64,000 nucleotides of DNA, from the NCBI RefSeq assembly GCF_003149535.1, contig NZ_QGDB01000002.1, positions 731,519 through 795,518 of the forward strand, given 5' to 3'. The translations under genes and the position numbers were made by a program. How positions within the stretch are numbered: position 1 is the first letter of the stretch; every line of letters starts with the position of its first letter. Source of the DNA: Falsochrobactrum shanghaiense. Its GTDB lineage: Bacteria > Pseudomonadota > Alphaproteobacteria > Rhizobiales > Rhizobiaceae. This document shows positions 1 through 64,000 of this stretch, in pieces. The notes below the pieces were generated by a model. That model ran no database searches. It saw only the letters and a program-made list of their open reading frames with translations, and had not been told where the DNA came from.

Positions 1-686
1 ACACGCGTACCGCGGCGATTATGCACCTCGCCCAGATCTTCCAGCCCGCCCTGCGGCAGACCGCGCGAGAAACGCTGGCGATAAAGGCGGCGATTGCGCG
101 CGACCTCCACTTCCAGCACGTCCGAAAGCGCATTGACCACCGACACACCGACGCCATGCAGGCCTCCGGAAGTCTCATAGGCCTTGCCGTCGAATTTACC
201 GCCTGCATGCAGCTTGGTCATGATGACTTCAAGCGTGGATTTACCGGGCATTTGCGGATGCTCGTCCACCGGAATGCCGCGGCCATTGTCTGTAACCGTC
301 ACAAAGCCGTCCACATCAATGCCGACTTCGATGAAATTGGCATGACCGGCAACGGCCTCATCCATCGAATTGTCGATGACTTCGGCAAAAAGGTGATGCA
401 GCGCCTTCTCATCCGTGCCGCCAATATACATGCCGGGGCGCAGCCGCACGGGTTCCAGCCCTTCCAGAACCCGGATGGACGATGCATTATAATCGTCATT
501 CCCTGCCGCAGCAGGTGCGACCTTGGCCGCTGCGGGGACCGATGCGGGCTTCGGCGTAACTATGGACGGAGCGGACACAGGACGAGGCGCGGCCTGCGGC
601 GCAGCGGGGCTATTCGCCTGCTGCTCGGTCTGCCGTTCCCTGGCATTGTTGACTACTCTTGAAAAGAGATCGTTGCTGTCGTCCAT
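1..686 (-). CDS. parE: DNA topoisomerase IV subunit B (ParE), 5' part only
   Basis: ParE is the ATPase subunit of topoisomerase IV, which unlinks daughter chromosomes in the cytoplasm. The gene starts at the ATG complementary to 684-686 and runs off the left edge of the window, so only about 228 residues are visible. After a Pro/Ala/Gln-rich leader of about 55 residues comes the GHKL ATPase fold: [18 protein letters not shown], the Asn-containing [10 protein letters not shown] helix, the [12 protein letters not shown] loop and [15 protein letters not shown]. The TDEKALHH stretch fits ParE rather than GyrB. The low-complexity N-terminal extension is longer than in enteric ParE. No complete reading frame is seen because the 3' end lies outside the window. 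Confidence 0.92.
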
Positions 687-978
687 CTTTGTCCGAAAAG
701 CTTTCTGTCTGAAACTGTCAAGACCACGTATTGTCGGCTTACGCGCCCGAATATCCTGTTGCGAATCACATGAATGATGCCACGGGAAATCGCGAAAGGC
801 GAATAAAGTTCGCCTTACGTTCTGCCTCATACGCTTTTATCAAAGGGTTTTGCACATTGATGGTACGATTTGCACCGGAATGGGCGCGAATGTCAAATCA
901 ACGACGCCTTTTTGATAATGACGATGGCAAGCGCCGGGCAATTGTCCTACAGCTTCTGGACGGGATGAGGAGCCAGGA

Positions 979-1932
979 ATGAACACACAGGCAATGAACA
1001 AGGCGGAGATACATTCGGATCAATCCGGCAGTCATGTGCGGGGCATGGTGATCATGGTGCTGGCGGTTCTGATGCTTCCGCTGATCGATGCCATCGGCAA
1101 GTGGCTGGCCATGATGGACGATGTTCCGCCTGCAACCATAGCCTTCCTGCGTTTTGCGGTCCAATGCGTATTAATGTTCGCCATACTCTTCGCCATGGGG
1201 GGCCTTAAAGGATTTCGCACATCGCATCTGACCGGCAATCTCGTGCGCGGCGCGTTGATCGGATTTGCAAGCCTGTGCTTCTTCATGGCGGTCAAATATA
1301 TGCCGCTCGCCGACGCTATGGCCGTATTCTTCGCCGAACCGCTCATCCTCATTCTGATGTCGGCAGTTTTTCTCAAGGAAAAGATCGGCTGGCGCCGCTA
1401 CAGCGCTGTAACCGTGGGCCTTATCGGCACGTTGATCGTCATCCAGCCCAGCTATGAAATTTTCGGCGCGGTTTCGCTGCTGCCGCTGTTATCGGCTGTG
1501 TGCTTTGCCACCTATCTTACGTTAAACCGGAAATACGGCGTGCAGGAATCTCCGCTCGTCATGCAATTTTATGCAGGCATCGGCGGTGGACTGCTGACAG
1601 CCGTCATCATATTCGCAACAAGAAATACGGGAATTGAAAACCTCCAGTTCAGCCTCCCGCACACCGCCTTTCCCTGGGTGCTGCTCCTGCTGCTCGGGAC
1701 AATCGGCACCATCGGCCATCTGATGGTGGTGCAGGCTTTCAAGCTCGCCCCCGCCTCTCTGCTCGCGCCCTTTCAATATCTTGAAATCGTCACCGCCGTG
1801 ATTGTCGGCCTGGTTCTCTTCGGTGACTTTCCCACGCCGTCGAAATGGCTGGGCATCGGCATTATTGTCGGCTCGGGCATTTATGTCTTCATGCGCGAGC
1901 GGCAGATAAAGAGCAAAGCTGCATCCGTTTAG
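979..1932 (+). CDS. DMT-superfamily (EamA) transporter
   Basis: This is a 317-residue inner-membrane protein with about ten hydrophobic segments arranged as two EamA repeats, the usual size of a drug/metabolite exporter of the YdcZ/RhaT type. The first repeat includes the PPATIAFLRFAVQ segment, with the typical Arg in the third helix. The second repeat ends in a short basic tail. The substrate cannot be told from sequence. A GAGGAGCCAGGA purine tract just before the ATG supports the start. The TAG stop is contributed by the left end of a palindromic repeat (1931-2032), which the gene shares tail-to-tail with lipB. Confidence 0.88.
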   Translation: MNTQAMNKAEIHSDQSGSHVRGMVIMVLAVLMLPLIDAIGKWLAMMDDVPPATIAFLRFAVQCVLMFAILFAMGGLKGFRTSHLTGNLVRGALIGFASLCFFMAVKYMPLADAMAVFFAEPLILILMSAVFLKEKIGWRRYSAVTVGLIGTLIVIQPSYEIFGAVSLLPLLSAVCFATYLTLNRKYGVQESPLVMQFYAGIGGGLLTAVIIFATRNTGIENLQFSLPHTAFPWVLLLLLGTIGTIGHLMVVQAFKLAPASLLAPFQYLEIVTAVIVGLVLFGDFPTPSKWLGIGIIVGSGIYVFMRERQIKSKAASV

Positions 1933-2032
1933 AGCGCATCCCGAAAAGCGTGAAACGGTTTTCGGACAAGATGCGCGGTAAAAACAAACCGTTAGAGCGC
2001 CGATCTGATTCCGTCAGATCGAAATGCGCTCT
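1931..2032. repeat. Bru-RS-like palindromic intergenic repeat between convergent genes
   Basis: This 102-bp element has 9-bp terminal inverted repeats, AGAGCGCAT and ATGCGCTCT. Internally it carries the common motif CCCGAAAAGCGTGAAACGG and a second hairpin (GATCTGA...TCAGATC). Relatives recur at 44796-44906 and 46939-46992. Its size and palindromic form fit the Bru-RS repeats known from Brucella. Both neighbouring genes end inside its termini: the TAG of the transporter at 1930-1932 and that of lipB at 2031-2033. Confidence 0.75.
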
Positions 2033-2813
2033 AAGCGGCGCGCGCTCCGAAAACGGTTTCAAATGCCCTGCCCAGTGCGAGATCGACATCATCCATCGTG
2101 ACCGGCAAGCCAAGATCGACAAGGCTGGTGACGCCATGTTCGGCAATACCGCACGGCACGATGCCGCTGAAATGCTCAAGCTGCGGTTCCACATTGATTG
2201 AAATACCGTGGAAACTGACCCAGCGGCGCAGCCGGATGCCGATGGCTGCGATCTTGTCTTCGCAAGGTTCGCCATTGGCCAGCCGCGGCTTTTCGGGCCG
2301 CACCACCCAGACGCCGACGCGATCCTCGCGCCGCTCGCCCTTCACATTGAATTGCGCCAGCGTTTCAATGATCCATTCTTCAAGCGCCGCCACGAAAGCG
2401 CGCACATCCTCGCGCCTGCGCTTGAGGTCCAGCATGACATAAGCCACGCGCTGGCCGGGACCGTGATAGGTATATTCGCCGCCGCGCCCGGTCTCGAAAA
2501 CCGGAAAACGGTCCGGCGTCAAAAGATCCTGCGCCCGCGCGCTGGTGCCAGCTGTATAAAGCGGCGGATGCTCCACGAGCCAGACCAGCTCGCTGGCCGT
2601 GCCCTCGCGGATAGACTGCACGCGCTCTTCCATGAAGCGCAGCGCTTCGTCGTAATCCGTCAGCCCGTCGGCGATAAGCCATTCGACCGGCGGCGCATCC
2701 GCAGCCATCGGCAGAAAACGCGACTGCCGGGCGGTATCTTCTCGCGAAATTTGCATTTTCCCATTGAGAGCAGGCGAAAGAGGTGCGGAATTGTCGGTCA
2801 TGATCGCATGCAT
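2031..2813 (-). CDS. lipB: Octanoyltransferase LipB
   Basis: LipB transfers the octanoyl group from acyl carrier protein to the lipoyl domains of 2-oxoacid dehydrogenases and glycine cleavage H protein, the first step of lipoate synthesis. The 260 residues contain the family landmarks in order: [22 protein letters not shown], the catalytic Lys in [22 protein letters not shown], and the catalytic Cys in GIVPCGI. An N-terminal stretch of about 40 residues precedes the core, as in other Rhizobiales. Two starts are possible, at 2813 and four codons later at MTDNS. The gene stands alone and converges on the upstream transporter, sharing the palindromic repeat as its stop region. Confidence 0.95.
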
Positions 2814-2872
2814 ATGGCGGTTTTCTGAACGCGCTTCCAGATGTCAAATTGCCTCTGGCCACAATAAAAGCG

Positions 2873-4360
2873 TCAGGCGATCAGGTGTCCTGATCCTTTG
2901 TGACAATCGAAACCGGGAAAAACATCCGGGCTGATTGGGGCCAGTACATCGATTTTCAAGCCGGTGGGCGCAAATTCGATGTCACAGCGCGCTTTGAGTT
3001 CCTCGGCGAGCACCAGACGCAAAAGCCTCTGGCCGAAACCACGGCGCGATGGGCGGGCAACTTCGGGACCACCCGTTTCCACCCAGCGCATCTGGAATTT
3101 TTTCTCTCCGTGATCCTCGACGATCTTCCAGTCAAACTCGATAATTCCGCGATCATTTGCCAGCGCACCATATTTCACCGCATTGGTGGCCAGTTCGAAA
3201 AGCCCCAGCGACAATGAAACCGTCACACGGTCACTGACGAATAATGACGGTCCCGTCATGCGAATGCGATGCCCGAAAGTGCTGTTGAAGGGGGCCAGCG
3301 CCGTATCGGCGATTTGCTGGATCGTAGCGCCGCCCCAATCATCCTGGAGCAGCATGTCATGCGCCTGTGCGAGCGCTCGAAGGCGCTCGTTGAACAGCCT
3401 GCCTGCCTCCGCGGGATCGCGTGCATTGCGCAGCGTCTGATTGGCGATGGACTGCACCATGGCCATCGAGTTCTTGAAGCGATGGGCTATTTCCCGCGCG
3501 ACAAGAGCCTTGTCGGCTTCGGCTTTCTTGCGGTCGGTAATGTCCAGCATGACACCCATGAGCGTCGGCTCTTTTCCCAGCAGGGCCTTGGCGCGCGTTT
3601 CCACCCATACAGTCTGGCCGGTTTTACTGATGACCCGGTACTCCATCGAATAGGCTCCGCCGGATGCAAAGGCTTTCTGGGTCTGCTGGATAACCGCCAT
3701 CCGGTCCTCCAGGGCAATCTGGTCCATAATCTGGTCAAAATGGACCGGCTCGTCATCCGTCAGGCCGAAAATGCGGCGGCACTCGGCAGAAAAATTGATC
3801 GTTCCGCTTCGCTGATCACGAACCCAAAAGCCAATCTTGGCAACATCGGCGATATAATTGAGCTGATCCTCGTGCCGCTCGGTCGCCATGCTCAGCGTAT
3901 CGCGCTCTTTCTGCAATTCGGCGAAACGCTTGAGTTCCTGTGTCACATCAAGTTGCGTTCCGACAAAATGCTGCAAAACCCCGTCGGGCGTCTTGACCGG
4001 CGATATATGCAGCCGGTTCCAGAAGGCCGTACCCGATTTCTTATAGTTCAAAATATCGATCTCGATCGGCGATTCAGCGGCAAAAGCCGCCCGGATGGCG
4101 CCCACATCCCGAGCCGAGGTGCCTTCGCCTTGTAAAAACCGGCAATTGCGCCCCATCACCTCCTCCGCCTCATATCCGGTCAATTGCAGGAAGGCACGGT
4201 TGACGAAAACAACCGGATTGTCAGGCAGTCGCGGATCGGTGATGAGAATAGGCGTCGGCGTATGTTCCACCGCTGCACGAAATGGATCAACTGGTTTTAG
4301 AATGGAATTTTCCGAGAAGGGACTGGACGGTTCGAAATCTGGTGCCACTGCAACCCCCAT
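2873..4360 (-). CDS. Blue-light-activated LOV-domain histidine kinase (HWE family)
   Basis: This soluble sensor kinase is the counterpart of the Brucella LOV-HK, whose flavin-binding LOV domain forms a cysteinyl-FMN adduct in blue light and activates an HWE kinase. The LOV domain covers about residues 25-140 with the adduct motif GRNCRFLQG (Cys near residue 73). A PAS/PAC domain follows (about 155-270), then the HWE kinase with the phospho-acceptor His in [13 protein letters not shown] (about 295), the N box [12 protein letters not shown] and the WVE motif in MRWVETGG. The frame is open to a TTG at 4390, but ATG at 4360 gives 495 residues, near the Brucella length, and the best N-terminal agreement. 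No response regulator is adjacent. Confidence 0.93.
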
Positions 4361-4634
4361 GATACTCAAGGCATTATAAACACAAACCAATCCAGAGCAT
4401 TTGAATTTAGCTCATTATCGCTATTATCGCGAATTAATATAGGAAATTCTATTAGCCATATTGAATATAAAGATTAGGGCATTTCCGGCACTTCTCCTCA
4501 GACAGCAACCGCGCCAGCTTGCGCAACCATGCAAGGCTTGCCGCAGAGCAGATGTGCATTATATGTTTTTCTATCATTCAGCGCACGTTCATCTTGCATC
4601 GGACATGATGTCGGCACTTGAACTGGAGAAGACG

Positions 4635-5108
4635 ATGATTAACACCTTGAAAAAACTTATGGTTGGGGTGGTTGGCGCAACTTTGATGGTCGGCACCATG
4701 GTACCCGTCTCCGCCGCTCCCATCATGCCTTCCGCCCAGATTACGGGCAACAACAGTATCGAGCATGTGCGTGACGATCGCCGGCGTCGCCATGGCGACC
4801 GGCACTGGCGCGGCCGCCATTCAGGCCCTCGTCACTGGCATGGCCATCGCGGCTATCGGGAGTATCGTCGGGGCTATCGTCGTCATAGCGATGGCTGGTG
4901 GTATCCGCTTGCAGCCTTCGGAGCCGGTGCGGTCCTTGGCGGGGCGCTTGCTTCACCGCCGCCGCCGGTCTACCGCGCCCCGGCTCATCGCTCCAGCAAT
5001 GCTCATGTGCAATGGTGCTATGACCGCTATCGGTCCTACCGGGCTTCCGACAACACGTTCCAGCCCTATAACGGTCCGCGCAGGCAGTGCTATTCGCCTT
5101 ATCGCTAA
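4635..5108 (+). CDS. BA14K-family secreted protein
   Basis: This is a 157-residue exported protein. A basic start and hydrophobic core ([20 protein letters not shown]) form a signal peptide, probably cut after the ASAA-like region. A very His/Arg-rich middle ([19 protein letters not shown]) leads to a short hydrophobic glycine-rich segment and a C-terminal BA14K domain ([11 protein letters not shown]...[11 protein letters not shown]) with two conserved cysteines. BA14K proteins are immunoreactive, lectin-like envelope proteins of Brucella. The reading frame is open from 4461, but the ATG at 4635 has GGAGA ten bases upstream and yields the signal peptide, so it is preferred. A strong hairpin terminator follows. 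Confidence 0.85.
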
Positions 5109-5126
5109 AGCATTCCAGAAAAAGCC

Positions 5127-5158
5127 AGCCGCCCCGCCAAGGGCGGCTGTTTTGTTTC
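5127..5158 (+). terminator. Rho-independent terminator of the BA14K gene
   Basis: A perfect 8-bp stem, AGCCGCCC/GGGCGGCT with a 6-nt loop, is followed by GTTTTGTTT. It lies 19 bases after the BA14K stop codon. Confidence 0.8.
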
Positions 5159-5368
5159 CAGACTTATCTTCCGTCACGCAGCCTCGGAGGCTATCAGGCA
5201 CACAAATCCCTGCACCAATGCCGCAAACATGGCCGCGCATCGAAAATTTTTACAGCCCATCCCCTATTTTCGAATTTATATTGGAGAAAGGTGATTTTAT
5301 GGTGTTGACCATTGCGAAAGCCGCCCTTATGTTCCGCCGCACTTCCACAGACGATTTGTCTGTTTCGG

Positions 5369-5444
5369 GAGCGCGTAGCTCAGCCGGTAGAGCAACTGAC
5401 TTTTAATCAGTAGGTCCAGGGTTCGAATCCCTGCGCGCTCACCA
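5369..5444 (+). tRNA. tRNA-Lys (TTT)
   Basis: This 76-nt cloverleaf has acceptor GAGCGCG/CGCGCTC, the D-loop TAGCTCAGCCGGTAGAGCA, the anticodon stem ACTGA/TCAGT with loop CTTTTAA (anticodon TTT), the T-arm GGTTCGAATCC and an encoded CCA at 5442-5444. Confidence 0.97.
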
Positions 5445-5506
5445 TTAAATCAAGACGTTATAGCTGCATCTTAATACGATACACGAGGCCGATAGCTTGC
5501 CCGGCC

Positions 5507-6412
5507 TTACCTCTGCGCACGGCGCGCTGCCCAGATTCCCACGAGAACGATCACGCCGCCTACGCCTTGCCAGGGCGTCAAGGCCTCGCCCAGAATCAGC
5601 CATGCCAGCAGCGCTGCGATAACGGGCTGAAGCAATAGTGTGAGCGATGAAAACGTCACCGGGAGCCATGCCAGGGCATAGGCAATCAGGCTCTGCCCAG
5701 AGGCCTGGCTCAACCATGACAGAGCGAACAGGACCGCCCAGCCCGCCAATGTGACCGGAATGAGCGTCGGCTCCGAAATCCAGGCAAAGGGCAGAATGGT
5801 GAGCGCCGCAGCACTGGAACTCCAGATCATGACCACCGGCGTGGAGAAGCGTTCACGCGCCTTGCCGAGCATGAGAATATAGGCGGCATAAAGCATTGCC
5901 GCAAAGATTGCGACGGCATCCCCCTTCAGGTCGCCGCCACCCAAAGCCTGCGGGCCGCCTTTCAGAATCACCACGCCGGCAATCGTGATAATCAATGCGG
6001 CTGCAAACAAGCGGCGCGGCGCCTGCCGCAAGACGAGCCAGCAATAGAGTGTGACGAAAATCGGAGCCATATTGACGAGCAGCGTCGAATTCGCGACCGA
6101 AGTCATGTGCAGCGAGATATGCCATGCGGCCAGTTCGGCGGCGAGCACGATGCCGGGCAGAACCACAAGCCATATGTCACGCGCGCTACGCGGCCGCGCG
6201 GCTTTCGGCACGGGATGCCTTAGCGTCAGAAGAAGCAGCGGAAACAATGCCAGCGCCAGCCTCCAGAACGCGGTCGAAATCGCGCCGAGTTCCGATAGCC
6301 GCACAAAAATCGGCGAGCAGCCGATCACTATTCCGCCCGCAAAAAGTGCAATCAGCGCAAGCTTTAGCTGACGGCGTTTGGAATCCGGCATGGTTTCGGT
6401 CGAGATTGTCAT
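5507..6412 (-). CDS. DMT-superfamily (EamA) transporter
   Basis: This second EamA-type inner-membrane exporter has 301 residues and about ten transmembrane segments in two repeats. The first repeat contains LGAISTAFWRLALALFPLL and the second the GQSLIAYALAWLPVTFSSLTL segment, with PVIAALLAWLILGE near the end as is usual for the family. A short basic tail (WAARRAQR) marks the cytoplasmic C-terminus. It is only distantly like the transporter at 979-1932. It stands alone, divergent from the DUF922 gene and ending near tRNA-Lys. The substrate is unknown. Confidence 0.87.
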   Translation of the reverse strand: MTISTETMPDSKRRQLKLALIALFAGGIVIGCSPIFVRLSELGAISTAFWRLALALFPLLLLTLRHPVPKAARPRSARDIWLVVLPGIVLAAELAAWHISLHMTSVANSTLLVNMAPIFVTLYCWLVLRQAPRRLFAAALIITIAGVVILKGGPQALGGGDLKGDAVAIFAAMLYAAYILMLGKARERFSTPVVMIWSSSAAALTILPFAWISEPTLIPVTLAGWAVLFALSWLSQASGQSLIAYALAWLPVTFSSLTLLLQPVIAALLAWLILGEALTPWQGVGGVIVLVGIWAARRAQR

Positions 6413-6626
6413 TGAACGGCTCTTGATCTAGAAGATGGCATGGCTGCAAATGCGTGAGATACCGGATCACTTTGCTTCAAAGGCTCCTATCATGCCGGAA
6501 CGATAACAAGAAGCAGATCTTGTGCGGCGCGCGTCAAAGCCGCAGGACAGTCGCCCCCGACAGGCCAATATTGCTATGGGCTGTCCGGGACAGTTTCGAA
6601 TTTATTTTCAGACAGATGGGGCAGAT

Positions 6627-7229
6627 GTGAACAAAGCAGCTCTGCTGGCAATTCTTGGAGCATTCACAACCATGTCGGCTCAGGCGAGCGACAATTGGCA
6701 GGCCACCGAGATTATCCAGCCCTATGCCATCGCCGGACGCACAGCGCCCGATCTTTATGAATCCATCGGCGCCCGCGGCCCGAAAATTGGCAAAATCCGC
6801 GTCATTGCGCATACAAGTTACGTGCTGACATGGGACCGGAAATTTGACCGCAGCAACAATGCCTGCACCGTGATTTCCGCAACCCCGAAGCTCAAGATCA
6901 CCTATACATTGCCAAAACCGTCGCAAAAGCTCGCCTCCCCCGTCAAGGAGAGTTGGGACACTTTCTATGAAGGCATCCGCACGCATGAACTGGTGCACGG
7001 CGACATAGCCAAGGACATGACGCGCGAGATCGTGCGCAAAACGGTTGGGCTTTCAGTCCCCAACGATCCGAAATGCCAGAAAATTCGCAAGGTTCTGGCA
7101 AAGGAAATTACCGATATGGTCAATGTACAACGAGCGCAAGGACGCGATTTCGACCGGGTGGAAATGGGCAATGGCGGCAATGTCCACCAGCTCATTCTGG
7201 CTTTCCTGAATGGCGATAATCGTCCCTGA
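6627..7229 (+). CDS. DUF922-family secreted protein with HExxH motif
   Basis: This is a predicted exported protein of 200 residues that contains a zinc-protease-like signature. A GTG start at 6627, preceded by ATGGGGCAG, gives a clear signal peptide (VNKAALLAILGAFTTMSAQA); the longer open frame from 6522 lacks one. The mature part holds the DUF922 core with the motif RTHELVHGDI, whose HELVH matches the HExxH zinc-ligand pattern, about 135 residues in. Two cysteines (NNACTV, DPKCQK) could form a disulfide. Proteolysis has not been shown for the family as far as I recall, so the motif alone supports only a putative metallopeptidase. The gene is monocistronic. Confidence 0.75.
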   Translation: MNKAALLAILGAFTTMSAQASDNWQATEIIQPYAIAGRTAPDLYESIGARGPKIGKIRVIAHTSYVLTWDRKFDRSNNACTVISATPKLKITYTLPKPSQKLASPVKESWDTFYEGIRTHELVHGDIAKDMTREIVRKTVGLSVPNDPKCQKIRKVLAKEITDMVNVQRAQGRDFDRVEMGNGGNVHQLILAFLNGDNRP

Positions 7230-7316
7230 ATGTCGTTTACTGGCGCGTTTGCGTTTGGTTTTGCACCTATATGATCAAACGAACCCCTCTAAAGGTCTGG
7301 AATCGTGGAGAGAATA

Positions 7317-7718
7317 ATGGATACAAAAGCGCTCATTCAGGCATATTACACTGCGTTCAATGCCGGACAGACGGACGATATGCTGGCTCTTTTGCATGAG
7401 GATGTGGAACATCATGTCAATGAAGGCGAGGTTCGCCGCGGCAAGGAACTTTTCGCCCGGTTCAATCGCCATATGACTGAAAGCTACAAGGAAGAGCTGA
7501 CAGATATGGTGATCTTCGTGAATGAAGGCGGCGATCGCGCGGCAGCGGAATTCATCGTGAATGGCACCTATCTTAAAACCGATGAAGGACTGCCGGAAGC
7601 AAACGGGCAGACCTATCGTCTGCCTGCCGGCACATTTTTCGCGCTTCGGGACGGCAAGATCAGCCGGGTGACGACTTATTATAATCTCAATGAATGGACC
7701 AGACAGGTCGTGGGATGA
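7317..7718 (+). CDS. NTF2-like / ketosteroid-isomerase-related protein
   Basis: This 133-residue protein has the SnoaL/NTF2-like cone fold pattern: an N-terminal helix (ALIQAYYTAFNAG), LLHEDVEHHVNEGEVRRGKELF, then strands ending in GTFFALRDGKISRVTTYYNLNEW. Such proteins bind small hydrophobic ligands or act as isomerases, hydratases or cyclases; no specific substrate can be read. The frame is also open from a GTG at 7305, but GGAGAG lies five bases before the ATG at 7317, so that is the preferred start. Its stop overlaps the start of the GNAT gene (ATGA), making it the first gene of a translationally coupled three-gene cluster. Confidence 0.82.
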   Translation: MDTKALIQAYYTAFNAGQTDDMLALLHEDVEHHVNEGEVRRGKELFARFNRHMTESYKEELTDMVIFVNEGGDRAAAEFIVNGTYLKTDEGLPEANGQTYRLPAGTFFALRDGKISRVTTYYNLNEWTRQVVG

Positions 7719-8296
7719 TTACGGTTCATATATTGACCGGAGATGAGGTGAATGCTGCGCTGGATGAACTGGCGCAGCTTCGGATCGCGGTATTTCGCGA
7801 CTGGCCTTATCTTTATGAAGGTGGTCTGGACTACGAGCGGGAATATCTGACAAACTATCGTTCAGAAGGGGCAATCATCGTTGCCGCTTATGACGGCAAG
7901 CAGATGGTCGGCGCTGCAACCGGCACGCCGATGGAAGATCATGCCGACGATTTCGGCGCGGCCTTCGCCCATCGGGCGGAACCGCTGAACCGGATATTTT
8001 ATTGTGCGGAATCAATCTTGCTGGCCCCCTATCGCGGACGCGGAATAGGCCATGCTTTTTTCGACAGCCGTGAAGCGCACGCCCGTGCACTCGGTCGCCA
8101 ATACAGTGCTTTTTGCAGCGTCTCCCGCCCGGATGACCATCCCGCCCGCCCCGCCGATTATCGCCCGCTGGACAATTTCTGGCGCAAGCGTGGTTATGCG
8201 CCGCTGCCGCAGGTCGTGGCTGAATTTCCATGGAAAGATATAGGCGAGAGCGAGAGCTCGAAGAAACCCATGCAATTCTGGATGAAAGAACTATGA
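7715..8296 (+). CDS. GNAT-family N-acetyltransferase
   Basis: This is a 193-residue acyl-CoA-dependent acetyltransferase. The acetyl-CoA loop is visible as SILLAPYRGRGIGHAFFDSREAHA (R/Q-x-x-G-x-G/A pattern, about residues 100-115), preceded by the IIVAAYDGKQMVGAATGTP strands. The ATG at 7715 overlaps the stop of the preceding NTF2-like gene, and its own stop overlaps the start of the nitrilase-like gene, so the three are very likely translated together. A frame open from 7694 inside the previous gene is rejected for that reason. The acceptor substrate is unknown; linkage to a C-N hydrolase suggests amine or amide metabolism, which is an inference. Confidence 0.83.
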   Translation: MITVHILTGDEVNAALDELAQLRIAVFRDWPYLYEGGLDYEREYLTNYRSEGAIIVAAYDGKQMVGAATGTPMEDHADDFGAAFAHRAEPLNRIFYCAESILLAPYRGRGIGHAFFDSREAHARALGRQYSAFCSVSRPDDHPARPADYRPLDNFWRKRGYAPLPQVVAEFPWKDIGESESSKKPMQFWMKEL

Positions 8297-9159
8297 GCCG
8301 CACCAAAATTGCCACCGCCGCCTACCCGCTAAGCTGGTTTGACAGTTTCGCCGCCTATGAAGACAAGATAACGCAATGGGTAAAAGAGGCTTCCGATTGT
8401 GACCTTCTGGTCTTCCCCGAATATGGTTCGATGGAGCTTGCCTCTCTGGGCGGGCGCGAGGTGGCAGCCGATCTGGAAGCATCACTGCATGAAGTCGCGC
8501 GGCATGAAGAAGCGCGTGAGAAACTCCATATCGAACTGGCCCGGCGCTTCAATGTCCACATATTGATGGCTTCAGGGCCGGTTTTTGAAGGCGAGCGACC
8601 GGTCAACCGTGCGGTTTTGATCGGCCCCGAAGGCCGCATCGGCTTTCAGGACAAGCAGATCATGACGCGGTTTGAGCGCGAAGACTGGAACGTGGTCGGC
8701 TCGCCCGGCCTCAAACTGTTCGATACGCCGCTCGGACGGATTGGCATTCTGATATGCTACGACAGCGAGTTTCCGCTATTGGCCCGCATATTGGCGAAAC
8801 AGCATGTCGAAATCATTCTGGTTCCCTCCTGTACCGATACGATTGCGGGTTTTAATCGCGTGAAGATCGGTTCAATGGCCCGCGCGCTTGAATCGCAATG
8901 CGTCGTTGTGCAGTCACCCATCGTGGGCGATGTGGACTGGAATCCGGCAGTCGATGAAAATTGCGGAGCGGCGGGAATATATTGTCCCCCCGATGGCGTC
9001 TGGCCGGAAAGTGGAATACTCGCTTGTGGCGAACTCAACCAGCCCGGCTGGGTCAAGGCGGAGATCGAGTTGGAGAAAGTTGCCCAAAGTCGCCGCGACG
9101 GGCGCGTGCTGACCTTTGCCCATTGGCCCGAGAGCGAAGCCTGCCCGTTCAAGGGATAG
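8293..9159 (+). CDS. Carbon-nitrogen hydrolase (nitrilase superfamily amidase)
   Basis: This 288-residue cytoplasmic hydrolase cleaves non-peptide C-N bonds. The Glu-Lys-Cys triad is visible: Glu in VFPEYGSMEL, Lys in FQDKQIMTRFE, and the nucleophilic Cys in ILICYDSEFP. The MTRFEREDW and SCTDTIAGFNRV motifs place it with the aliphatic amidase-like members of the superfamily. It starts at the ATG overlapping the GNAT stop codon (CTATGAG), giving a three-gene operon. An 11-bp hairpin without a T-run (9171-9209) follows just after the stop. The natural amide substrate cannot be told. Confidence 0.88.
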   Translation: MSRTKIATAAYPLSWFDSFAAYEDKITQWVKEASDCDLLVFPEYGSMELASLGGREVAADLEASLHEVARHEEAREKLHIELARRFNVHILMASGPVFEGERPVNRAVLIGPEGRIGFQDKQIMTRFEREDWNVVGSPGLKLFDTPLGRIGILICYDSEFPLLARILAKQHVEIILVPSCTDTIAGFNRVKIGSMARALESQCVVVQSPIVGDVDWNPAVDENCGAAGIYCPPDGVWPESGILACGELNQPGWVKAEIELEKVAQSRRDGRVLTFAHWPESEACPFKG

Positions 9160-9170
9160 CTCGACGCAAT

Positions 9171-9209
9171 CGTGACGCGTGCGCTCGATAATCAGGCACA
9201 CGCGTCACG
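9171..9209. repeat. 11-bp inverted repeat after the amidase gene
   Basis: CGTGACGCGTG and CACGCGTCACG form a perfect 11-bp stem with a 17-nt loop, 12 bases beyond the amidase stop. There is no T-tract, so it could be a factor-dependent terminator, an RNA-stabilising hairpin or a protein site. Confidence 0.5.
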
Positions 9210-9222
9210 TCCCCCCCACCAA

Positions 9223-9257
9223 CCTTCCACTTGGCCTTCCACTTGGCCTTCCACTGC
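9223..9257. repeat. 12-bp tandem minisatellite (about 2.8 copies)
   Basis: Two perfect copies of CCTTCCACTTGG are followed by a third that breaks down after CCTTCCACT, in a pyrimidine-rich intergenic stretch. A fourth CCTTCC follows at once. Nothing coding is seen here. Confidence 0.7.
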
Positions 9258-9369
9258 AACCTTCCGCTTTGGCCCCCGCCTCGGAACTATCCCTATTTAA
9301 GCGGAACTGCCGCCCCCCAATAAATTATCCTTTGGTCGTATTATTCGGAAGATGCAGGCTTCGTCCGGC

Positions 9370-9404
9370 TTGACATTTAATCAATCGATTGATTAAATAT
9401 AGAC
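9370..9404 (+). promoter_or_regulatory. Promoter with perfect 24-bp operator for the TetR-efflux operon
   Basis: A TTGACA -35 box (9370-9375) is followed 17 bp later by TTAAAT (9393-9398). A perfect 24-bp palindrome, ATTTAATCAATC and its exact complement, spans 9375-9398, filling the space between the two boxes. Transcription would start about at the ATG at 9405, and no Shine-Dalgarno is present, so the first message is probably leaderless. The obvious ligand for the operator is the TetR protein encoded immediately downstream. Confidence 0.75.
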
Positions 9405-10112
9405 ATGAAAAAGCCCCCACCTTCCCAAGATGTGCCGCCGCCCCCATCCAGCGACCAGACGCGCACGGCCCTTATTCACGCGGCGCTGCATCTTTTTGGA
9501 TCGAAAGGCTATGATGCGACTTCGACGCGTGAAATCGCAAATCTTGCCAAGGCCAATATCGGTTCCATCGCCTATCATTTCGGCAATAAGGAAGGGCTGC
9601 GGCTTGCGACAGCCGATTATATCGTTGAGACGATGCAGGGTCTGGCGGGGCAGGCTTTTGGATATTACGGGGCGATAAGCACGGCCCCTGAAACAAAAGA
9701 TGCGGCCCGCCAGCAGCTTGTTTCCGCTCTGGAGCGCATGGTCCATTTCATCGTGGCGCAACCGGAAGCGGGCGAAATCGTCCAGTTTCTCCTGCGTGAA
9801 CTGGCCCATCCCACCGCAGCGCTCGATCGTATTTATTCCGGCGTATTCGAGCCGACCCATCGCAGGCTTTGCGCCATTTGGGAAACGGCGACAGGCGAAG
9901 CCGCCGAAAGCGAGAATACGCGGCTTACGGTTTTCACGCTGCTGGGTCAGGTGATCTATTTTCGCATCGGGCAGGAAGCCGTGAAGCGCCGCATGGGCTG
10001 GAACGCCATCGGCCCCGAACAAGAACAGGCGGTAGCGATCACCACGCGGCAGAATCTGTTGGCAATGTTCGCCGCCCGCGATGAAGCGGAAAAAGGAAAA
10101 ACCTTGCGATGA
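9405..10112 (+). CDS. TetR/AcrR-family regulator, CecR-like
   Basis: This 235-residue repressor has a TetR helix-turn-helix at about residues 22-68 (HAALHLFGSKGYDATSTREIAN...IGSIAYHFGNKEGL). Its C-terminal ligand domain contains VQFLLRELAHPTAALDRIY, typical of the CecR (YbiH) type. In enterobacteria CecR controls the ybhGFSR efflux genes, and here the same order of HlyD adaptor, ABC ATPase and ABC-2 permease follows directly, so it most likely represses its own operon. The ATG lies 6 bases after the -10 box, and the 24-bp palindrome is the probable operator. The N-terminus carries an unusual proline-rich run (KKPPPSQDVPPPPSS). The stop overlaps the start of the adaptor gene. Confidence 0.88.
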   Translation: MKKPPPSQDVPPPPSSDQTRTALIHAALHLFGSKGYDATSTREIANLAKANIGSIAYHFGNKEGLRLATADYIVETMQGLAGQAFGYYGAISTAPETKDAARQQLVSALERMVHFIVAQPEAGEIVQFLLRELAHPTAALDRIYSGVFEPTHRRLCAIWETATGEAAESENTRLTVFTLLGQVIYFRIGQEAVKRRMGWNAIGPEQEQAVAITTRQNLLAMFAARDEAEKGKTLR

Positions 10113-11053
10113 GCCTTTTATGCATTCTTCCCTTTGCTTCATCCCTGTTTGCGGCGTGTGTGCCAACACCGCTTGCCGTTGGCTATGTCGAGGGCGAATT
10201 CGTGCAGCTTGCGCCGCTTCAGATTGCGCAGGTCAATGCCGTCATGGTCAGGCGCGGCGATCACATCGCAGCCGAGACGCCGCTTGCTGTGATGGAAGAT
10301 ACGGATGCCGTCATCGCGGTTGCGCAGGCGGAAGCCGCACTGGCACAGGCCGAGGCGCAACTGGCCAATTTGCAGGTCGGCAAACGCCCGGACGAAATCG
10401 CGGTTCTCGAAGCAGATCTCCGCATGGCCAGGGCACAGGCGGAAGAGGCTCGCCGCACCCTTGCGCGCACCCGCGACCTTGCCCAGCGCGGCGTCGTCAC
10501 GCAGGCACAGCTTGACGATGCCGCAACCAGGCTGGAAGTCGCGGAAGCCGCCATCGGCCAGAGCACTGCCAATCTGGCCGTCGGTCGATTGCCTGCGCGC
10601 CCTGAAGAGATCAAGGCCGCTGAAAGCGCCGTCAAAAGCGCGAAGGCTCAACTCGACACAGCCCGCTGGCAGCAGGACAAAAGGGTGATAAAGGCACCCG
10701 CCGCAGGCCGGATAACCGACATTATCCGCAATCCGGGCGATATTGCCGGCCCCTCTGCCGCCGTCCTCACCATGTTGCCCGACAATGCGGTTAAGCTGAA
10801 AGTCTATATCCCCGAAGACAGATTTTCGAGCATTGCAGTGGGCGAATTGCTCTCTGTGCGCTGCGACGGATGCGCACCGGGCCTGCAGGCGCGTATAAGC
10901 TATGTTTCCCCCGACCCGGAATTCACCCCGCCCGTCATTTATTCGCTCGAAACACGCCAGAAGCTGGTCTATCTCGTTGAGGCGCGCCCTGTTGATCCCT
11001 CCTCTCCCCTGCAACCCGGCCAGATCGTCGATGTCGATCTGCAAGCGGAATAG
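10109..11053 (+). CDS. HlyD/YbhG-family periplasmic adaptor of an ABC exporter
   Basis: This 314-residue membrane-fusion adaptor links the inner-membrane ABC exporter encoded next to it to an outer-membrane channel. It has an N-terminal hydrophobic signal or anchor (LLCILPFASSLFAACVPTP) whose Cys might be lipidated, although the FAAC box is not canonical. A first lipoyl half follows, then a long coiled-coil hairpin rich in Ala/Gln/Glu (about residues 70-185), then the second lipoyl half (KAPAAGRITDIIRNPGDIAG) and beta-barrel. Its start overlaps the TetR stop (ATGA). The cysteine pair in VRCDGCAPG is an uncommon addition in the barrel. Confidence 0.87.
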   Translation: MSLLCILPFASSLFAACVPTPLAVGYVEGEFVQLAPLQIAQVNAVMVRRGDHIAAETPLAVMEDTDAVIAVAQAEAALAQAEAQLANLQVGKRPDEIAVLEADLRMARAQAEEARRTLARTRDLAQRGVVTQAQLDDAATRLEVAEAAIGQSTANLAVGRLPARPEEIKAAESAVKSAKAQLDTARWQQDKRVIKAPAAGRITDIIRNPGDIAGPSAAVLTMLPDNAVKLKVYIPEDRFSSIAVGELLSVRCDGCAPGLQARISYVSPDPEFTPPVIYSLETRQKLVYLVEARPVDPSSPLQPGQIVDVDLQAE

Positions 11054-11064
11054 GCGGAGGTCAC

Positions 11065-12021
11065 ATGCCCAACGTCATTGATGTAAACGGGCTGGTAAAG
11101 CGTTTCGGCGATGCCACGGTTGTCGATCATGTCAGCATGTCGGTTGCAGCCGGCGAGATCGTCGGCTTTCTTGGGCCGAACGGATCGGGCAAGACCACCA
11201 CGATCCGCATCATGTGCGGGCTCCTGACCCCGGATGAAGGCAGCGGTCAGGTTCTCGGCTATGACCTGAGAACCCAAGGCGGACTGATCAAGCGCGAGGT
11301 CGGCTATATGACGCAGCGTTTTTCATTTTATGAAGACCTGACCATTGCCGAAAATCTGGAATTCGTCGCACGCCTCTACCAGCTCAAACCTGCAAAGGAT
11401 CACGTCAAACGCACGCTGGAGGAGCTTGGGCTGACCTCACGCCGCAACCAGCTTGCAGGCACGCTTTCGGGCGGCTGGAAGCAGCGGCTGGCACTGGCCG
11501 CCTGCATCATGCACAAGCCTAAGCTTCTGTTGCTGGACGAGCCGACTGCGGGTGTCGACCCCAAGGCGCGGCGCGATTTCTGGGATGAAATCCATCGCCT
11601 CGCCGAAGGCGGTCTCACGGTTCTGGTCTCCACCCATTATATGGATGAGGCCGAGCGATGCCACCGCATCAGCTATATTTCCTATGGCAAGCTTCTGGCG
11701 ACCGGGACGGTCAGGGACGTCATCGAGCGGTCGGGGCTTACGACCTTCATCATCAGCGGCGAGCGGCTTGGCGAGATTGCACGCGAGTTGGAAGGCGAAC
11801 CGGGCGTCGATCAGGTCGCGCCTTTTGGCGCCACATTGCACGTTGTCGGCTCTGACAAGGCAAAGCTCGAAACAGCGCTTGCAAGAATAAGCCATAATGA
11901 CGCAATCACTGTCAGCGCAGGCGAAACCAGCCTTGAGGACGTCTTTATCCAGTTCATGGCGCAGGCGCAGGCGCAGGACAATATGACCAGGGATGGCAAA
12001 TCCGGAAACGGCACGGCATGA
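11065..12021 (+). CDS. ABC exporter ATP-binding protein (YbhF half-type)
   Basis: This 318-residue ATPase powers export by the neighbouring ABC-2 permease. It shows Walker A GPNGSGKT (about residues 37-44), the Q-loop in YMTQRFSFYEDL, the signature LSGGWKQRL, Walker B LLLLDEPTAGVDP and the H-switch STHYMDEAERC. The C-terminal hundred residues form a DrrA/NatA-like extension. YbhF of enterics carries two ATPase domains; this protein has one, so the transporter would work as a homodimeric ATPase. GGAGGT lies six bases before the ATG. The stop overlaps the permease start. Confidence 0.92.
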   Translation: MPNVIDVNGLVKRFGDATVVDHVSMSVAAGEIVGFLGPNGSGKTTTIRIMCGLLTPDEGSGQVLGYDLRTQGGLIKREVGYMTQRFSFYEDLTIAENLEFVARLYQLKPAKDHVKRTLEELGLTSRRNQLAGTLSGGWKQRLALAACIMHKPKLLLLDEPTAGVDPKARRDFWDEIHRLAEGGLTVLVSTHYMDEAERCHRISYISYGKLLATGTVRDVIERSGLTTFIISGERLGEIARELEGEPGVDQVAPFGATLHVVGSDKAKLETALARISHNDAITVSAGETSLEDVFIQFMAQAQAQDNMTRDGKSGNGTA

Positions 12022-13157
12022 AGGGCAACTGGTTTTCGTTTGCGCGCCTTGGCGCCATGCTGCGCAAGGAATTCATCCAGATGCGGCGTGACCGCATTAC
12101 TTTCGCCATGATGCTCGTCGTGCCGCTGATGCAATTGCTCCTGTTCGGCTTTGCCATCAACAATGATCCCAAACACCTGCCCAGTGCCTTGGTTGCAACC
12201 AGCAGCGATCACTATACGCGCGCCGTGGTTTCCGCACTGGAAGCGACGGGATATTACCGTTTCGACCATGTGGTTCGCAGTGCCGCAGAAGCCGAAGCGC
12301 TTATTGCCAGCGGGGCGGTGTCGTTCGTCGTAACCATTCCTTCCGACTTTGCCCGGCGCGTTGATGCCGGCGACAGACCGCAGATACTCATCGAAGCCGA
12401 TGCCACCGATCCGTCGGTCGCAAGCGGAGCGATTTCAACGCTGGGAACGCTCGCCAATCAGGCGCTGCTGCGCGAACAGGGCAGGCAGGCGGAGGCGCGC
12501 GATGCCGCGCAGAGCCAGTTGGAGGTGGTTGTGCATCGCCGCTATAATCCCGAAGGCATTTCGCAATATAATATCGTGCCGGGGCTATTGGGCGTGATCT
12601 TGCAGATGACCATGGTGATGATGACCGCCATGGCGCTCACCCGCGAGGTCGAACGTGGCACCATGGAAAACCTGCTGGCCATGCCTGCCAGCCCCATTGA
12701 AATCATGCTGGGCAAGGTCTTGCCGTTTCTGGTGGTCGGTGCTGTGCAGGTCGTGGTCGTCCTCGTCGCGGCAAGACTTTTGTTTTCCATCCCCTTTGCC
12801 GGGTCGCTGACACTGCTTTTAAGCTGTGTGCTGATCTTCGTGCTGTCTCTGGTGCTGCTTGGCTACACGATCTCGACGGCTTCAAGAACGCAGATGCAGG
12901 CCATGCAGCTCACCTTCTTCTTCTTCCTGCCTTCGCTGATGCTCTCAGGCTTCATGTTTCCATTTTTGGGAATGCCCGTCTGGGCGCAATTGCTGGGCGA
13001 GATATTCCCGCTCACCCACTTTTTGCGTATTGTCCGCGCGGTCATGCTCAAAGGAGCCGGGTTTTCCGACATAAGTTCCGAGATAAATGCCCTTATCCTG
13101 TTCGTGCTGCTCTTTGCGGGGCTGGCGCTTTTGCGGTTCCGCCGCACACTTGATTAA
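12018..13157 (+). CDS. ABC-2 family exporter permease (YbhS/YbhR-like)
   Basis: This is a 379-residue inner-membrane permease. One transmembrane segment near the N-terminus (ITFAMMLVVPLMQLLLFGFAI, written in part) precedes a periplasmic domain of about 140 residues. Five further segments lie between about residues 185 and 375, and the ABC-2 signature region TREVERGTMENLLAMP lies before the third of them. The ATG overlaps the ATPase stop (ATGA). Enteric operons encode two such permeases; only one is present here, so it would have to homodimerise. It ends the operon, facing a small hypothetical gene on the other strand with 17 bases between them and no visible terminator. Confidence 0.9.
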   Translation: MKGNWFSFARLGAMLRKEFIQMRRDRITFAMMLVVPLMQLLLFGFAINNDPKHLPSALVATSSDHYTRAVVSALEATGYYRFDHVVRSAAEAEALIASGAVSFVVTIPSDFARRVDAGDRPQILIEADATDPSVASGAISTLGTLANQALLREQGRQAEARDAAQSQLEVVVHRRYNPEGISQYNIVPGLLGVILQMTMVMMTAMALTREVERGTMENLLAMPASPIEIMLGKVLPFLVVGAVQVVVVLVAARLLFSIPFAGSLTLLLSCVLIFVLSLVLLGYTISTASRTQMQAMQLTFFFFLPSLMLSGFMFPFLGMPVWAQLLGEIFPLTHFLRIVRAVMLKGAGFSDISSEINALILFVLLFAGLALLRFRRTLD

Positions 13158-13174
13158 TACCCGTTCTACAGAAC

Positions 13175-13597
13175 TTAGGCCATTGTCGAGGGTGATCGGC
13201 GCTTGAGCCATTTGCGCCAGATATGGATTTCACTTCTGCGACGCAACCGGCGCACGCGATGCGAATCGTGAGACAATATGATCAGCCCAAGCGGCAGCAT
13301 CCAGAAGCCCAGCACGGGAAGGAACCCCAAGGTGCCCCCGACGATAAGCGAACTGCCCAGTGTTCTCCGCATCACTATGGATTGCGGCAGAGGGATTCGT
13401 CTTCCGAGAATCACTATGACGTGTTTGTGTGGTTTGGAGGTGTATTCGTCGTTCACCGGAGCGTTCTCAGCTATTGCAACACAGGTTTCCCTGTTGAAAT
13501 GTATCAGAGAACGCAAGGTTTCACGAATGGAATATAAAAAGTACAAAAAAAACAATTTAGCCCTTTGCAAAAGCGAAACCCTTTTGCTATACGCCAT
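13175..13597 (-). CDS. Small conserved membrane protein, PGPGW-like
   Basis: This is a 140-residue hypothetical protein. The C-terminal half has the recognisable pattern LGFLPVLGFWMLPLGLIILS followed by a basic stretch (HDSHRVRRLRRRSEIHIWRKW), as in short putative transmembrane proteins of Rhizobiales that adopt a PGPGW-like hairpin. The N-terminal 45 residues are less convincing, and translation may start later. No function is known. It lies between the efflux operon and tRNA-Asn, transcribed towards the efflux operon. Confidence 0.6.
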   Translation of the reverse strand: MAYSKRVSLLQRAKLFFLYFLYSIRETLRSLIHFNRETCVAIAENAPVNDEYTSKPHKHVIVILGRRIPLPQSIVMRRTLGSSLIVGGTLGFLPVLGFWMLPLGLIILSHDSHRVRRLRRRSEIHIWRKWLKRRSPSTMA

Positions 13598-13621
13598 CTC
13601 GCTGACGCAACGAGCGCCTAT

Positions 13622-13696
13622 TCCCCGGTAGCTCAGCGGTAGAGCAACCGGCTGTTAACCGGTTGGTCGCTGGTTCGAATCCGGCCCGGGGAGCCA
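13622..13696 (+). tRNA. tRNA-Asn (GTT)
   Basis: This 75-nt cloverleaf has acceptor TCCCCGG/CCGGGGA, the anticodon stem ACCGG/CCGGT with loop CTGTTAA (anticodon GTT), the T-arm TGGTTCGAATCC and encoded CCA at 13694-13696. Confidence 0.97.
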
Positions 13697-13865
13697 CTTC
13701 ACTTTTCCAATAAAGTTCGCCGCTCAATTATTTCATTAAAGCAATATCTTGGCACGCAGTGGCGGATTTATCTGCTGGCAGCATTCAGTCGCATCCGCAG
13801 AAGCAGAGCAAATGAACTGCTCTGCCTGCCTTTCGATATGACAGTGGGTCGGCCCCCTCACATGG

Positions 13866-13949
13866 TCAGGATAAATAACCCATCAGCCATAGGATAATGA
13901 TAATTGGAATGGGGATGCCAATCAGCCAGAGAAGACCGCCTTTGAACAT
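13866..13949 (-). CDS. 27-residue single-span membrane peptide
   Basis: This very short gene encodes MFKGGLLWLIGIPIPIII and a few more residues ending in GYLS. It is one hydrophobic span with the IGIPIP core that recurs in tiny hypothetical proteins of Rhizobiales. GGAGA sits five bases before the ATG at 13949, which decides between this start and an in-frame ATG four codons upstream. It stands alone between tRNA-Asn and soxG. No function is known; comparison across genomes would show whether it is truly conserved. Confidence 0.55.
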   Translation of the reverse strand: MFKGGLLWLIGIPIPIIIILWLMGYLS

Positions 13950-13986
13950 TATTTTCTCCATCGTGTGTGTCCGGATATTCAACGGA

Positions 13987-14571
13987 TCAACGCTGCGATG
14001 GTTCCTGAAAAACATTCACTGATATGCGTGAAGCTGCCGTTTCAAGTGCATGCCATAAGGTGCCAGCAGCGGAGCGCATGCCCAGGATAGCAAGGCGATC
14101 AGGTGCGCGGCGGATCACGAAGACGCTTAAATGCTCAAGATTGGTCCGTGTGGCCGAACCTGCCCCAAAGCGTGACGTATCGATATTCACCAGCTTCGCC
14201 ATGAGAGCGGTGATTGGCGCCTCGCCGCTTGCGGAATGGATTTCGAAAGCAACGAAACCATCCGTTTGCTCGGTCACGGAACAACCCGGACAGATTGCCG
14301 ACACCTCAGCTGCGAAATCACTTTCGGCACGCCCCTCGGCTTCGATCAGCCATTGATGAGGTGCCATCCATAGCGCCGCAGCGCGGTCATTGCCTGTCCA
14401 AAGGCCCGGTCCGGGCAGATCGAGGCCAAAGGGTGCGGGCTGTATGCTATCGCGGCGCAATGCGAGCGAAGCCAGGGCAAGGCCGGTATTTTCTTCGATG
14501 GTGAAAACGCCGTGGCGCGCATTGCGGGCCTTATCTGCGCCCAAAGCAGTGGTGGGTTTTAGTTCAGGCAC
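13987..14571 (-). CDS. soxG: Sarcosine oxidase subunit gamma
   Basis: This is the gamma subunit of heterotetrameric sarcosine oxidase, which oxidatively demethylates sarcosine to glycine. It is 194 residues long, as usual for SoxG, with a folate-domain (GcvT-like) fold. Visible family segments are RAAALWMAPHQWLIEAEG, the ALMAKLVNIDTSRF helix, and HLSVFVIRRAPDRLAILGMRS near the end. The start overlaps the last bases of soxA. It is the last gene of the soxBDAG operon, and no terminator is seen. Confidence 0.9.
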   Translation of the reverse strand: MPELKPTTALGADKARNARHGVFTIEENTGLALASLALRRDSIQPAPFGLDLPGPGLWTGNDRAAALWMAPHQWLIEAEGRAESDFAAEVSAICPGCSVTEQTDGFVAFEIHSASGEAPITALMAKLVNIDTSRFGAGSATRTNLEHLSVFVIRRAPDRLAILGMRSAAGTLWHALETAASRISVNVFQEPSQR

Positions 14572-17494
14572 GAAGACGTACTCCCTCGGGATCGATGAAA
14601 TGGGGCGAGACCACGCGCAGTTGAACGGATTGATTTTGCAGCGGATTAGCGGCGATAATCACCTCACCAAGACGCTCCTGCCCATCGGCAAGAAAGCCAA
14701 GGCCGATAGCGGAGCCGATATGGGGCGAGAAGCATGCCGAAGTGATCCAGCCCTCATCGGCATGCGTATTCTGCGCGGCACCTGTTGCGAAAAGATGCGA
14801 ACCCGCAACCACCGGGTCGGCGGCATCGACCGGCTGGAGGCCAACCAGTATGCGCTTTTCCGCAACCAGTCCCTCACGCCGCGACATCACCGTGCCGATG
14901 GCATCCTTCCTGATCGAAACCATCCGTCTCATGCCCAGCATCTGCGCTGTGGTCTGGCCGTTCAGTTCATTGCCAGCGGCATGGCCCTTCTCGATGCGAA
15001 GCACACCCAGCGCCTCGGTTCCGTAAGGAACAGCGCCCAGATCCGCGCCTTTTTCCATCAGAACCGCCATCAGCGCATTGCCATAGCGCGCGGGCACCGC
15101 GATCTCATAGGCCAGTTCACCTGAAAACGAGATGCGGAAAAGCCGTGCGCGCAGGCCAGAGCACACGCTCAGGCTGGCACAGGCCATGAAGGGGAAGGCT
15201 TCGTTGGCAAGATCAAAGCCGTCCACTAGCCTTTCCAGCAGCCGGCGGGCGTTGGGCCCGGCGACTGAAAACTGCGCCCATGCATCGGTGGTGGAAATGA
15301 GCTGCACATCCATCTCCGGCCAGAGGCATTGGCGTGCAAATTCCATATGACGATAGGCAGGACCCGCCTGCGCCGTCGTGGTCGTCACGACATAATGATC
15401 TTCCGCCAGCCGCGCACAGGTACCGTCATCGTAAGCGTGGCCATCCTCGCGCAGCATGAGGCCATAGCGCACCATGCCCACTTTCAGGCTCTTCATGGCG
15501 TTGCAATAGAGCCGGTCGAGGAACTCGGCAGCATCCGCGCCCTGCACATCGATCTTGCCCAGTGTCGTTACATCGCAGATACCCACACCCTTTCGGGTGG
15601 CAAGCACCTCGCGATCGACCGATTGACGCCAATCTGTTTCGTCTGGTTGCGGAAAATATTGCGCCCGCATCCATTGGCCAACCTCGACGAAAACCGCGCC
15701 TTGCGCTTTCGCCCATTCATGGCTGGGTGTGAGGCGGCGCGGACGGAAATCTTCGCCGCTATTGCCGCCGCCAAGAACCGAGAGCGAGACTGGCGTATAA
15801 GGCGGACGGAAGATCGTGGTGCCGGTCTGCGGAATGGATTTTCCGGTCAGTTCCGCCATCACGGCCAGCGCCGTGACATTGGCCGTCTTGCCCTGATCCG
15901 TCGCCATGCCAAGGGTAGTCCAGCGTTTGAGATGCTCGACCGGACGCATATTCTCCTGATAGGCCAGCTTGATGTCCTTGACGGTGACGTCATTCTGAAA
16001 ATCAACCCATGCCCGGCCCTTGCCCGGCACATGCCAGAGCGGTTCAACCTTCGTTTCGCTGTCGCTGCTCTGCGGAAGGGCAGGAAGCGTCGCTTTAATG
16101 CCAAGTGCATCCAGCGCCGTGATTGCCGCTTCGGCGCCGCTTGCCATTGCTGCGGCTGTAGCGCCTTTGCCTGCGGCAGCCCCCGCCACCACCATGCCCG
16201 CCGGTATATTATCATCCGGCAGGAAAATATGCCGCTCGGAATCCCAGACCGGCCTTCCACGATGATGCGAGGCCAGATGAACATTGGGGTTCCAGCCGCC
16301 GGAAACCGCAAGCGCCCCGCAATCAATCCATTCCCGGCTGCCGCCGCGTGTCACTTCGATGGATTTCAGGCCAAGCCGACCCTTGCTGTTGGAGACAAAG
16401 GCACCGGCAATCAGGCGATAATCGCCAGACGCGGCCACATGGTTACGGGAATCCACCACAACGGCGATCTCGACGCCTTTCGCCAGAAGATCGCGCGCGG
16501 TGCGATGCCCTTCATCGCTATTGGTAAAAACAGCGATCTTTTTGGCAGGACTGACCGCCCAGCGATTGGCATAGGCACGCATGGCGCCTGCCAGCATGAC
16601 GCCCGGACGGTCGTTATTGCGAAACGGGATGTGGCGTTCGGTTGCACCGGATGCCAGCACCGTCCGTCTGGCAGTGATGCGCCAAAGCGTCTGGCGCACG
16701 TTTGCGCCGGGTTCAGCGAGATGGTCGCTCACCCGTTCCACGGCACCATAAATGCCATGATCGAAAGCGCCGAAAACCGTGGTGCGGCGCATCACGCGCA
16801 AATTGGGCAGGCTTGAAAATTCCGCCTCGACAGCGGCAATCCATTCGCTTGCCGGAGCACCATCAAGATGATCGCTTTCGGCCAGAAGACGTCCGCCAAG
16901 CAGGTAATCCTCGTCCGCAAGGATAACCTGCGCACCGGCGCGCGCCGCGCTCAGCGCCGCAGCCATTCCCGCAGCACCGCCGCCAATGACCAGAAGGTCG
17001 CAATGCAGGAAGCCCTTGTCATAGGCATCGGGATCGGCCAGCATCGAAAGAGTGCCAAGCCCTGCCGCCTTGCGAATGGCCGGTTCATAGAGCTTTTCCC
17101 AGAAGGCGCTCGGCCACATGAAGGTCTTGTAGTAGAAACCTGCAGTCAGGAAGTCCGAAAAGAAGTCATTGACCGCCAATGCATCAAAGCCAAGCGCAGG
17201 CCAGCGGTTCTGGCTGCGCGCTTCAAGCCCATCGAAAAGCTCGATGACCGTAGCGCGGCTGTTCGGCTCGCACCGCGCGCCCGAGCGCAGTTCCACCAAT
17301 GCGTTCGGCTCTTCCGAACCGGCGGAAAAGACGCCGCGCGGGCGGTGATATTTGAAACTGCGCCCCATCAGGCGCACATCATTGGCCAGCAGGGCCGAAG
17401 CGAGCGTGTCGCCGGGATGGCCCTCATATTGTTTGCCGTCGAAGCTGAAGCGCAGCGTCCGGCTGCGGTCGATCAGTCCGCCTTCAAGCCTCAT
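14564..17494 (-). CDS. soxA: Sarcosine oxidase subunit alpha
   Basis: The 976-residue alpha subunit binds NAD and tetrahydrofolate and channels the methyl group released from sarcosine to 5,10-methylene-THF. In order it shows a 2Fe-2S-ferredoxin-like N-terminal domain (FSFDGKQYEGHPGDTLASAL), a dinucleotide-binding domain with VIGGGAAGMAAALSAARAG near residue 170, and a C-terminal aminomethyltransferase-like half (about residues 590-970) with VGICDVTTLGKIDVQG and LGVLRIEKGHAAGNELNGQT. The length is normal. The start overlaps the soxD stop (ATGA). A long open frame on the opposite strand (15329-16816) is a codon-bias shadow. Confidence 0.96.
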   Translation of the reverse strand: MRLEGGLIDRSRTLRFSFDGKQYEGHPGDTLASALLANDVRLMGRSFKYHRPRGVFSAGSEEPNALVELRSGARCEPNSRATVIELFDGLEARSQNRWPALGFDALAVNDFFSDFLTAGFYYKTFMWPSAFWEKLYEPAIRKAAGLGTLSMLADPDAYDKGFLHCDLLVIGGGAAGMAAALSAARAGAQVILADEDYLLGGRLLAESDHLDGAPASEWIAAVEAEFSSLPNLRVMRRTTVFGAFDHGIYGAVERVSDHLAEPGANVRQTLWRITARRTVLASGATERHIPFRNNDRPGVMLAGAMRAYANRWAVSPAKKIAVFTNSDEGHRTARDLLAKGVEIAVVVDSRNHVAASGDYRLIAGAFVSNSKGRLGLKSIEVTRGGSREWIDCGALAVSGGWNPNVHLASHHRGRPVWDSERHIFLPDDNIPAGMVVAGAAAGKGATAAAMASGAEAAITALDALGIKATLPALPQSSDSETKVEPLWHVPGKGRAWVDFQNDVTVKDIKLAYQENMRPVEHLKRWTTLGMATDQGKTANVTALAVMAELTGKSIPQTGTTIFRPPYTPVSLSVLGGGNSGEDFRPRRLTPSHEWAKAQGAVFVEVGQWMRAQYFPQPDETDWRQSVDREVLATRKGVGICDVTTLGKIDVQGADAAEFLDRLYCNAMKSLKVGMVRYGLMLREDGHAYDDGTCARLAEDHYVVTTTTAQAGPAYRHMEFARQCLWPEMDVQLISTTDAWAQFSVAGPNARRLLERLVDGFDLANEAFPFMACASLSVCSGLRARLFRISFSGELAYEIAVPARYGNALMAVLMEKGADLGAVPYGTEALGVLRIEKGHAAGNELNGQTTAQMLGMRRMVSIRKDAIGTVMSRREGLVAEKRILVGLQPVDAADPVVAGSHLFATGAAQNTHADEGWITSACFSPHIGSAIGLGFLADGQERLGEVIIAANPLQNQSVQLRVVSPHFIDPEGVRLRA

Positions 17495-17784
17495 GCCGCA
17501 CCGCCCTTCCTTGCGCCCATCGCCACATCGCGAGCAAGCTCCGCGCCAAGGATTTCATGGGTCAGCGTATTGCGGGTGACGACAAGCCAGGAGCGGTCGC
17601 CCTGCTCATGGAACCACAATTCGCGATGCACGCCAGCAGGATTGTCGCGCAGATAGACATAATCGTTAAAGGCGCTCAGCGCCTCCTCCGCCAGACCGTC
17701 GGGACGGTTTAGCAAGGCGGCGTCGCCCAAATAGGTGAATTCCTGCGCATCGCGCGGACCAAGAAGTGGGTGTGGAATAAGCAT
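17491..17784 (-). CDS. soxD: Sarcosine oxidase subunit delta, without the zinc cysteines
   Basis: This 97-residue delta subunit clamps the alpha and beta subunits. In the corynebacterial enzyme SoxD binds zinc through the cysteines of a CPxCGPR start, a later His and another Cys. Here the start reads MLIPHPLLGPRDAQEF, so the first two cysteines are His and Leu. The later motif reads LWFHEQGDRSW, keeping the His but replacing the third Cys with Asp. The protein is otherwise full length and in frame, so the zinc site seems to have been lost rather than the gene broken. It lies between soxB and soxA, overlapping soxA by four bases. Confidence 0.88.
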   Translation of the reverse strand: MLIPHPLLGPRDAQEFTYLGDAALLNRPDGLAEEALSAFNDYVYLRDNPAGVHRELWFHEQGDRSWLVVTRNTLTHEILGAELARDVAMGARKGGAA

Positions 17785-17796
17785 CGGCCAAGGCCC

Positions 17797-19047
17797 TCAA
17801 TGCAGGTTCGGTTGGGCGCCTGCGCCCTTCTCGTCGATGACATAGCCGCGCTCGAAACGATCCAGCCGATAGGCCCGGGCAGTTTCGTGCGGCGTGTCGG
17901 TCGCCAGAAGATGGGCAAAGGCATAGCCGGAAGCGGGAGTGGCCTTGAAGCCGCCATAACACCAGCCGGCGTTGAGATAGAGACCATCGACCGGCGTGCG
18001 GTCGATGATCGGGCTTCCGTCCATCGACATATCCATGATACCGCCCCAGGTGCGCAGCAGACGGGAGCGGCCGATCATCGGCATAAGCGCCATTCCGCCC
18101 TCGGCCACATCCTCGATGACGGGCAGATTGCCGCGCTGGGCATAGGAATTGTAACCGTCAATATCGCCGCCAAAGACCAGCCCGCCCTTATCGGACTGGC
18201 TGACATAGAAATGACCCGCGCCGAAAGTGATGACACCGGGAATAGCGGGTTTCAACCCTTCGGTTACAAAGGCTTGCAGCACATGGCTTTCAATGGGCAG
18301 GCGCATTCCGGCGCGCTCCATCACGCGGCCCGTGGAACCGGCGACCGCGATCCCGATCTTTCCGGCCCCGATAAATCCGCGCGACGTCTCGACACCCCGC
18401 ACCCGGCCCTCTTCGATGCGAAATCCCGTCACTTCGCAATTCTGGATCAGATCGACGCCCAGGAGATCAGCGCCGCGCGCATATCCCCATGCAACGCCAT
18501 CATGGCGCGCAGTCCCCGCGCGGCGTTGCAGCAGCCCGCCCTTGATGGGAAAGCGCGCATTGTCGAAATTGAGGAAGGGGATCATCGCCCGCACCGCTTC
18601 GCGGTCGAGCAGCTCGGCATCCGCCCCCGCCAGCAGCATGGCATTGCCGCGCCGCCGATAGGCATCGCGCTGGCCATCGGTATGAAACAGATTGACGATG
18701 CCGCGCTGGCTTACCATGGCGTTGAAGTTGAATTCCTGTTCCAGCCCTTCCCAGAGCTTCATGGAGAATTCATAGAACGGCTCATTGCCGGGCAGGAGAT
18801 AGTTTGAACGAATGATCGTCGTGTTACGACCGATATTGCCGGAACCAAGCCAGCCCTTTTCCAGAACGGCGATGCGTGCCTTGTGAAAGGTTTTGGCGAG
18901 ATAATAGGCCGTGGCCAGACCATGCCCGCCACCGCCGACGATGACATAATCATAAGCGGGCTGCGGGTCGGGGTCACGCCAGAGCGGTCGCCATCCGTGA
19001 TGCCCGGTAAGGGCTTCCTTCAATATCTGCAAAGCTGAGTAGCGCAA
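17797..19047 (-). CDS. soxB: Sarcosine oxidase subunit beta
   Basis: The beta subunit, at 416 residues, holds the FAD at which sarcosine is oxidised and the covalently bound FMN that passes electrons to oxygen. The DAO-type Rossmann motif VIVGGGGHGLATAYYLAKT lies at about residues 34-52, with LEKGWLGSGNIGRNTTIIRSN following, and the C-terminal part carries GGVMDMS-like and GWCYGGFKATPASG motifs of the FAD site. It is the first gene of soxBDAG. No serine hydroxymethyltransferase or folate gene is adjacent, unlike many sox operons. Confidence 0.95.
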   Translation of the reverse strand: MRYSALQILKEALTGHHGWRPLWRDPDPQPAYDYVIVGGGGHGLATAYYLAKTFHKARIAVLEKGWLGSGNIGRNTTIIRSNYLLPGNEPFYEFSMKLWEGLEQEFNFNAMVSQRGIVNLFHTDGQRDAYRRRGNAMLLAGADAELLDREAVRAMIPFLNFDNARFPIKGGLLQRRAGTARHDGVAWGYARGADLLGVDLIQNCEVTGFRIEEGRVRGVETSRGFIGAGKIGIAVAGSTGRVMERAGMRLPIESHVLQAFVTEGLKPAIPGVITFGAGHFYVSQSDKGGLVFGGDIDGYNSYAQRGNLPVIEDVAEGGMALMPMIGRSRLLRTWGGIMDMSMDGSPIIDRTPVDGLYLNAGWCYGGFKATPASGYAFAHLLATDTPHETARAYRLDRFERGYVIDEKGAGAQPNLH

Positions 19048-19148
19048 TCTTATGATTCCTGATTTTGCAGGTTGTCGAAAGAAGCACCCGTGCGGGATCT
19101 GCTTCGTGTTTCATGCATGGCGGCCATCCGGCTTGTTGCAACACCAGT

Positions 19149-20441
19149 TCAGATTTCGAGACCGGCCTTTCGGCTTTCCATATTGGAAATCACCTGAAAC
19201 CCGACCGTGCGGAATGGCTCCGGTGCGATCCAGCTTGCCGTGCCCATGCTTGCAGCCATAGCCTGATGATCGCCATGCCCAAGCATGAATTCGGCCAGAT
19301 GCCGCCCCAGCATCGTCCCCTTGGCAATGCCGCTGCCATTGCAGCCGCCCGACGCATAGAGGCTGTTATCCAACTTGCCCCACCAGGGGGAGCCGTTCAT
19401 GGTGAAAGCGGTCGTTCCGCCCCAGACATATTCGAACTGGACATCTTTGAGATCGGGCCAGCGGCGTTCAAAACGCTGGCGCAATTCGCGCGTGGCCTCT
19501 TTCTGGCCGATCTCCGTTTCATAGGCATAAAGGCTGCGCACCATGACCCGGTTATGGCCGATCCGGCGCAGGGTCGTCCCAAGCCGATGCGATGGCAGCA
19601 GGCCCCAGTCCGGCGATTCTCCGATCGAGGAAAGGCGGTGTTCGCTGATTTCTTCTGTTACCGCCGCATAGGTATAGATCGTAGCCATACGCGATTTCAG
19701 ATAGCCGAATTTGGGAATGAACCCATTATTGGCAAGTGCAAGCGATTTGCATTTTATCCTGCCGCCAGCGGTTTCGAGAATCCAGCCATTCTCCTTGCGA
19801 AGACCGGTCACAGGCGTATTCTCATAAAGCTCGACCGAAACAGGCAGCGCATCCGCAAGCCCGCGGATCAGTGCTGCGGGCTGGAGCAGCCAGGTATCGG
19901 GCAGGTAAATGCCAAAGCGATAATAGTCGGAGCCGATGCGGCGGCGAATATCTTCGCGGCTCAAAATCTCATGTGGCAGCTTGTTGACGCGCGCGACTTC
20001 TTCGACGCTTCTTAGCGAGGCCTCGCCCCGCTCGGTCGCAGCGCCACGTATCGCGCCAGCCTTCGTCATTTCGCAATCGATATTATTGTCGCGGATGATG
20101 TTCGTCAGCCAGTCGAAGGCTTCGGCAAAGAAGCCGGACTGCAATCTGGCCTTTTCCGCCATTTCTATGGATGCGCCGCGCGGGAGCACATGTGCGCCGG
20201 TGAAGCCCGAATTGCGTGCGGACGACCCCTCGCCCACCGTGGTAGCTTCGACAACCGCAATGCGGGCATCGGGATTAAGCTCTTGCAGGCGGCGGGCGAT
20301 TGCAAGCCCCGTATAGCCTGCGCCGATGATCGCATGATCGACACTTATATCTTCGCCCAGTGCCTTGCGCGGGGTTCGCGGCGGCAACATTGCATTCCAG
20401 CCGCAGGAATTCGAGTATTTGGGATAAGTCAGCTTTGCCAT
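19149..20441 (-). CDS. FAD-dependent oxidoreductase (DAO family, PuuB-like)
   Basis: This 430-residue flavoprotein is of the D-amino-acid-oxidase/gamma-glutamylputrescine-oxidase type, oxidising an amine or N-methylated substrate. The FAD-binding DHAIIGAGYTGLAIARRLQEL is near residue 38, followed by VVEATTVGEGSSARNSGF; the C-terminal YVWGGTTAFTMNGSPWWG and GCNGSGIAKGTMLGRHLAE complete the FAD site. The open frame extends to 20570, but that would overlap the substrate-binding protein gene and add a non-homologous leader, so the ATG at 20441 is preferred. It is the downstream member of a cluster with a dipeptide-type ABC importer, suggesting the imported compound is an amine or amino-acid derivative. 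Confidence 0.87.
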   Translation of the reverse strand: MAKLTYPKYSNSCGWNAMLPPRTPRKALGEDISVDHAIIGAGYTGLAIARRLQELNPDARIAVVEATTVGEGSSARNSGFTGAHVLPRGASIEMAEKARLQSGFFAEAFDWLTNIIRDNNIDCEMTKAGAIRGAATERGEASLRSVEEVARVNKLPHEILSREDIRRRIGSDYYRFGIYLPDTWLLQPAALIRGLADALPVSVELYENTPVTGLRKENGWILETAGGRIKCKSLALANNGFIPKFGYLKSRMATIYTYAAVTEEISEHRLSSIGESPDWGLLPSHRLGTTLRRIGHNRVMVRSLYAYETEIGQKEATRELRQRFERRWPDLKDVQFEYVWGGTTAFTMNGSPWWGKLDNSLYASGGCNGSGIAKGTMLGRHLAEFMLGHGDHQAMAASMGTASWIAPEPFRTVGFQVISNMESRKAGLEI

Positions 20442-20497
20442 TTCGGGAGTTTCCGGGAAAAACGGGACCGCACCGAAGTGCGATCCCGAAAGATAAT

Positions 20498-22063
20498 TCA
20501 TTCCTTGAAAGAGGCCTGTTCGGTGAGAAGCGGCCCGAGCGACATGGACCCTTTCAGTTCGAAGCCCCAATCGAGCTTGTCGGTGCGTGCCCAGACCTGT
20601 GCGGTTTCGGTCAGCGGAACAGCGCAGACCTCATCCACGATCAGCTTCTGGGCTTCCTTCCAGAGTTCAATCTGCTTTTCCTGATCGGTTTCGACGCGGG
20701 CTTCTTCAATCTGCTTGTCCGCAACGTCGCAATGGCTGAAATTGGTTACCTGATCAGGGGCACCGATTGCGCTCTTCGAATAATAGAATTGTGTCAGATA
20801 GGTGTCCGCGACCGGAAAGCGCGCCGCCGAATAATCGACGATCGGGCTAAGGTCCTGGCGGATCATCTGGTGCCAGCTTGCATGTTCGACCGGCTGAAGA
20901 TCGAGCTTGATACCCGCCTTGGCGAGCTGCGCCTGAAGGATCTGGTCCATCGTGGCATAGCTTGGCATCTGGCTTGAAATCATCTTGATCGTAATGCCGT
21001 CGGGGTAGCCAGCCTCCGCGAGAAGAGCCTTGGCTTTCTCGACATCGTGCGGCAGCAGGCCCGGTTCGGGGTTGAGCCCAAGATTGTTGGACGGGATGAC
21101 CGAAACCGCCTGACGCGTGAATTCCTTGCCGCGGAACTGCGCAATCTCCGCCGGGTTGACCGCATAGCCGATAGCCTGTCGCACGCGTATATCGTCAAAT
21201 GGCTTCTGGTTCTTGTTCAGGTGAAGCACGGCCAGTTCGGACGGATCGAAAATGTCGACCATTGTATTGGGCGTGTTCTGCATACGCTGAAGCCAGCGCT
21301 GTTCCGTGGTGCCGGCGGCAACATCGACTTCACCGGATGCGAAGGCAAGGTCACGGCCAGCGGCGGCATTGAGGAAGCGGTAAATGACTTTTTCGATCTT
21401 CGGCTTGCCGCGAAAATAGTCGTCATGCGACTTGAAGTTGATCGCAACGCTTGGTTCGATCGATTCAAGCTGGAAAGGACCGAAGCCGACCGGATTGCGC
21501 GAAAAGCTGTCGCCTTTTTCTTCATAGGCCTTCTTGCTGATGATGAAGCCGCCAGAATAATTGGCGAGCAGCCCCAGCATGCTGGGCACCTGGCTTTTCA
21601 GGGTGATCTTCACCGTATAAGGATCAACGGCTTCAACGCTTTCGATAGCGGTATAGTCGCTCGAAAAACCGGAACGGTCAGGGTCGGCAGCCTTTTCAAG
21701 GCTGAATACCACGTCATCGGCGGTGACTTCGCCATAGCCATGCTGCCACTGCACACCCTTGCGCAGCTTGAAGGTCCATTCGAGATTGTCGGGGCTGGCT
21801 TCCCAGCTCTCGGCGAGGTCGGGTTCGATAGTCGCGGGGTCGGTCGTGCCGGGCGCAAAACGCACAAGCGCACCATAGATCCAGGCGACCAGCGTGCGGT
21901 CAGAAGTGCTTGCCGCAAAATGCGGGTCGAGATTGCCAATATCGGCTGCGGCGGCGCCCAGCCTGAGTTCCGTCCGCTCGGCAAAGGCTGGCGTTACCGC
22001 CAATGAAGTACAGGCCAGCAAAGCCGCTGCTGCGCCCGCTTTCATGAATTTCATATATGACAT
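20498..22063 (-). CDS. ABC transporter substrate-binding protein, peptide/nickel type (SBP family 5)
   Basis: This 521-residue periplasmic binding protein delivers its ligand to the DppBC-like permease encoded upstream. It has a signal peptide (FMKAGAAAALLACTSLAVTPAFA in pieces, cut after AFA) and SBP_bac_5 landmarks: IEPDLAESWEASPDNLEWTF, the FKLRKGVQWQHG segment, and VRQAIGYAVNPAEIA. GGGAGGA lies eight bases before the first ATG, which decides the start at 22063. It overlaps the upstream PrpD-like gene by 13 bases. Ligand specificity is not readable. Confidence 0.9.
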   Translation of the reverse strand: MSYMKFMKAGAAAALLACTSLAVTPAFAERTELRLGAAAADIGNLDPHFAASTSDRTLVAWIYGALVRFAPGTTDPATIEPDLAESWEASPDNLEWTFKLRKGVQWQHGYGEVTADDVVFSLEKAADPDRSGFSSDYTAIESVEAVDPYTVKITLKSQVPSMLGLLANYSGGFIISKKAYEEKGDSFSRNPVGFGPFQLESIEPSVAINFKSHDDYFRGKPKIEKVIYRFLNAAAGRDLAFASGEVDVAAGTTEQRWLQRMQNTPNTMVDIFDPSELAVLHLNKNQKPFDDIRVRQAIGYAVNPAEIAQFRGKEFTRQAVSVIPSNNLGLNPEPGLLPHDVEKAKALLAEAGYPDGITIKMISSQMPSYATMDQILQAQLAKAGIKLDLQPVEHASWHQMIRQDLSPIVDYSAARFPVADTYLTQFYYSKSAIGAPDQVTNFSHCDVADKQIEEARVETDQEKQIELWKEAQKLIVDEVCAVPLTETAQVWARTDKLDWGFELKGSMSLGPLLTEQASFKE

Positions 22064-23409
22064 TCCACAGTCCTCCCTTTTGAAGATTGAACTTCAGGCT
22101 GTATCAACGCCTGAAAGAGTGGGGCGAAGCCCGCTGTTTCCAGTCCGTCTGTCGCAGCCAGAATCTCGTCCTGCCATGAAGGCGGCAGGGTGTGCCTTGC
22201 GATATTCCTGAATTTTTGCGCCACTTGCTCGCGGCTCATCGGGTTTGCGACATCGCCAAGCGGATGCCACACGACCATTTCCTGCCGCCCCTCGCCCTGA
22301 TCGAAAATTACCCGTGCCGGGGTTCCTGCGGGGAACGAGCCTGCAAAATCTTCCGAGACTTCCAGCTCGATGCGGGCTGCGAGATCAAGGACCTGCGCAT
22401 CGTGAAGGCTCTCCGGCAAGACCGGCTGCAAAGCCTCGCGACCGCGCAGCGCCGCCAGCGCGCAACTGAAGTAAAAACTGTACTGCCCGCCTTCCAGAAA
22501 GCGCGGCGCACGCTCGTTGGCCAGACGCAGAGCCTGCGGAAAGGTCTCGATGCGCAGGCTGCGAATATCGCGTCCCGGCTTGCGAAGCTCAAGAATGGCA
22601 TCCACTGCCGCATGCATATAGCGGCAGCAGGCATAGGGTTTGAGATAGCATTGCTGAAGCGCCCATGCGTCCCCAAGATCGCCGGTCAGCATGCTGCGAT
22701 CATAAAGCTGCGCATCGTCGAGCAGATCGAGCGGTCCTGTCCCGCCAGCGCGTGCACGATAAACTGCGGCAAGGCCGGCAACTATGGCGGCAGGAATGCC
22801 TTCCTTGACCGTGCTGCCCTGATATTTCGACGTGCCGGACGCAAACATGCCGGGGCTCTCGGCCCCTGCAATCGCCAGCGCATGAGCCGTTTGTGCTCCG
22901 TTAAGCCCAAGCAGGCGGGATGCAGCTGCGGCAACGCCGTATCCGACCCAGCGGCCGCTGGCATAGGTTATGATCGTCGGCACCGGACGCGCGCTTGCCA
23001 CGCGCAGTGCAACCTCGTAGCCCAGCGCGATCGCATCGGCAATCCGCGCATCGCTCGCACCGACAGCCTGCGCAACGGCGAGAGCGGCAGGAATGACACC
23101 CGCCCCTGCATGACCAGCCGCGCCGCGATGCCCGTCATCAATGTCGAGCGCACTCGCCGCAGCGCCATTGGCCATTGCGGCTCCAATAATGCTGCTTTTT
23201 TGCGACGTCAGCCAGACATCGACCGAACCTTCGCCAAAAACCGCAAGCCCCCCTTCGCGCGCTGTCTGCGCAAGCGGCGAGTTCAGGCCCGCAGCCGTCG
23301 CGCCGATCAGGTCGAGAACCAGCAGCGAGATAGTATCTCTTGTATCCCTGGGCAGGACATTTTCAGGATGCCTGGCAATGAATTCGGCGAGTTCGACAAT
23401 CGCGTGCAA
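22051..23409 (-). CDS. MmgE/PrpD-family protein
   Basis: This 452-residue protein belongs to the family that includes 2-methylcitrate dehydratase, aconitate decarboxylase and immune-responsive gene 1. Visible landmarks are the N-terminal TRDTISLLVLDLIGATAAGL, the GAAASALDIDDGHRGAAGHAG active-site loop and the YLKPYACCRYMHAAVDA region. Members act on small tricarboxylates, but many, like this one inside an importer operon, have no known substrate. A second copy lies at 28980-30341. It sits between the ATPase and binding-protein genes of the first importer, an arrangement that ties it to the imported compound. Confidence 0.85.
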   Translation of the reverse strand: MHAIVELAEFIARHPENVLPRDTRDTISLLVLDLIGATAAGLNSPLAQTAREGGLAVFGEGSVDVWLTSQKSSIIGAAMANGAAASALDIDDGHRGAAGHAGAGVIPAALAVAQAVGASDARIADAIALGYEVALRVASARPVPTIITYASGRWVGYGVAAAASRLLGLNGAQTAHALAIAGAESPGMFASGTSKYQGSTVKEGIPAAIVAGLAAVYRARAGGTGPLDLLDDAQLYDRSMLTGDLGDAWALQQCYLKPYACCRYMHAAVDAILELRKPGRDIRSLRIETFPQALRLANERAPRFLEGGQYSFYFSCALAALRGREALQPVLPESLHDAQVLDLAARIELEVSEDFAGSFPAGTPARVIFDQGEGRQEMVVWHPLGDVANPMSREQVAQKFRNIARHTLPPSWQDEILAATDGLETAGFAPLFQALIQPEVQSSKGRTVECHI

Positions 23410-23425
23410 CTTTCACTCTCCCGTT

Positions 23426-25195
23426 TCAGTCCGGCTGCCGGATGAAATGCCCCTCTGACAGACGCGACCAGCGAGCGGGTTCGGCCTGATAGTTGAGGGG
23501 CTTCATGGGGCTGCGGGGTGGACCCGGATCGATCTTTATGCGCGTGCGCGTCTCGCGCTGGTCCGGATGCATGATCGGAATGGCGGAAAGCAGGCGCTGC
23601 GTATAGGGATGGCCCGGCCTGCCGATGACATCCTCGCGCGGACCGATTTCGACGATTTCGCCAAAATACATCACCGCCACCCGGTCGCAGATGCGCTCGA
23701 CCGCAGCCATGTCGTGACTGATGAACAGGTAGGAGACGTCGAATTCCTTCTGAAGATCGATCATCAGTTCGATGATCTGCCCCTTGATCGCCACGTCGAG
23801 CGCGGAAACCGCCTCATCCGCAATGATCAGTCGTGGCGACATGGCGAGCGCGCGCGCAATGGAGATGCGCTGACGCTGGCCGCCTGAAAACTCGTGCGGC
23901 AGGCTCGATGCACGCGCGGGATCGAGGCCGACACGTTCCAGCAGCCATTCCATCTTCTGGCGGATTGCCGGGCCCTTTTCTATGCCATGCACCAGCATCG
24001 GCTCCATAATCGCCGAGCCGATGGTCTGTCTTGTATCCAGAGACCCGAACGGATCCTGAAAAATCATCTGCACATTGCGGCGCATATGGGCCAGGCTTCT
24101 GGCATCGCCATAATTGACTGACTGTCCGCCGACCAGCACCCTGCCCGATTCGAGCGGCGCAAGATTGATGATCGCCTTGCCGATGGTGGATTTGCCCGAG
24201 CCGGACTCGCCGACAAGGCCCAATGTCTCCCCCTTACCAATGGCGAAGGAGACGTTCTCCACCGCGTGGACATTACCTTTCACGCGACCAAGAAGACCCC
24301 CATGCACCGGAAAGCGGACCATCATGTCGTGGACTTCGATAACCGGCTCTGTACGCAGATCGATCGGCAAGGCCCCGACAGGCTCGGCCGGCGCCGTATT
24401 GGGCTTGAGCTTTCCCGCAAGGCTTGGAACCGCAGCAATGAGCGTGCGCGTATAGTTATCTTTCGGGTTGGAAAAGACCTCGTGTACCGTACCGCTCTCG
24501 ATGAGCTTGCCATGGCGCATGACCAGAACGTCATCTGCCACTTCCGCCACGACGCCCATATCATGCGTGATGAAGAGGACGGCGGTACCAGATTCCTGCT
24601 GAAGATTTTTCAGCAGTTCAAGCGTCTGCGCCTGCACGGTCACGTCGAGCGCCGTGGTCGGCTCGTCGGCAATGATCAGCGACGGATTGCAGGCCAGCGC
24701 CATTGCAATCATCACTCGCTGGCGCATGCCGCCGGAAAAAGTATGCGGATATTGATTGATCCGCTCTTCCGGGTCCGGAATGCGCACTTTGCGCAGCATT
24801 TCCAGCACCGCTTCGCGCAGTTCCGCGCCCTTCAGCCTGCGGTGGATGCGAATGGCTTCGCCGATCTGGTCGCCTACGGTCTGCACCGGATTGAGCGAAG
24901 TCATCGGCTCCTGAAAGATCATGCTGATCTTGTCGCCGCGCACTGCACGCATCTGCTTTTCAGGCAGGGTGAGAAGCTCCTTGCCGTCCAGACGGATCGA
25001 GCCTTGCGTCCGCGCGATATGCTCAGGCAGCAGCCGCATGACGGCGAGCGAAGTCACACTCTTGCCGGAACCCGACTCGCCCACAAGGGCGAGGGTCTTG
25101 CCCGGCTGGATGCTGAAGCTCAGATCATGGACAACCGTTCTGCTGCCAAACGAAATCGTCAGGTTTTCAACGCTAATAGCGGGCTCATTACGCAT
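23426..25195 (-). CDS. Fused dipeptide ABC transporter ATPase (DppD-DppF fusion)
   Basis: This 589-residue protein carries both nucleotide-binding domains of a dipeptide/oligopeptide importer. Domain one has Walker A GESGSGKS (about 39-46), the signature FSGGMRQRV and Walker [14 protein letters not shown]. Domain two repeats GESGSGKS near residue 320, then [10 protein letters not shown] and [13 protein letters not shown]. The oligopeptide C-terminal motif [13 protein letters not shown] is present after the second domain. Its start touches the stop of the permease gene, so the three importer genes are coupled. Confidence 0.93.
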
Positions 25196-26076
25196 CAGCT
25201 CGCATCCTTCAAACGTGGATCAATTGCATCGCGCAGGCCGTCGCCGATGAGGTTCAGGGCGAGAACGAGTATGAGGATCGCAATACTCGGAAACAGTGCG
25301 AGATGAAAAGAACTCAGAATATTGTCGAAGCCTTCGCGCACCATGCCGCCCCAGGTCGGCGTTGGCGGCGCAAGTCCGAGACCGATAAAGGCCAGCGACG
25401 CCTCGGTACGAACCGCGGTGGCCATCCACAGCGACGCCATCACCATGATTTCCGGCAGGATCGCAGGCAGGATATGGCGAAAGAGCGTGCGGGAATTGGA
25501 GAACCCCATCGCATGACATGCCTGCACATATTCGCGGTTGCGCTGCGTGATGACCCCGGCGCGCGCGATACGTGCGAAGGCCGGAATGGCGGTAAAGGCA
25601 ATGGCGATCACGATATTGGTGAGCGTTGCGCCCATCAGCGCCACCAGCGCCAGACCCAGAATCAGCGATGGAAATGCCAGCACCACATCCATGATCTGCA
25701 TCAGGATGATGTCGATGCGCCCGCCCGCATAGCCCGCCACCATGCCGATGACAGAGCCGATGATGAGCGCTACGACAATCGCCAGAAAGCCGATCGTCAG
25801 GGAGTAGCGCGCGCCAAAAAGCAGGCGGGAATAAATATCGCGTCCGAACTGATCCGTCCCGAGGATATTTTCCGCACTCGGCGGCGAAAGATAAAGAAGG
25901 ATGTTCTGCGCATTGGGGTCATGCGTGGCAAGCAGCGGAGCGAAGATCGCACAAAGGATCAACGCCGCCACCAGCACGATGCCGAACCATGTAGACAGGT
26001 TGAGCCTGCCCAGAAATGCGCGAAAAGCATTGAGTGACGCCGCTTTATCTGCGGCAGCAGGTACAGCGTTTGTCAT
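25195..26076 (-). CDS. Dipeptide-type ABC transporter permease (DppC family)
   Basis: This 293-residue inner-membrane permease has six segments. An N-terminal OppC-type helix (FGIVLVAALILCAIFAPLLA) precedes the motif GTDQFGRDIYSRLLFGARYSL. The EAA loop reads REYVQACHAMGFSNSRTLFRHILP. The C-terminal LALNLIGDGLRDAIDPRLK is typical of DppC. Its start overlaps the DppB stop by four bases (25195/26073-26076 region), and its stop touches the ATPase start. Confidence 0.93.
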   Translation of the reverse strand: MTNAVPAAADKAASLNAFRAFLGRLNLSTWFGIVLVAALILCAIFAPLLATHDPNAQNILLYLSPPSAENILGTDQFGRDIYSRLLFGARYSLTIGFLAIVVALIIGSVIGMVAGYAGGRIDIILMQIMDVVLAFPSLILGLALVALMGATLTNIVIAIAFTAIPAFARIARAGVITQRNREYVQACHAMGFSNSRTLFRHILPAILPEIMVMASLWMATAVRTEASLAFIGLGLAPPTPTWGGMVREGFDNILSSFHLALFPSIAILILVLALNLIGDGLRDAIDPRLKDAS

Positions 26077-27014
26077 TTGTACTGAATCCGTGGGTCAAGG
26101 AAGCCATAGATCAGGTCGGTGAGCAGGTTCACCACGACCACCATCAATGTGTAAATCACGATCATGCCCTGAAGGAGCGTGTAATCGCGCTGGGTGAGCG
26201 CCGTGAGAATCAGCTTGCCCAGACCCGGACGCGAGAAGACGATCTCGGTCAGGACCGAATTGCCGATCAGAATGCCGAGATAAAGCCCGACCACCGTGGT
26301 GATGGGAATGAGGCAATTGCCAAGCGCATGACGCCAGATCACCGCATAGGGAGAAGCCCCCTTGGCGCGCGCCGTGCGCACGAAATCCTGATTGAGCACT
26401 TCCAGCATCGCCGAGCGCGTCACACGCGTGATGTAGGCCATCATGATGAGGGCGAGCGACAGGGTCGGCAGCGTCATCTGCCGCAGCCGGTCCACAATCC
26501 CGTCACCGCCGCCAGCACTGATCACCGGAAACCAGCGGAACTGAATGGCGAACACCATCAACAGAATGATTGCCGCGACGAATGCAGGCAGCGAGAGGCC
26601 CAGCAGCGAAATGAGGCGCAGCGCAAAATCAGGAAACTTGTTGCGCTTTACCGCAGCCCAGACCCCCATCGGCACGCCAAGAAGCACGCCAAGCAGCAAG
26701 GACGCAAAGGTCAGTTCCAGCGTATAGGGCAGCACCGACAGGATTTCCGTGCTGATGGGGCGCCCCGTAATCATCGAAGTGCCAAGATCGCCCTGCACCA
26801 CGTTCCAGAGAAACTGGACATATTGAACCAGCAGCGGCTGATCGAGTCCCAGACGCTCGCGCAATGCGGCGACACTGGCCGGACTCGCCTGATCGCCCAG
26901 AATAACCAGCACCGGATCGCCCGGCAGGATTCTGACAATCAAAAAAACCAGCGTGAGGACACTGAATAGCGTCAGGGCAGCAAAGCCCAGTCGCTTTATC
27001 AGGAATGAGACCAC
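26073..27014 (-). CDS. Dipeptide-type ABC transporter permease (DppB family)
   Basis: This 313-residue inner-membrane permease is the first gene of the importer operon. The N-terminal FAALTLFSVLTLVFLIVRILPGDP is the DppB signature, followed by LGLDQPLLVQYVQFLWNVV. The EAA loop is in QDFVRTARAKGASPYAVIWRHAL, and the end LTDLIYGFLDPRIQYK is standard. It is divergent from the IclR regulator at 27224, with about 210 bases between them that should hold both promoters. Confidence 0.93.
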   Translation of the reverse strand: MVSFLIKRLGFAALTLFSVLTLVFLIVRILPGDPVLVILGDQASPASVAALRERLGLDQPLLVQYVQFLWNVVQGDLGTSMITGRPISTEILSVLPYTLELTFASLLLGVLLGVPMGVWAAVKRNKFPDFALRLISLLGLSLPAFVAAIILLMVFAIQFRWFPVISAGGGDGIVDRLRQMTLPTLSLALIMMAYITRVTRSAMLEVLNQDFVRTARAKGASPYAVIWRHALGNCLIPITTVVGLYLGILIGNSVLTEIVFSRPGLGKLILTALTQRDYTLLQGMIVIYTLMVVVVNLLTDLIYGFLDPRIQYK

Positions 27015-27203
27015 CGCACACCTCCTCTTGCGTCGTCACGTAATCAGAACAGAAGTCAGGAAGTGAAAACAGCAAAGATGCCAGATATATTCGCTCCCCG
27101 CTCTCGAGCCGTCTCACCACCCAAGAGCACTCAAGAACCGCCAATCTTCCTTATCAGCGGCAGTCCTGTCAAGAATTCCTTTTATTAAAATGAAAAATGT
27201 GAT

Positions 27204-27217
27204 ATTATTCCAATAAT
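27204..27217. promoter_or_regulatory. Palindrome before the iclR-type gene, candidate operator
   Basis: ATTATTCCAATAAT is a perfect 14-bp inverted repeat seven bases upstream of the regulator's ATG, in an AT-rich divergent control region. IclR proteins usually bind such sites and autoregulate; the assignment is inference. Confidence 0.45.
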
Positions 27218-27223
27218 TAGAAT

Positions 27224-27985
27224 ATGATGGTATTTACCTTGCTTGCTAACGCGTCTTCCAATGCAGTTCGGGCTCTGGACATTCTTCTGGTCATCGCCAA
27301 TGCCCACGAAGATGGGCTGGCATTGGCGGAAATTGCCCAACAGCTTGGCGAAACGAAACCGGCCGTCCATCGCAGCATAACATCACTGCTGCATCGCGGC
27401 TTTGTCGAATCAGCGGGCAAGCGGGGGCACTATCGTCTGGGCCCGGCCATTTTCCTGCTGGCGCGCAGGCAGGCGCGGCTTGAGCCGCTGATCGCCAAGT
27501 TTGGCCCCGGCATGACGGAATTTGCCCGCCGCACGGGCTTCACCGTTTATATGATGGTTCAGGCCGGCGTGGATGCGGTTTGCGCGGAAATGATCAGCCG
27601 CTTCACCCAGCAGCAATTATGGATGGGAATCGGGGCGCGCGTCCCGATGGGCGTGGCGGCGGGCAGTCTCGCGCTGCTATCGATGTTGCCGGAAGCCGAC
27701 GCGCGGCAGATTATCGAACGCAATGCTTCCCGCTATGCGCAGCACCCGGCTGTGCAGCATGTGGACGAAAAGGTCGTCGCTGCTCAGGCAGCCGATGCGC
27801 GGCGACGCGGATACGCCGTCAATCTGGGTTATTATTTGCCGGGAGAAGGTGGGATCGGCCTGCCGATCAAGGCGACGAGCATGTATGAGATGGATATAGC
27901 CATCTCCTTTACCGCGCCGCTGGAACTCATGACCGAAAGCTGGATCGAGAACATCGTCGGCGAGCTCAAAAGCTGCCTCGCATAA
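27224..27985 (+). CDS. IclR-family transcriptional regulator
   Basis: This 253-residue regulator has an N-terminal winged helix-turn-helix (about residues 10-70; SNAVRALDILLVIANAHEDG, LAEIAQQLGETKPAVHRSI) and a C-terminal IclR effector domain with MGIGARVPMGVAAGSLALL and GEGGIGLPI. It is divergent from the dppB-like gene, the usual position for the controller of an import/catabolic operon. Two ATGs are adjacent at the start, and no Shine-Dalgarno is seen, so the exact start is uncertain by a few codons. It converges on the dehydratase gene with four bases between the stops. Confidence 0.88.
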   Translation: MMVFTLLANASSNAVRALDILLVIANAHEDGLALAEIAQQLGETKPAVHRSITSLLHRGFVESAGKRGHYRLGPAIFLLARRQARLEPLIAKFGPGMTEFARRTGFTVYMMVQAGVDAVCAEMISRFTQQQLWMGIGARVPMGVAAGSLALLSMLPEADARQIIERNASRYAQHPAVQHVDEKVVAAQAADARRRGYAVNLGYYLPGEGGIGLPIKATSMYEMDIAISFTAPLELMTESWIENIVGELKSCLA

Positions 27986-27989
27986 GATT

Positions 27990-28973
27990 TTACGCGCCTG
28001 TCACATCCAGTCCGAAATTATTCTGAAACGCTTCCAGATCGACATTGCCGCCGGACAGAATGACCACGGCGGTTCGTCCTTCCAGCGGGATTTTTTTGGC
28101 AAGCAGCGCCGCAAAAGCCACCGCGCCGCCCGGTTCCACCACCAGCTTCGTCACTTCAAAAAGCATGCGCACCGCGCGCGCGACTTCCAGATCATCGACC
28201 GCAAAGCCGCCGGAAAGATTGGCGAGATTGATCGGGAAAGTCACCTCGCCCGGCTCAGGCGTCACGATTGCATCGCAGATCGTGGTCGCGCCCGGCGCAT
28301 TGGCGACACGCTCGCCCTTTTCAAGCGATCTGCATGTATCATCAAAGCCCGCGGGCTCAGCCGCATAGATTTTCACCCCGTCAAGCAGTTCCCTGAGCGC
28401 AATCGAAATGCCCGCGACAAGCCCGCCGCCGCCGACGGGGCAGAGCAGAAGATCGGCATGCGCGCCTGCTTCCTTGAGTTGCTGGGCGACTTCCAGTCCG
28501 ATGGTTCCCTGCCCGGCGATGACCATTTCATCATCATAGGGCGGAACGAGAACAGCGCCCGTTTCGGCGCTGATCTTTTCCGCCATCGCCTTGCGATCTC
28601 CGCTCTGGCGATCATAAAGGACAAGCTCTGCGCCAAGCCGGCGCGTATTTTCGCGTTTGAGTTGCGGTGCATCAGCGGGCATGATGACCGTCGCGGCTAT
28701 GCCAAAAGCGCCTGCCGCCGCCGCAACGCCCTGTGCGTGATTGCCGGATGAAAAAGCCACCACGCCGCGCGCGCGTAATTGCGGATCAAGAGCGGCAATC
28801 TTGTTATAGGCCCCGCGAAACTTGAAGGAACCGGTTCGTTGCAGGTTTTCAGCCTTGAACAATACCCTGCCGCCGAGCAATTCGTTGATCTGCCCGTATT
28901 CAAGAAGCGGGGTCCGGACATGACGGCCTTGCAACCGGTCATAAGCCTCCGAGATAGCGCTGAAATCCATCAT
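27990..28973 (-). CDS. Threonine/serine dehydratase-like PLP enzyme
   Basis: This 327-residue fold-type II PLP enzyme resembles catabolic threonine/serine dehydratase or serine racemase. The PLP lysine is in TGSFKFRGAYNKIA (about residue 52). The substrate loop is SSGNHAQGVAAAAG and the phosphate-binding glycine loop is CPVGGGGLVAGI. It lacks the regulatory ACT domain of IlvA, so it is the short catabolic form. Such enzymes release reactive 2-aminoacrylate imines, which fits the RidA gene at the end of the next cluster. It follows the PrpD-like gene by six bases and is probably co-transcribed with it. Confidence 0.88.
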   Translation of the reverse strand: MMDFSAISEAYDRLQGRHVRTPLLEYGQINELLGGRVLFKAENLQRTGSFKFRGAYNKIAALDPQLRARGVVAFSSGNHAQGVAAAAGAFGIAATVIMPADAPQLKRENTRRLGAELVLYDRQSGDRKAMAEKISAETGAVLVPPYDDEMVIAGQGTIGLEVAQQLKEAGAHADLLLCPVGGGGLVAGISIALRELLDGVKIYAAEPAGFDDTCRSLEKGERVANAPGATTICDAIVTPEPGEVTFPINLANLSGGFAVDDLEVARAVRMLFEVTKLVVEPGGAVAFAALLAKKIPLEGRTAVVILSGGNVDLEAFQNNFGLDVTGA

Positions 28974-28979
28974 GATCCT

Positions 28980-30341
28980 TCATCCTGTCACCTGCCGCGG
29001 AAATTCGAGCACTCCCTCATCCGCTCCCGCCAAGGCCGCATATAGACTATCAAACCCGGCCTCATCGGCAAGTATCGCATCGGCAATCGCCATGACTTTT
29101 TCCCGCTCCAGCCTCGCACGCGCAATCAGGACGAATTTCTCGATCAATTCGGCATCCGACGGCTTGTTATAAGGCTCGCCCCATGGCGCATTCACTTCGG
29201 CTTCAAATTCGCCGCGACGGCTGTGCACCACGACATGACAAGGAACCCTTGCAGGATACTGCGCATTCATTTCTTCACTGATATGAAGCTTGATCTTGCG
29301 CGCAAAGGCCTCGATCACCGGCTGGTCGAGAACGTCCGATGTCATAGGCATCAGCGATTGCTCTCCCTTGATCGCGGCAATCGCCATGACATAGGGCACG
29401 CTGAATTGCGCGTCGATCAGCGTTTGCGGCTCATAGCGATTGTTGAGCCACGCCGCCTGATTGAAGGTCTGGACGTCCACTGCCTCGACCTCCTCCGGCT
29501 TGAGATCGTGTTCCTGCATGACCGTCAGAAGCGCTTCAACCGCCGTATGCGTCCAGCGGCAGCAGGAATAGCGCTTGAAATAGGTGGAGAGGATCAGGAA
29601 TTCACTGCCTAGACCATCGAGCATCCATTCGGAATCAAAACGCTCCTCGATATTGAGGGCATCCCGATTGCCCAGAAATCCATTGCCCGCCAGTTCCGCG
29701 CAGGACATCCCCACCACGACCGCCCATGGCAGGCTTTCCTTCACATCGCTGCCCATTTCCTGACTCAGCGTGAGATCCGACACGCGCGGCCCATAATAGG
29801 CGCAGATACCCAGCGCATGCGCGATCTGCCCGGCGTCCAGCCCCTTGAGCGCTGCGGCGGCAGCGGTCACGCCGAAAGCCGTATAGTTGGCGGAATGATA
29901 GGAGCGGCGCTTTTCAGCCCGCCCGACGCGGACCGCGACTTCATAGCCAATAGTGACGGCTTTCAGGATCGCGTCGCGATCCGATTTGAGAAACTCGCCC
30001 AGCGCCAGCACCGCAGGCACCACGCCAGCACCGGCATGACCGGATGCCTGACGGCTGCCATCGTCAATATCGAGGATCATGGCGGCGGTGGCATTGACCA
30101 TCCCCGCTCCGACCGGGCTAAGCGTCATATCGCTGTACCAGACCGTGCAATCGCCTGCGCCGAAAAGGACAGGCGCGCTTGCCGCTACAGCGCCGACCGC
30201 CGACGCACCCTTTCCGGCTGCAGCACATCCTGTCACGTCGATGATGCAGCGCCGTGCCTGATGCGCGACTTGCGCGGGCAAGGCAGAATTCATGACATTC
30301 CACGCCCAGTCGGCGATTTTGTGAGCAGCCAGATCACCCAT
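28980..30341 (-). CDS. MmgE/PrpD-family protein (second copy)
   Basis: At 453 residues from the ATG at 30341, this protein matches the first PrpD copy in length and landmarks: IDVTGCAAAGKGASAVG, the MILDIDDGSRQASGHAGAG loop, and TYFKRYSCCRWTHTAVEALL. The open frame continues to 30560, but the extra residues run through the control region of the divergent RpiR gene and are not family-like; an ATG at 30362 is a close alternative. The two PrpD copies are clearly diverged, so they likely serve different substrates. It forms a two-gene unit with the dehydratase and is divergent from an RpiR regulator that probably controls it. Confidence 0.85.
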   Translation of the reverse strand: MGDLAAHKIADWAWNVMNSALPAQVAHQARRCIIDVTGCAAAGKGASAVGAVAASAPVLFGAGDCTVWYSDMTLSPVGAGMVNATAAMILDIDDGSRQASGHAGAGVVPAVLALGEFLKSDRDAILKAVTIGYEVAVRVGRAEKRRSYHSANYTAFGVTAAAAALKGLDAGQIAHALGICAYYGPRVSDLTLSQEMGSDVKESLPWAVVVGMSCAELAGNGFLGNRDALNIEERFDSEWMLDGLGSEFLILSTYFKRYSCCRWTHTAVEALLTVMQEHDLKPEEVEAVDVQTFNQAAWLNNRYEPQTLIDAQFSVPYVMAIAAIKGEQSLMPMTSDVLDQPVIEAFARKIKLHISEEMNAQYPARVPCHVVVHSRRGEFEAEVNAPWGEPYNKPSDAELIEKFVLIARARLEREKVMAIADAILADEAGFDSLYAALAGADEGVLEFPRQVTG

Positions 30342-30449
30342 TTCGACATCCTCATTCAGCATTTCGTTCAGCCCAGCGAGTGATTGTTGACACGAAAAAC
30401 AATTTCCTTCAAGTTTGACAAAAAAAGAACATTTGTTACGACAAGGAAA

Positions 30450-31325
30450 ATGGTCATCGCAAACCCGACCGACCGCACCAGGATAGAAAACCAGTTGAAG
30501 GCCAGCTTTGACGATTTGCCGAAAAAGCTGCAAATCGCTGCGAAATATGTGCTCGATCATTCATCGCGTTTCGGGCTGGATTCAATCCGCGAGACGGCCA
30601 GCAGATGTGGTGTCTCGACCAACACGCTGGTCCGGCTTGCGCATCATCTGGGCTTTGAAAATTTTGATGATCTGCGCAATCCCTTTCGCAGCGCCCTGGC
30701 GTCGGAATTTCCCTTCGGCAGCGATGACGAATGGCTGCGCAGGATCGATACAGGCTCGCCGCTGGGACAGGCCCATGCCGGCACGGTGCGCAATACGCTC
30801 ACCGTCGTGCGCGGCTCGCTCAATGATATTTCCACCGCCCGCCTGGAACGCATCGCCGATCTGATCATCAATGCCCGCACCGTCTATGTGACGGGACTGC
30901 GCGCGACCTATGCGATGGCTTATTATTTTCATTATATCATCAAGATATTGCGGCCCAATGCGCGATTAATCCCGTCCAATATGAACAGCCCCATCGAGGA
31001 CCTCAACGATATTGGCCCTGACGACCTGCTCATCGCCATCACCTTTGCCCCCTACAGCAAGAGCATCCTTTATGCCTGCGAACAGGCAGTTCGCGCGAAG
31101 GCGCGGCTTGTCACGATTACGGATTCCGATGTGGCGATGCATCGCCTCGCCCCGGATGAAGCCATCGTCGCCACGATGGTGAGCAGTTACAGTTTCGCGC
31201 GTTATACGGGGTTGCTGGCCATAATCGAATCCATCATCAGCGGCCTGATAACGCAGATGGGTGAAGACGGGCAAAGGCGCATCGCCCATTACGAGCAGCT
31301 TCGCGCGCTGGCAGACGAAATATAA
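30450..31325 (+). CDS. MurR/RpiR-family transcriptional regulator
   Basis: This 291-residue regulator has an N-terminal RpiR helix-turn-helix (DSIRETASRCGVSTNTLVRLAHH, about residues 40-65) and a C-terminal SIS sugar-isomerase-like domain (VYVTGLRATYAMAYYFHYII, LIAITFAPYSKSILYACE). SIS domains usually sense phosphosugars, although many members sit with amino-acid genes, as here. AAGGA five bases before the ATG at 30450 favours that start over an open frame from 30384. It is divergent from the PrpD-dehydratase pair. Confidence 0.87.
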   Translation: MVIANPTDRTRIENQLKASFDDLPKKLQIAAKYVLDHSSRFGLDSIRETASRCGVSTNTLVRLAHHLGFENFDDLRNPFRSALASEFPFGSDDEWLRRIDTGSPLGQAHAGTVRNTLTVVRGSLNDISTARLERIADLIINARTVYVTGLRATYAMAYYFHYIIKILRPNARLIPSNMNSPIEDLNDIGPDDLLIAITFAPYSKSILYACEQAVRAKARLVTITDSDVAMHRLAPDEAIVATMVSSYSFARYTGLLAIIESIISGLITQMGEDGQRRIAHYEQLRALADEI

Positions 31326-31423
31326 AAAACATTTTTTCTTTTGCGATGCACCACGGGAGCAGGCTTTGGACTCATTTCTTTTCCTGTTCCGATGCGCAGG
31401 ATAATGCGTAAAACAAATAGATA

Positions 31424-31454
31424 GAGCGGTTCCGTTTAAACAGAAGCCACTCTA
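31424..31454. repeat. Short inverted repeat between the two RpiR genes
   Basis: AGAGCGGTTCCGTTTAAAC is followed by a near-complementary AGAAGCCACTCT, forming an imperfect hairpin of about 30 bp. It ends at the stop codon of the minus-strand RpiR gene. It resembles the short intergenic palindromes found elsewhere in this window and may act as a bidirectional terminator. Confidence 0.5.
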
Positions 31455-32333
31455 ATCGCCCAGCAATTGCCGGTTGTCGCCATCGCGCGAGCGGACCAGT
31501 TCCTGCTTTATCTGCCTGAGAACATGAACCGCGCGATTGCGATCCGCATAAGCGACCATGTTGGCCAGAATATCGATGGCGGCCAGATAGGCATAACGCG
31601 TGGAAGTGGGCCGGAAGATATTCTTCCCCTCTTCGAGATCGATTGCAATGACGATGTCGGAAGCCAGCGCCACTGGTGAATTGCTCTGCGTGATCGCAAT
31701 CGTGGGAATTTCACGCGCGCGCAGCAGCTTCATGCATTCAAGCAGGTCGCGGTCGCGCCCGGTGATCGACGAGCCGATCACGACGGTGCCCGGCTGGGCT
31801 GCGGCCGAAAGCATGTGATTCATGCTGTGATCGGTCGATGCATTGACGCGGCATCCCAGACGAAACAGGCGATTGTGCAATTCATTTGCGATCATGGCCG
31901 AGTTGCCCATTGCGCCAAAGGCCTGAATGAACTCGGCCCCGCGCAACAGATAGGCCGCGCGCTCCATAGCCTTCAGATCAAGCTGGCGATGTAGCTGGAA
32001 AAGGGCATTCTGCGCCTTGGTGATAATGTCTTCGGCGACTTCCTCGACCGTATTGGTCTGGGTTTCCGGCATGAGATAACGCAACCCGACATAGGTGATT
32101 TTTGCAAGCTGCACCTTGAAGTCGGAATAGCCCTGACACCCCAGACGCCTGCAAAAGCGCGTCACCGTTGGCGGAGAAACCCCCGCCTGCCCTGCCAGAT
32201 CGGCAATCGAGGAATTGACGACAAGATCGACATTATCGAGCACGAAGGCGGCAAGCTTTTTCTCAAGTCCGGAAAATTTGCCTTCCTTATCCGACAAGGC
32301 ATGAATAACGTCCATATGGGCTCCGGTGTGCAT
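31452..32333 (-). CDS. MurR/RpiR-family transcriptional regulator (second)
   Basis: This 293-residue regulator has the RpiR helix-turn-helix in SIADLAGQAGVSPPTVTRFCRRLGC (written in part, residues about 40-64) and a SIS domain with AEFIQAFGAMGNSAMIANEL and VIGSSITGRDRDLLECMKLL. It is the tail-to-tail partner of the previous RpiR gene and is divergent from the D-threonine-aldolase-like gene, which it probably controls together with the downstream importer. The start could be at 32333 or six codons later. A GTGAAA-n5-TTTCAC palindrome lies about 30 bases upstream, as expected for its operator. Confidence 0.87.
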   Translation of the reverse strand: MHTGAHMDVIHALSDKEGKFSGLEKKLAAFVLDNVDLVVNSSIADLAGQAGVSPPTVTRFCRRLGCQGYSDFKVQLAKITYVGLRYLMPETQTNTVEEVAEDIITKAQNALFQLHRQLDLKAMERAAYLLRGAEFIQAFGAMGNSAMIANELHNRLFRLGCRVNASTDHSMNHMLSAAAQPGTVVIGSSITGRDRDLLECMKLLRAREIPTIAITQSNSPVALASDIVIAIDLEEGKNIFRPTSTRYAYLAAIDILANMVAYADRNRAVHVLRQIKQELVRSRDGDNRQLLGD

Positions 32334-32360
32334 GGCTCAAAACATGACAAACCGCAGAAT

Positions 32361-32377
32361 GTGAAAAAAAGTTTCAC
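32361..32377. promoter_or_regulatory. GTGAAA-n5-TTTCAC palindrome, candidate RpiR operator
   Basis: This perfect 6+6 inverted repeat with a 5-base centre lies 28 bases upstream of the second RpiR gene, in the divergent control region. RpiR-family operators commonly contain such TGAAA/TTTCA halves; the assignment is inference. Confidence 0.5.
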
Positions 32378-32425
32378 TTTTGCAAGGATTTCATGCATCT
32401 GAATAGATAGTAGCTTTATAAATGC

Positions 32426-32459
32426 ACCAATCAAGAAATTAATATACATATTGATTGGT
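32426..32459. promoter_or_regulatory. Inverted repeat ACCAATCAA / TTGATTGGT before the aldolase-like gene
   Basis: Two exact 9-bp arms are separated by 16 AT-rich bases and end 30 bases before the ATG at 32490. The centre-to-centre distance is about two and a half helical turns. It may be a second regulatory site or an RNA hairpin in the leader. Confidence 0.45.
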
Positions 32460-32489
32460 TTCTGAGTTTTCATGCAGAAAGGCGATAAA

Positions 32490-33578
32490 ATGCAATTTCC
32501 CTGGCCAGAAACGGGTACACCGGTCGAAAATATTCCCACGCCGATGCCTGTGATCGATGAAGACAGGCTGGCATCCAATATTGCCCGCGCCCAGGCCTAT
32601 TTCGACGAGCATGGCAAGGCTTTCCGTCCGCATATCAAGACACATAAAATCCCGGCCATAGCGCATCAGCAACAGGAGGCCGGTGCAACCGGCATTAATT
32701 GCCAGAAGATCACGGAAGCCGAAGTCTTCGCCGATGCAGGTTTTGGAGATATTCTGATCACCTATAACATCCTCGGAGCGGCCAAACTCGCACGCCTGAA
32801 GGCGCTCAACGACAAAATCAGCGGCCTGAAAGTCACGGCGGATAATGAAACCGTCATAGAAGGTCTTGCGAAAACATTCGATGCCGCGCGACCATTGTCG
32901 ATTCTCATTGAATGCGACACCGGCGGCAAGCGCTGCGGTGTTCAGACGCCGGAGGCCGCCGTCAAGCTGGCCGAACTGATTGCGGCGCAGCCGGGACTGC
33001 GCTTTGCCGGAATTCTGACCTATCCCGCCCCTGCGGGTGCAGCGGCAGTCGAGGCTTTCATCACCGAAACGATGGCAAAGCTTGCGGAAAAAGGGATTGA
33101 ATGCCCGATCCGCTCCAATGGCGGCTCGCCCGATCTTTATAAGGGGCATCTGGTGCCCTCGGCCACGGAACATCGCGCCGGTACTTATGTCTATAACGAC
33201 CGCAGCATGGTGCGCGCCGGCCATTGCACGCTCGATGATGTCGCCATGCATGTTCTGGCGACGGTCGTTTCAAGACCTGCACCGGACAGGGCCGTGCTCG
33301 ACTGTGGCTCAAAGGCGCTGACCTCCGATCTGCTTGGCTTTGCCGATCATGGCCTTATCGAAGGCTATGAAGGGGCGCGCATCGTCTCGCTTTCGGAAGA
33401 ACATGCGGTGGTCGATCTTTCGCAATGCACCACAGAATTCGCGCCTGTGGGCGCGATCGTCCACGTCATTCCAAACCATACCTGCGTGGTGAGCAACCTG
33501 TTCGATTATATGGTTTTTCATCGCAATGGCCGTGTGACCCGCGTGGAAAAAGTCGCCGCGCGCGGAACTGTCTGGTGA
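32490..33578 (+). CDS. D-threonine aldolase / D-serine dehydratase-like PLP enzyme
   Basis: This 362-residue fold-type III PLP enzyme is of the DSD1/D-threonine aldolase type, acting on D-3-hydroxy amino acids. The alanine-racemase-like N-terminal barrel starts IPTPMPVIDEDRLASNI and carries the PLP lysine in RPHIKTHKIP. The C-terminal D-Ser dehydratase-like domain contains the metal site PNHTCVVSNLFD (His and Cys). The frame opens at 32472, but AAAGG precedes the ATG at 32490, which starts MQFPWPETG. It is divergent from the RpiR gene and ends in a strong terminator, so it is a single-gene unit. Confidence 0.88.
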   Translation: MQFPWPETGTPVENIPTPMPVIDEDRLASNIARAQAYFDEHGKAFRPHIKTHKIPAIAHQQQEAGATGINCQKITEAEVFADAGFGDILITYNILGAAKLARLKALNDKISGLKVTADNETVIEGLAKTFDAARPLSILIECDTGGKRCGVQTPEAAVKLAELIAAQPGLRFAGILTYPAPAGAAAVEAFITETMAKLAEKGIECPIRSNGGSPDLYKGHLVPSATEHRAGTYVYNDRSMVRAGHCTLDDVAMHVLATVVSRPAPDRAVLDCGSKALTSDLLGFADHGLIEGYEGARIVSLSEEHAVVDLSQCTTEFAPVGAIVHVIPNHTCVVSNLFDYMVFHRNGRVTRVEKVAARGTVW

Positions 33579-33630
33579 ACGGCGGGAGTTTCCCTGCCGG
33601 AAGCTCAAGCCTCTTTGTGAAATCCACGAA

Positions 33631-33659
33631 AAAGAGCGCGGTTTTCGCGCTCTTTTTTT
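33631..33659 (+). terminator. Rho-independent terminator
   Basis: AAAGAGCGCG and CGCGCTCTTT form a perfect 10-bp stem with a 5-nt loop, merging into a run of seven T. It lies 52 bases after the aldolase-like gene. Confidence 0.9.
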
Positions 33660-34078
33660 CATTTCCACAAGGGCGGACACGATCATTCCTGCCCGACCCA
33701 TAATCGCGAAACCATTGAGGCTCTTCATATTTTTGCTTTCAACGACAGCCCACAGCCCCAAACGTTTCCTGAAAATCAATTTCATCAATTTTCAACTGCG
33801 CACCGTGTGCATAGGGATTACCCGCAATTACGGTTGACAATATTGAGTTTACCCGCATTAATGAGAAAATAATTTACATGGAATGATAACAGGGCGAACA
33901 TCCAGAAACTGATCCTATTTCCTTTTTACAACATGCTGCACCGCAAGCTTGTCCGGTTTCAGGCCATTTGCGCGTGATGCGGCTTCCCAACCCGGAAACC
34001 GGGTTCACCTGCCGGAGCGGACAGGAGAACATGGCAATTTCCATCTCATTCGCGGACTGTATCATTCGGATTTGAAAC
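33660..34078 (+). other. Non-coding leader region upstream of the M81-dpp operon
   Basis: About 420 bases hold no convincing gene. The stretch contains a good promoter at 33834-33862. A perfect 7-bp hairpin with a triloop (AACCCGG AAA CCGGGTT, 33989-34005) lies in what would be a 210-base leader of the operon. The leader length leaves room for RNA-level control, but I recognise no riboswitch class. Confidence 0.5.
33834..33862 (+). promoter_or_regulatory. Sigma-70-type promoter for the M81-dpp operon
   Basis: TTGACA is followed after 17 bases by ATTAAT. It sits in an AT-rich stretch about 216 bases before the M81 gene and points towards it. Confidence 0.6.
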
Positions 34079-35557
34079 ATGCGGATTTTCACGGCTTCTC
34101 TGGCAACCGAAACAAATACCTTCTCGCCTGTCCCCACAGACATGGATTCGTTCAAGGCTGCTTTTTATGCCGGGCCGGGACAGCATCCGGAAACGCCGAC
34201 ACTGTGTTCTTCGGTCGTGCCGATCCTGCGCCGCCGCGGCAAAGCCGAAGGCTTCACGGTCATTGAGGGCACCTCGTGCTGGGCCGAGCCCGCCGGCCTC
34301 ATCCAGCAACAGACCTATGAGACGTTGCGCGACACCATTCTTGACGAATTGAAGGCCGCCTTGCCGGTCGACGCGGTCATTCTCGGCCTTCACGGCGCCA
34401 TGGTCGCACAGGGCTATGACGATCCAGAAGGCGACCTCCTGAGCCGGGTTCGCGAAATGGTCGGGCCGGAGGTGCTGATTGCCGCCGAGTTCGACCCGCA
34501 CAGCCATCTGACCGCAAGACGGCTGGCCAATCTCGATCTCATGGCGGCATTTCTCGAATTTCCGCATACCGATTTCGAAGAACGCGGCGAGCATGTGGTC
34601 GATCTCGCATTGCGGACGCTGCGCGGCGAAATAAAGCCTTTAATATCGACTTTCGATTGCCGCATGATCACGATTTACCCGACCAGCCGCGAACCGATGC
34701 GTTCATTCGTCGACCGGCTGAAAGCCATGCAGGGCAAGAATGGCATCCTGTCGATTTCGGTCATTCATGGCTTCATGGCGGGCGACGTGCCGGATATGGG
34801 CACGCGCATCGTCGTGGTCAGCGATGGGAACAAGGTGGAAGGCGACCGGCTCGCGCAGGAACTGGGCCATGAACTTTACCATATGCGCAAACTGACCGCC
34901 ATGCCGATGCTGGAGACGGAAGCTGGGCTCGACCGGGTTCTGGCCATACGCGAACAGAACCCTTCCCTCCCCGTCGTGATTTCCGACATATGGGACAATC
35001 CGGGCGGCGGCGTGGCGGGTGACGCGACCTATATTCTGCGCCGCATGATGGAGCGCGGAATGGACAATTTCGCGGTTGCCACCATCTGGGATCCGGTGGC
35101 CGTTTCCTTCTGCCATGCGGCGGGAGAAGGCGCGGAGCTTGAAATTCGTATTGGCGGAAAATCCTCATGGCAGGGCGGCGAACCGCTCGACATGCGGGTG
35201 ACGATCCGCAAGGTGGTGGAGGCAGGCTGGCAGAGTTTCCGCAACAGCCGCGTCAATCTAGGCCGCGTGGCGGTCATCCGGCCCATCGGTACGCAGATCG
35301 ACATTATTCTCATCACGAGCCGTTCGCAGACTTACGAACCGGATATTTTTTCCAATCTCGACATTGATTTTGCAGCCAGGGATGTGCTGCTCGTCAAATC
35401 GACCAATCATTTCCAGGCGGGCTTTCAACCGATCTCCTCCGAGATCGTCTATATCGCCGCGCCGACATCCTATCCGACAAATCCAGCGGTTACGCCCTAC
35501 CGGAAGGCAAGCCTTGAGCTTTGGCCGCGTGTGGCCGATCCGCTGGGACTGGATTAA
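34079..35557 (+). CDS. M81-family metallopeptidase (MlrC-like)
   Basis: This 492-residue protein is related to microcystinase C, a zinc peptidase that cleaves the linearised cyanotoxin. Family members occur widely beside peptide importers in proteobacteria and probably hydrolyse other amide compounds. Visible MlrC features are RIFTASLATETNTFSPVPTD at the N-terminus, ILGLHGAMVAQGYDDPEGDLL, the zinc-site segment EFDPHSHLT, and DIWDNPGGGVAGDATYILRRM. It heads an operon with a dipeptide-type importer and RidA. No clear Shine-Dalgarno precedes the ATG. Cytoplasmic location is likely, as no signal peptide is seen. Confidence 0.88.
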   Translation: MRIFTASLATETNTFSPVPTDMDSFKAAFYAGPGQHPETPTLCSSVVPILRRRGKAEGFTVIEGTSCWAEPAGLIQQQTYETLRDTILDELKAALPVDAVILGLHGAMVAQGYDDPEGDLLSRVREMVGPEVLIAAEFDPHSHLTARRLANLDLMAAFLEFPHTDFEERGEHVVDLALRTLRGEIKPLISTFDCRMITIYPTSREPMRSFVDRLKAMQGKNGILSISVIHGFMAGDVPDMGTRIVVVSDGNKVEGDRLAQELGHELYHMRKLTAMPMLETEAGLDRVLAIREQNPSLPVVISDIWDNPGGGVAGDATYILRRMMERGMDNFAVATIWDPVAVSFCHAAGEGAELEIRIGGKSSWQGGEPLDMRVTIRKVVEAGWQSFRNSRVNLGRVAVIRPIGTQIDIILITSRSQTYEPDIFSNLDIDFAARDVLLVKSTNHFQAGFQPISSEIVYIAAPTSYPTNPAVTPYRKASLELWPRVADPLGLD

Positions 35558-35598
35558 CAGCGCAGACTGTGGAGTGTCTGCTTTCAAGGGGAGTTGAT

Positions 35599-37116
35599 AT
35601 GAAAAAAGGTTTCTTGCTGGCTGCTGCAGGTGCGGCACTCATGTGTTCAAGCGCATTGGCGATGGCTCAGGCCTCCGACGGCGTGCTGACGATTGCAACC
35701 ATCGGCGAGCCGCCCACGCTCGACGTGATGCAGACGCCGACCGACATCGTCCTGACGATCGATCAGCATATTTTCGAAACGCTTTATACCTATGATCAGC
35801 AATGGAAGTCGGTGCCGCTCCTTGCAGCCGACATGCCGACAATATCCGAAGACGGGCTGGAATACCGCATTCCCCTGCGTGAAGGCGTGAAATTCCACGA
35901 TGGCAGCGATTTCGATTCAAAGGACGTGGTGGCCTCGCTCAAGCGCTGGACGGAAATCAATTCCAAAGGCAAGCAGGTCGCGGAAATCATTGAAAATATG
36001 AGCGAAGATGGCGACCATGCGGTAATCATCAAGCTCAAATCGCGTTATGCGCCGCTTCTTGCCACCCTTTCGCAAGCTTCCGTCATCATTCCATCGGAAA
36101 CCGTGGAAGACACGCTGACGCAATTTATCGGAACCGGCCCTTATGCGCTGAAAGAACGCAAGCCCGACCAATATACCCAGCTTGTGCGTTTCGAGGATTA
36201 TAAATCGCCCGAAGGCGAGCCGAGCAATTATGCGGGCAAGCGCGAAGCCATTGCAAAAGAGCTGCATTTCGTGCCGGTGCCGGACGCCAATACCCGTGTC
36301 GAGGGCCTGATTTCCGGTCAGTTCGATTTCGCAGATTCCCTGCCCGTCAGTGCTTATGAGCGTATCGAGGCCAGCGACAAGGCAAAGCCGGTTATCTTCG
36401 AGAATTCCGGCTGGGCATCGCTCAACATGAATATGAAGGAAGGTCCGCTCGTCAAAAAGGAACTGCGCCAGGCGGTGCAGGCAGCGCTCAATGCGTCCGA
36501 CATGATGCTTGCAGCCTTTTCGGATGACCGTTTCTACACCGTCGATGGCTCGATCTTCCCCAATGGCTCCTTCTGGCATACGGAAGCCGGTGTTGCGCGT
36601 TATGGCGAGGGTGATCCTGAAGCTGCGGCAAAACTCCTTGAGGAAGCCGGCTATGACGGCACGCCCATTCGCCTGATGACCAGCCGCCAGTATGAATTCC
36701 ACTACAAGATCGGTGAAGTAGCCAAGGCCTATCTGGAAGCGTCCGGCTTCAAGGTCGACTTGCAGGTGGTGGATTGGGCAACGCTGACGACGCGGCGCGC
36801 CGATCCCAAGGAATGGGATATTTTCATCACCCATTCCAACTTCCCCGGCGATCCGACGACCATCAATACCATCACGGACACCTATCCGGGCTGGTACGTC
36901 TCGGATCAGAAGGCCAAGGCCGTTGCCGACTATATGGAAGCGACGACCGACGAAGCCAAGCAGAAGGCGTGGGAAGGCATCCAGACCGTCATCTATGAGG
37001 ATGCGCCGCTCTACAAGGTCGGCAATTTCAATGCGCTGACCGGATTGGCCAATTCGGTGGAAGGTTATACCCCGACCTATTGGCCGCATTTCTGGAATGT
37101 AACTCCGGCAAAGTGA
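35599..37116 (+). CDS. ABC transporter substrate-binding protein, peptide type (SBP family 5)
   Basis: This 505-residue periplasmic binding protein belongs to the second importer. The signal peptide (KKGFLLAAAGAALMCSSALA) is cut after AMAQA or nearby. Family motifs are PTISEDGLEYRIPLREGVKF, VRFEDYKSPEGEPSNYAGKR and the helix LRQAVQAALNASDMML. GGGGAGT lies just before the ATG at 35599; the frame opens earlier, inside the M81 gene, but without a signal sequence. It is distinct from the first importer's binding protein, so the ligands probably differ. Confidence 0.9.
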   Translation: MKKGFLLAAAGAALMCSSALAMAQASDGVLTIATIGEPPTLDVMQTPTDIVLTIDQHIFETLYTYDQQWKSVPLLAADMPTISEDGLEYRIPLREGVKFHDGSDFDSKDVVASLKRWTEINSKGKQVAEIIENMSEDGDHAVIIKLKSRYAPLLATLSQASVIIPSETVEDTLTQFIGTGPYALKERKPDQYTQLVRFEDYKSPEGEPSNYAGKREAIAKELHFVPVPDANTRVEGLISGQFDFADSLPVSAYERIEASDKAKPVIFENSGWASLNMNMKEGPLVKKELRQAVQAALNASDMMLAAFSDDRFYTVDGSIFPNGSFWHTEAGVARYGEGDPEAAAKLLEEAGYDGTPIRLMTSRQYEFHYKIGEVAKAYLEASGFKVDLQVVDWATLTTRRADPKEWDIFITHSNFPGDPTTINTITDTYPGWYVSDQKAKAVADYMEATTDEAKQKAWEGIQTVIYEDAPLYKVGNFNALTGLANSVEGYTPTYWPHFWNVTPAK

Positions 37117-37125
37117 GGCGCTGAT

Positions 37126-38076
37126 ATGCACAGGATCGCCCGGGCACTGTTACACCGTCTGCTAGGCATGGTTGTCGTGCTTGCTCTCGTGGTGACAGTC
37201 GTATTCGTCATTGTCCGGGTCACGCCCGGCGATCCGGCGGCAGTCATGCTCGGGTCCGACGCGACGCCGCAGGATATTGCAGACCTGCGCGCGCGAATGG
37301 GCCTCGACGCACCGCTTCTTGTACAATATGGCCAGTTCGTCCTGGGGATATTCCAGGGCGATCTGGGCCAGTCGATATTTCTCAACCAGCCTGTCACCCA
37401 GGCACTCGCCTCGCGTGCGGAGCCGACTTTTTTCCTCACGCTGTTCTCCATCCTGATTGCGGTGCTGATCGCGCTGCCGGTCGGTGTGCTTTCGGCGGTA
37501 AAACGCGGCACCTTGTTCGACCAGTCGGTCGTCACGCTGACCATGATTGCAGCGAGCGTGCCCAGCTTCTGGCTTGGATTGATACTCATTCAGGTTTTCG
37601 CCGTTCAATATGGCTGGCTTCCCGCATCCGGCTATGGCGGGCCTGATACAAGCTTTCTGGTGCGCATCCAGCATCTCATCCTGCCTGCCGGGGCGCTGGG
37701 CGTGGTCAATTCGGCCCTCATTACGCGCTTTACGCGAGCAGCCATGCTCGATGTGCTTGGCGACGATTATGTGCGCACCGCGCGCGCCAAGGGCGCCAGC
37801 GAAGCGCGCGTCATTCTCAAGCATGCGTTCAAGAATGCGCTCGTGCCGATCATCACCGTCATCGGCCTGTCGATCGCCATGCTGGTGGCCGGTGCTGTCG
37901 TCACCGAAACCGTGTTTGGCCTGCCGGGCATCGGCAATCTCGTCGTCTCGGCTGTATTGCGGCGCGACTATCCCGTTATTCAGGGAACATTGCTTGTCGT
38001 CGCAGCCATTTATGTCCTGATCAATTTTCTGGTCGATATGCTTTACATTCTGGTCGATCCGAGGGTACGCCTGTGA
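37126..38076 (+). CDS. Dipeptide-type ABC transporter permease (DppB family)
   Basis: This 316-residue inner-membrane permease begins with LLGMVVVLALVVTVVFVIVR and the DppB motif VTPGDPAAVMLGSDATPQDI. The EAA loop reads DDYVRTARAKGASEARVILKHAF, and the tail is FLVDMLYILVDPRVRL. Its stop overlaps the start of the DppC-like gene by four bases, and it begins nine bases after the binding-protein gene, so all are one operon. Confidence 0.93.
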   Translation: MHRIARALLHRLLGMVVVLALVVTVVFVIVRVTPGDPAAVMLGSDATPQDIADLRARMGLDAPLLVQYGQFVLGIFQGDLGQSIFLNQPVTQALASRAEPTFFLTLFSILIAVLIALPVGVLSAVKRGTLFDQSVVTLTMIAASVPSFWLGLILIQVFAVQYGWLPASGYGGPDTSFLVRIQHLILPAGALGVVNSALITRFTRAAMLDVLGDDYVRTARAKGASEARVILKHAFKNALVPIITVIGLSIAMLVAGAVVTETVFGLPGIGNLVVSAVLRRDYPVIQGTLLVVAAIYVLINFLVDMLYILVDPRVRL

Positions 38077-38933
38077 CACTCGCTTCTCTCTCCATGCCCT
38101 TCGCAAGCAGCCTGCGCCGCCTGTTTGGCAATCGCGCCATTCTTCTTGGCGCACTCATTTTGCTGATCGTGGTGCTGGCAGCATTGCTTGCGCCATGGGT
38201 CTCGCCCTATGCGCCCAACAAGCTCTCCATCGTCAACAAGTTGCAGGAACCGTCCTGGGCCCATTTTTTCGGCACGGATGAATTCGGGCGCGATATTTTT
38301 TCACGCGCGATCTATGCCGGGCGCATATCGCTCCTCGTCAGCCTCGGCGTTGTCGTCATCTCGACGATCATCGGCGTCATTCTAGGAGTCGCAGCCGGAT
38401 ATTTCCGCAAGCTCGACACGCCGATTTCACGCCTGCTTGATGCCATGATGTCCTTTCCCGACATTCTGCTGGCCATCGCGCTGGTCGCAGCCCTCGGGCC
38501 ATCGCTGATTACGGTGATTATCGCGCTTGGCATTACCTATGCGCCGCGTCTGGCGCGTATCGTGCGCGGCTCGACACTCGTTATTCGTGAAATGCCTTAT
38601 ATCGAGGCCGCCGTGTCGCTCGGCCTGCCGACATGGCAGATATTGCTGCGGCATGTGCTGCTCAATCTGGCATCCCCCATTCTGGTGCAGGCGACATTCG
38701 TCTTTGCCTCCGCCATGCTTGCCGAAGCAAGCCTCTCCTTCCTGGGCGTGGGTGTCTCGGCTGACATGCCGACCTGGGGGACGATGCTGGCATCGGGCCG
38801 CGAATATATGAACAATGCGCCGTGGCTGATGCTGTTTCCGGGTCTGGCGATCGTCTTTTCCGTTCTCTCGCTGCAACTTGTCGGTGACGGCCTGCGCGAT
38901 CTCGTCGATCCGCGACTTGCGAAGGAAAGCTGA
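38073..38933 (+). CDS. Dipeptide-type ABC transporter permease (DppC family)
   Basis: This 286-residue permease has an N-terminal OppC-type helix (AILLGALILLIVVLAALLAP), the motif FGTDEFGRDIFSRAIYAGRI, the EAA loop MPYIEAAVSLGLPTWQILLRHV and the C-terminal LQLVGDGLRDLVDPRLAK. The ATG overlaps the DppB stop. Two bases separate its stop from the ATPase start. Confidence 0.93.
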   Translation: MTLASLSMPFASSLRRLFGNRAILLGALILLIVVLAALLAPWVSPYAPNKLSIVNKLQEPSWAHFFGTDEFGRDIFSRAIYAGRISLLVSLGVVVISTIIGVILGVAAGYFRKLDTPISRLLDAMMSFPDILLAIALVAALGPSLITVIIALGITYAPRLARIVRGSTLVIREMPYIEAAVSLGLPTWQILLRHVLLNLASPILVQATFVFASAMLAEASLSFLGVGVSADMPTWGTMLASGREYMNNAPWLMLFPGLAIVFSVLSLQLVGDGLRDLVDPRLAKES

Positions 38934-38935
38934 TC

Positions 38936-40768
<1,833 letters not shown>

Positions 40769-40817
40769 ACGACGATTTTATGCTATCGACGGCGCGTATC
40801 GAATGAAGGAGTTACCC

Positions 40818-41213
40818 ATGAGCAATGAAAAACTGATCCGTTATGAAACCGCCGACAGCCAGGCAGGCGGCCAGCGCCGTCCCTTTGCCAAGGCCGTCCG
40901 CGCAGGCGATTTCGTCTATGTTTCCGGACAGGTTCCAACCGTCGATGGCGAAGTCGTAGCCGGCAATATCGTCGCCCAGACGGAGCAGGTCATTGCCAAT
41001 ATCAAGGACGTGCTGGCGCTGGTCGATTGCACCCTCGCCGATGTGGTGAAGGTCAATGCCTGGCTGGATGACGCCCGCGATTTTTCAAGCTTCAATGCCG
41101 TGTTTCAAAAACACTTCATCGACAATCCGCCCGCGCGCTCCACGGTGCAGTCACCGCTGATGATCGACGCCAGGGTGGAAATGGACGTGATCGCATACAA
41201 GCCTCTGGCGTAA
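40818..41213 (+). CDS. RidA/YjgF/UK114-family deaminase
   Basis: This 131-residue protein is of the Rid family, whose members hydrolyse reactive enamine/imine intermediates such as 2-aminoacrylate released by PLP dehydratases. Visible landmarks are RRPFAKAVRAGDFVYVSGQV, VIANIKDVLALVDCTLADVV and the Arg-containing NPPARSTVQSPLM near the C-terminus. AAGGAGTTACCC precedes the ATG at 40818; an in-frame extension into the ATPase gene is rejected. It closes the M81-importer operon, and PLP enzymes of the kind that create its substrate are encoded nearby (27990-28973 and 32490-33578). Confidence 0.9.
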   Translation: MSNEKLIRYETADSQAGGQRRPFAKAVRAGDFVYVSGQVPTVDGEVVAGNIVAQTEQVIANIKDVLALVDCTLADVVKVNAWLDDARDFSSFNAVFQKHFIDNPPARSTVQSPLMIDARVEMDVIAYKPLA

Positions 41214-41276
41214 GCTACGCACGACACAGCCTTGCAGCCAGAGCATCATGCGTCTGGCGGCAAGGCTGCCATATGG

Positions 41277-41909
41277 TCAGTTCGCGCCTGAAGGATCCTT
41301 TGGATAAGCCTTCCTGAACGCCTCCACGCCCGCAAGCTCTGCACCGATGCGGCGGATATTTGCAAATGGGCTCAGATCGACTTCCCAGCGCTGTGCATTA
41401 TAGAGTTGCGGCGCAAGGCAAATATCGGCAAGCGTTATGCTGTCACCATGGCAGAAGCGCCCTGTGTCGGGATGGTCGAGCATCTTTTCCAGCGCACCAA
41501 ATCCCAAAGCGATGAAATGTTGCTGCCAGCTTTTCATGCTTATATTGCCGTCTGAATTCTGCGCCGCATAGGAGCCGACGCGAAGATTGCAGACGGCATG
41601 GATTTCCATCGCCACCGCATAAGCCAGCGCACGCACGCGCGCCCGACCGGCAGCGTCCAATGGCAAGAAAACCGGCCCGCGCGTCTCGTCGAGATATTCA
41701 AGGATTGCAAGCGACTGCGTCAGCGATACGCCATCTATTTCAAGCGTCGGCACAAGACCTTGCGGATTGCGCGAAAGATTGGTCTCGCTGTGCTGCTGCC
41801 CCTCTACAAGATTAACGGCTTCCGATTCGTAAGGCAGATCGAGCAGATTGAGCGCGATACGAACTCTATAAGCGGCGGATGAACGCCAAAATTCATAAAA
41901 TTTTGTCAC
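41277..41909 (-). CDS. maiA: Maleylacetoacetate isomerase (zeta-class GST)
   Basis: This 210-residue glutathione-dependent isomerase of tyrosine/homogentisate breakdown converts maleylacetoacetate to fumarylacetoacetate. The zeta-class active-site motif is YEFWRSSAAYRVRIALNL (SSxxxR near residue 11), followed by RNPQGLVPTLEIDG, LTQSLAILEYLDET and the C-terminal ITLADICLAPQLYNAQRW. Length is normal. No hmgA or fahA is adjacent. It converges on the RidA gene with about 60 bases between them and no strong terminator. Confidence 0.9.
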   Translation of the reverse strand: MTKFYEFWRSSAAYRVRIALNLLDLPYESEAVNLVEGQQHSETNLSRNPQGLVPTLEIDGVSLTQSLAILEYLDETRGPVFLPLDAAGRARVRALAYAVAMEIHAVCNLRVGSYAAQNSDGNISMKSWQQHFIALGFGALEKMLDHPDTGRFCHGDSITLADICLAPQLYNAQRWEVDLSPFANIRRIGAELAGVEAFRKAYPKDPSGAN

Positions 41910-42147
41910 TTAATATTCTCCCGGGCGATTTCATTCGCGCTTTGCAGGCCATCATTTACAGCGGTTTAACGACTTATTTACCATGTTCGTAAGAATATGG
42001 AGCCAGGAAATCATTGCAGCGGCGTATTCGTGAACGCCATCGCCCATCAACACGCGGACCGGACGCTCCGAGTGTTGAACCTATGTATCGCGCTTTCCGA
42101 TTTCAGGCCGATGCAACGACTGTTTTATCGATGGAAAAGTGGCTCTC

Positions 42148-44793
42148 ATGGCAAATTCCTTTTCGGCTTCCGGTTCACATTCCATAATAAATGAACTCAA
42201 CGCCCTGCGGGAACGCCAGTCCGCATCGAACAGGACAGATGAACTGCGCCGCACCCTGAGCGAACTTCAAGAACGGCTGGCGCAATTCGACACTCCTTTC
42301 GATCCATCGACCGAAAACACGAGCTATGGGGCCGATGAATCGTGGTTGCAGCCGGACGAATATTTCACGCGCCTCGATGAAACCACGGCTTCAGGCCGCA
42401 GTCCTCATTCGCACCACGATGAAGCGATCCGGCTGGAGCGGATCGAAAAGCAATTGAGCGAACTGGGCATGCAGCTTGATGCGTCTTTGGCCGGGCAGAA
42501 CTTCGACATCCTGCTTCGCCGCCTTGACGATCTCTCGCAGCGCGTCGATGCGCTCAATATGACCGCTGACCTGCCCCAGCAGATGATTGCGCCGCTCACC
42601 CGTCAACTCGGCTTGCTCGCGCAGCATCTGGGCAAACTCATCGATAATCCGCGCCAGTCCGATTATGCCGCGCTCGACACTCGTCTTGAGCAGATCGGCG
42701 ACCGGCTCGCCGCTATGGAAAAGCAGGCAGAGGAAGCCGGTCCCGCCGTTCTCGATAAAATGAACGAGCATTTTGCGGCGCTGACCCGCAGGCTCGATGC
42801 ACAATTCTCGAACCATCGCGCCGACCACGAGGCGATCCATAATCTGGAAAGCCAGATTGCCATGATCGCACAGCATCTGGCGCAGCCGTCTCCCGAACTC
42901 GTGGCACTCGAGCCGCGCCTCGATACAATCGAACGGGCGCTGGCTTCCGGTCGGGAAGCCGTTTTCGATGTGGCGCGTGAAGCTGCCGAAAGCGCCATCG
43001 CCCGCTTGAGCGAACGCGGATCGCAGAACGACAGCGCCTTGGCCCGTCAGCTTTCCCATGACATCAGCTCGCTTGAAAGCCTTGCGCGCGCAGCAGAAGA
43101 ACGCAACGGCAAGTCCTTCGAGGCGGTGCATGAGGCACTTGTCAAGGTCGTGGACCGCCTGACGCATCTTGAGCAGCATTTGCACCGCAAGCCGCCGGTT
43201 ACGGGCAATCTTCCAGCCGCAGCACCACGCGCGGTCGCCAGCCCAACTCCCCTGCCAGCCGACAAGAAAAGCAGGATGAGAGCCGAATATCCGCAGCTCG
43301 ATGAGGCACTCGGCCAACTCAGGCCGAAGGTGGCCAGTGAGCCTGCGCCCGTGCCGTCGGTCGCCTCGCCCCAGCCCGATAGTGACAGCGTGCTTGATCT
43401 TAACACGATCATGCGCCGTGTCCGTGAAGAACGCAGCCAGCAGGAAGCGGGCGAAAAGCAGACCGAACGTAAGGCCGATCTTATTTCTGCCGCGCGCCGC
43501 GCCGCGCAGCAGGCCGCCGAGGAATCAAAACAGCTCGAAGAAGCTTTGACCAAAGGCATCGAAGGCGACAAAGGCCCGCGAAGCAGCTTTTTTCACCGCC
43601 AGCGCAAATCGATCCTGATGGGCATTGGCGCGGTCATGATCGCCATAGCCGGTTTACAGATCGGCCCTGCATTTTTGCATTCCCGCGAGCAGGAAGTTGA
43701 CCCGGAAGTCACCGCATCAATCCCGGAAGCGGCCCACGAGCCTGCTGCTCCCGTCGAGGCGCAAATGCAGGAACTGCCGCAAATGCCGGAGGCCATTGCC
43801 CCTGCCCCGCAGATCACCGAGCCGCGTGCTGAAAGCCTGCACAAAAGCCCGGTTTCGGCGACATCGACGAGCGACATGGATGAAGCCCAGGCCGGTGAGA
43901 GTGAACAACCCGCAACCAGGCCGGAAGCAGTACATCTCGATATTCCGCAAGATATAGGCTCGCAGGCATTGCGCGATGCCGCATCCGGGGGCGATGCCCG
44001 TGCGCTGTTTGCAATCGGCACGCGCTATATGGAAGGTCAGGGCGTAACCGCCGATTACGCGCAGGCCGCACAATGGTATGAACAGGCGGCAGCGCAGAAT
44101 TTCGCCCCGGCGCAATATCGCCTTGGCAATTTCAATGAAAAAGGCCTTGGCATGCCCCGCGACATCGGCAAGGCAAAGGACTGGTATCAGCTTGCAGCAA
44201 AACAGGGCAACGCCAGCGCCATGCATAATCTCGCCGTGCTTTATGCTTCGGGCGCCAATGGTTCGCCCGATAATGCAGCGGCGGTACGCTGGTTTACCGA
44301 AGCCGCGGAACTGGGCGTGCGCGACAGCCAGTATAATCTGGGCATATTGGCCGCGAAGGGCCTCGGAATGCCGGTCAGCCTTGAAGAAAGCTACAAGTGG
44401 TTCGCCCTTGCCGCCAATTCCGGCGACAAGGATTCAGCGCAAAAACGCGATCAGATCGAAGTCGTACTCACACCGATACAGCGTGAGCGTGCCGAGGGCG
44501 CAGTGACGCTCTGGAAGGCAAAGCCTTTGAATGAAGCGGCCAATTCTCTCGACGTCCCGGCAGACTGGTCGGAAAATGCGCGCGTAACTGAGGCTCCGGC
44601 AGATATGAAAAAGGCGGTGCGCAATATTCAGCTCATTCTCCAGAAGAATGGTTATGATGTCGGCGGTGCGGATGGCATCATGGGCAGCCGGACGCGCAAT
44701 GCCATTGCCGCGATCCAGAAGGCGAACGGCCAGAACCCGACAGGCGAAGTCGACCAGAAACTCGTGCAACTGCTTCTGAAGATGAATGGCTAA
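42148..44793 (+). CDS. PodJ-like coiled-coil, Sel1-repeat and peptidoglycan-binding membrane protein
   Basis: This large (881-residue) single-span membrane protein has the plan of the alphaproteobacterial polarity factor PodJ. The first about 420 residues are cytoplasmic, Glu/Arg/Leu-rich and helical with heptad character (LSELQERLAQFD). A transmembrane span (SILMGIGAVMIAIAGLQIG) lies near residue 490. A Pro/Glu/Ala-rich linker follows, then three or four Sel1 repeats (about 605-755; AQAAQWYEQAAAQNFAPAQY) and a C-terminal peptidoglycan-binding domain (KKAVRNIQLILQKNGYDVGG). GGAAAAG lies eight bases before the ATG at 42148, preferred over a GTG at 42139. It is shorter than the PodJ of Caulobacter, so the name is inference. 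Confidence 0.78.
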   Translation: MANSFSASGSHSIINELNALRERQSASNRTDELRRTLSELQERLAQFDTPFDPSTENTSYGADESWLQPDEYFTRLDETTASGRSPHSHHDEAIRLERIEKQLSELGMQLDASLAGQNFDILLRRLDDLSQRVDALNMTADLPQQMIAPLTRQLGLLAQHLGKLIDNPRQSDYAALDTRLEQIGDRLAAMEKQAEEAGPAVLDKMNEHFAALTRRLDAQFSNHRADHEAIHNLESQIAMIAQHLAQPSPELVALEPRLDTIERALASGREAVFDVAREAAESAIARLSERGSQNDSALARQLSHDISSLESLARAAEERNGKSFEAVHEALVKVVDRLTHLEQHLHRKPPVTGNLPAAAPRAVASPTPLPADKKSRMRAEYPQLDEALGQLRPKVASEPAPVPSVASPQPDSDSVLDLNTIMRRVREERSQQEAGEKQTERKADLISAARRAAQQAAEESKQLEEALTKGIEGDKGPRSSFFHRQRKSILMGIGAVMIAIAGLQIGPAFLHSREQEVDPEVTASIPEAAHEPAAPVEAQMQELPQMPEAIAPAPQITEPRAESLHKSPVSATSTSDMDEAQAGESEQPATRPEAVHLDIPQDIGSQALRDAASGGDARALFAIGTRYMEGQGVTADYAQAAQWYEQAAAQNFAPAQYRLGNFNEKGLGMPRDIGKAKDWYQLAAKQGNASAMHNLAVLYASGANGSPDNAAAVRWFTEAAELGVRDSQYNLGILAAKGLGMPVSLEESYKWFALAANSGDKDSAQKRDQIEVVLTPIQRERAEGAVTLWKAKPLNEAANSLDVPADWSENARVTEAPADMKKAVRNIQLILQKNGYDVGGADGIMGSRTRNAIAAIQKANGQNPTGEVDQKLVQLLLKMNG

Positions 44794-45175
44794 AGCATGT
44801 CGCCCGAAAGTGGGAACCGGTTTCGGGATAACGACATGCGTTAAAACAACAACTTAAAGCGCATCCCGAAAAGTGTGAAACGGTTTTAGGAAAAGATGCG
44901 CGTTAAAACAACAAAAGCGTAAGGAGCGAATCTGAAAGATCGCGGCAGGCAAGACAAGCATTCCAGCAAAAGCGCATAGCGCTTTTGTGCAAATTTTCCA
45001 ATTTTTCAGCTAGTGGATTATTGCAGGAAAGTTACACAGTTTCCACATGGTAACTCTATTTCCAATCAGGGTTTGACTTCGCCGCCTCGAAAGCGCAAGA
45101 CCGTATGGACAGACCTTGCGGCCCGGCGCAGCCGCAAGCGGCTGCGTGTCATGCGTTGTACAACCGGGTTCGGAA
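44794..45175. other. Intergenic stretch with palindromic repeats
   Basis: No gene is visible. The left half holds two related palindromes (44796-44906) and a 9-bp hairpin, CAAAAGCGC ATA GCGCTTTTG (44967-44987), which could end the upstream transcript. The right half has the upstream sequence of the TauE/SafE gene and no clear promoter. Confidence 0.5.
44796..44906. repeat. Pair of Bru-RS-like palindromic repeats
   Basis: The first unit is bounded by GCATGTCG and CGACATGC and contains CCCGAAAGTGGGAACCGG. The second is bounded by GCGCATC and GATGCGC and contains CCCGAAAAGTGTGAAACGG. The second matches the element at 1931-2032 and the one at 46939-46992; the first is a diverged cousin. Confidence 0.7.
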
Positions 45176-46096
45176 TTGGGTATTTACCTTCCCATTGCAG
45201 AATTGTCGGTCAACATGCTGGTTCTGCTTGGCATGGGCGCTGCCGTGGGGTTTCTTTCCGGGCTTTTCGGCGTCGGCGGCGGCTTTCTCATCACACCCCT
45301 ACTGATATTTTATAACATTCCGCCAGCAATTGCCGTTGCGACCGGCGCCAATCAGGTCATCGCCTCCTCGGTTTCAGGTGCGCTTGCGCATTTCAAACGC
45401 CGCACGCTCGACATCAAGCTGGGACTGTTCCTTGTTGCCGGCGGCCTTCTGGGCTCTCTCTTCGGCATATTCGTCTTTTCGTGGCTGCGCGATCTCGGCC
45501 AGCTCGATCTGATCGTCTCCATCCTCTATGTCTTCTTTCTGGGCACTGTCGGCGGGCTGATGCTGATCGAAAGCCTGCGTGCCCTGCGTCGCAGCAAAAA
45601 GGGGCAAGCCAGCGCCGCACGACGTTCCGGTCAGCATACCTGGATTCACAAACTGCCCTTCAAGATGCGCTTTCGCACTTCGACCATCTATGTCAGCATC
45701 ATTCCAGTGCTCGGCATCGGCTTTTTCATCGGCCTTCTTTCCTCGGTCATGGGCGTCGGCGGCGGTTTCATCATGGTTCCGGCGCTGATCTATCTGCTGC
45801 ATGTTCCCACCAATGTCGTGGTGGGAACCTCCCTGTTCCAGATTACCTTTGTCACTGCCTTCACAACCGTCTTGCAGGCGACCGCCAACCAGTCGATCGA
45901 TATTGTGCTGGCTTTTCTGCTGATGCTGGGGGGCGTTATCGGTGCGCAATATGGCGCACGCGCGGGCCAGAAGCTGCGCGGCGAGCAATTGCGACTGCTG
46001 CTGGCGCTTCTGGTTCTTGCCGTGGGATTGCGCCTTGCCTTCGGCCTGTTCGTGCGGCCCGACAACCTGTTTTCCATATCGCTTGCGGATATGTGA
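45176..46096 (+). CDS. TauE/SafE-family sulfite/anion exporter
   Basis: This inner-membrane protein of about 306 residues belongs to the TauE/SafE group, thought to export sulfite, sulfoacetate or related anions. Two halves each carry the signature: GFLSGLFGVGGGFLITPLLI and GLLSSVMGVGGGFIMVPALI. Around eight transmembrane segments are seen. The open frame starts at 45116, but the family-like N-terminus IYLPIAELSVNMLVLLG begins at a TTG at 45176, which I take as the start; GTG/ATG alternatives would cut into or overextend it. The next gene (TIGR02186) starts two bases after its stop, a pairing that is common in this group. Confidence 0.85.
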   Translation: MGIYLPIAELSVNMLVLLGMGAAVGFLSGLFGVGGGFLITPLLIFYNIPPAIAVATGANQVIASSVSGALAHFKRRTLDIKLGLFLVAGGLLGSLFGIFVFSWLRDLGQLDLIVSILYVFFLGTVGGLMLIESLRALRRSKKGQASAARRSGQHTWIHKLPFKMRFRTSTIYVSIIPVLGIGFFIGLLSSVMGVGGGFIMVPALIYLLHVPTNVVVGTSLFQITFVTAFTTVLQATANQSIDIVLAFLLMLGGVIGAQYGARAGQKLRGEQLRLLLALLVLAVGLRLAFGLFVRPDNLFSISLADM

Positions 46097-46097
46097 C

Positions 46098-46922
46098 ATG
46101 AGCAAGCGCGCACTCATATCCTTAACGGCGCTCTGCCTTTCCGCCCTGCCAGCCGCCACGCAGATCAATTCCAGCGGCGACAGCAACGGCATGCCGCAAT
46201 TGCAGAACCCTGCTGAGGAATCCATCGAGATCGGCCTTTCGACCGAAACCATCGCCATCACTTCGAATTATGGCGGCACCCGGCTGACGATTTTCGGCGC
46301 GCTCGACAATGCCGATCCGCTCATCCAGCGGCAGGGCCGCTATGACATCATCGTCGTGCTGCAAGGCCCCTCTCGCGATCTGGTCGTGCGCAAGAAAGAG
46401 CGCTATCTCGGCGTGTGGGTCAATGCGGATTCAGAGACCTTTATGGGCGTCCCGCTGTCTTATTCATTGGCATCCACACGTAATTTGCAGGATATTGCGG
46501 ACGAAAAGACGTTTCGCCAGCTCTCGGTGGGGGTGAACAATTTCTATCTGGTGCCCGAAGACCCGTCGACCCTCTCGGGAAATATTCCCGCTTTCGCCGA
46601 CGAGCTGCGCGCCATAAAAATTCGTCAGGGTCTCTATAGCCAGTCTATCGGCGGCGTCGAATTCGTATCGCGCACGCTGTTTCGCGCCACACTGAACCTA
46701 TCAGCCAATGTACCGGTCGGACGGCACCGCGCACGCGCGCTGCTGTTTCGCCATGGCGTATTTCTGCGCGAGGCCAATGCCAGTCTCGAAATCGTCAAGG
46801 CTGGCCTTGAGCAAAGCATTTACGACGCAGCCCATAAGAACAGCCTGCTCTATGGCCTTTTCGCCGTTTTTCTGGCAATCACCACCGGCTGGCTGGGCCG
46901 CCTGCTTTTCCGCAAGGATTAG
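46098..46922 (+). CDS. TIGR02186-family membrane-anchored protein
   Basis: This is a 274-residue protein of the alphaproteobacterial TIGR02186 (Alph_Pro_TM) family. It has an N-terminal signal peptide (LISLTALCLSALPAATQI), a periplasmic beta-rich domain (IEIGLSTETIAITSNYGGTR, then RQGRYDIIVVLQGPSRDLVV), and one C-terminal transmembrane helix (SLLYGLFAVFLAITTGWLG) followed by a short basic tail. The family is a regular neighbour of TauE/SafE exporters and is thought to work with them, but its role is unknown. The ATG lies two bases after the exporter's stop. A frame open from 45942 inside the exporter is a shadow extension. Confidence 0.83.
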   Translation: MSKRALISLTALCLSALPAATQINSSGDSNGMPQLQNPAEESIEIGLSTETIAITSNYGGTRLTIFGALDNADPLIQRQGRYDIIVVLQGPSRDLVVRKKERYLGVWVNADSETFMGVPLSYSLASTRNLQDIADEKTFRQLSVGVNNFYLVPEDPSTLSGNIPAFADELRAIKIRQGLYSQSIGGVEFVSRTLFRATLNLSANVPVGRHRARALLFRHGVFLREANASLEIVKAGLEQSIYDAAHKNSLLYGLFAVFLAITTGWLGRLLFRKD

Positions 46923-46938
46923 ATCGTAACCACGACCT

Positions 46939-46992
46939 AGAGTGCATCCCGAAAAGTGTGAGACGGTTTTCAGAAAAGATGCGCGTTTAAAC
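46939..46992. repeat. Bru-RS-like palindromic repeat
   Basis: AGAGTGCATCCCGAAAAGTG and the rest of the common core, ending GATGCGCGTTTAAAC, follow the TIGR02186 gene. It is about half the length of the element at 1931-2032 and keeps only one hairpin. Confidence 0.65.
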
Positions 46993-47033
46993 AAAAGCCT
47001 GAAGAACTCCGGCAAAGTCTCAACAGGGATAGC

Positions 47034-48056
47034 TTATTCGCCCGCCTGTACAGCCGTAACGCGAATGGCATAGATGTCGACGGGCTTTCCTTTGCCCTCA
47101 AGGTCCGAATTGATCATGATCTTACCCGCGCCATTGGCCTTTTGGTCAACCGGGAACTCCACATCGAAAAGAAAATCATTGATCGTGTCGCCAACATTAT
47201 AACGCCGATTCCCGCAGTCACCCATAGCGGCGAAATCACAGCTCACCGACATTTGCGTGCTCTCTTCGCCTTCGCTGCGCGCCACAATGTCGAAAGTGGC
47301 CTTTTTGCCCGCCAATTGTGCAAGGACGCCCTCGCCCACATCGACGGTGATCGTATCTTCCGTCGCCGGAGACTGAATACGCGCGAAACTATTATTGCCC
47401 TCGTTCATGATTTCCACCTGCGCACGCCCCTGCACGGACACGCGCACTGCATCCTGCGGCGTGAAAATGGTAATCCATTCGCGCCCCTCCGGATCCTCGC
47501 CCTCCTTGACCGGCGCAAGACTGCTATCGGCATGCAGCGGCGAAGAGGACCCGCGCGTGAAATCGGCAAAACTATTGTACAATGAATAGCCGACCATGCC
47601 TGCCACAATCAGCACCAAAGCCGGAATGCCGTAAGTGTAAAATGGCGAATGCCGCTTTTTCGAACGCTTGCGACGGCGCGTATCCGTGTCATAGCCCGGC
47701 TGCGTGCCGCGACCGCTCTTGTCCGCAGCCGGGCGAATATCCTCTGCCGCCAGCACCGGACCGGCTCCAGAATCAGCCGTTCTCAGAACGGGATCGATCA
47801 TATCTGGCGCATCGAGCGAGGGCTCGTGCTGGCGTGGAGTCTCCCGCCGGGGCGAGAATTCCTGCTCAATGCGCGAGATCGCCTCCTTGAGCTTCTCGCG
47901 CCGATGCGTCTTCTGCTCGGCATTCAATGCCGTATTCGTTGCAAGCGCGCGTTCATGCGCGCCCCAGGCAGCTTCATAAATGCGCTGGCGGGTCGCCGGG
48001 TTATGCGCCTCCGCTTTTGCAAATGCGTTCCTGATTGCGCGCTCGATGCTTTCCAA
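47034..48056 (-). CDS. Conserved hypothetical protein with one transmembrane span
   Basis: I do not recognise a named family. The 340 residues comprise a charged helical N-terminal domain (ERAIRNAFAKAEAHNPATRQ), a disordered acidic linker, a basic stretch (TRRRKRSKKRH) just before a single membrane span (TYGIPALVLIVAGMVGYSLY, about residues 140-160), and an extracytoplasmic beta-rich domain of about 170 residues with two cysteines (SCDFAAMGDCGNRR). The basic residues before the span put the N-terminus in the cytoplasm. The outer domain looks like a carbohydrate-binding or jelly-roll sandwich (DVEFPVDQKANGAGKIMINS), which is a guess. It is monocistronic. Confidence 0.65.
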   Translation of the reverse strand: MESIERAIRNAFAKAEAHNPATRQRIYEAAWGAHERALATNTALNAEQKTHRREKLKEAISRIEQEFSPRRETPRQHEPSLDAPDMIDPVLRTADSGAGPVLAAEDIRPAADKSGRGTQPGYDTDTRRRKRSKKRHSPFYTYGIPALVLIVAGMVGYSLYNSFADFTRGSSSPLHADSSLAPVKEGEDPEGREWITIFTPQDAVRVSVQGRAQVEIMNEGNNSFARIQSPATEDTITVDVGEGVLAQLAGKKATFDIVARSEGEESTQMSVSCDFAAMGDCGNRRYNVGDTINDFLFDVEFPVDQKANGAGKIMINSDLEGKGKPVDIYAIRVTAVQAGE

Positions 48057-48600
48057 AAGGCCGATCTTCCCTCGTTCGCGTATTCTGGCTGCACCAGCAT
48101 GGCGGCGCCAAAACCTTATCTCCGAATATCCTTAATTAAGACTCTGCGATATTCTTGTCTGAATCAAGATGTTTACCTGTTCAATCCATGGCTTGGCTAG
48201 CCAGTATGATTGGCAGCACCGGTCAAATATCGTCCTTTGAGCAGTTTTCCCCGGCCATTTAATACATGTCAGCTTATGATTTCATGACTAAAACGGCTCT
48301 GCCTGCTTCGTTTATACGTGGTTTTCTCATAAAACCCAGGCCCGTTCACAGGACATGCTTTCATAAGCGGGCTCCAACGACACCGGCCTGCCTGCCTGAT
48401 TTCACCCTTGCCGCCGCCGCAACTCATCTTCAAGCGGAATTGCCGGAACCCCTTTGCTTTTCTATTTTACTATATTTTCAGACACATTGGAGTGGAACAA
48501 TAAATCGGTCCAACAAGCTGATTTTCCAACAAGGGTGATTTCCATTTTTGCCGGAAATGCTCTATGACGTTTACGTAAAGATCATTAAACGGAGGACAGA
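48057..48600. other. Intergenic stretch without a convincing gene
   Basis: Several short open frames exist, the longest of 90 codons at 48266-48538, but none has a good start signal or protein-like composition. The right end supplies GGAGGA for the nitronate monooxygenase start. No repeat or strong hairpin was seen. Confidence 0.5.
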
Positions 48601-49569
48601 ATGGCATTGCCGGATATTTTGACAGGCAATTTGCGGATTCCGGTCGTCGGGGCACCCTTGTTTATCATTTCGCATCCGGCTTTGGTGCTCGCGCAATGCA
48701 AGGCGGGCATTATTGGCGCGTTTCCCTCACTCAATGCCCGACCCGAAGCCCAGCTCGATGAATGGCTGGCAGAAATTACCGAGGAGCTTGCCGCCTATAA
48801 TACGGCCAATCCGCACCGTCCGGCTGCGCCTTTTGCGGTCAACCAGATTGTGCACCGCACCAACAGGCGGCTGGAACATGATCTGGAGCTTTGTGTAAAA
48901 TACAAGGTCCCCATCGTCATTTCCTCTCTGGGGGCTGTACCAGAGGTCAATTCGGCCATCCATTCCTATGGCGGCATCGTCCTGCACGACACTATCAACA
49001 ACCGCCATGCCAGATCGGCGATCCGCAAAGGCGCCGATGGCCTGATCGCAGTGGCGGCGGGCGCGGGCGGCCATGCCGGTACGCTATCGCCTTTCGCACT
49101 TATCCAGGAAATTCGCGCATGGTTCGATGGCCCGTTGCTGCTCTCCGGTGCGATTGCCAATGGCAACGCCATTCTTGCCGCACAGGCCATGGGTGCCGAC
49201 CTTGCCTATATCGGCTCGCCCTTCATTGCGACGACCGAAGCCCGCGCGCCCGACGATTATAAGCAGATGATCATCGAATCTAATTCCGCCGACATCGTCT
49301 ATTCAAATTATTTCACAGGCATAGCCGGCAATTATCTCAAGCCTTCCATTGCCAGATTCGGCCTAGACCCGGATAAACTGCCGGATGCAGATCCTTCCAA
49401 AATGGATTTTGCTGCAGCGCAGCCAGAAGGCGCGAAAGCCTGGAAAGATATATGGGGCTGCGGACAGGGGATTGCTGCGGTAGAGGAAATTCTGCCGACA
49501 GCCGATCTGGTCGACCGCCTCGCGCGCGAATATGCACAGGCACGCGAGAGGCTCTGCTCTTCCGGATAA
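48601..49569 (+). CDS. Nitronate monooxygenase family flavoenzyme
   Basis: This 322-residue FMN-dependent TIM-barrel enzyme is of the nitronate monooxygenase (2-nitropropane dioxygenase) type, which oxidises alkyl nitronates such as propionate 3-nitronate. Landmarks are the N-terminal VVGAPLFIISHPALVLAQCK, the FMN phosphate site GADGLIAVAAGAGGHAGTLSP with its catalytic His region, and LLLSGAIANGNAILAAQAMG with GADLAYIGSPFIATTEA. ACGGAGGACAG precedes the ATG. It is a single gene upstream of tRNA-Thr. Confidence 0.9.
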   Translation: MALPDILTGNLRIPVVGAPLFIISHPALVLAQCKAGIIGAFPSLNARPEAQLDEWLAEITEELAAYNTANPHRPAAPFAVNQIVHRTNRRLEHDLELCVKYKVPIVISSLGAVPEVNSAIHSYGGIVLHDTINNRHARSAIRKGADGLIAVAAGAGGHAGTLSPFALIQEIRAWFDGPLLLSGAIANGNAILAAQAMGADLAYIGSPFIATTEARAPDDYKQMIIESNSADIVYSNYFTGIAGNYLKPSIARFGLDPDKLPDADPSKMDFAAAQPEGAKAWKDIWGCGQGIAAVEEILPTADLVDRLAREYAQARERLCSSG

Positions 49570-49753
49570 GCCGGTACGGCAAGGGCAGCGTGTTCACGAC
49601 AGGATAGGTTTGTTGCCATGAAGCCGTAAGTCTGCAAGCAAGATGAGAATTGTTCAATTTGGACCTTGCTTTCCCTCGTGCTTTTGGTTATCAGCGCACC
49701 GTCTGGTAACAAACCGGACAAACTTTCCAAGGGCTGCAACAGGCAGTTCTTCC

Positions 49754-49829
49754 GCCGCTTTAGCTCAGTTGGTAGAGCACATCATTCGTAATGATGGGGT
49801 CGCGTGTTCGAGTCACGCAAGCGGCACCA
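49754..49829 (+). tRNA. tRNA-Thr (CGT)
   Basis: This 76-nt cloverleaf has acceptor GCCGCTT/AAGCGGC, the D-arm TAGCTCAGTTGGTAGAGCA, the anticodon stem CATCA/TGATG with loop TTCGTAA (anticodon CGT), the T-arm TGTTCGAGTCA and encoded CCA at 49827-49829. It borders the CRISPR-Cas locus. Confidence 0.97.
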
Positions 49830-50253
49830 GTTAACTCACTGAAAATATTCACTTTTTCGATTTAAAGCCACTGCTCGACACGGTGTCCTAATGCCCCGAT
49901 GCAGCATTAATCTCTGCGCAGGCTATTTGTAGCGCGCAAATTCGCGTGGCAACAGATTCACAATGTCAAAGAGCGAACCTGAAGACGTATTGAACGCAAC
50001 TTTAATCCGAGCGCGCTTCAGGAGAAGTTGGTGATCGACAAAATTGCGGCTACTTATTTATCCGAAGCACTTTGTTTAACTAGAAATAACGCAACAATGA
50101 ACACTGCTCGATGTGGGTTGATCCATATTGATACGGGAGAGTGAAACCGACATTTGGATAAGGTTCGAATATCGCCGTACAAAATATAAGGTGGCATTCA
50201 CGGCGAATCTCGATAAGTTACGACTGTAACGGGGGCAAGTGGGGGGATACAGT
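49830..50253 (+). other. Intergenic region between tRNA-Thr and cas3
   Basis: About 420 AT-richer bases contain no gene. A TATAAG -10-like box (50185-50190) lies 64 bases before cas3, but no good -35 is placed for it. GGGGGG directly precedes the cas3 start. No copy of the tRNA 3' end was found in the rest of the window, so an integration boundary is not proven. Confidence 0.5.
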
Positions 50254-52506
50254 ATGCGCTATTTCGCGCATTCGGTAGAACTTTCGGATAAAAACGATTG
50301 GCAAACGCTGCGAGATCATCTTCTCGCTGTCGCTGAACTGGCCGCAAAAATGGCCGCGCCTTTGGGGTTGGAAAAAGCCGCACTTCTTGCGGGGCTATTT
50401 CACGATCTCGGTAAATACACTGCTGCTTTCCAGAGGCGACTGGACGGAAGCGGCCCATCGGTTGACCATTCAACCGCCGGCGCGCATCTGATGCTCAGCG
50501 ATTTCGTGAGCGGGCAAGACAACAAGGCCATCGCCGAATTGATCGCATATTGCATCGCCGGCCATCATGCCGGACTGCCGGATCGTCACACGGACAATGT
50601 GTCCTGCCTCAATCTCCGGCTGAAGCGGCAACTCGAACCGTTGGACGATATTTGGAAGCAAGAGCTGTTTGCGGACACGAAGGGCCTCATGCCTGCCTTT
50701 GCCGCGAATATCGGCAAGCCCGACAAGAAGCGCGCGCCCTTTCAACTTTCCATCATGACCCGGATGCTTTTTTCGTGTCTGGTGGATGCGGATTACAAGG
50801 ACACTGAACATTTCTACCAGGCGCTCGAAGGCTTAAAGCCCGACCGCGACTGGCCTTTGCTCCAGGATTGCCTGCCAAATTTCCTTGCCCAATTCGACGC
50901 CTATATGGCGGCGAAAAGCAGAAGCGACACCGAACTCAATCGCCTGCGTGGCCATATCCTCGACCATGTCCGGTCAAACGCCACACAAGCGCCGGGCCTG
51001 TTCACACTGACCGTACCGACAGGCGGAGGCAAGACGCTAGCCTCGCTTGGCTTCGCATTGGACCATGCCAAAGCGCATGGCCATTCACGCATCATATACG
51101 CCATCCCCTTCACGTCGATCATCGACCAGACTGCGGCGATTTTCCGCGACATTCTGGGCTCGGAAAATGTGCTTGAGCACCATTCCGCAATCGATGAAGA
51201 AAAGACAGGCTCGAAGGCGCGAGAAGGCAAGAGCAAATTGCAATTGGCGATGGAGGACTGGTCCGCGCCCGCCGTCGTGACGACGAATGTGCAGCTTTTC
51301 GAAAGCCTTTTTGCCGCAAAAACTTCGCGGGCGCGCAAGCTCCACAATATAGCGAACAGCGTCATTATATTGGACGAAGCCCAGACGCTGCCGCGCGGAT
51401 TGCTTATGCCGTGCCTGCGCATGCTGGATGAACTTGCGCTCAATTACGGTTGCAGCATCGTATTGTGTACGGCGACGCAGCCGGCCTTCGACCAGCGCAA
51501 GCTTGCCAACGGCCTTCCGCTGGAGGGACGCGAGCTTGCGCCCGATCCGCAAGCCCTTTCATCCGCACTTCGGCGCACTACAATCGTTCAGGCCGGAGAA
51601 ATGAACAACGACGCGCTCGTCGCGGCTTTGCGGGATACGGAGCAAGCGCTTGTTATCGTCAACAGCCGCAAACATGCGCTGGAACTATGGCGGCAGACGA
51701 ATGCGGAAGGTCTTTCCGGCCTCGTGCATCTGACCACGCGGCAATATGCAGCGCACCGACAGAAGATACTCGCCGATGTGCGTGAGCGGTTGAAAGCCGG
51801 AAAACCGTGCCGGGTCATCGCCACGAGCCTGATCGAAGCGGGCGTCGATGTCGACTTTCCGAAAGCCTGGCGGGCGGAAGCCGGGCTGGAACAGATCATT
51901 CAGGCTGCGGGCCGCGTAAACCGCGAGGGCCGGCGACCCGTAGAAGAAAGTATCGTCACTGTGTTTTCCGCGCCCGATTATCCGCCGCCCGCGGAGATCA
52001 AGGGGTTGATCGGCGATCTGGGACGCATGCGCAAGAATCACATCGATCTGCAATCGCTTGAGGCCATCGAGGACTATTTCGGCGAGGTCTATTGGCGGGT
52101 GGGCGCGGACGGGCGCGACCACAAGAAAATCCTCGATGATTTCCGCTTGGGGCCAGCAGGCACGGATTTCGCCTTCCGCACGGTGGCCGACAAATTTCGC
52201 ATGATCGAAAGCGGCATGGAGCCTGTGATTATTCAAACAGATCCGGTTGCAAAAAACGCTGTTGGCAAACTTAAAGCTCAGGAAGCTTCGTCTGGCAGAA
52301 TCGCGCGTGAGTTGCAGACTTATATTGTGCAAGTTCCGCCGAAGGCCCGCGATCTGTTAATCGATAACGGTCACGTCGCCTTCGTTTATCCGGACTTGCG
52401 GGGGGACCAGTTCGCAGTTTTGCAGAATTCGAGTCTCTATAAACCCGATGTTGGATTGCTATGGGAGGATGCGGACTATCTGGCGATAGAAAATTCGTTA
52501 ATTTAG
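50254..52506 (+). CDS. cas3: CRISPR-associated nuclease-helicase Cas3 (type I-C)
   Basis: Cas3 is recruited by target-bound Cascade and degrades the invading DNA. The 750 residues contain an N-terminal HD nuclease (FAHSVELSDK, then AGLFHDLGKYT near residue 45, DHSTAGAHLM and AGHHAGLPD) and a superfamily 2 helicase: Walker A TVPTGGGKTLASL (about 255), the DEAQ box VILDEAQTLPRG, TATQPAF, and motif VI QAAGRVNREGRRP. The active residues are all present. The frame opens at a GTG at 50239, but ATG at 50254 gives the usual MRYFAHS start. The gene is separated from cas5c by 267 bases holding the small-peptide/repeat module. Confidence 0.95.
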   Translation: MRYFAHSVELSDKNDWQTLRDHLLAVAELAAKMAAPLGLEKAALLAGLFHDLGKYTAAFQRRLDGSGPSVDHSTAGAHLMLSDFVSGQDNKAIAELIAYCIAGHHAGLPDRHTDNVSCLNLRLKRQLEPLDDIWKQELFADTKGLMPAFAANIGKPDKKRAPFQLSIMTRMLFSCLVDADYKDTEHFYQALEGLKPDRDWPLLQDCLPNFLAQFDAYMAAKSRSDTELNRLRGHILDHVRSNATQAPGLFTLTVPTGGGKTLASLGFALDHAKAHGHSRIIYAIPFTSIIDQTAAIFRDILGSENVLEHHSAIDEEKTGSKAREGKSKLQLAMEDWSAPAVVTTNVQLFESLFAAKTSRARKLHNIANSVIILDEAQTLPRGLLMPCLRMLDELALNYGCSIVLCTATQPAFDQRKLANGLPLEGRELAPDPQALSSALRRTTIVQAGEMNNDALVAALRDTEQALVIVNSRKHALELWRQTNAEGLSGLVHLTTRQYAAHRQKILADVRERLKAGKPCRVIATSLIEAGVDVDFPKAWRAEAGLEQIIQAAGRVNREGRRPVEESIVTVFSAPDYPPPAEIKGLIGDLGRMRKNHIDLQSLEAIEDYFGEVYWRVGADGRDHKKILDDFRLGPAGTDFAFRTVADKFRMIESGMEPVIIQTDPVAKNAVGKLKAQEASSGRIARELQTYIVQVPPKARDLLIDNGHVAFVYPDLRGDQFAVLQNSSLYKPDVGLLWEDADYLAIENSLI

Positions 52507-52531
52507 GAAATTAACTAGTAGCTGTCTTGAA
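52495..52531 (-). promoter_or_regulatory. Protospacer-like target of the PsiS segment, with TTC PAM
   Basis: On the minus strand, TTC (complement of 52529-52531) is followed by AAGACAGCTACTAGTT. The PsiS segment downstream begins AAGACTGCTACGAGTT: 14 of 16 match, and the two mismatches are at positions 6 and 12, bases that type I Cascade flips out and does not read. The match fades beyond position 18. The site starts at the cas3 stop codon and overlaps the -35 box of the promoter below. Confidence 0.7.
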
Positions 52532-52555
52532 CTTTCTATCAAAGCACCTTACCTT
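52527..52555 (+). promoter_or_regulatory. Predicted promoter of the small-peptide gene (and possibly the cas5c operon)
   Basis: TTGAAC (52527-52532) is spaced 17 bases from TACCTT (52550-52555). The PAM and first seed bases of the PsiS target lie on the -35 hexamer, so a bound Cascade would block RNA polymerase. The promoter would serve the 33-residue peptide first and could read on into cas5c. Confidence 0.55.
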
Positions 52556-52582
52556 ATGGGAAGATGCTCGATGGAGGTTTCT

Positions 52583-52684
52583 ATGCGATTGCCCCCACTC
52601 AAAGAACCGGAGTTCTGGTCTAACGTTGCCATTATAACCGTCTATGTCTTGGTTAAGTTGGTGCGATTGTGTAATAATCCTTGA
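52583..52684 (+). CDS. 33-residue hydrophobic peptide, candidate CreT-type toxin
   Basis: This short frame has a strong Shine-Dalgarno (GGAGG, five bases before the ATG). It encodes a polar N-terminus (MRLPPLKEPEFW), one hydrophobic stretch (NVAIITVYVLVKLVRL) and CNNP, which is the look of a small membrane-damaging type I toxin. In-frame ATGs at 52556 and 52571 are weaker starts. It lies between cas3 and a CRISPR-repeat-like sequence, the position of creT in CreTA modules of other type I systems. No rare tandem Arg codons of the haloarchaeal CreT kind are present, so a membrane mode is more likely. Toxicity is inference only. Confidence 0.5.
   Translation: MRLPPLKEPEFWSNVAIITVYVLVKLVRLCNNP
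52649..52678 (+). promoter_or_regulatory. Predicted promoter of the PsiR-PsiS RNA
   Basis: TTGGTT (52649-52654) and AATAAT (52673-52678) are 18 bases apart and lie inside the end of the small-peptide frame. Transcription would begin about ten bases before the repeat-like sequence. Confidence 0.4.
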
Positions 52685-52760
52685 GGCTCGCCTCGTCGCT
52701 CTCTTTTGATGGCGTGGATAGAAACAAGACTGCTACGAGTTGAAATATTAATGTTAAAAA
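52685..52760 (+). ncRNA. CRISPR-RNA-like guide (PsiR-PsiS), candidate CreA/CreR RNA
   Basis: PsiR (52695-52725) is 31 nt and matches the array repeat at 21 of 32 aligned positions, including the first five bases GTCGC, the block GGCGTGG and the 3' GAAAC. It still folds into the repeat-type stem: CGCTCTC pairs with GATGGCG with one mismatch and a TTTT loop, although most of the stem bases differ from the array repeat. PsiS starts at 52726 and has no second repeat after it, as in known CreA RNAs. Its first 16 bases match a TTC-flanked site at 52513-52528. Cas5c could process the RNA, and Cascade could use it as a partial-match guide that represses rather than cuts. Confidence 0.65.
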
Positions 52761-52770
52761 GGGGCGAGCC
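52685..52770. repeat. 8-bp inverted repeat enclosing PsiR-PsiS
   Basis: GGCTCGCC (52685-52692) and GGCGAGCC (52763-52770) are exact complements and bracket the PsiR-PsiS segment. The right arm abuts the purine tract AAAAAGGGG that serves cas5c, so pairing could hide the cas5c ribosome site or define the ends of the RNA. Confidence 0.5.
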
Positions 52771-52773
52771 ACC

Positions 52774-53442
52774 ATGCCCTATGGTGTGAAGTTAAAAATT
52801 TCTGGCGATTACGCCTGCTTCACCAGACCTGAACTCAAGGTCGAGCGTGTAAGCTATGACGTTCTGACGCCATCGGCGGCACGAGGCATTCTCGACGCAA
52901 TCCACTGGAAACCGGCTATCCGCTGGATCATCGACGCGATCCATGTGCTTGAGCCGATCCGTTTTCAATCGATCCGCCGCAACGAAGTTGGCGGCAAGAT
53001 ACCGGCAAGCAAGGTCAAGAGCGCCATGAAGCGCGGCGATCTCGAAGGCCTGCAACTGCTGGTAGATGAAGATCGGCAACAGCGGGCTTCGACGGTGCTG
53101 GTCAAGCCCGCCTATATCATCGAAGCGCATTTCGAAATGACCGGAAAGGCGGGACCGGACGACAATGAGGGCAAGCATCTCGACACTTTCAACCGGCGCG
53201 CGGCACGCGGGCAATGCTTCCACCAGCCATGCCTCGGTACGCGAGAATTCGCTGCGCATTTTGAACTGCTCGACCCCCATGCACCTCTGCCTGTCGCGAT
53301 AGACGAAACCCGCGACCTCGGACTTATGCTCTGGGACATCGACCATCAGGCGCAAGGAAAACCTGCGCTGTTTTTCCGCGCCAAGCTGGAAAGCGGCGTC
53401 ATGAAGGTGCCCTCCCCTCATTCGGGGGAGATTCTGAGATGA
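52774..53442 (+). CDS. cas5c: CRISPR-associated Cas5c (Cas5d), type I-C
   Basis: In type I-C, Cas5c replaces Cas6 as the endonuclease that cuts the pre-crRNA at the repeat stem base, then stays on the 5' handle in Cascade. The 222 residues start PYGVKLKISGDYACFTRPEL, the usual Cas5 beta strand, and include SYDVLTPSAARGILDAIHWK and RQCFHQPCLGTREFAAHFEL near the C-terminus. AAAGGGG lies about ten bases before the ATG. Its stop overlaps the cas8c start (ATGA). It would also be the enzyme processing the PsiR-PsiS RNA encoded just upstream. Confidence 0.93.
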   Translation: MPYGVKLKISGDYACFTRPELKVERVSYDVLTPSAARGILDAIHWKPAIRWIIDAIHVLEPIRFQSIRRNEVGGKIPASKVKSAMKRGDLEGLQLLVDEDRQQRASTVLVKPAYIIEAHFEMTGKAGPDDNEGKHLDTFNRRAARGQCFHQPCLGTREFAAHFELLDPHAPLPVAIDETRDLGLMLWDIDHQAQGKPALFFRAKLESGVMKVPSPHSGEILR

Positions 53443-55193
53443 GCATTCTCGCTTCACTGGTCAGGGCCTATGGGCGCCTGCCAGACGCCCCGCCGTTCGG
53501 CTATTCGATGGAAAAGATCGGTTTCATTATCGGTCTTAACGAAGACGGCAGCGTCGCCAGCGTGACCGATTTGCGCGATGGAACCGGCAAGAAGAAGCAG
53601 CCGCCGATGTTGCTGGTGCCGCAGCCGGTCAAGCGTACGGCTGGCATTGCACCGAATTTTCTGTGGGACAAGACATCCTATGTTCTTGGCGTTACAGCCG
53701 GTGAAGGCAAGCGTACAGCAGACGAACACGCCGCCTTCGTTAAACGACATGTGGAAGCTCTAGAGGGCACGCAGGATGCGGGACTTCGCGCACTCCTGCT
53801 CTTTCTGAAAAACTGGTCGCCCGAATATCTTCTGCCACCTGAATGGTCCGAGGATTTGAAGGACCAGAATGCTGTTTTTGCGCTGGAAAGTGAGCGGCGG
53901 CAACAGCTTTTGCATGAGCGTGAAGCAGCCGAACAGCTTTGGGAGAAGCAATCTTCGGCGGCGGACAAGTCGGCAAAGATTTGTCTTGTGACTGGAGAAA
54001 CGGGTCCCGTTGCCCGTCTGCATCCCTCGGTCAAGGGCGTCTGGGGCGCGCAATCTTCCGGTGCGGCGCTTGTTTCCTTCAATCTCGACGCTTTCGCATC
54101 CTATGGTCACAAGCAGGGAAGCAACGCTCCCATATCGGAATTGGCAGCCGCTAAATATACAACCGTCCTCAATCACTTCCTCGAACGTGACAGCAGCCAC
54201 CGCGTGCAGATCGGCGACACGTCGACCGTATTCTGGGCGGATGCATCGAATGTGGAAGCCGCGAACGCCGCTGAAAGCTTCTTCGCCGCCCTTATCGATG
54301 ATAATGATAAGGCTGCGGACGAAGAAGCCACGAAGACGATCGGCATCCAGATCGAACGCATCCGCAGGGGCGACTCCTTAAGCGAAGTCGAGCCAAAGCT
54401 CGCCGACAAGGTCGATTTCTATGTTCTCGGGCTCGCGCCCAATGCGGCGCGGCTTTCGATCCGCTTCTTTTACGAGGGCAGTTTCCAGACGCTGACCAGG
54501 CGCTACCAGCGTTTCGTCTCGGAAATGCGCGTCGAGCCGCCGCCGCGCGACGATTACCCGCCGCTCTGGCGCTATCTGGTCGAACTGGCCGTGCTCCGCA
54601 AGCGGGAGAACGTGCCGCCTAATCTCGCCGGAGACTGGATGCGTTCGATCCTCGCCGGTACGAATTACCCGCTGACGCTTCTGTCCACCACGCTGATGCG
54701 TATCCGCGCCGATGGCGAGGTGAACGCCTTGCGGACCGGCATCCTCAAAGCTGTTCTGATGCGAAACTACAAGATGGAGGTTCCCGTGGCGCTCGATCCG
54801 GAGGAACGAAATAAAGGCTACCTGCTAGGCCGGCTTTTCGCGGTCTATGAAGAAATCCAGCGCGCCGCGCTTGGCAACAATGTCAATGCGACGATCAAGG
54901 ACAAATTCTACGCATCCGCATCGGCCACGCCGCGCAAGGTCTTTTCGATGCTCGACGCCGGTTCGGCGAACCATCTGTCCAAAATCGGAAAGCAAAGCAA
55001 GGGCCGGCAGATCAATCTGGTGCGATTGCAGGAAGAGATCATGGATCTGATGGAGCCGGGAAAGGACCCGTACCCATCTTCTTTTTCGGCCAACGAGCAG
55101 GCTCTTTTCGGCCTTGGCTACCATCACCAGCACAGTGAATTCTTCAAATCGCGCAAGACCGCCGACACGACTGAAACCGGAGACAACGCCTGA
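53439..55193 (+). CDS. cas8c: CRISPR-associated Cas8c (Csd1), type I-C large subunit
   Basis: This 584-residue large subunit of the I-C Cascade recognises the TTC PAM. Csd1 landmarks are ILASLVRAYGRLPDAPPFGY at the N-terminus, VKRTAGIAPNFLWDKTSYVLG, KICLVTGETGPVARLHPSVKG in the middle (a degenerate zinc-ribbon position), AARLSIRFFYEGSFQTL, and the C-terminal LFGLGYHHQHSEFF. Type I-C genes of this kind often also make the small subunit Cas11c from an internal start in the C-terminal third; internal methionines exist here, but I cannot assign one. Start and stop overlap cas5c and cas7. Confidence 0.94.
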   Translation: MSILASLVRAYGRLPDAPPFGYSMEKIGFIIGLNEDGSVASVTDLRDGTGKKKQPPMLLVPQPVKRTAGIAPNFLWDKTSYVLGVTAGEGKRTADEHAAFVKRHVEALEGTQDAGLRALLLFLKNWSPEYLLPPEWSEDLKDQNAVFALESERRQQLLHEREAAEQLWEKQSSAADKSAKICLVTGETGPVARLHPSVKGVWGAQSSGAALVSFNLDAFASYGHKQGSNAPISELAAAKYTTVLNHFLERDSSHRVQIGDTSTVFWADASNVEAANAAESFFAALIDDNDKAADEEATKTIGIQIERIRRGDSLSEVEPKLADKVDFYVLGLAPNAARLSIRFFYEGSFQTLTRRYQRFVSEMRVEPPPRDDYPPLWRYLVELAVLRKRENVPPNLAGDWMRSILAGTNYPLTLLSTTLMRIRADGEVNALRTGILKAVLMRNYKMEVPVALDPEERNKGYLLGRLFAVYEEIQRAALGNNVNATIKDKFYASASATPRKVFSMLDAGSANHLSKIGKQSKGRQINLVRLQEEIMDLMEPGKDPYPSSFSANEQALFGLGYHHQHSEFFKSRKTADTTETGDNA

Positions 55194-56143
55194 TGACCAC
55201 GCTCGCCAACCGCTATGACTTCGTCCTCATCTTCGATGTCACCAACGGCAATCCCAATGGAGACCCCGACGCCGGCAATCTCCCGCGCCTCGACCCCGAA
55301 ACCAATCACGGCCTTGTTTCCGACGTCAGCCTCAAGCGCAAGATCCGCAATTATGTCGAACTGGCCCGTGCAGGCCAGGAGGGCTTTCACATCTATGTGC
55401 AGGAAGGCGCGATCCTGAACGAAAAGCACCGCCAGGCCTATAAGGCGCTGCGCCCCGGCGACCAAAAAGTGGAAAAGGAGGCCAAGCTCAATCCAAAGGA
55501 TGATGCGGAAGCCATCCAGTTGCGCGATTTCATGTGCCGGAATTTCTTCGACGTGCGCACATTTGGAGCAGTCATGTCGACCGGCATTAATGCCGGACAG
55601 GTCAAAGGCCCGGTGCAACTGACTTTCGCAAGCTCCGTCGAGCCGATCGTTCCGGTGGAAATCTCCATCACCCGCATGGCGGCGACCAACGAGGCAGAAA
55701 AGAAGCAGAAGACGGAAGGCGACGACGCGAATGAGCGGATCGATAATCGCACCATGGGCCGCAAGCATATCGTGCCCTACGGCCTCTATGTCGCGCATGG
55801 CTTTATCTCCGCCAAATTCGCCGAGCGCACCGGCTTTTCGGAAAGCGACCTCGATCTGCTTTTCGAGGCGCTGACGACCATGTTCGAGCATGACCGATCT
55901 GCCGCCCGCGGCGAGATGACGACGCGCAAGCTGATCGTGTTCAAACATGAAAATGCGCTCGGCAACGCGCCCGCCGGAAAGCTCTTCGAGCGCGTCGGCA
56001 TCGGTCGCAATGTGGACGGAGAATTCCGCACCATTGACCAGCGTCTCGACAATCTGCCGCCGGCCCGCAAATTTTCCGACTACATGGTGACGATCGACCG
56101 CGACAATCTTCCCGAAGGCGTCGAGATCATGGAAAAGCTGTAA
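55193..56143 (+). CDS. cas7c: CRISPR-associated Cas7 (Csd2), type I-C backbone
   Basis: Cas7 forms the helical backbone that holds the crRNA spacer. At 316 residues it has the Csd2 pattern: RYDFVLIFDVTNGNPNGDPD, LVSDVSLKRKIRNYVELAR, FFDVRTFGAVMSTGINAGQV, and PYGLYVAHGFISAKFAERTG. The backbone thumb flips out every sixth crRNA base, which is the reason mismatches at positions 6 and 12 of PsiS matter. The ATG overlaps the cas8c stop by one base; cas4 starts three bases after its stop. Confidence 0.95.
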   Translation: MTTLANRYDFVLIFDVTNGNPNGDPDAGNLPRLDPETNHGLVSDVSLKRKIRNYVELARAGQEGFHIYVQEGAILNEKHRQAYKALRPGDQKVEKEAKLNPKDDAEAIQLRDFMCRNFFDVRTFGAVMSTGINAGQVKGPVQLTFASSVEPIVPVEISITRMAATNEAEKKQKTEGDDANERIDNRTMGRKHIVPYGLYVAHGFISAKFAERTGFSESDLDLLFEALTTMFEHDRSAARGEMTTRKLIVFKHENALGNAPAGKLFERVGIGRNVDGEFRTIDQRLDNLPPARKFSDYMVTIDRDNLPEGVEIMEKL

Positions 56144-56146
56144 GCC

Positions 56147-56815
56147 ATGCAGGGATCGGCAACCGATAGCGTTGGTGAAACAGAGCCGATCCCGCTCTCT
56201 GCGCTCCAGCACGCCGTCTACTGCATGCGGCAGGCGGCGCTGATTCATCTGGAGCGCGTCTGGGCTGAAAACCGCTTCACGGCCGAGGGGCAGGTGCTGC
56301 ATCAGGTGGCCGACAAGGGTGGGATGCGTAAAGCACGCGGCGTGCGGCGCGTGATGGCGTTGCCGCTGGCCTCGAAACGGCTGAACATTACCGGCGTTGC
56401 CGACATTGTCGAGTTCCTGCCGGGTGATGATGGCGAAACGCCATACCCTGTGGAATACAAGCGCGGCAAGGCCAAGCTCCACCGCGCCGACGAGGTGCAA
56501 CTCTGCGCACAGGCGCTTTGCCTTGAAGAAATGACAGGACGCCCGGTTGCGGAAGGCGCGCTTTTCTATGCGGAAACCAAGCGTCGGCTTAGCGTGCCCT
56601 TCGACGCTGAACTGCGCCTCCTGACAGAAGAAACGATCACGGCGCTGGCCGACGTCTTCGCAAACCGTCGCACGCCACCGCCGACCGTGCGCAAGGATCG
56701 TTGCCGCGCCTGCTCGCTGATCGAACTCTGCCGCCCGGATGCGGTCGCAAGGCCCGCCAAAGCGTGGCGCAGCCGCATGCTGGCGCGGCTGCTTGCGGAT
56801 GATGGATCGCCATGA
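56147..56815 (+). CDS. cas4: CRISPR-associated Cas4 nuclease
   Basis: This 222-residue iron-sulfur exonuclease trims prespacers and selects the PAM during spacer acquisition with Cas1-Cas2. The four cluster cysteines are visible as VYCMRQAALIH near residue 25 and the C-terminal CRACSLIELC. The RecB-like nuclease core includes GVADIVEFLP and YPVEYKRGKAK, with the catalytic Asp, Glu and Lys, and DEVQLCAQALCLEEMTG. Its stop overlaps the cas1 start. Confidence 0.94.
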   Translation: MQGSATDSVGETEPIPLSALQHAVYCMRQAALIHLERVWAENRFTAEGQVLHQVADKGGMRKARGVRRVMALPLASKRLNITGVADIVEFLPGDDGETPYPVEYKRGKAKLHRADEVQLCAQALCLEEMTGRPVAEGALFYAETKRRLSVPFDAELRLLTEETITALADVFANRRTPPPTVRKDRCRACSLIELCRPDAVARPAKAWRSRMLARLLADDGSP

Positions 56816-57846
56816 AAAAACTTCTCAATACCCTCTATGTCACCACGGAAAACGCCGCACTGCGCAAGGACGGCGAAAACCTCGTGGCTGAAGTCGAGGG
56901 AACGGAACGCGCCCGCGTTCCTCTTCATATGCTTGCTTCGGTCGCTTTGTTCGGAGCTATCTTCATCTCGCCTGCGCTGATGGCCGCCTGCGCTTCAGCA
57001 GGCATCACCATCGTGCTGCTCGACCGAAACGGCCGGTTTCAAGCTCGTGTCGAAGGCGCTGTCACTGGCAACGTTCTGCTGCGCCGTGCGCAATATCGTG
57101 CTTCCGACCAACCGGAGGAAATCGTCCGTTCGATCATCATAGGCAAGGTGGCAAACCAGCGTTCGGTCCTGATGCGGTCCTTGAGAGATTATGGTCAGGA
57201 CTATTCCGATGAGGCGCGCGATGCGATTTCTTTTGTGACTGATCGTCTTGCTCGCATCCTACGCCGCGTCGAACTTTCCGATGACACGCTGGATCGGCTG
57301 CGCGGTTCCGAAGGCGAGGCGGCCAATCTTTATTTTTCCGTGTTTGATCATCTTATCCGCTCGCCGGACGTGGAAATGCGCTGGACGGCACGCTCACGTC
57401 GGCCACCACTCGATCCGGTCAATGCATTGCTTTCTTTCCTTTACACGCTACTGACTCATGATTGCCGCAGCGCCTGCGAGAGTGTCGGACTCGATCCAGC
57501 CGTCGGTTTCCTGCACCGCGACCGGCCAGGTCGTCCTTCGCTGGCGCTCGACCTCATGGAGGAAATGCGGCCGATTCTCGCCGATCGCCTGGCCCTGTCG
57601 CTCATAAATCGGCGACAGTTGCGTGCGAAAGATTTCGAGACGCGCGATGGCGGCGCAGTGATGATGTCCGATGAAGCGCGCAAAGTGGTACTGACGGCTT
57701 GGCAGGAGCGCAAAAAAGACGAACGAATCCATCCTTTCCTCGAAGAGAAAGCTCCGCTGGGCCTGACACCCTATCTGCAAGCGCAAATGCTCGCGCGCCA
57801 TTTACGCGGCGATCTGGACGCCTATCCGCCCTGGCTTTGGAAATAG
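56812..57846 (+). CDS. cas1: CRISPR integrase Cas1 (type I-C)
   Basis: At 344 residues, Cas1 is the integrase that inserts new spacers at the leader-repeat junction. The family start KKLLNTLYVTTENAALRKDG is followed by VPLHMLASVALFG. The catalytic Glu is in LRGSEGEAANLYF (about residue 165), the His in LYTLLTHDCRSACESVGLDP and the Asp/Glu in GRPSLALDLMEEMRPILADR. All active residues are present, so acquisition should be possible. The start overlaps cas4; 83 bases separate it from cas2. Confidence 0.96.
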   Translation: MKKLLNTLYVTTENAALRKDGENLVAEVEGTERARVPLHMLASVALFGAIFISPALMAACASAGITIVLLDRNGRFQARVEGAVTGNVLLRRAQYRASDQPEEIVRSIIIGKVANQRSVLMRSLRDYGQDYSDEARDAISFVTDRLARILRRVELSDDTLDRLRGSEGEAANLYFSVFDHLIRSPDVEMRWTARSRRPPLDPVNALLSFLYTLLTHDCRSACESVGLDPAVGFLHRDRPGRPSLALDLMEEMRPILADRLALSLINRRQLRAKDFETRDGGAVMMSDEARKVVLTAWQERKKDERIHPFLEEKAPLGLTPYLQAQMLARHLRGDLDAYPPWLWK

Positions 57847-57929
57847 TTCTAGTGGGCGAACTGTGATCCAAATTCTCAAATCGGATAAATCGCTTCGGAA
57901 ACGCTAAGCAAAAGCAATGGAAAGCCGGA

Positions 57930-58220
57930 ATGCTAGTTCTAGTCACCTATGACGTCAATACGACTGAGGCGCGGGGCACCGCACGACTGCGCGCAGTAGC
58001 CAAAGCCTGCCGCGACTATGGGCAGCGTGTGCAGTTCTCCGTTTTCGAAATCGAAGTAGATCCGGCACAATGGGCGAAACTCAAGGCCCGACTTGAAAGC
58101 ATCATCAAACCGGAATTCGACAGCCTACGTTACTACTATCTCGGCTCCAATTGGCAGAGACGGGTTGAACATGTCGGCGCCAAACCCGCCACGGACCTTG
58201 GCGGTACATTGATCGTCTGA
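57930..58220 (+). CDS. cas2: Cas2 (type I-C)
   Basis: This 96-residue partner of Cas1 has the ferredoxin-like start MLVLVTYDVNTTEARGTARL and the RDYGQRVQFSVFEIEVDPAQ segment, then YYYLGSNWQRRVEHVG. It dimerises between two Cas1 dimers during spacer integration. An AAAGCCGGA purine tract precedes the ATG. It is the last cas gene; the leader and array follow. Confidence 0.95.
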   Translation: MLVLVTYDVNTTEARGTARLRAVAKACRDYGQRVQFSVFEIEVDPAQWAKLKARLESIIKPEFDSLRYYYLGSNWQRRVEHVGAKPATDLGGTLIV

Positions 58221-58423
58221 CGCAGAAGCAATATTGGCGAATATCGGTGCGAACCATAAGCGTGTCGCGAAATGCCGTCAGGTTCGCACTCGGTTAGCTC
58301 TTTGAAATCGTATAAGAATTTTAAATATCGGCCTCGCCGGAGCGATCGCTGTCACCACTTTTGTTATATGCGCGCAATTTTCTAACTTTTTTGTTCTGCG
58401 CCAATTGATTAGACAAGGACAGT
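58221..58423 (+). promoter_or_regulatory. CRISPR leader
   Basis: The about 200 bases between cas2 and the first repeat become AT-rich after 58300 and carry no gene. This is the expected place for the array promoter and the Cas1-Cas2 integration signals. The repeat orientation (GAAAC end away from the leader) agrees with transcription from here rightwards. Confidence 0.75.
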
Positions 58424-61400
58424 GTCGCCTCCTACGCGGAGGCGTGGTTTGAATTAATGTGACACCGCAGGCTCTAGCGCAGCATATTGCGTGTCGCCTC
58501 CTACGCGGAGGCGTGGTTTGAATTTGATGGCAAGTGGTCAAACAATGGCACTGTTACGTGTCGCCTCCTACGCGGAGGCGTGGTTTGAAACCATATAGGC
58601 CATAGCTCAGATTTAGGCTGCCGGAGTCGCCTCCTACGCGGAGGCGTGGTTTGAAACATCGCGCCCAAACAAGTACCAACTGCAATTGTCTGTCGCCTCC
58701 TACGCGGAGGCGTGGTTTGAAACGGCGTTAGGTTATCCATTGGTGACACTGCTACCCTGTCGCCTCCTACGCGGAGGCGTGGTTTGAAACACCTTTACCC
58801 CGGACATATAAGGGGCGGCTGCGGTGTCGCCTCCTACGCGGAGGCGTGGTTTGAAACATCCAATCCACCGGATGACGGCTGAATGCGATTGGTCGCCTCC
58901 TACGCGGAGGCGTGGTTTGAAACTCCAGTCTTTATCTTTGATAGCTTAATTCTGAATGGTCGCCTCCTACGCGGAGGCGTGGTTTGAAACCCCTCCACCA
59001 TAAAATAGGTGCTAAACTGCCGGTGTCGCCTCCTACGCGGAGGCGTGGTTTGAAACCAGAAGCCTGCATCGCCACTGTCTGCCAAAGTTGTCGCCTCCTA
59101 CGCGGAGGCGTGGTTTGAAACCGGTAAACACGGATTACCCGGAATGGGCTTCCGGGTCGCCTCCTACGCGGAGGCGTGGTTTGAAACATTCATTTGGCAA
59201 AAGCAGCAACCCGATTACCGTAGTCGCCTCCTACGCGGAGGCGTGGTTTGAAACCATCTTGAGGGTAGCAACCTTCGCAGTCTTGGCGTCGCCTCCTACG
59301 CGGAGGCGTGGTTTGAAACACCATCAACCAGAGCCTTAAGCAATGCGCGATAGATGGTCGCCTCCTACGCGGAGGCGTGGTTTGAAACCACCATTGGCAT
59401 TAGCTGCGCGGATGGCAGAGTTCGTCGCCTCCTACGCGGAGGCGTGGTTTGAAACAACCAAAGCCTCTCAATGAGAAGGCAGCCGAACTGTCGCCTCCTA
59501 CGCGGAGGCGTGGTTTGAAACGATCAACGGCGCAGAAAGCCACGTGCCACTGCCCGTCGCCTCCTACGCGGAGGCGTGGTTTGAAACACCGCGCGGGATA
59601 TTTTTAGCCTTTCGAATGGAAGTCGCCTCCTACGCGGAGGCGTGGTTTGAAACCGACAGATGTTGCGAATGACAGCTCTCGTATCCGAGTCGCCTCCTAC
59701 GCGGAGGCGTGGTTTGAAACTTCTGTGGTGGCATAAGGGCCGTACTTCCACGGCGGTCGCCTCCTACGCGGAGGCGTGGTTTGAAACTCCTGCAATGGCA
59801 CGATGTCAGCTGCTGGATGATGTCGCCTCCTACGCGGAGGCGTGGTTTGAAACGCCTGTACCTTGAGCACATCAATCGGATCGCAGCCCGTCGCCTCCTA
59901 CGCGGAGGCGTGGTTTGAAACTCGGCCTGCATGGCATTGACCAGACGCGGTGGGAGTCGCCTCCTACGCGGAGGCGTGGTTTGAAACTTTGCACCAAGGA
60001 TTTTTACGTCCAGGAGAGCGGGTCGCCTCCTACGCGGAGGCGTGGTTTGAAACATGCCCATGGCCGCCGTCATGCCGATGTCCTGAAGTCGCCTCCTACG
60101 CGGAGGCGTGGTTTGAAACCCGATCGGGACGCGCAGCATCGGATGGAAATCCAGGTCGCCTCCTACGCGGAGGCGTGGTTTGAAACAGTTCATCGAACAT
60201 GAGAGCTTTCGTGCCGCCTGGTCGCCTCCTACGCGGAGGCGTGGTTTGAAACATGCGCGGCAACTTCCATCGCCACGTCATAGTCGTCGCCTCCTACGCG
60301 GAGGCGTGGTTTGAAACCACTGGTAGCGGTGCCAGTGCCCGCTGCTGCCCGTCGCCTCCTACGCGGAGGCGTGGTTTGAAACAACGAGCGCGTTGGCAAC
60401 ACCACCCTTCAGGATGGTCGCCTCCTACGCGGAGGCGTGGTTTGAAACACGGGTTTGGCTTAGGATAACCTCTTCGGTGTAGATGTCGCCTCCTACGCGG
60501 AGGCGTGGTTTGAAACACAGCAAGGTTGTGCGCACGATCATTCGCTTGCGCAGTCGCCTCCTACGCGGAGGCGTGGTTTGAAACGATGGGAAGGACAAGG
60601 TGGGCAACCTTCATGGCGTCGCCTCCTACGCGGAGGCGTGGTTTGAAACGTCATTGCTGCAACTGCTGTCGTCATGGTGTTTGTCGCCTCCTACGCGGAG
60701 GCGTGGTTTGAAACTGCATCTGCATGCGCGGTACATCACCGCCTTCGAGTCGCCTCCTACGCGGAGGCGTGGTTTGAAACAACCATGATTACCCCGTTGC
60801 AACGCCGCTCTCGCGTCGCCTCCTACGCGGAGGCGTGGTTTGAAACCGCGTACCGGTTTGCCCGCTCTTCCGCCTCTTGCGTCGCCTCCTACGCGGAGGC
60901 GTGGTTTGAAACACCAACAAATCGGCCCATCGATCAGCAGTGACGCGGTCGCCTCCTACGCGGAGGCGTGGTTTGAAACATCAATTTTCTGGATGCAATC
61001 ACACATGGCCGCACGTCGCCTCCTACGCGGAGGCGTGGTTTGAAACACCTCTACGACCACGACATCGCCAGACTTCGGGGTCGCCTCCTACGCGGAGGCG
61101 TGGTTTGAAACAATTTCGATGAGGGAAATCATGACGGGTAAAGATCGTCGCCTCCTACGCGGAGGCGTGGTTTGAAACGATCAGAACCGCCATGAAATCG
61201 TCGGCCCGTTGTGTCGCCTCCTACGCGGAGGCGTGGTTTGAAACCGGTCTGGGGCGCGGGAATGCAAAAACGTCTGCTGTCGCCTCCTACGCGGAGGCGT
61301 GGTTTGAAACAATCTCTGCCTCAACTGATCCCACACGGTCACGCGTCGCCTCCTACGCGGAGGCGTGGTTTGAAACGCCGAAACCGCGCCCAGCATGTCG

Positions 61401-62505
61401 AGGCAATATTGTCGCCTCCTACGCGGAGGCGTGGTTTGAAACGTAGCGCTGGTTTTTATCATTTGTCGATCGACGGGGTCGCCTCCTACGCGGAGGCGTG
61501 GTTTGAAACATTGCCAAGTCCGTCTTTAACGACCAACAGCTTTTGTCGCCTCCTACGCGGAGGCGTGGTTTGAAACATCCTGTCGATCCCGGTATTCTTC
61601 ATGGGTGAGGGTCGCCTCCTACGCGGAGGCGTGGTTTGAAACACGGTATCCAGTCCATCACAACGCCTCGCCTGCCTGTCGCCTCCTACGCGGAGGCGTG
61701 GTTTGAAACCACAACATCAATCCGTCGCATCGATGAACGCGCGGTCGCCTCCTACGCGGAGGCGTGGTTTGAAACCGAAGCTTTCGACAAGTTTGCCAGG
61801 CACGGTCTTGTCGCCTCCTACGCGGAGGCGTGGTTTGAAACTCCGATCACCCGGCGCATGAAATCCATCGCGGCCCTGTCGCCTCCTACGCGGAGGCGTG
61901 GTTTGAAACTTTGCCAGCGCCACGCCCGTTGTGTCACCCTCATGTCGCCTCCTACGCGGAGGCGTGGTTTGAAACTGATTTATGCGGTGTTCGCAATTAT
62001 CGGATTTTTGTCGCCTCCTACGCGGAGGCGTGGTTTGAAACGCTTTCAACATTTTTCATGCGCTCATCGTAACGCGTCGCCTCCTACGCGGAGGCGTGGT
62101 TTGAAACGCGGCAACGACGCAAGATCCGCTGCCCGAAAATAGTCGCCTCCTACGCGGAGGCGTGGTTTGAAACATCCTTGTATTCGGCTTGTGCTTTCGG
62201 CGACATGTCGCCTCCTACGCGGAGGCGTGGTTTGAAACGGTATTGGCATGTGGTCCTGGCTCCGTTGTTCCGGTCGCCTCCTACGCGGAGGCGTGGTTTG
62301 AAACCAACTAACTCCTCCTGCTGGCAAGCCGGTCAGAAAGTCGCCTCCTACGCGGAGGCGTGGTTTGAAACGTGTATTTATCCCATAACCATTGCAACGT
62401 CCCGATCGTCGCCTCCTACGCGGAGGCGTGGTTTGAAACTTTGCCAGCGCCACGCCCGTTGTGTCACCCTCATGTCGCCTCCTACGCGGAGGCGTGGTTT
62501 GAAAT
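58424..62505 (+). CRISPR. Type I-C CRISPR array, 62 repeats and 61 spacers
   Basis: The 32-nt repeat begins GTCGCCTCCTACGCGGAGG and ends CGTGGTTTGAAAC; CGCCTCC/GGAGGCG gives a 7-bp stem with a 5-nt loop. Repeat starts are 65-69 bases apart throughout, so spacers are 33-37 nt. Repeats are nearly perfect. The first two end in GAATT instead of GAAAC, and the last ends in GAAAT. Spacer 53 (61910-61943) and spacer 61 (62440-62473) are identical. The many Arg- and Pro-rich open frames across the array are artefacts of the repeat. The targets of the spacers could not be searched. Confidence 0.99.
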
Positions 62506-63213
62506 TGGTGGCGTAGTGATGTAACCTCATTTTTCGATGCTTCGACCGCCAACGACAATCGCCGCTTCCGTCAGATTGATGCTTTATGCGCCGCCAGCTT
62601 TGCGATGAAGGCGGAAGCCGCCAAGGAAGCGGGGGCGCTTGGTTTCATAGCGCGGGCAATGGTGCAGGCGACCATGCCACACAGCAAGGCTGACGGTAAT
62701 GAATTTACCTGCACCAATGGCGCGTACACACTAAGTATGCTTGCCCCGTCGCGCATCGGCCTTCCCTATGGCAGCATTCCGCGCCTTTTGTTGGTTATTT
62801 GACCACCGAGGCGGTGCAGCAGAAACAGCGGGAAATCGTCCTCGGTACAAGCCTTAGCCGCTTTATGTCGGAATTGGGATTGGACGCGGCGGGCGGACGT
62901 TGGGGTTCTATTCCACGCCTGCGCGATCAAGTGACACGCCTTATGGCGTGCTCGATCTCTTGTACATGGGAGAGCGAACACGCCCTTTCTATTGGAGAAT
63001 ATAAGTATCGCAGACAGTGCGAATTTATGGTGGAAGCCAAAATCGCCTGAACAGGGTGCTTTGTGGGAAAGCACGGTAACGCTTTCTGAAAAATTCTTCC
63101 GCGAAGTTACCGAAAACCCAATCCCGATTGACCTGCGCGCGCTCAGGACCGGACAGCACTTCTATCTTAGGTATGTGACTGGTCATAATGGGCACATTAC
63201 TCCTAACACTTAA
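62506..63213 (+). pseudogene. Decayed plasmid replication initiator (RepA, RepA_C family)
   Basis: Three stretches in alternating frames together give a RepA_C-type protein. The first (to 62801) has EAGALGFIARAMVQATMPHS and RIGLPYGSIPRLLLV. The second (about 62799-62995) has LTTEAVQQKQREIVLGTSLS and LDAAGGRWGSIPRLRDQV. The third (about 62995-63213) has NLWWKPKSPEQGALWESTVT and PIPIDLRALR. Frame shifts lie near 62790 and 62995, and the sequence then loses similarity. There is no start codon: the frame runs back into the last CRISPR repeat, so the 5' part is missing. It is a remnant of plasmid DNA beside the array. Confidence 0.8.
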
Positions 63214-63254
63214 CAAGTGGGAGATCGTGTCCGGGGATTTAGGGGGCCACTACA

Positions 63255-63652
63255 GCTGCTAATCAGGCGGACGTGCCCAACGAGCCGGGCCTTTACTGTT
63301 TCTTGGTGGATTTGCCTCCTGCGACTCTCCCACCTATTGGCTATCCCTTATACGTTGGAAGACCGACAGAACGCTGAGGAAGAGGTTCGCCGAATACCTC
63401 GCTGAGAAGAACGATCCCGGCGGTCGGAAGCGCATCCGCAAGATTTTAACCGTTTTTCACGGAGAATTGACGTTTTCTTGCGCGCCTTTCCCGGGCAATC
63501 CGCAGCAGCGCAGGGCGGCCGAGACGGAACTACATGATGCGCTAATGCCCCCGTACAGCGATATCGGGTTTAGCACCGGCGTGCACCAAAAAAGCAGGCT
63601 TTTCCATGAGCAATCTGTTATATCTCCCAGCGCTGCAAGGGTCCTTTGGTAA
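63255..63652 (+). pseudogene. Frameshifted GIY-YIG-nuclease-like gene
   Basis: Frame one, from about 63255, encodes EPGLYCFLVDL and YPLYVGRPTER, the two halves of a GIY-YIG core (GLY...YVG). After a shift near 63372, frame two continues TLRKRFAEYLAEKNDP, RKILTVFHGELTFSCAPF and ETELHDALMPPYSDIGFS, with the Arg and Glu expected of the fold. The stop is at 63650-63652. No complete frame exists. The assignment rests on pattern recognition, and the exact family is unknown. Confidence 0.55.
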
Positions 63653-63926
63653 CTGGACATACTACACCGCTCTTATCGAAATCTCCGACCTCGTAGAGCG
63701 GGTCGGATACGCGCGCCAGCTTCAACACAATGAACGGTTGAGCCAACTGATCCAGCGTCGTTTAGACGAGGACCGCCGCGCACGTGACATTTCTGAATAT
63801 CTACTCACAACGGAAAGCCGTTTTTTTTAATTCTTTAGTTATTGGCGTCCTTGGCGGCTCGCCCGAATGGCACCCATTCGATCTCAACTCTGATCACAAG
63901 GAACATGGTCTGGGGCCCGTCATTTA
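63606..63926 (+). pseudogene. Frameshifted DGQHR-domain (DndB-like) gene, 5' part
   Basis: ATG at 63606 begins a frame with WTYYTALIEISDLVERVGYA, NERLSQLIQRRLDEDRRARD and ISEYLLTTESRFF, typical of the N-terminus of DGQHR proteins related to the DNA phosphorothioation regulator DndB. A run of eight T at 63821-63828 shifts the frame; with seven T it would continue NSLVIGVLGGSPEWHPFDLN and reach a stop at about 63926. The DGQHR signature itself would lie beyond the window. It overlaps the end of the GIY-YIG remnant. Confidence 0.6.
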
Positions 63927-64000
63927 GAAGTGGTTCGGGAAATCTGGACAGCGGAGATAAGTGGAATTTCTGCCTGACTTCGGCTTAGATGCCGGGAACA

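What the first reader, a model, noticed from the sequence alone, without database searches (positions are those of the whole stretch)
52495..52773. A CreTA/CreR-type RNA-guided module in the cas3-cas5c gap of a type I-C locus
Three things seen in the sequence fit together. (1) A 33-codon hydrophobic frame with a GGAGG ribosome site lies at 52583-52684. (2) A diverged CRISPR repeat (52695-52725) follows that keeps the ends, the GGCGTGG block and a foldable stem. (3) A spacer-like tail's first 16 bases match, at 14 positions, a site 200 bases upstream. That site is preceded by TTC, the I-C PAM, and lies on the -35 box of the small frame's promoter. The two mismatches are exactly at positions 6 and 12, which Cascade does not read. 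Established knowledge: CreTA modules use such a partial-match guide to make Cascade repress a toxin gene, so loss of Cascade frees the toxin and punishes cells that lose CRISPR; CreR guides instead autorepress cas genes. I know of CreTA mainly from I-B and other subtypes, so a I-C form in Brucellaceae would be new to me.
Basis: partly seen in the sequence, partly recalled or inferred. Interest (0 to 1): 0.97.

Follow-up and report, generated by a model that had tools for sequence, protein, structure and literature searches.

The report
RNA-guided CRISPR addiction module, type I-C
Between two CRISPR genes lies a small gene whose predicted promoter matches a stray CRISPR guide encoded just behind it, a pairing kept in many bacteria while the letters change; the CRISPR complex would use that guide to keep the small gene, likely a toxin, silent, so that losing CRISPR would probably harm the cell.

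Summary
In the cas3-cas5c gap of a complete type I-C operon lie a 33-codon hydrophobic ORF, a diverged repeat (psiR) and a spacer-like tail (psiS). The tail matches a TTC-flanked site in the ORF's predicted -35 box, with mismatches at positions 6 and 12. None of 20,000 shuffles came close; it is the genome's only perfect site.

Relatives make this an evolutionary result. Of 114 alphaproteobacterial I-C gaps scanned, 33 carry a psiR and 25 of these pair with a site in their own gap; guide letters differ, yet mismatches pile up at 6 and 12. Two unrelated small-ORF families use the scheme; one lies on the opposite strand, where its promoter cannot drive cas genes. Both show protein-level constraint.

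Best reading: a CreTA-like, Cascade-repressed toxin module of type I-C. Toxicity is inferred, not shown. In 7 of 13 opposite-strand modules, though not in the window, the promoter lacks the base opposite flipped-out guide positions, so pairing runs on in 5-nt blocks; I know of no precedent.

The parts
50239..52506 (+). cas3 (upstream flank)
   Evidence: NCBIfam cas3_core and cas3_HD above cut-off
52495..52528 (-). target site (34-nt protospacer); pairing part 52513-52528, 14 of 16 bases
52529..52531 (-). TTC PAM, complement of GAA in the -35 box
   Evidence: TTC as I-C PAM: start of abstract of PMC8406640 in the listing
52527..52532 (+). predicted -35 box TTGAAC of the small gene
   Evidence: not found by the strict scan
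52550..52555 (+). predicted -10 box TACCTT
52573..52577 (+). Shine-Dalgarno GGAGG
   Evidence: sequence
52583..52684 (+). 33-codon hydrophobic ORF, creT-like, toxin inferred
52685..52694 (+). 5' arm of outer stem closing psiR-psiS
52695..52725 (+). psiR, degenerate CRISPR repeat
52726..52759 (+). psiS, guide; bases 1-16 pair with the site; 3' end not mapped
52761..52770 (+). 3' arm of outer stem, overlapping the purine-rich stretch before the cas5c start
52774..53442 (+). cas5c, the enzyme expected to process psiR
   Evidence: TIGR01876
53439..56143 (+). cas8c and cas7, the other Cascade genes

Best explanation
This is a small gene followed by a CRISPR-like guide that pairs with the gene's own predicted promoter, and it likely works as a Cascade-repressed toxin-antitoxin (CreTA-type) module of type I-C. 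Predicted working: Cas5c cuts the transcript at psiR; Cascade carrying psiS binds the TTC-flanked site over the -35 box and blocks transcription; pairing limited to about the first 17 bases would stop Cas3 from cutting; if Cascade is lost or blocked, the hydrophobic peptide would be made and would harm the cell. Shown: the elements, the pairing, its maintenance in relatives, the ORF's protein-level constraint. Inferred: transcription, processing, repression, toxicity.
For: (1) Pairing beyond chance: 0 of 20,000 shuffles, one perfect genomic site. (2) 25 of 33 psiR loci pair with a TTC site in their own gap at 11 or more of 15, against 13 of 1544 guide-against-other-gap comparisons; mismatches at position 6 in 19 of 25 and at 12 in 20 of 25, at most 3 of 25 at any of 1-5 and 7-11, and 16-21 of 25 from 18 to 24. 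(3) Related hydrophobic ORFs in L018, L058, L133, L062 and similar ones in L041, L119; codon-position differences 0.46/0.38/0.69, four sequences. (4) Predicted promoter at the same place in all 8 loci scored, of 10 in this class. (5) An unrelated ORF family uses the same scheme on the opposite strand, codon-position differences 0.41/0.17/0.62, seven sequences. (6) The two ORF models have strong matches only beside I-C genes: one each in 346 and 387 genomes. (7) Both classes are scattered over the cas5c tree, like exchangeable cassettes (quick tree). (8) Same layout as the proven H. hubeiense creTA.
Against: No expression, processing or toxicity data. The ORF has no Pfam match and no relative on 72,556 plasmid records by tblastn. 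L062 has an ORF of this family but poor pairing; L020 has perfect pairing but its frame no longer reads as the family. The indirect addiction test gave nothing: Cascade genes broken in 0 of 19 loci with an intact module against 5 of 82 without psiR, p 0.58. In the window's class the promoter also points at cas5c, and an outer stem reaches the cas5c start, so a role in cas expression is not excluded. Individual promoter scores are weak (0.5-48% of shuffles as good in the window's class).
Confidence: 0.7

Rival explanations
1. CreR-like autoregulation: the guide represses a promoter inside the gap that drives cas5c-cas8c-cas7, and the ORF is a leader frame.
For: The ORF, psiR and cas5c are on one strand with no terminator found between them; the outer stem covers the cas5c start region in 5 of 10 loci of this class. 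In H. hispanica the creTA gap also carries a promoter for downstream cas genes (passage of PMC9458426). L142 and L143 have guide and site but no printed ORF of 15 or more codons.
Against: The inverted class cannot act so. The ORF is conserved as protein. Many I-C loci (65 of 115) have a short gap without psiR.
Confidence: 0.15
2. Cascade-repressed small protein that is not an addiction toxin, for instance a helper switched on when phage anti-CRISPR proteins block Cascade, as CrePA is described to do (section of PMC12737573).
For: Protein-level constraint; two unrelated protein families under one control scheme; cassette-like spread. Toxicity not tested.
Against: Small hydrophobic peptide under tight repression fits a toxin; no KilA-N or other Pfam domain.
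Confidence: 0.12
3. Inert relic: a decayed mini-CRISPR whose match to the promoter is left over.
For: Decayed members exist: L009 and L054 have short frames and poor pairing; the window's psiR hairpin is weak; the same-genus relative L003 has a 39-nt gap and no psiR.
Against: In the window the ORF, Shine-Dalgarno, PAM and pairing are all intact.
Confidence: 0.03

Closest known systems
CreTA of Halobacterium hubeiense, type I-B (PMC8501985, passages seen)
   Same: One promoter, small mini-ORF gene and creA, with the promoter auto-repressed; guide bases 1-5 and 7-11 pair with it; TTC PAM in the complement of a promoter element; 6 and 12 not read.
   Different: Archaeal, I-B, two repeats, Cas6 processing, six-codon ORF whose RNA sequesters a rare tRNA. 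Here I-C, one repeat found, Cas5c processing expected, 33 codons, protein-level constraint.
CreTA of Acinetobacter, type I-F (PMC10097628, passages seen)
   Same: Bacterial, in the gap after cas3; partial guide match with PAM; ORF with Shine-Dalgarno; a strain lacking the gap content exists.
   Different: Guide divergent from the toxin gene, two repeats, target downstream of the promoter, RNA rather than peptide toxic.
CreR (passages of PMC12737573 and of PMC13131331)
   Same: crRNA-like guide with partial match to a promoter in the cas locus.
   Different: CreR represses cas genes; here a conserved small ORF lies behind the promoter and the inverted class cannot drive cas genes.
CrePA (section of PMC12737573)
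   Same: Guide-repressed protein toxin.
   Different: CreP typically has a KilA-N domain; none here.

Membership tests
CreTA | inside a type I cas locus with Cascade genes | tested here: met
CreTA | ectopic degenerate repeat followed by a spacer-like guide | tested here: met
   a second repeat was not found
CreTA | guide positions 1-5 and 7-11 match a PAM-flanked site at the small gene's promoter | tested here: met
   the promoter is predicted
CreTA | small gene toxic when Cascade is absent | not testable with these tools
   indirect genomic test not significant
CreTA | toxin acts as RNA | tested here: inconclusive
   codon-position pattern points to protein constraint; conserved mini-ORFs also occur with RNA toxins (passage)
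CreTA | repression needs Cascade, not Cas3 | not testable with these tools
   only an anecdote: L039 has intact module and Cascade genes but cas3 in two frames
CreR | targeted promoter drives cas genes | tested here: inconclusive
   possible by orientation in the window; not for the inverted class
CrePA | KilA-N toxin protein | tested here: not met
   no Pfam family at E up to 1
type I toxin-like hydrophobic peptide (class recalled) | short peptide with one hydrophobic stretch | tested here: inconclusive
   best 17-residue hydropathy 1.87 in the window, 1.81-2.79 in six relatives; no structure or assay

The most novel reading that the evidence does not exclude
Type I-C loci of Alphaproteobacteria carry exchangeable CRISPR-addiction cassettes with at least two unrelated small-protein toxins, and one class uses a pairing geometry new to me: the guide pairs with the promoter in consecutive 5-nt blocks because the DNA lacks the base opposite flipped-out guide positions 18 and 24 (24 alone in L060; also 12 in L066). 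Cascade would read this compressed target with up to 24 of 25 pairs, bind tightly enough to silence the toxin, and still not form the R-loop that licenses Cas3 to cut the cell's own DNA.
Probability: 0.35. Interest if true: 0.88.

Novelty: new variant of a known kind. Interest (0 to 1): 0.78.

Why it matters
Characterised CreTA modules that I could read about are I-B (archaeal) and I-F. A family in I-C, a common subtype, with two unrelated small proteins and opposite orientations, would mean that guarding Cascade with a guide-repressed small gene arose or spread repeatedly and accepts different toxins. The set of naturally varied guide-promoter pairs is also a ready data set on which bases Cascade reads for binding without cutting. 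The skip-register pairs make a direct structural question testable: can Cascade bind DNA that has no base at the flipped-out positions?

Tried and rejected
CreR as the sole explanation: weakened by the inverted class and by ORF conservation, kept as a rival. Addiction footprint (broken Cascade genes avoided where a module is present): 0 of 19 against 5 of 82, p 0.58, no support; many loci are cut before cas7, and loci were picked by an intact cas5c. Skip-register pairing for the window: not found (blocks 4+5 match 4 of 10, p 0.88; 0 of 12 plus-strand modules reach 9). Rfam: two chance matches only. Pfam for the small ORFs: none. Strict promoter and terminator scan: none. A search for relatives of the window peptide on plasmids: none. 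Plasmid loci H1, H2, H5 were opened; the H1 gap, read, holds a GIY-like frame; the gaps of H2 and H5 are about 70 and 111 nt by annotation and were not analysed further. Tree: the careful search did not finish; only the quick tree was used.

Limits of counts: one search held 145 loci; L001 (same place as L002), L081 and L136 (no cas3 found) and 27 duplicates were dropped, leaving 115; L082 (2165-nt gap) was left out of the pairing scan, leaving 114. The psiR threshold of 12 of 14 is loose: four chance places reach 12 in the window outside the array, so a few of the 33 may be chance, above all the 4 in 69 gaps under 200 nt. The 25 pairs were chosen by matches outside positions 6 and 12, so low mismatch elsewhere is partly selection; 6 and 12 were not scored. 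Some loci are related by descent.

Literature. In one search, three of 21 listed papers hold both CreTA and I-C (PMC12162490, PMC11963374, PMC13131331); only PMC13131331 was looked into (passages), where I-C concerns anti-CRISPR proteins; the other two were not opened. One search was badly posed (it returned Cretaceous fossils). The first CreTA paper, the CreR paper and a further paper tried by DOI are not held. A survey of crRNA-like elements by Shmakov and others (2023, recalled, not read) may already list I-C cases, so no claim of first report is made.

Full report
What is there. The window holds a complete type I-C operon, cas3-cas5c-cas8c-cas7-cas4-cas1-cas2, followed by an array with 60 copies of a repeat-spacer family listed. 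Between the cas3 stop (52506) and the cas5c start (52774) lie 267 bases with a predicted promoter (-35 TTGAAC 52527-52532, -10 TACCTT 52550-52555), a Shine-Dalgarno, a 33-codon frame, a degenerate repeat and a spacer-like tail. The tail's first 16 bases match the minus strand at 52528-52513 at 14 positions; the mismatches are 6 and 12, and TTC precedes the site.

Chance. Scored at positions 1-17 without 6 and 12 the match is 14 of 15. Among 20,000 dinucleotide shuffles of the surrounding 364 bases the best TTC-flanked score was 12, three times. Genome-wide there is one perfect place.

Relatives. 145 loci were fetched by cas5c similarity; 115 distinct ones remained. Gap lengths range from -1 to 2165 nt; 70 of 115 are under 200 nt or the outlier L082, and 45 lie between 200 and 999. 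A psiR (12 or more of 14 at the repeat's 3' end) occurs in 29 of those 45 and in 4 of the 69 gaps under 200. In 25 of the 33 loci the guide has a TTC-flanked site in its own gap at 11 or more of 15; against other loci's gaps this happens in 13 of 1544 comparisons. Mismatches by position in the 25: position 6 in 19, position 12 in 20, positions 1-5 and 7-11 in 0 to 3 each, positions 18-24 in 16 to 21 each. Random letters would mismatch in about 19 of 25. So 6 and 12 are free, and pairing fades after about 17. That 6 and 12 do not pair in Cascade is stated for type I-B in PMC8501985 (passage).

Two module classes. Ten loci (window, L018, L058, L133, L062, L041, L119; short or shifted frames in L020, L009, L054) have the module on the cas strand: site near the cas3 end, hydrophobic ORF of 30-36 codons, psiR-psiS near cas5c. 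Twelve loci with an ORF (and L049, L103 without one) have it on the opposite strand: site towards cas5c, an ORF of about 26 residues with a basic start and a conserved ELDLEP-like end, then psiR-psiS towards cas3. Alignments: for the first family, for ten of the twelve of the second. Differences by codon position are 0.46/0.38/0.69 (four sequences, 195 codon comparisons) and 0.41/0.17/0.62 (seven sequences, 546 comparisons), the mark of protein-level constraint. Profile searches of 346 and 387 genomes gave one strong match each: the window itself, and a place about 100 bases from a cas5c gene in G614; the other two matches in each search had E 0.002-0.004, as chance gives. The search covers the family only.

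Promoter position. In the window's class the best-scoring promoter starts 56-63 bases before the ATG in all 8 loci scored; in 4 of 7 with a site the TTC lies inside the -35 box (window, L018, L133, L020), in 3 just upstream (L058, L041, L119). In the inverted class 7 of 10 scored loci have it at 54-59, with the site just upstream. Single scores are weak: 0.5-48% and 0-68% of shuffles do as well.

Outer stem. In 6 of 10 loci of the window's class an inverted repeat closes around psiR-psiS (shuffle fractions 0 to 0.046; window 0.046), and in 5 of these 6 its 3' arm ends within 5 bases of the cas5c start; L009, L054, L041 and L119 show none. Folds have z from -1.79 (window) to -3.54. In a five-sequence alignment 6 of 11 pairs show a two-sided change. 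The stem may shield the cas5c start until Cas5c cuts psiR; this is inference.

Spread. On a quick cas5c tree the window's class (10 rows) needs 10 changes and the inverted class (14 rows) 14, no fewer than shuffled labels; supported branches force at least 4 and 9. Near neighbours differ: window against L003 (same genus, 39-nt gap), L041 against L046. The modules look like cassettes that come and go.

Skip register. In 7 of 13 minus-strand modules with a site, guide bases 19-23 and 25-29 match the promoter at 9 or 10 of 10 only if the DNA lacks the base opposite position 18 and/or 24 (in L066 also 12), p 0.001 or less each by shuffling; straight register gives 2-6. Of 156 cross-locus pairs the best is 8, once; 0 of 12 plus-strand modules, the window included, do so. 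Totals over 25 positions: 24 (L005, L010, L066), 23 (L024, L026, L060), 21 (L039). With deletions allowed anywhere the best places include 18 and 24 for L005, L010, L024 and L026, 24 for L060 and 24 with 11/12 and 16-18 for L066; for L039 they are less well placed. The other phases scored 16-21 in these seven loci. The sequences of these blocks differ between loci, so pairing has been kept while letters changed, although the loci share descent. Whether Cascade uses it is unknown.

Verdict. It works like CreTA by anatomy and evolution. Filing it as a CreTA member waits for toxicity and Cascade dependence; the RNA-toxin feature is inconclusive and may differ.

Noticed in passing
L005, L010, L024, L026, L039, L060, L066 (gap, minus strand): Guide-promoter pairing continues past position 17 in 5-nt blocks if the DNA lacks the base opposite flipped-out guide positions.
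   Followed up: partly
L006, L016, L025, L057, L070, L072, L083, L105, L109 (cas3-cas5c gap): A third content of long gaps: a frame with a VYKxxWPNGKIYVGSD-like start that recalls GIY-YIG nucleases, labelled by a motif; Pfam found nothing in the two that were scanned.
   Followed up: partly
L142, L143 (gap about 200 nt): Guide and TTC site pair at 12 of 15 but no small ORF was printed; could be a CreR-like regulator of the cas genes.
   Followed up: no
L095, L107: Related psiR modules with other ORFs: a 59-residue frame in L095, and in L107 a site just before psiR in a divergent arrangement.
   Followed up: no
52497-52515: An AT-rich palindrome GTTAATTT-AGG-AAATTAAC at the cas3 stop overlaps the far end of the protospacer.
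   Followed up: no
61878-61977 and 62408-62507: The same spacer with flanking repeats occurs twice in the array (99% over 100 nt).
   Followed up: no
L039, L054, L003: cas3 reads in two frames while cas5c (and cas8c, cas7 where held) are open; may be sequencing error.
   Followed up: no
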